This document shows, piece after piece, positions 1-11,805 of a stretch of 11,805 nt of DNA. This stretch comes from an uncultured bacterium. GTDB taxonomy: Bacteria; Patescibacteriota; Gracilibacteria; Absconditabacterales; Absconditicoccaceae. Below the pieces are notes generated by a model that worked only from the letters and a program-made list of their open reading frames with translations, searched no databases and was not told the origin of the DNA. The stretch is from assembly GCA_903943625.1 (NCBI GenBank), contig CAJAPL010000074.1, positions 1 through 11,805 of the forward strand. The letters run 5' to 3'. Both the position numbers and the translations under genes were made by a program. How positions within the stretch are numbered: the first letter of the stretch is position 1; every line of letters starts with the position of its first letter.

Positions 1-242
1 ACCCAAAAACATTAGTTAACAAGCCGTCGAAAAATATATAAACCTGATCAGAAAATAGTCACATAAACCTTATTATTGTTATAAATCAGCAAGAGAATAA
101 CAAACTAAATTTACTTCTAATAAACGATTAGCGAAAATCAATCAAAAAAAATAAAATACTAGGACAAAATAAGCATTGAGCTACATTAATATTGACGAAA
201 TATAATTTAGCTAGATAAATAAATAATTTATATAAGAAATCG

Positions 243-257
243 ATGGCTACGAGCCAT
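243..257. repeat. Short perfect hairpin upstream of ung
   Basis: ATGGCT-ACG-AGCCAT forms a 6-bp stem with a 3-base loop and is more GC-rich than its surroundings. On the plus strand it is followed by an A-rich run rather than a U-run, and on the minus strand by a mixed T-rich stretch, so it is not a clean intrinsic terminator in either direction. It could end transcription of a gene lying left of the window, or be chance. Confidence 0.3.
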
Positions 258-281
258 TAAAAAATAACAAAACAAAACATA

Positions 282-309
282 TTGAATAATAAGAAACTTT
301 TCATATTAT
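282..309 (+). promoter_or_regulatory. Candidate sigma70-type promoter for ung
   Basis: TTGAAT at 282-287 and TATTAT at 304-309 are separated by 16 bases, placing a start site roughly 30 bases before the ung ATG. In such AT-rich DNA, matches of this quality occur by chance, so this is a suggestion from spacing and position only. Confidence 0.3.
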
Positions 310-348
310 AAAACCATCAACCAATTTTTTTACATTTTAATACCTATA

Positions 349-1044
349 ATGTCTATATCTGTCGACATCAATAGTGTCAACATAGAAAATAGTCGGAAAG
401 AAGAGCTTAAAGAAGAATTTTCAAAACCTTATTTTTTACAAATAAAAGAATTTTTATTACAAGAAAGAAATAATTGAAATATAATATATCCCGAATGAAA
501 AAATATTTTCAACGCTTTCAAGCAGACTCCATTTGATCAAGTTAGAGTAGTTATATTATGACAAGATCCATATCACTGAGAATGAGAAGCCCACTGATTA
601 TGTTTTTCCGTACAAGATTGAGTGAGACAACCACCATCGCTCCAAAATATATTTAAGGAGATAGAGTCAGATTTATGAATCCCTAGACCAAAATCTTGAA
701 ATTTAACGAAACGAGCAGAGCAGTGAGTACTTCTACTAAACGCAGTATTAACTGTCAAAAAAGATTCTCCAGCCTCACATAAAGATATCTGACGGCACAC
801 ATTTACAGATGAGGTAATCAAAAAACTATCAAATAAGAAAAACTGATTAATATTTTTATTACGATGAGCATTTGCTCAGTCCAAAGAATCTTTTATAGAT
901 TCTTCAAAACACATTATTCTCAAAGCAGCACATCCATCGCCATTTTCTGTACACAGATGATTTTTTTGATGCAAACATTTTTCACGAGTAAATGAAATTT
1001 TAAAAAGCAGATGAGAAAAAGAAATTAATTGGCAATTAGAGTAA
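349..1044 (+). CDS. ung: Uracil-DNA glycosylase (family 1)
   Basis: The enzyme removes uracil from DNA as the first step of base-excision repair. The protein has 231 residues, normal for bacterial family 1 UDG. Visible motifs are the catalytic water-activating loop GQDPYHGEGEAHG (71-83, Asp73), FSV (86-88), GVLLLN (126-131), and the HPSPFS leucine-loop region (195-200) with the conserved His195. Sixteen in-frame UGA codons all fall at glycine positions, and there is not a single GGN codon. CGG or CGA sits at W16, W122 (NLTxWA), W149 (GWxxFTD) and W172 (LLWG), which are tryptophan in E. coli Ung; one TGG encodes W228. A further CGA at residue 213 is uninformative. The start is the ATG closest to the family N-terminus, with no Shine-Dalgarno. 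It converges on recG 33 bases downstream. The identification is very secure. Confidence 0.97.
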
Positions 1045-1077
1045 ATAAATATTTGTTAATTTAAATTAAATAACTTT
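1045..1077. repeat. Convergent intergenic gap with AT-only palindrome (possible shared terminator)
   Basis: Only 33 bases separate the stops of ung (+) and recG (-). They contain a perfect 14-bp palindrome, TTAATTTAAATTAA at 1056-1069. A symmetric element between converging genes could act as a bidirectional terminator, but with no G or C the stem would be weak, and AT-rich DNA yields such palindromes often. Confidence 0.3.
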
Positions 1078-3240
1078 CTATATCAAAACGTCTCACATCT
1101 TTTCGTTCAAATATTTTTTTAACAAATCCAATCACTTTAGATTAGGGTACTTTTCCAATAACCATTTAGCTCAATCTTGAACATTCTCCAAAAATTTCAT
1201 ATCAGATAAAACATGTAAGGGTATATCAGACTCTCAAGATTGCATAGTCCCAAGAATTTCTCAAGCACCACGATTTTGTAAATCTATTTCTGCAAGTTTA
1301 AATCCATCAGTAATTTCTTCCATTGATTTTAGCCTTTTATAAGTATCTCCAGACTTACTTTTAGTTTCCAAAAAACAATATGATTTAATATCAGATCTTC
1401 ATATTCTTCACCTTAACTGATGTAATTGAGACAAACCAAAACGCTCAGCATTCTTTATAACCATTATTGTTGCCTCTGGGACATCCACTCACACTTCTAT
1501 GACGGTAGTAGACACGAGAAGACATAGTTTTCAAGATTTAAATTGATTCATTATATCGTCTTTATCTTTTGATTTCATTTTACCATGGAGTAATCATATT
1601 TTTCATTTTATTTCAGGGAATAGTGCTTTTGCATCTTCAAACTCAGTCATAGCAGCCTTGAGTTCTTCCATTTTTTCAGATTCTTCAATCAGGGGAGTCA
1701 CAATAAATACTTTTTGTCATTCATTTACTTTTGATAGAATCCATAATTTAAGTTTGATGTATTCTTTCTCAGATATTATCTTTGTGAAAATTGGCTTTCT
1801 ACCAACGGGCATTTCATCAATTATACTCACATCAAATTCTCCAAAGAATGCCAAAGCCATAGATCTAGGTATGGGAGTTGCACTCATTTGTAGTATATGA
1901 GGACTACCAAATCTTTTCAATACGGCCCTTTGCCTTACTCCAAATTTATGTTGTTCATCTACTACAGCATATTTTAAATTTTGAAATTCCACATCTTCTT
2001 GCAATACAGCATGTGTTCAAACCAAAACATTTATTCTTCATTGTTTTAAATCAGATTTTATTTTATCTTTTTCTCACTTAGTCATAGCTCAGGTCAGTAG
2101 AGCAACATTTAATCATAATGGTAAAAGTAATTTTGCTAATGTTCTATAATGTTGGTTAGCCAAGACTTCTAAAGGAGCAAGAAAAACTGATTGTCATCAA
2201 AGTATTTTATGAGTGTAATAAGAAGCTATTGCGGCGACAACAGTCTTACCACTTCCCACATCTCATTGCAATAATCTCATCATTGGCTTAGATAAATGCA
2301 GATCATCAATCAAATGTTTTATCACTTTTTTTTGAGCCATAGTAAGCTGGAAAGGCAATCTTTCTATTATCATTTTTACCTCTTCTCGATTGGGATCTCA
2401 TATATTAGCAAATTTAGATCATAAGACATAATCATTTTTATTTAATAACGAATATAACTGTATTCTTAGCAATCTATCAAAAAATATCCTATGAAAAGCC
2501 TTTTTATTCAACTCAATATTCTTAGGGAAATGAATTTCTCTTATAGTATCTGAGACATTTAAAAGATCGAATTCTTGCAAGAATTCACTAGGTAAGTACT
2601 CGTCAAAAAATATGTCTACTTTGTCTATAATTCATCGCATTTTTTTAGCAAACCATCCGGACGATATTCAATATAATTCAGGATAAACAGGATAAATCCT
2701 ACCAGTCTTAAAACTCTCATCGTCCTTAATTAAGGCATTTTCCTTATCTTCCGATTTCAGATCACCAATAGCTAAATCATCTTCTCATGTGGTTTTAACA
2801 ACACTAGGATGAAAAAAAACAATCTTTCTAACTTTAATAGTTGGCTTTCATATTATAATATACCATTCTCATTCTTGTATCTGACTTGCTAGATATCAAG
2901 AATTAAAAATAGATATAGCTCACTTATTTCATACTTCATCTATAAACCCAATATCATATATCCTTTTTCTTCATCTCATAAAAACTTTCTTAGATATTAT
3001 CTTACCTTTTGTTGTAGTTATTCATTTTTCATCGAGTATAAGTTCACTGAGATTTCTTATTTTAGTTCTATCTTCATAAGCTCTAGGAAAGTATTGCAAA
3101 AAATCCTTTGGAGTCTTTATTCAGTTTTTTTCCAAAAGAGATAGATACTTTGTCGTTGTTTTTAATAAAGACTTCAATTCCTCCAAAACAAATCAATTCA
3201 AATTACTAAAACAACTAACTAATAATCAATTTCTCTCCAC
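1078..3240 (-). CDS. recG: ATP-dependent DNA helicase RecG
   Basis: RecG is a superfamily 2 translocase that remodels stalled replication forks and branch-migrates Holliday junctions. Read from GTG at 3240 to TAG at 1080-1078, it has 720 residues, close to the family norm. An N-terminal wedge region carries PKDFLQYFPRAYEDRT (about 44-59). Helicase motifs follow in order: P-loop GDVGSGKT (326-333), APLEVL (355-360), TGAMTKGEK (383-391), GTHAVLQ (408-414), DEQHKFG (428-434, DExH), SATPIPR (453-459), LLHGKM (550-555), VSTTVIEVGVDVP (576-588) and QLRGRIGR (608-615). The C-terminal part has DGFKLAEIDLQNRGAGE (645-661). About 35 of 52 glycines are UGA. Two CGA codons (residues 202 and 285) lie at variable positions. 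No ATG lies in the right place: GTG is chosen because it gives a normal distance to the wedge, with TTG at 3267 or 3246 as alternatives. There is no clear Shine-Dalgarno. Confidence 0.96.
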
Positions 3241-3296
3241 TTTCAACTTTAAACTCTTGCCACACAATAGCTTGGGGGCAGCTTTCGACTTTTTAA

Positions 3297-3324
3297 TTGA
3301 AATCTAAACCCAATTTTATATACT
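3297..3324 (+). promoter_or_regulatory. Candidate promoter for the ftsH-led gene run
   Basis: In the divergent recG-ftsH gap, TTGAAA (3297-3302) and TATACT (3319-3324) are 16 bases apart, with an expected start about 28 bases before the ftsH ATG. This is the best -35/-10 pair in the window and is well placed to drive the plus-strand run. I could not identify an equally good promoter for recG on the other strand. Confidence 0.45.
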
Positions 3325-3358
3325 TCAAGGACATATTTATTTAATTGTTCAAAAAATT

Positions 3359-5224
<1,866 letters not shown>

Positions 5225-5262
5225 GTTTAGGAAACTTTTGCTTTATACTTTACACCTAAAGA
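5225..5262 (+). promoter_or_regulatory. ftsH-ricT gap with inverted repeat and -10-like box
   Basis: TTTAGG (5226-5231) and CCTAAA (5255-5260) are inverted copies flanking a 23-base loop that holds TATACT (5244-5249). If TATACT is a -10 element, the transcript would begin almost at the ricT ATG at 5263. No matching -35 is visible. This is weak, and read-through from ftsH is equally likely. Confidence 0.25.
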
Positions 5263-6144
5263 ATGATATTGTACGTACTAGATTGGTTCACAAACAAGAA
5301 CATAGAAATACAAAAGGTAGATGACCTGTCTTTTTCAAATATAAAAACCTGAGATAAGATAGTTTATAATCTCGAAGATAAAAACAATACCACAAAGTTA
5401 TCAATATGAATAAATCTATGACACGAAGTTTTGACAGACAGAAAGGGGACTTTCGAAAAAAAGTTAGATTGAGAGGAAAGAGAGTTTTTTGACGAACAAC
5501 AAAAATTTGCACTAGAGATATTCCCTCTATTTAAAGATCTCTTTAAGGAAAATTTTAAATGATCTATACCAGTAACAGCAAGATTTAACACATATTGAGA
5601 TCAGATTTATTTCTATTTCTATTCAGAAGAAAGATATGTTTTCACAGAGTTTGTAAAATGATTGAGAGAAAAGCTATGAAAAAACATATTTTTATTTCAG
5701 GTTTGAGCTAGAGACATGGTCAAAATGTCTCCTGGTACAGATCATATCACATGATGTAATTGAATAAATCTTTGTTGCAAGAGCTCTAGAGCCCTACCAA
5801 GTGTTGAAATGGAAAATATCATACTTCAAAATCTTGAATGAAGAGACATAGAAAGACTTAAGTGAAGATGTGGTAAGTTGAAATGTAGCTTGATATATGA
5901 ATTGGAACTTTATACTCAAGAAAGTAAAAAGTATCCACCAAAATGATCAGACGTAGAATGTAAATCTTGTGACGCAAAATGATACTCAACATCATACAAT
6001 ATAATGACATGAGACGTGACAATAAAGACCACTGAATGAGAAACGTTTAGAGTCCCAGTAGCACAACTAAAAATAATAAAAATAAAAGAACCCGAACGTA
6101 TAGAAAAAACAGAAAGAATACCAAAAAAAGACAATTTAGAATAA
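5263..6144 (+). CDS. ricT: PSP1-domain protein, RicT (YaaT) family
   Basis: The 293-residue protein matches the PSP1 C-terminal domain family. In Bacillus subtilis the member RicT (YaaT) is part of the RicA-RicF-RicT complex, which carries Fe-S clusters and assists RNase Y-dependent mRNA processing. Diagnostic parts are FALEIFPLFKDLF (82-94), the strand IYFYFYSEERYVFTEFVKGLR (115-135), then GCNGINLCC (164-172) and GRCGKLKCSLIYELELY (201-217), the family's two cysteine-rich signatures. It ends with a KOW-like segment and VPVAQLK (264-270). Cysteines 165, 171, 172, 203 and 208 are candidate cluster ligands. An extra CxxC (C233, C236) follows. Seventeen of 20 glycines are UGA, and there are no CGA or CGG codons. 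The family call is firm. The partners and RNA role are inferred from Firmicutes, and I see no RicA or RicF gene here. Confidence 0.88.
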
Positions 6145-6157
6145 TAACATTAAAGAA

Positions 6158-7054
6158 ATGATCAAAATTTGAACAATTTTATGGATAGTCTTAACACTTA
6201 TAATTGTAATATTGCCATTATGATTATTGTTTTTTGTACTAACAAAAAGGACTTTAAGAGTTTGAAATTTTCTAGAACAAAAGTTTAATGATTTCAAAAC
6301 TCTAAAAAAAATAAAGAAAGAGATCCTAGAGAAAAATCAGGAAGAACAGATTGAAACAGAAGTTATAAGAGATTCTTTTGAGCCAATAGACGAAATAAAA
6401 GAGCTAATAAATAAACAAAAGAGCGACATTAATAATGAACAACCCAAAGAAGAAGAGCCCATGGGAGAGCAAGATAAAAACATCATTTTAAAACAAAAAA
6501 AACTGTTAGAAAGAATCGTTTACGAGGCTATGACACTAAAAAAAGAATGAAAAATAGATGAATATGAAAAAAAATTAATAGAGGGGCTAGCAATAGATCC
6601 GATTAATCTAGAGATCACAAAACAGCTAGCGGAACTATACTTCACAATATGAGATCACAAAAAAGCGCTATCTCTATCCAAAAAGATTATAGAAGAAGAC
6701 CCCGAAGATCATAATGCAATACGACAAATATGAGAGATATATCTACTTACATGAGATCTCAAGACAGCAGAGATATTGGTTGAAAAAGCGATTAGCCTAA
6801 AACCAACAAATCCAAAATACTATATCAGCATGGTGGAAATTCTTTACAATACGGAAAGGAAAAAAGAAGCAATAGACTCTATGGAGAAGATTGTAAAGCT
6901 TAGACCAACAAACACAAACTATATGATGACGCTAGCAGATCTATACGAAGAGATTGATGATCCAGATAATTCAAGGAAGTATTTTTTTAAGATATTGGAA
7001 CTAGAGCCATCAAATGAAAAAGCAAAAAGAAAAATAAAAAACTACGCAAAATAG
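6158..7054 (+). CDS. Membrane-anchored tetratricopeptide-repeat protein
   Basis: The 298-residue protein begins with one hydrophobic segment (about 4-28), followed by a charged, Lys/Glu-rich, probably coiled-coil linker (about 38-115) and four or five TPR units (about 118-286). The clearest repeats are 151-184 (AELYFTIGDHKKAL), 185-218 (GEIYLLTGDLKTAE), 219-252 and 253-286. TPRs are protein-docking scaffolds, so a membrane-tethered adaptor on the cytoplasmic side is likely, but the partner is unknown. Seven of nine glycines are UGA. A CGA codon (residue 189, 6722-6724) falls at the often-aromatic fifth position of a TPR unit, compatible with Trp. The ATG is 13 bases after ricT, so the two are almost surely co-transcribed. 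No Shine-Dalgarno is present. The family is clear, the function is not. Confidence 0.85.
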
Positions 7055-7081
7055 TTTTTTAGTCTTTCAAAACCGACCACC

Positions 7082-8413
7082 ATGATAGCAAAATACTATC
7101 AATTATTAAAAGAATTTATTGAAATTCCTAGTATATCAATAGATAAGGAACACTTGGGTGATATAAAAAAAGCAGCCAAGCGACTAAAGAAAGTTTTTGA
7201 AGAACATAAGATGGACGTCCAATTTATAGAAGGGTATTGAAATCCCATAGTAATAGCCAGTTATGAACACAATGCCAATCTCCCTACCTGCACAATTTAC
7301 TGAAACTATGACGTGTTACCTGCAAATAAAAAAGATTGACGGAAAGATGACCCATTCTCTTTGTACATCTGAAAAGAAAGTATATACTGAAGATGAGTAG
7401 CCGATACCAAATGACAGATACTAATACATATGGTATCCATATTTGAATTGATAAAAGAAAAGAATCTTTGATACAACATAAGATTTTTTATAGAATGAGA
7501 AAAAATAACCTGATCTGAGAATACAAAAAGATTTATAGTAGAGAATCAGGAAAAATTAAAATCAGATTTCTTTCTTATGTCAGATTGAAGTCTGGTAAAT
7601 AATGATGCATGTTTATGAACTTCAACCAGAGGGAATATAGATATATCTTTGATTATAAAAACCGCAAATAACCAGATAAGCACAGGGACATATTGAGGTA
7701 TAGTGCCAAACGCCATACATGAGACATGTAAATTATTATCCAAGATACACTGAGCAAATAATCAGATCAACATACCATATTTTTATTACGACGTAGAAGA
7801 AATACCATTCAACACAGTCATAAATAATAAGAAAATAGAATTTGAAATAGATAAAGTACAAAAAGAACTATCCATAAAAAGTATGTTTAAGGAAAAGAAT
7901 CTTGATTATATTTCACAGATTGGACTCAGGCCGACAGTACAGATAACTTCTATAAGATCTTGATATGATGACAAGATTACAAGGAAAACAATTCAAAATA
8001 AAGCGGTAGCAAACATAAGTTTCAAAACAGTTAAGAAACAGAGTCCAGATAAAATCATAACATCGTTTCAACAACGGATAGGCTCAAACATACCAGATTA
8101 CGTAGAATATGACATCAAAGTCGATCAAATATCAGAGTGGGTTGCAATAGATAGAAAGAATAAATATTTTTGAAAGGCGGAATCCTTCTTACAAGATATA
8201 TTCCAAACCCAAGTGATACATCTAAATTTAGGGACAACAATACCGGTCCTAAACACAATTACAAAAAACATAACAGAGAACGTATTGATAATCCCATTAG
8301 CAAACAATGATTGTAATTCTCGATGATCAAGTGAAAATCTAAACATAAAATTGATAGAGAAATGATTCTTGTTTACATTAAACTTTTTCTCCACTCAGTT
8401 GCAGTTATTCTAA
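7082..8413 (+). CDS. M20-family metallopeptidase-like protein, probably inactive
   Basis: The 443-residue protein has the layout of M20 dipeptidases and deacylases: AAKWL (31-35), YGNYDVLPA (73-81), GWKDDPF (86-92), YGRGVADTKGQ (102-112), EGEKITGS (138-145), MSDGS (166-170), TYGGIVPNA (about 202-210), and a C-terminal SSEN (416-419). Active members bind two zinc ions through the His of YGHYDV, the Asp of GRGxxDxKG, the second Glu of EGxEEIGS, the Asp of SD and a late His. Here these are Asn75, Asp108, Ile142, Asp168 and Trp414. The general-base Glu is Lys141, and the His of the HSG dimer contact is also absent (STG). Asp77, Asp108 and Asp168 remain. A non-catalytic or altered role is therefore likely. 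Eighteen of 26 glycines are UGA. CGA at W34 and CGG at W87 (7340-7342) hit family tryptophans. Confidence 0.85.
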
Positions 8414-8441
8414 TAATATTTTAGTCCATTATTTACTGCCA

Positions 8442-9236
8442 ATGAAATCTTTGATTGTTGCATGATGATACGGCACAAGGATGTTACCAATATCAAAAGT
8501 AATAGCTAAAGAAATGATGCCAGTTTGAGATAAGCCTGTGATCCAGTACATAGTTGACTGAGTTGTCTCATGCTGAATAAAAGATATTGTCATCATAACA
8601 ACCTGATCAAAAAAAATCATAGAAGATCGATTTGATAAAAATTATGAGCTTGAGGATATGTTGCAAAAAAAATGAAAGACTGAAATGTTGGAGATGATAA
8701 ATAAGCCAAAAGATATGGCAAATTATACATTCGTAAAACAGTTAGAACGGCTGTGAACATGATGAGCAATCCTGCAAGCACAAGACTGGATAGATGACGA
8801 TTTTTTTATAGTAAACTTCTGAGATGCTATATATGACACAAAAGATTTTCAGAGAATGTTTAAAAAATTTCAAGAAACAAAATGCCCAGTTATATGAATA
8901 ATCCCTGAGCCTATAGAAGAAACATCAAATCATTGAGTAGCTAAATTAGATTGAGAAAAAGTAATTGAGATAGAGGAGAGTCGTGATATAAACAAAGCTC
9001 CATCAAATTACATATGGGATTGATTTTGTATACTGCCACATAAAATTTTCAATATATTGAATGACATAAAAAAGCAGAGAGATTGATGAAAATTTCGTAT
9101 AGCAGATTGAATAAATATTTTAGCAAAAGGAATGGATATATATTGAGTAAAGATAGATTCTTATCGGGACATATGAAACATACAAAAACGATTAAAAGCA
9201 AATGATAAGATATACAAAGACTGATCTTTATTTTAA
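8442..9236 (+). CDS. galU: GalU-like UTP-glucose-1-phosphate uridylyltransferase
   Basis: This nucleotidyltransferase would join a sugar-1-phosphate to a nucleotide, most likely making UDP-glucose for envelope glycans. The 264-residue protein is a little shorter than most GalU (about 290-300). It starts with the nucleotide-binding signature AGGYGTRMLP (7-16), then KEMMPVGDKPVIQYIVD (23-39, very GalU-like), EDWFDKNYELE (61-71), LGTGGAI (104-110), the metal-site region FGDAI (126-130) and YWDIGN (241-246). GGKFRIADGI (215-224) corresponds to the GEIQLTDAI region. Differences from textbook GalU are Trp103 in place of the Pro of EPLG and Ala129 for the second Asp of GDD, so a different sugar or nucleotide cannot be excluded. 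Twenty-one of 23 glycines are UGA. CGG at residue 242 and CGA at 250 fall at aromatic positions. The ATG follows the M20 gene by 28 bases without a Shine-Dalgarno. Confidence 0.88.
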
Positions 9237-9271
9237 ATAGACACACATAGACAAAGTAGACTATTTTCCAA

Positions 9272-9299
9272 TTGATAATGAATTTATTTTAAATATAAA
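9272..9299 (+). promoter_or_regulatory. Candidate promoter for dnaB
   Basis: In the 96-base galU-dnaB gap, TTGATA (9272-9277) and TATAAA (9294-9299) are 16 bases apart, about 33 bases before the dnaB ATG. The longer gap here than inside the preceding run supports a separate transcription start. Confidence 0.35.
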
Positions 9300-9332
9300 C
9301 CTTTCGCAATATTTTAAATCAGAGTTAACAAC

Positions 9333-10694
9333 ATGATTAACATAGATGATATAAAGTTACCACCGCATAACATCGAAGCAGAGAAATGAGTTCTGTGCTG
9401 AGCTTTGATGGATAATGACGTTATACGAATGTATGATGGAGATTCATTAATGGCTCAAGATTTCTATCAGAAAGAACACTGAATGATATACAATGCAATC
9501 CAAGAACTATGGATACAGCGTAAGACTATAGATGCAGTTACTGTGGCTGATCAGTTAACAAAAAACAATGAGATAGATCCAGTTTGATGAATAGATTATC
9601 TTTATGAACTATCTACTTTTTTGATATCTACATCATCTTGTTGAGAATATTCCAAAATAGTAAAAGATAAATCGGTGCTTAGAAACATACTTAAAGTCTC
9701 TCAAAAGATAATATGAGACGTCTATCAACAAAAGGAAACAACAGAAATATTGGATGATATCGAAAAGAAAATTTTTGAACTCACACAACAAAAGATATGA
9801 GATTCTATGGTGAAGATTTCAGATATTTTAAAACAGAGAATAGAAACGTATATGGAGATAGTTGATAATCCAGAGAAAGCAAATGAAAGAAAAGTATTGT
9901 CTGGATACACATGATTGGATAATTATCTCACATGATTTAAACCTTGAGAACTGATAATTGTAGCCGCACGTCCAAGTATGTGAAAAACATCTTTTGCCAT
10001 CAATATACTTACAAACGTAGCACTAAAACAAAACAAATCAGTTGCTTTGCTTACACTGGAAATGCAATCAGAATCAATAGTAGATAGAATAATATCAGAG
10101 GTTTCTAGAGTCCCAATGTATAAAATTACAAAATGAAATTTGGAAGAAGAAGATTTTGCAAACATAGGAGAAGCTATAGAAGCACTAGGTGAAACAAAGA
10201 TTTATATAGATGATAAGTGAGCATATACAGTACCTCAACTAAAATCCAAACTTAGAAAACTTAAGATAGAAAAAGGAAGTTTAGATTTGGTGATTGTAGA
10301 TTACTTACAATTGATGCATTGAGTTGCCTACTCATGAAATAATAAAGTACAGGAAATAAGTGAAATCTCTAGATGATTAAAAGAGCTATCAAAAGAGCTT
10401 GAGGTGCCCATTATAGCGCTATCACAACTTTCACGTGCTGTTGAACAACGTGTCGATAAAAAGCCTCAACTAAGTGATCTTAGAGAATCATGAGCAATAG
10501 AGCAAGATGCCGATGCTGTAATAATGTTGCACAGAGAAGATTACTATGATCCTAGTACAGATAAAAAATGAGCGACTGATGTATGTATCAGAAAGAATAG
10601 AAATGGGGCAGTGTGAGAAATCGAACTTCAGTTTGAAAAAGAAATTATGAAGTTTACAGAAAAAGCGACTAAATCATCAGACAATACCTACTAA
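9333..10694 (+). CDS. dnaB: Replicative DNA helicase DnaB
   Basis: DnaB is the hexameric helicase that unwinds DNA ahead of the replication fork. The protein has 453 residues, the usual length. The N-terminal domain opens with [20 protein letters not shown] (10-29) and DFYQKEHGMIYNAI (43-56). A linker follows, then the RecA-like domain: [24 protein letters not shown] across 190-213, P-loop ARPSMGKTS (212-220), TLEM (241-244), VDYLQLM (322-328), [12 protein letters not shown] (362-373), DLRESGAIEQDAD (382-394) and the arginine-finger motif RKNRNG (420-425). No intein is present. Twenty of 26 glycines are UGA, including G217 of the P-loop. Conserved arginines R213, R368 and R373 are encoded by CGU, showing that CGU keeps its standard meaning. 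A single CGA (residue 32) lies at a variable site. The ATG gives the normal N-terminus. Confidence 0.97.
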
Positions 10695-10818
10695 GTCTCA
10701 ATAGAGGAGTGGGGGATTTTACTCAAAAATATAGGGCCCGATCTCCAAATAATAAAAATTATCACCATATAGACCGGTCTAGTCACAAAGAAAATATTTA
10801 TAAAAATCTGGCTAATCC
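10695..10818 (+). promoter_or_regulatory. dnaB-TPM gap: palindrome and candidate promoter
   Basis: This 124-base gap holds the perfect 12-bp palindrome TAGACCGGTCTA (10770-10781), unusually GC-rich for the region, and a -10-like TATAAA (10799-10804). A -35 spaced 17 bases from that box would fall at 10776-10781, inside the palindrome, an arrangement typical of a repressor operator. The -35 match itself is poor. A second GC patch, GGGCCC (10735-10739 region), lies just upstream. There is no convincing U-tailed terminator hairpin after dnaB. Confidence 0.35.
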
Positions 10819-11697
10819 ATGATCAAAAAAATTTCAACCTTTCTATTACTACTTTCTGTGTTCTCTTTTGCCATATGATTTGAGATACCAAGTCCAAACT
10901 GAGTTATCAATGACTTGACCAACACTTTAACAATAGATCAAAAAAGTCAGCTTTCAGATTTAATATCAAATATAAAACAAACAACAAGCGTAGAAATCGC
11001 AGTTCTTATAGTGCCTACAATAGATTGAGACGATGTAAATTTACTGGCAACAGATATATGAAATAAACGATGAGTCTGACAAAAATGAAAAGATAATTGA
11101 ATCATAATGTTATTTGCCATGGAAGACAGATCACGATCAATACAGGTCTGATATTGATTGGAATGAACGATACCAGATGCAATAGCAAAAAGGATTTGAG
11201 AAAACAATATAGTCCCAAATTTCAGAGAATGAAATTATTTTCAAGGGATATATTCATCCATAAACGACATCAATTTATACATACAAAAGGATCCAACTGT
11301 TATACAAGCATATTCAGAAAATTCTAATTCTTCAAATAGTACTAGCTTTGATTGGAATGGTTTAGCTACTTGGCTGATATGGGTTTTCTTTATTGCCTCA
11401 GCCGCCATAGGAAAATCAATAATCCCCAAATCAAAAAGAAAAGACAAAAAGAAACGATTGAAAGCAATATTAATAATATGATGAATATGAGTCTTATTAT
11501 GACTAATATCTTGAAGTATAATACGGTCCATAATAGCATGATACATATGAATGTTATTTGGTATTTTTTGAAAATGAGGAAACTGATGAGTTGGGTTTGG
11601 AGGCTGATGATTTAGCAGTTGAGGATGATTCAGTAGCTGATGATCTAGTTTCTGATGATGAAGCTTTGGCGGGGGAGGATGATGAGGTAAACGATAA
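10819..11697 (+). CDS. TPM-domain (YgcG/TLP18.3-like) membrane protein with glycine-rich tail
   Basis: The 292-residue protein has an N-terminal hydrophobic segment (about 4-20) acting as a signal peptide or anchor, and a TPM (DUF477, Pfam TPM_phosphatase) domain at about 24-165. The family signature is NKWGVGQKGKDNGIIML (82-98) and IQVGYGLEGTIPDAIAKRI (108-126). Two membrane stretches follow (about 180-202 and 214-247), separated by a basic KSKRKDKKK segment. It ends in a Gly/Ser/Phe tail (about 249-292) closing in Gly-Lys-Trp if CGA is Trp, like the GGGGASGxW ends of YgcG homologues. About 35 of 48 glycines are UGA. CGA at W84 (11068-11070) and W292 (11692-11694) match family Trp. TPM proteins have been linked to photosystem repair in plants and to membrane processes in bacteria, but the bacterial role is unsettled. 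A CGA at 220 is in a basic stretch; a CGG in the second membrane stretch fits Trp better than Arg. Confidence 0.9.
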
Positions 11698-11741
11698 CGA
11701 TAAAATATTGAAAACAGCAAAAATAAAAATATAAAAAGCGC

Positions 11742-11805
11742 ATGAATGTTTTAATTTTTAAATCCATTATAATTAAAATGAAAAAGACACGAATAATTAT
11801 TTTAT
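11742..11805 (+). CDS. Start of an unidentified gene, cut by the window edge
   Basis: An open frame starts at ATG 11742 (MNVLIFKSIIIK...) and contains a second ATG at 11778 (MKKTRIIIL...), running off the right edge without a stop. The MKK start followed by hydrophobic residues looks like the beginning of a signal peptide or membrane segment, which favours 11778. A perfect TATAAT lies at 11768-11773, so a transcript from it would be almost leaderless at 11778. Too little sequence is present to name a product. Confidence 0.4.
   Translation, partial: MNVLIFKSIIIKMKKTRIIIL

Follow-up and report, generated by a model that had tools for sequence, protein, structure and literature searches.

The codons CGA and CGG are, with very high probability, read as tryptophan in the Absconditabacterales genome that contains the analysed stretch of DNA (11,805 nucleotides, hereafter the window), and UGA probably as glycine; this degree of confidence refers to the meaning of the codons only. 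The change of CGA and CGG to Trp is real but not new, since it was reported for Absconditabacteria in 2021 by Shulgina and Eddy (PMC8629427). What is tentatively added here to the published code is a candidate source of the decoder tRNAs and the extent to which the codons have spread. The survey mentioned in the preliminary description of the window, with UGA as Gly and CGA/CGG as Trp in Absconditabacterales, corresponds in content to the passages of PMC8629427 on this code. The taxon named there fits as well: the nearest named relatives of the window's proteins belong to Candidatus Absconditicoccaceae and Absconditabacterales (88% identity for Ung).

CGA and CGG in the genes of the window

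The nine genes of the window contain 15 CGA, 8 CGG and 15 TGG codons, which reproduces exactly the 23 versus 15 counted by hand in the preliminary description. All codons cited there were found at their coordinates (394, 712, 793 and 862 in Ung, 7181 and 7340 in the M20 protein, 11068 and 11692 in the TPM protein, 9165 and 9189 in GalU), and the conserved arginines of the four cited motifs are indeed encoded by CGT, AGA or AGG. The same genes hold 208 in-frame TGA codons.

Four of the five CGA/CGG codons in the Ung gene occupy invariant Trp columns (Table 1; the screened homologues are those without Arg at another invariant Trp column). These sites are Trp in five PDB alignments, and the chance of all four named sites being CGA or CGG, if 23 such codons were placed randomly, is about 1e-9. 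The score of Ung against NCBIfam NF003589 is 354.0 bits with CGA/CGG as Trp and 328.2 bits with Arg. The preliminary claim of near-invariant Trp sites holds for these four positions, while the column of M20 position 7181 is no more than predominantly aromatic (Y 40 and W 27 of 87). The second M20 site, 7340, has W 59 and R 27 of 87. The two GalU sites described as aromatic have R 43 and W 37 of 114 at 9165 and W 59 and R 31 of 114 at 9189; the Arg in these columns probably stems in part from mistranslated records of the same clade, whose share is not separated out in the counts. Public records give Arg at such Trp sites: in 47 of 120 Ung homologues it stands at an otherwise invariant Trp column. 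Unless the extended code is applied, structure prediction, annotation and expression of such genes would be wrong at those sites.

Table 1. Genes of the window with CGA/CGG codons and individual codon sites in Ung.
Feature	Coordinates	Strand	Codons and remarks
Uracil-DNA glycosylase (Ung)	349..1044	+	CGG 394, CGA 712, CGG 793, CGA 862, CGA 985; one TGG, 1030
CGG, invariant Ung Trp column, aa 16	394..396	+	W in 73/74 screened homologues
CGA, invariant Ung Trp column, aa 122	712..714	+	W in 73/77 screened homologues
CGG, invariant Ung Trp column, aa 149	793..795	+	W in 73/74 screened homologues
CGA, invariant Ung Trp column, aa 172	862..864	+	W in 73/76 screened homologues
CGA, K/R/Q column of Ung, aa 213, contrary to Trp reading	985..987	+	K 76, R 19, Q 8, W 1 of 108 homologues
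RecG	1078..3267	-	CGA 2637, CGA 2388
FtsH	3359..5224	+	CGG 3500, N-terminal region
TPR protein	6158..7054	+	CGA 6722, within TPR region
M20-family protein	7082..8413	+	CGA 7181, CGG 7340 (W..DPF), CGG 8075, CGA 8321
GalU-like nucleotidyltransferase	8442..9236	+	CGA 8628 (Y/H column), CGG 8748, CGG 9165, CGA 9189
DnaB	9333..10694	+	CGA 9426; inspected conserved Arg sites are CGT/AGA
TPM-domain protein	10819..11697	+	CGA 11068 (WGVGQ), CGA 11134, CGA 11455, CGG 11524, CGA 11692 (last codon)

Under plain NCBI code 25, CGA and CGG would stay Arg and the window would simply have Arg at odd positions, a reading to which we give almost no credence. The best models of Ung, TPM, M20, GalU, GatB and U32 all favour Trp. 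The score with Trp is 132.7 bits versus 123.3 with Arg for the TPM-domain protein (Pfam TPM), 38.3 versus 32.9 and 43.0 versus 40.5 for the M20 protein (Pfam Peptidase_M20 and M20_dimer) and 200.9 versus 195.2 for GalU (TIGR01099). GatB and U32 each gain about 6 bits with Trp on their best model; on the other models the gain ranges from −1.4 to +5.1 bits for GatB and from −0.3 to +0.3 bits for U32. A minority of the sites in the window is neutral or Arg-like and would suit code 25, namely Ung 985, RecG 2637 and 2388, and DnaB 9426. RecG slightly favours Arg (732.5 versus 731.8 bits; TIGR00643, 652.5 versus 649.1), DnaB 9426 is neutral on the best model of its protein, and several lower-scoring nucleotidyltransferase models favour Arg in GalU. 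Two further sites do not resemble Trp positions, namely M20 8321 in a His column and GalU 8748 in a Q/M column. Across the family of the window the Arg assignment is strongly negative (−694 bits for CGA, −122 bits for CGG), in agreement with the preliminary statement that code 25 misreads these codons.

Codon meaning across the family

A Codetta-like codon-to-column test was applied to TrpRS and ValRS of 33 genomes of the window's family, with CGA and CGG masked as X in every sequence. It showed that CGA and CGG in the TrpRS and ValRS genes of this family fall at Trp columns. The 193 CGA sites score +861.9 bits for Trp and −693.6 for Arg, and the 33 CGG sites +125.6 and −122.3. In the other families of the same class the result is reversed, with +323.0 bits for Arg and −645.1 for Trp at 194 CGA sites and +287.4 and −405.7 at 125 CGG sites. 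The codon-to-profile inference proposed in the preliminary description, carried out in this form, assigns Trp within the family and Arg elsewhere in the class. The window's own genome contributes two sites for each codon (CGA: Trp +12.6, Arg −7.2 bits; CGG: Trp +2.8, Arg −7.2 bits). Trp exceeds Arg for CGA in all 28 genomes with a scored site and for CGG in 16 of 17, the exception being G023, where Arg fits the sole scored CGG slightly better than Trp does (−3.3 versus −4.3 bits).

Columns that are at least 70% Trp in the outgroups are filled in the family by 329 TGG, 133 CGA, 21 CGG and 111 other codons. The outgroups themselves have 364 TGG, no CGA/CGG and 23 others there, and families f12 and f14 have 36, none and 20. 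Arg columns carry AGA, AGG, CGU or CGC. These distributions bear on a further possibility, ambiguous decoding, in which the codons would be read mainly as Trp with residual Arg and kept where either residue is tolerated. The window's few sites at which Arg is also acceptable would agree with it, and Shulgina and Eddy state that their method cannot detect ambiguous translation directly (PMC8629427). However, among family codons in columns with at least 70% of one residue, CGA lies in Trp columns in 133 of 142 cases and in an Arg column once; for CGG the figures are 21 of 26 and none. The scatter of TGG is alike (329 of 349 in Trp columns, 3 in Arg columns). Ambiguous decoding is considered improbable.

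Putative decoder tRNAs and their possible origin

The 33 tRNA hits in the window's genome (assembly 88% complete) include a tRNA-UCG and a tRNA-CCG (L019/L020 and L029/L030), both of Trp type, with G73 and without A20. The Arg tRNAs found have the anticodons GCG and CCU. No ACG tRNA, no UCA tRNA and no Arg-type tRNA for CGA/CGG occur among the 33 hits of this roughly 88% complete genome; UCA tRNAs were seen in the relatives G013, G021 and G029. The tRNA check suggested in the preliminary description thus came out in favour of Trp, and together with the column test it supports the reading of CGA/CGG as tryptophan. The lack of Arg-type UCG and CCG tRNAs among the hits argues against code 25 and against ambiguous decoding alike. 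TrpRS would charge tRNA-UCG and tRNA-CCG besides tRNA-CCA; tRNA-UCG would read CGA, plus CGG by wobble, and tRNA-CCG would read CGG.

Of the genes found in the family, 32 of 32 with UCG and 24 of 24 with CCG combine G73 with the lack of A20; one Arg-type gene, on a probable contaminant contig, is left out of these counts. The UCG/CCG genes of other families in the class have A73 in 9 of 9 and A20 in 8 of 9 cases. The first pair is A1:U72 in all 24 CCG genes, and in the UCG genes A1:U72 (13), G1:U72 (13) or G1:C72 (6); all 48 tRNA-Trp have A1:U72 and G73. Matches of the tRNA pattern searches were mostly due to chance, and the tRNA-like ones alone were retained. In these non-exhaustive searches of incomplete assemblies, a Trp-type UCG tRNA was not found in 4 of 36 family genomes (G004, G021, G025, G029) and a CCG tRNA in 12 of 36. 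A supposed absence of tRNA-UCG in g18, G006, G007, G010 and G017 was rejected, as the covariance model detects the gene. The Arg-type tRNA-UCG of G029 (L366) was dropped from the counts as probable contamination, because its contig has a tRNA cluster with encoded CCA and only short ORFs, and because the genome measures 1.3 Mb versus 0.8 Mb in its genus mate.

Comparison of the tRNA sequences suggests, with about an even chance of being right, that the UCG and CCG tRNAs most likely derive from extra tRNA-Trp copies, whose anticodons would have changed to UCG and CCG and which would have replaced the former tRNA-Arg. In comparisons that omit the anticodon, a tRNA-Trp is the closest reference to 32 of 32 UCG and 23 of 24 CCG genes, and a tRNA-Arg to none. 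In this narrower comparison the references of other classes were 11 tRNAs, all from the window's own genome. In draws of 11 Trp, 11 Arg and 11 other tRNAs, Trp is nearest in 97% (UCG) and 93% (CCG); the controls recovered Trp in 16 of 16 and Arg in 11 of 12. The case is weakened because more tRNA classes as references let Gln compete. In balanced draws, with 5 genes from each of 11 classes, the nearest class is Trp in 60% for UCG and 54% for CCG, Gln in 21% and 26%, and Arg in at most 1–2%. When the D, variable and T arms alone are compared, Trp falls to 25–26% and Glu leads for UCG (46%). Within the window's genome Trp is not the closest class for either tRNA (UCG: Cys 59%, Glu 56%, Gln 51%, Trp 50%; CCG: Gln 58%, Trp 49%). 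The distance of these tRNAs from tRNA-Arg is better supported than their descent from tRNA-Trp.

A rival origin, in which tRNA-Gln or some other tRNA with G73 would have altered its anticodon and acquired Trp charging, is regarded as unlikely. In the tRNA tree, whose support values are generally low, 20 CCG genes cluster with the tRNA-Gln of the window's own genome (support 0.95). Gln is also the second nearest class in the balanced draws, the lead of Glu for UCG on the three arms points the same way, the D-arm of tRNA-UCG suggests Gln, and tRNA-Gln of the window's genome has G73 too. Against this, Trp remains nearest for 27 of 28 distinct UCG and 20 of 23 distinct CCG genes when all references of the wider set are used, the A1:U72 pair of the CCG genes is like that of tRNA-Trp whereas the two tRNA-Gln of the window's genome have U1:A72, and the CCG genes of G022 and G030 fall among the family tRNA-Trp, with low support (0.43).

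Equally unlikely is a change of charging, in which the old tRNA-Arg(UCG) and tRNA-Arg(CCG) would have exchanged A73 for G73, lost A20 and been taken over by TrpRS. The loop CTTCGGA is common to 23 of 25 family UCG genes and 5 of 7 outgroup tRNA-Arg(UCG), seven further family genes having CTTCGGC, and such an origin is presumed for AGG as Met in Bacilli (PMC8629427). Outside the anticodon, however, Arg is nearest for no UCG and no CCG gene, and its share in the balanced draws stays at 1–2% or less, reaching 8–13% if the comparison omits the acceptor stem and N73 too. The pair U31:G39 occurs in 19 of 22 family CCG genes and 32 of 32 family tRNA-Trp versus 1 of 16 outgroup tRNA-Trp.

The full scenario built on tRNA-Trp copies is proposed with somewhat less than even confidence. 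Anticodon changes from CCA to CCG and UCG would have taken place in tRNA-Trp copies, perhaps afresh in at least one line (G022/G030), the Arg tRNAs would have been lost, the anticodon-binding domain of TrpRS would have adapted, and CGA/CGG would have become most Trp codons in at least roughly a third of the family. The TrpRS differences of the family may reflect ancestry alone, because the family is a single clade. Among the titles and abstracts listed from open-licence PMC text, none dealt with the origin of these UCG/CCG tRNAs.

Spread of the codons and comparison with known systems

In the ORFs sampled from the window's genome, 66% of the Trp codons are CGA or CGG. Among 34 family genomes sampled in this way (all ORF codons), these two codons account for at least half of Trp codons in 14, with a range from 0 to 78%; in conserved Trp columns of the family TGG is still ahead. 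After the change of meaning, Trp positions would drift from UGG to CGA/CGG to an extent that differs between genera. If the full scenario above is true, the family would show coexisting stages of the takeover of a sense codon, from nearly unused (G007) to dominant (G020). The graded series and the candidate tRNA ancestors would make the route of a sense-codon change testable by charging assays.

The system resembles the Absconditabacteria code of Shulgina and Eddy (PMC8629427) in the codons, their new meaning, the lineage, the probable reading of UGA as Gly and low GC, as well as in the Trp identity of tRNA-UCG/CCG according to the G73/not-A20 rule and in tRNA-Arg(GCG) for CGU/CGC. The passages on that code call the codons rare and the reassignment an early stage, with CGA below 37 per 10,000 in all species and CGG below 7 per 10,000 in all but one (Pfam-aligned codons); one assembly, GCA_002791215.1, approaches the UGG level. 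In contrast, CGA and CGG together exceed UGG in the sampled ORFs of the window's genome, although the measure differs (all ORF versus Pfam-aligned codons). The same passages give no tRNA origin, whereas candidate ancestors are proposed here. An Arg codon likewise came to mean Trp in Anaerococcus and a Bacilli clade, where the tRNA is Trp-like (PMC8629427); there the change concerns CGG only, CGA presumably being Arg through tRNA-Arg(ICG), while in the window's family both codons are affected and GCG serves CGU/CGC. NCBI code 25 shares UGA as Gly, but its CGA/CGG as Arg fails in this family.

Family f14 of the same class has UGA reassigned, judged by in-frame TGA, like the window's family, yet its CGA is Arg. 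The five CGA sites of genome G048 score +12.5 bits for Arg and −17.0 for Trp, and its tRNA-UCG has A73 and A20; the single site of G057 scores +1.0 and −3.6. As judged from these codons, f14 is a case of the UGA change without the CGA change, one reassignment occurring alone. The share of reassigned codons in the 34 genomes is weakly related to the GC content of the samples (Spearman 0.33, p 0.056).

CGA and CGG codons of the window

The window's source assembly comprises 1.01 Mb in 216 contigs and is 88% complete. Read with code 25, the window (30.7% GC) carries nine genes, encoding Ung, RecG, FtsH, a PSP1-like protein (weak match), a TPR protein, an M20-family protein, a GalU-like nucleotidyltransferase, DnaB and a TPM protein. 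These genes contain 15 CGA, 8 CGG, 15 TGG, 79 AGA, 20 AGG, 9 CGT, 1 CGC and 208 TGA codons. The preliminary description had proposed that CGA and CGG encode tryptophan, and every such codon it cited was found where it had been placed. Trp is the aligned residue at the first four Ung codons of the table in each of the five PDB sequences shown (43 matched). The count for each column leaves out homologues in which another of the invariant Trp columns holds Arg.

CGA, CGG and TGG sites in the window and tRNA genes mentioned in the text (screened Ung homologues are drawn from the best 120 of 8000 database matches)
Feature	Location	Observation
Ung, CGG/CGA	394	Trp in 73/74 screened homologues
Ung, CGG/CGA	712	Trp in 73/77 screened homologues
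Ung, CGG/CGA	793	Trp in 73/74 screened homologues
Ung, CGG/CGA	862	Trp in 73/76 screened homologues
Ung, CGA	985	K/R/Q column (K 76, R 19, Q 8, W 1; 108 homologues), against Trp
RecG	2637, 2388	Trp reading gains no support in profile rescoring
M20-family gene	7082-8413	
M20, TGG	8138	P/A column
M20, CGA	8321	C-terminal column, His in 76/87 homologues, against Trp
GalU	8748	Q/M column in homologue alignment, against Trp
GalU, TGG	9015	mixed column
DnaB	9426	Trp reading gains no support in profile rescoring
tRNA-UCG, window's genome	C68, C177	
tRNA-CCG, window's genome	C19, C152	
tRNA-Trp(CCA), window's genome	C135	
tRNA-Arg(GCG), window's genome	C46	
tRNA-Arg(CCU), window's genome	C165	
tRNA-UCG, genome G029 (L366)	C58, 465-541	Arg-type

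Rescoring covered Ung, RecG, the M20-family protein, GalU, DnaB and the TPM protein, which together hold 21 of the window's 23 CGA/CGG codons. The top Ung profile gave 354.0 bits with CGA/CGG read as Trp vs 328.2 with Arg, and the same order was seen for Pfam UDG (65.7 vs 64.5), TPM (132.7 vs 123.3), Peptidase_M20 (38.3 vs 32.9), M20_dimer (43.0 vs 40.5) and GalU TIGR01099 (200.9 vs 195.2). Elsewhere in the genome, the best models of GatB (546.5 vs 540.2) and a U32-family protein (320.8 vs 315.0), as well as a metallophosphatase (52.3 vs 51.5), also scored higher as Trp. The Pfam NTP_transferase score of GalU was nearly flat (101.1 vs 100.7), and DnaB TIGR00665 showed no change (493.3, 493.2). 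RecG scored worse as Trp (731.8 vs 732.5; TIGR00643 649.1 vs 652.5; Pfam RecG_wedge 46.4 vs 48.7), as did GalU with several lower-scoring nucleotidyltransferase models, e.g. AglF (80.5 vs 87.5 as Arg). A minority of misfitting sites is expected even for a genuine Trp codon, since TGG in the window also falls at non-Trp columns.

Arg occupies an otherwise invariant Trp column in 47 of the 120 public Ung homologues (P0007-P0126, the best 120 of 8000), and many protein database records are therefore probably mistranslated. The M20-family protein has YGNYDV vs YGHLDV or YNHYD, and EGEKITGS vs EG.EE..S, in the PDB homologues shown. These motifs carry metal-ligand residues of active M20 peptidases that the protein seems to lack. 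Its CGA at 8321 likewise stands at a C-terminal column where 76/87 homologues have His, and the protein may be a non-peptidase relative.

Codon meaning and usage across the family

The codon-to-column test used TrpRS from 21 genomes of the window's family and 20 others, and ValRS-family best hits from 31 and 23, respectively (33 family genomes overall). The ValRS of the window's genome is a fragment, and some family ValRS are merely 25-30% identical to the query. All CGA and CGG codons were masked in the alignment; the residues of the other families served as the reference for scoring each codon. The 193 family CGA sites gave W as top residue (+861.9 bits; R -693.6), and the 33 CGG sites gave W +125.6 and R -122.3. 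The family's control codons behaved as TGG W +2074.6, CGT/CGC R +187.3 and AGA/AGG R +1182.3 bits; in the other families CGA scored R +323.0 and CGG R +287.4. Per genome, with families f12 and f14 excluded from the reference, Trp was favoured for CGA in all 28 family genomes having a scored site and for CGG in 16 of 17, the exception (G023) resting on a single site. Arg exceeded Trp in all genomes outside the family with scored CGA except G036 (one site). The UGA change extends wider than the CGA/CGG change, since G048, of family f14, uses UGA in frame while its five CGA sites score as Arg, at R +12.5 vs W -17.0 bits.

The finding itself is already known, because Shulgina & Eddy 2021 (PMC8629427) report the reassignment in Absconditabacteria from the same sort of tRNA evidence, leaving confirmation to experiment only, and a 2026 paper (PMC13092985) treats it as given. 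In the parts available, neither paper traces the ancestry of the tRNAs or reports that CGA has become the most frequent Trp codon in several genera. In a paper on Absconditabacteria phages (PMC10746230) code 25 is applied, and the main text nowhere mentions CGA.

In 13,362 codons of the window's genome (ORFs of at least 150 aa, six stretches), TGG occurred 47, CGA 65 and CGG 25 times, so that CGA/CGG make up 66% of Trp codons. Across 34 family genomes (1,554 to 13,362 codons apiece) this share ranged from 0.00 (G007) to 0.78 (G020) and was at least 0.5 in 14, with CGA alone exceeding TGG in 11; these raw ORF counts include codons outside conserved domains and are thus not directly comparable with published Pfam-aligned frequencies. 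In TrpRS and ValRS, the conserved Trp columns of the family still hold 329 TGG vs 154 CGA plus CGG. The complete, single-contig genome G007 had zero CGA/CGG in 4,928 sampled codons and carries both Trp-type tRNA-UCG and tRNA-CCG; despite its 0.00 share, two CGA stand at its TrpRS/ValRS Trp columns.

tRNA complement and tryptophanyl-tRNA synthetase

Among 33 tRNA hits in the window's 88% complete assembly there was no Arg-type UCG or CCG tRNA and no ACG, UCU or UCA tRNA. The tRNA-UCG and the tRNA-CCG are each present in two copies, one of them near a contig end, and this may be true duplication or an assembly artefact. The genes for tRNA-Ile(GAU), Pro(UGG) and Asn(GUU) recur in a second, differing version (L009 on C29, L010 on C82), which possibly reflects mobile elements or contamination.

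Trp identity was judged by the rules of Shulgina & Eddy (PMC8629427), namely G73, not A20, and A/G1:U72. In the family tRNAs found, G73 is present in 32/32 UCG and 24/24 CCG and A20 in none, while the UCG/CCG tRNAs of other families carry A73 (9/9) and A20 (8/9). A1:U72 with G73 occurs in all tRNA-Trp (32 family, 16 outgroup) and all 24 family CCG genes. A Trp-type UCG gene was not found in 4 of 36 family genomes, nor a CCG gene in 12. In G029, an ordinary Arg-type tRNA-UCG with A73, A20 and encoded CCA lies in a Pro-His-Arg-Arg-Leu tRNA cluster; its contig is probably a contaminant, and the gene was dropped from the family counts.

According to a 2023 review, the anticodon is also a major Trp identity element; we therefore infer that TrpRS must read it less strictly or differently. 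Nine TrpRS positions separate the family (21 genomes) from the others (20), each group having its own residue at a frequency of at least 80%. Five of them (225, 232, 236, 282 and 284 of the G001 open frame) lie C-terminal of the KMSKS motif, and Lys replaces Met at 236 and Gly at 284. The anticodon-binding domain of T. maritima TrpRS spans residues 187-294, and the five differences map to its region by position only; as the family is also a single clade, they are suggestive at most. The family genome G013 has two TrpRS genes above the family cut-off, on C1 and C5.

Origin of the UCG and CCG tRNAs

We consider anticodon change of tRNA-Trp copies the likeliest origin of these tRNAs, with about an even chance of being correct. 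With the anticodon excluded and the reassigned tRNAs barred as references, tRNA-Trp came nearest for 32/32 UCG and 23/24 CCG genes; excluding also the acceptor stem and N73 left 30/32 and 22/24, and the D, variable and T arms alone 26/32 and 19/24. Leave-one-out controls recovered 16/16 Trp and 11/12 Arg without the anticodon, and 15/16 and 9/12 with the three arms. Reference draws of 11 genes per group (outgroup Trp, Arg, other) gave Trp for 97% of UCG and 93% of CCG, for 84% and 85% without the acceptor stem and N73, and for 75% of each with the three arms (5-95% range for UCG, 48-81%). In a 17-class reference set of fetched loci, of which Trp is the biggest class, Trp was nearest for 27/28 UCG and 20/23 CCG distinct genes. 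The wider class comparison weakens this result: with 11 classes of 5 genes, Trp fell to 60% (UCG) and 54% (CCG), and with the three arms to just 25-26%, Glu ranking first for UCG. In the window's genome alone, neither tRNA is closest to tRNA-Trp.

Descent from tRNA-Gln is unlikely. Gln takes 21% (UCG) and 26% (CCG) of the 11-class draws. In the tree UCG joins one outgroup tRNA-Trp (G038; support 0.75), but 20 CCG genes join the tRNA-Gln of the window's genome (0.95); two CCG genes (G022, G030) fall among family tRNA-Trp (0.43). The pair U31:G39 is found in 19/22 scored family CCG, 32/32 family tRNA-Trp and 1/16 outgroup tRNA-Trp. Recharging of a tRNA-Arg appears similarly improbable. Arg accounts for at most 1-2% of the 11-class draws; the anticodon loop CTTCGGA is shared by 23/25 family UCG and 5/7 outgroup tRNA-Arg(UCG) genes, and seven further family UCG genes have CTTCGGC.
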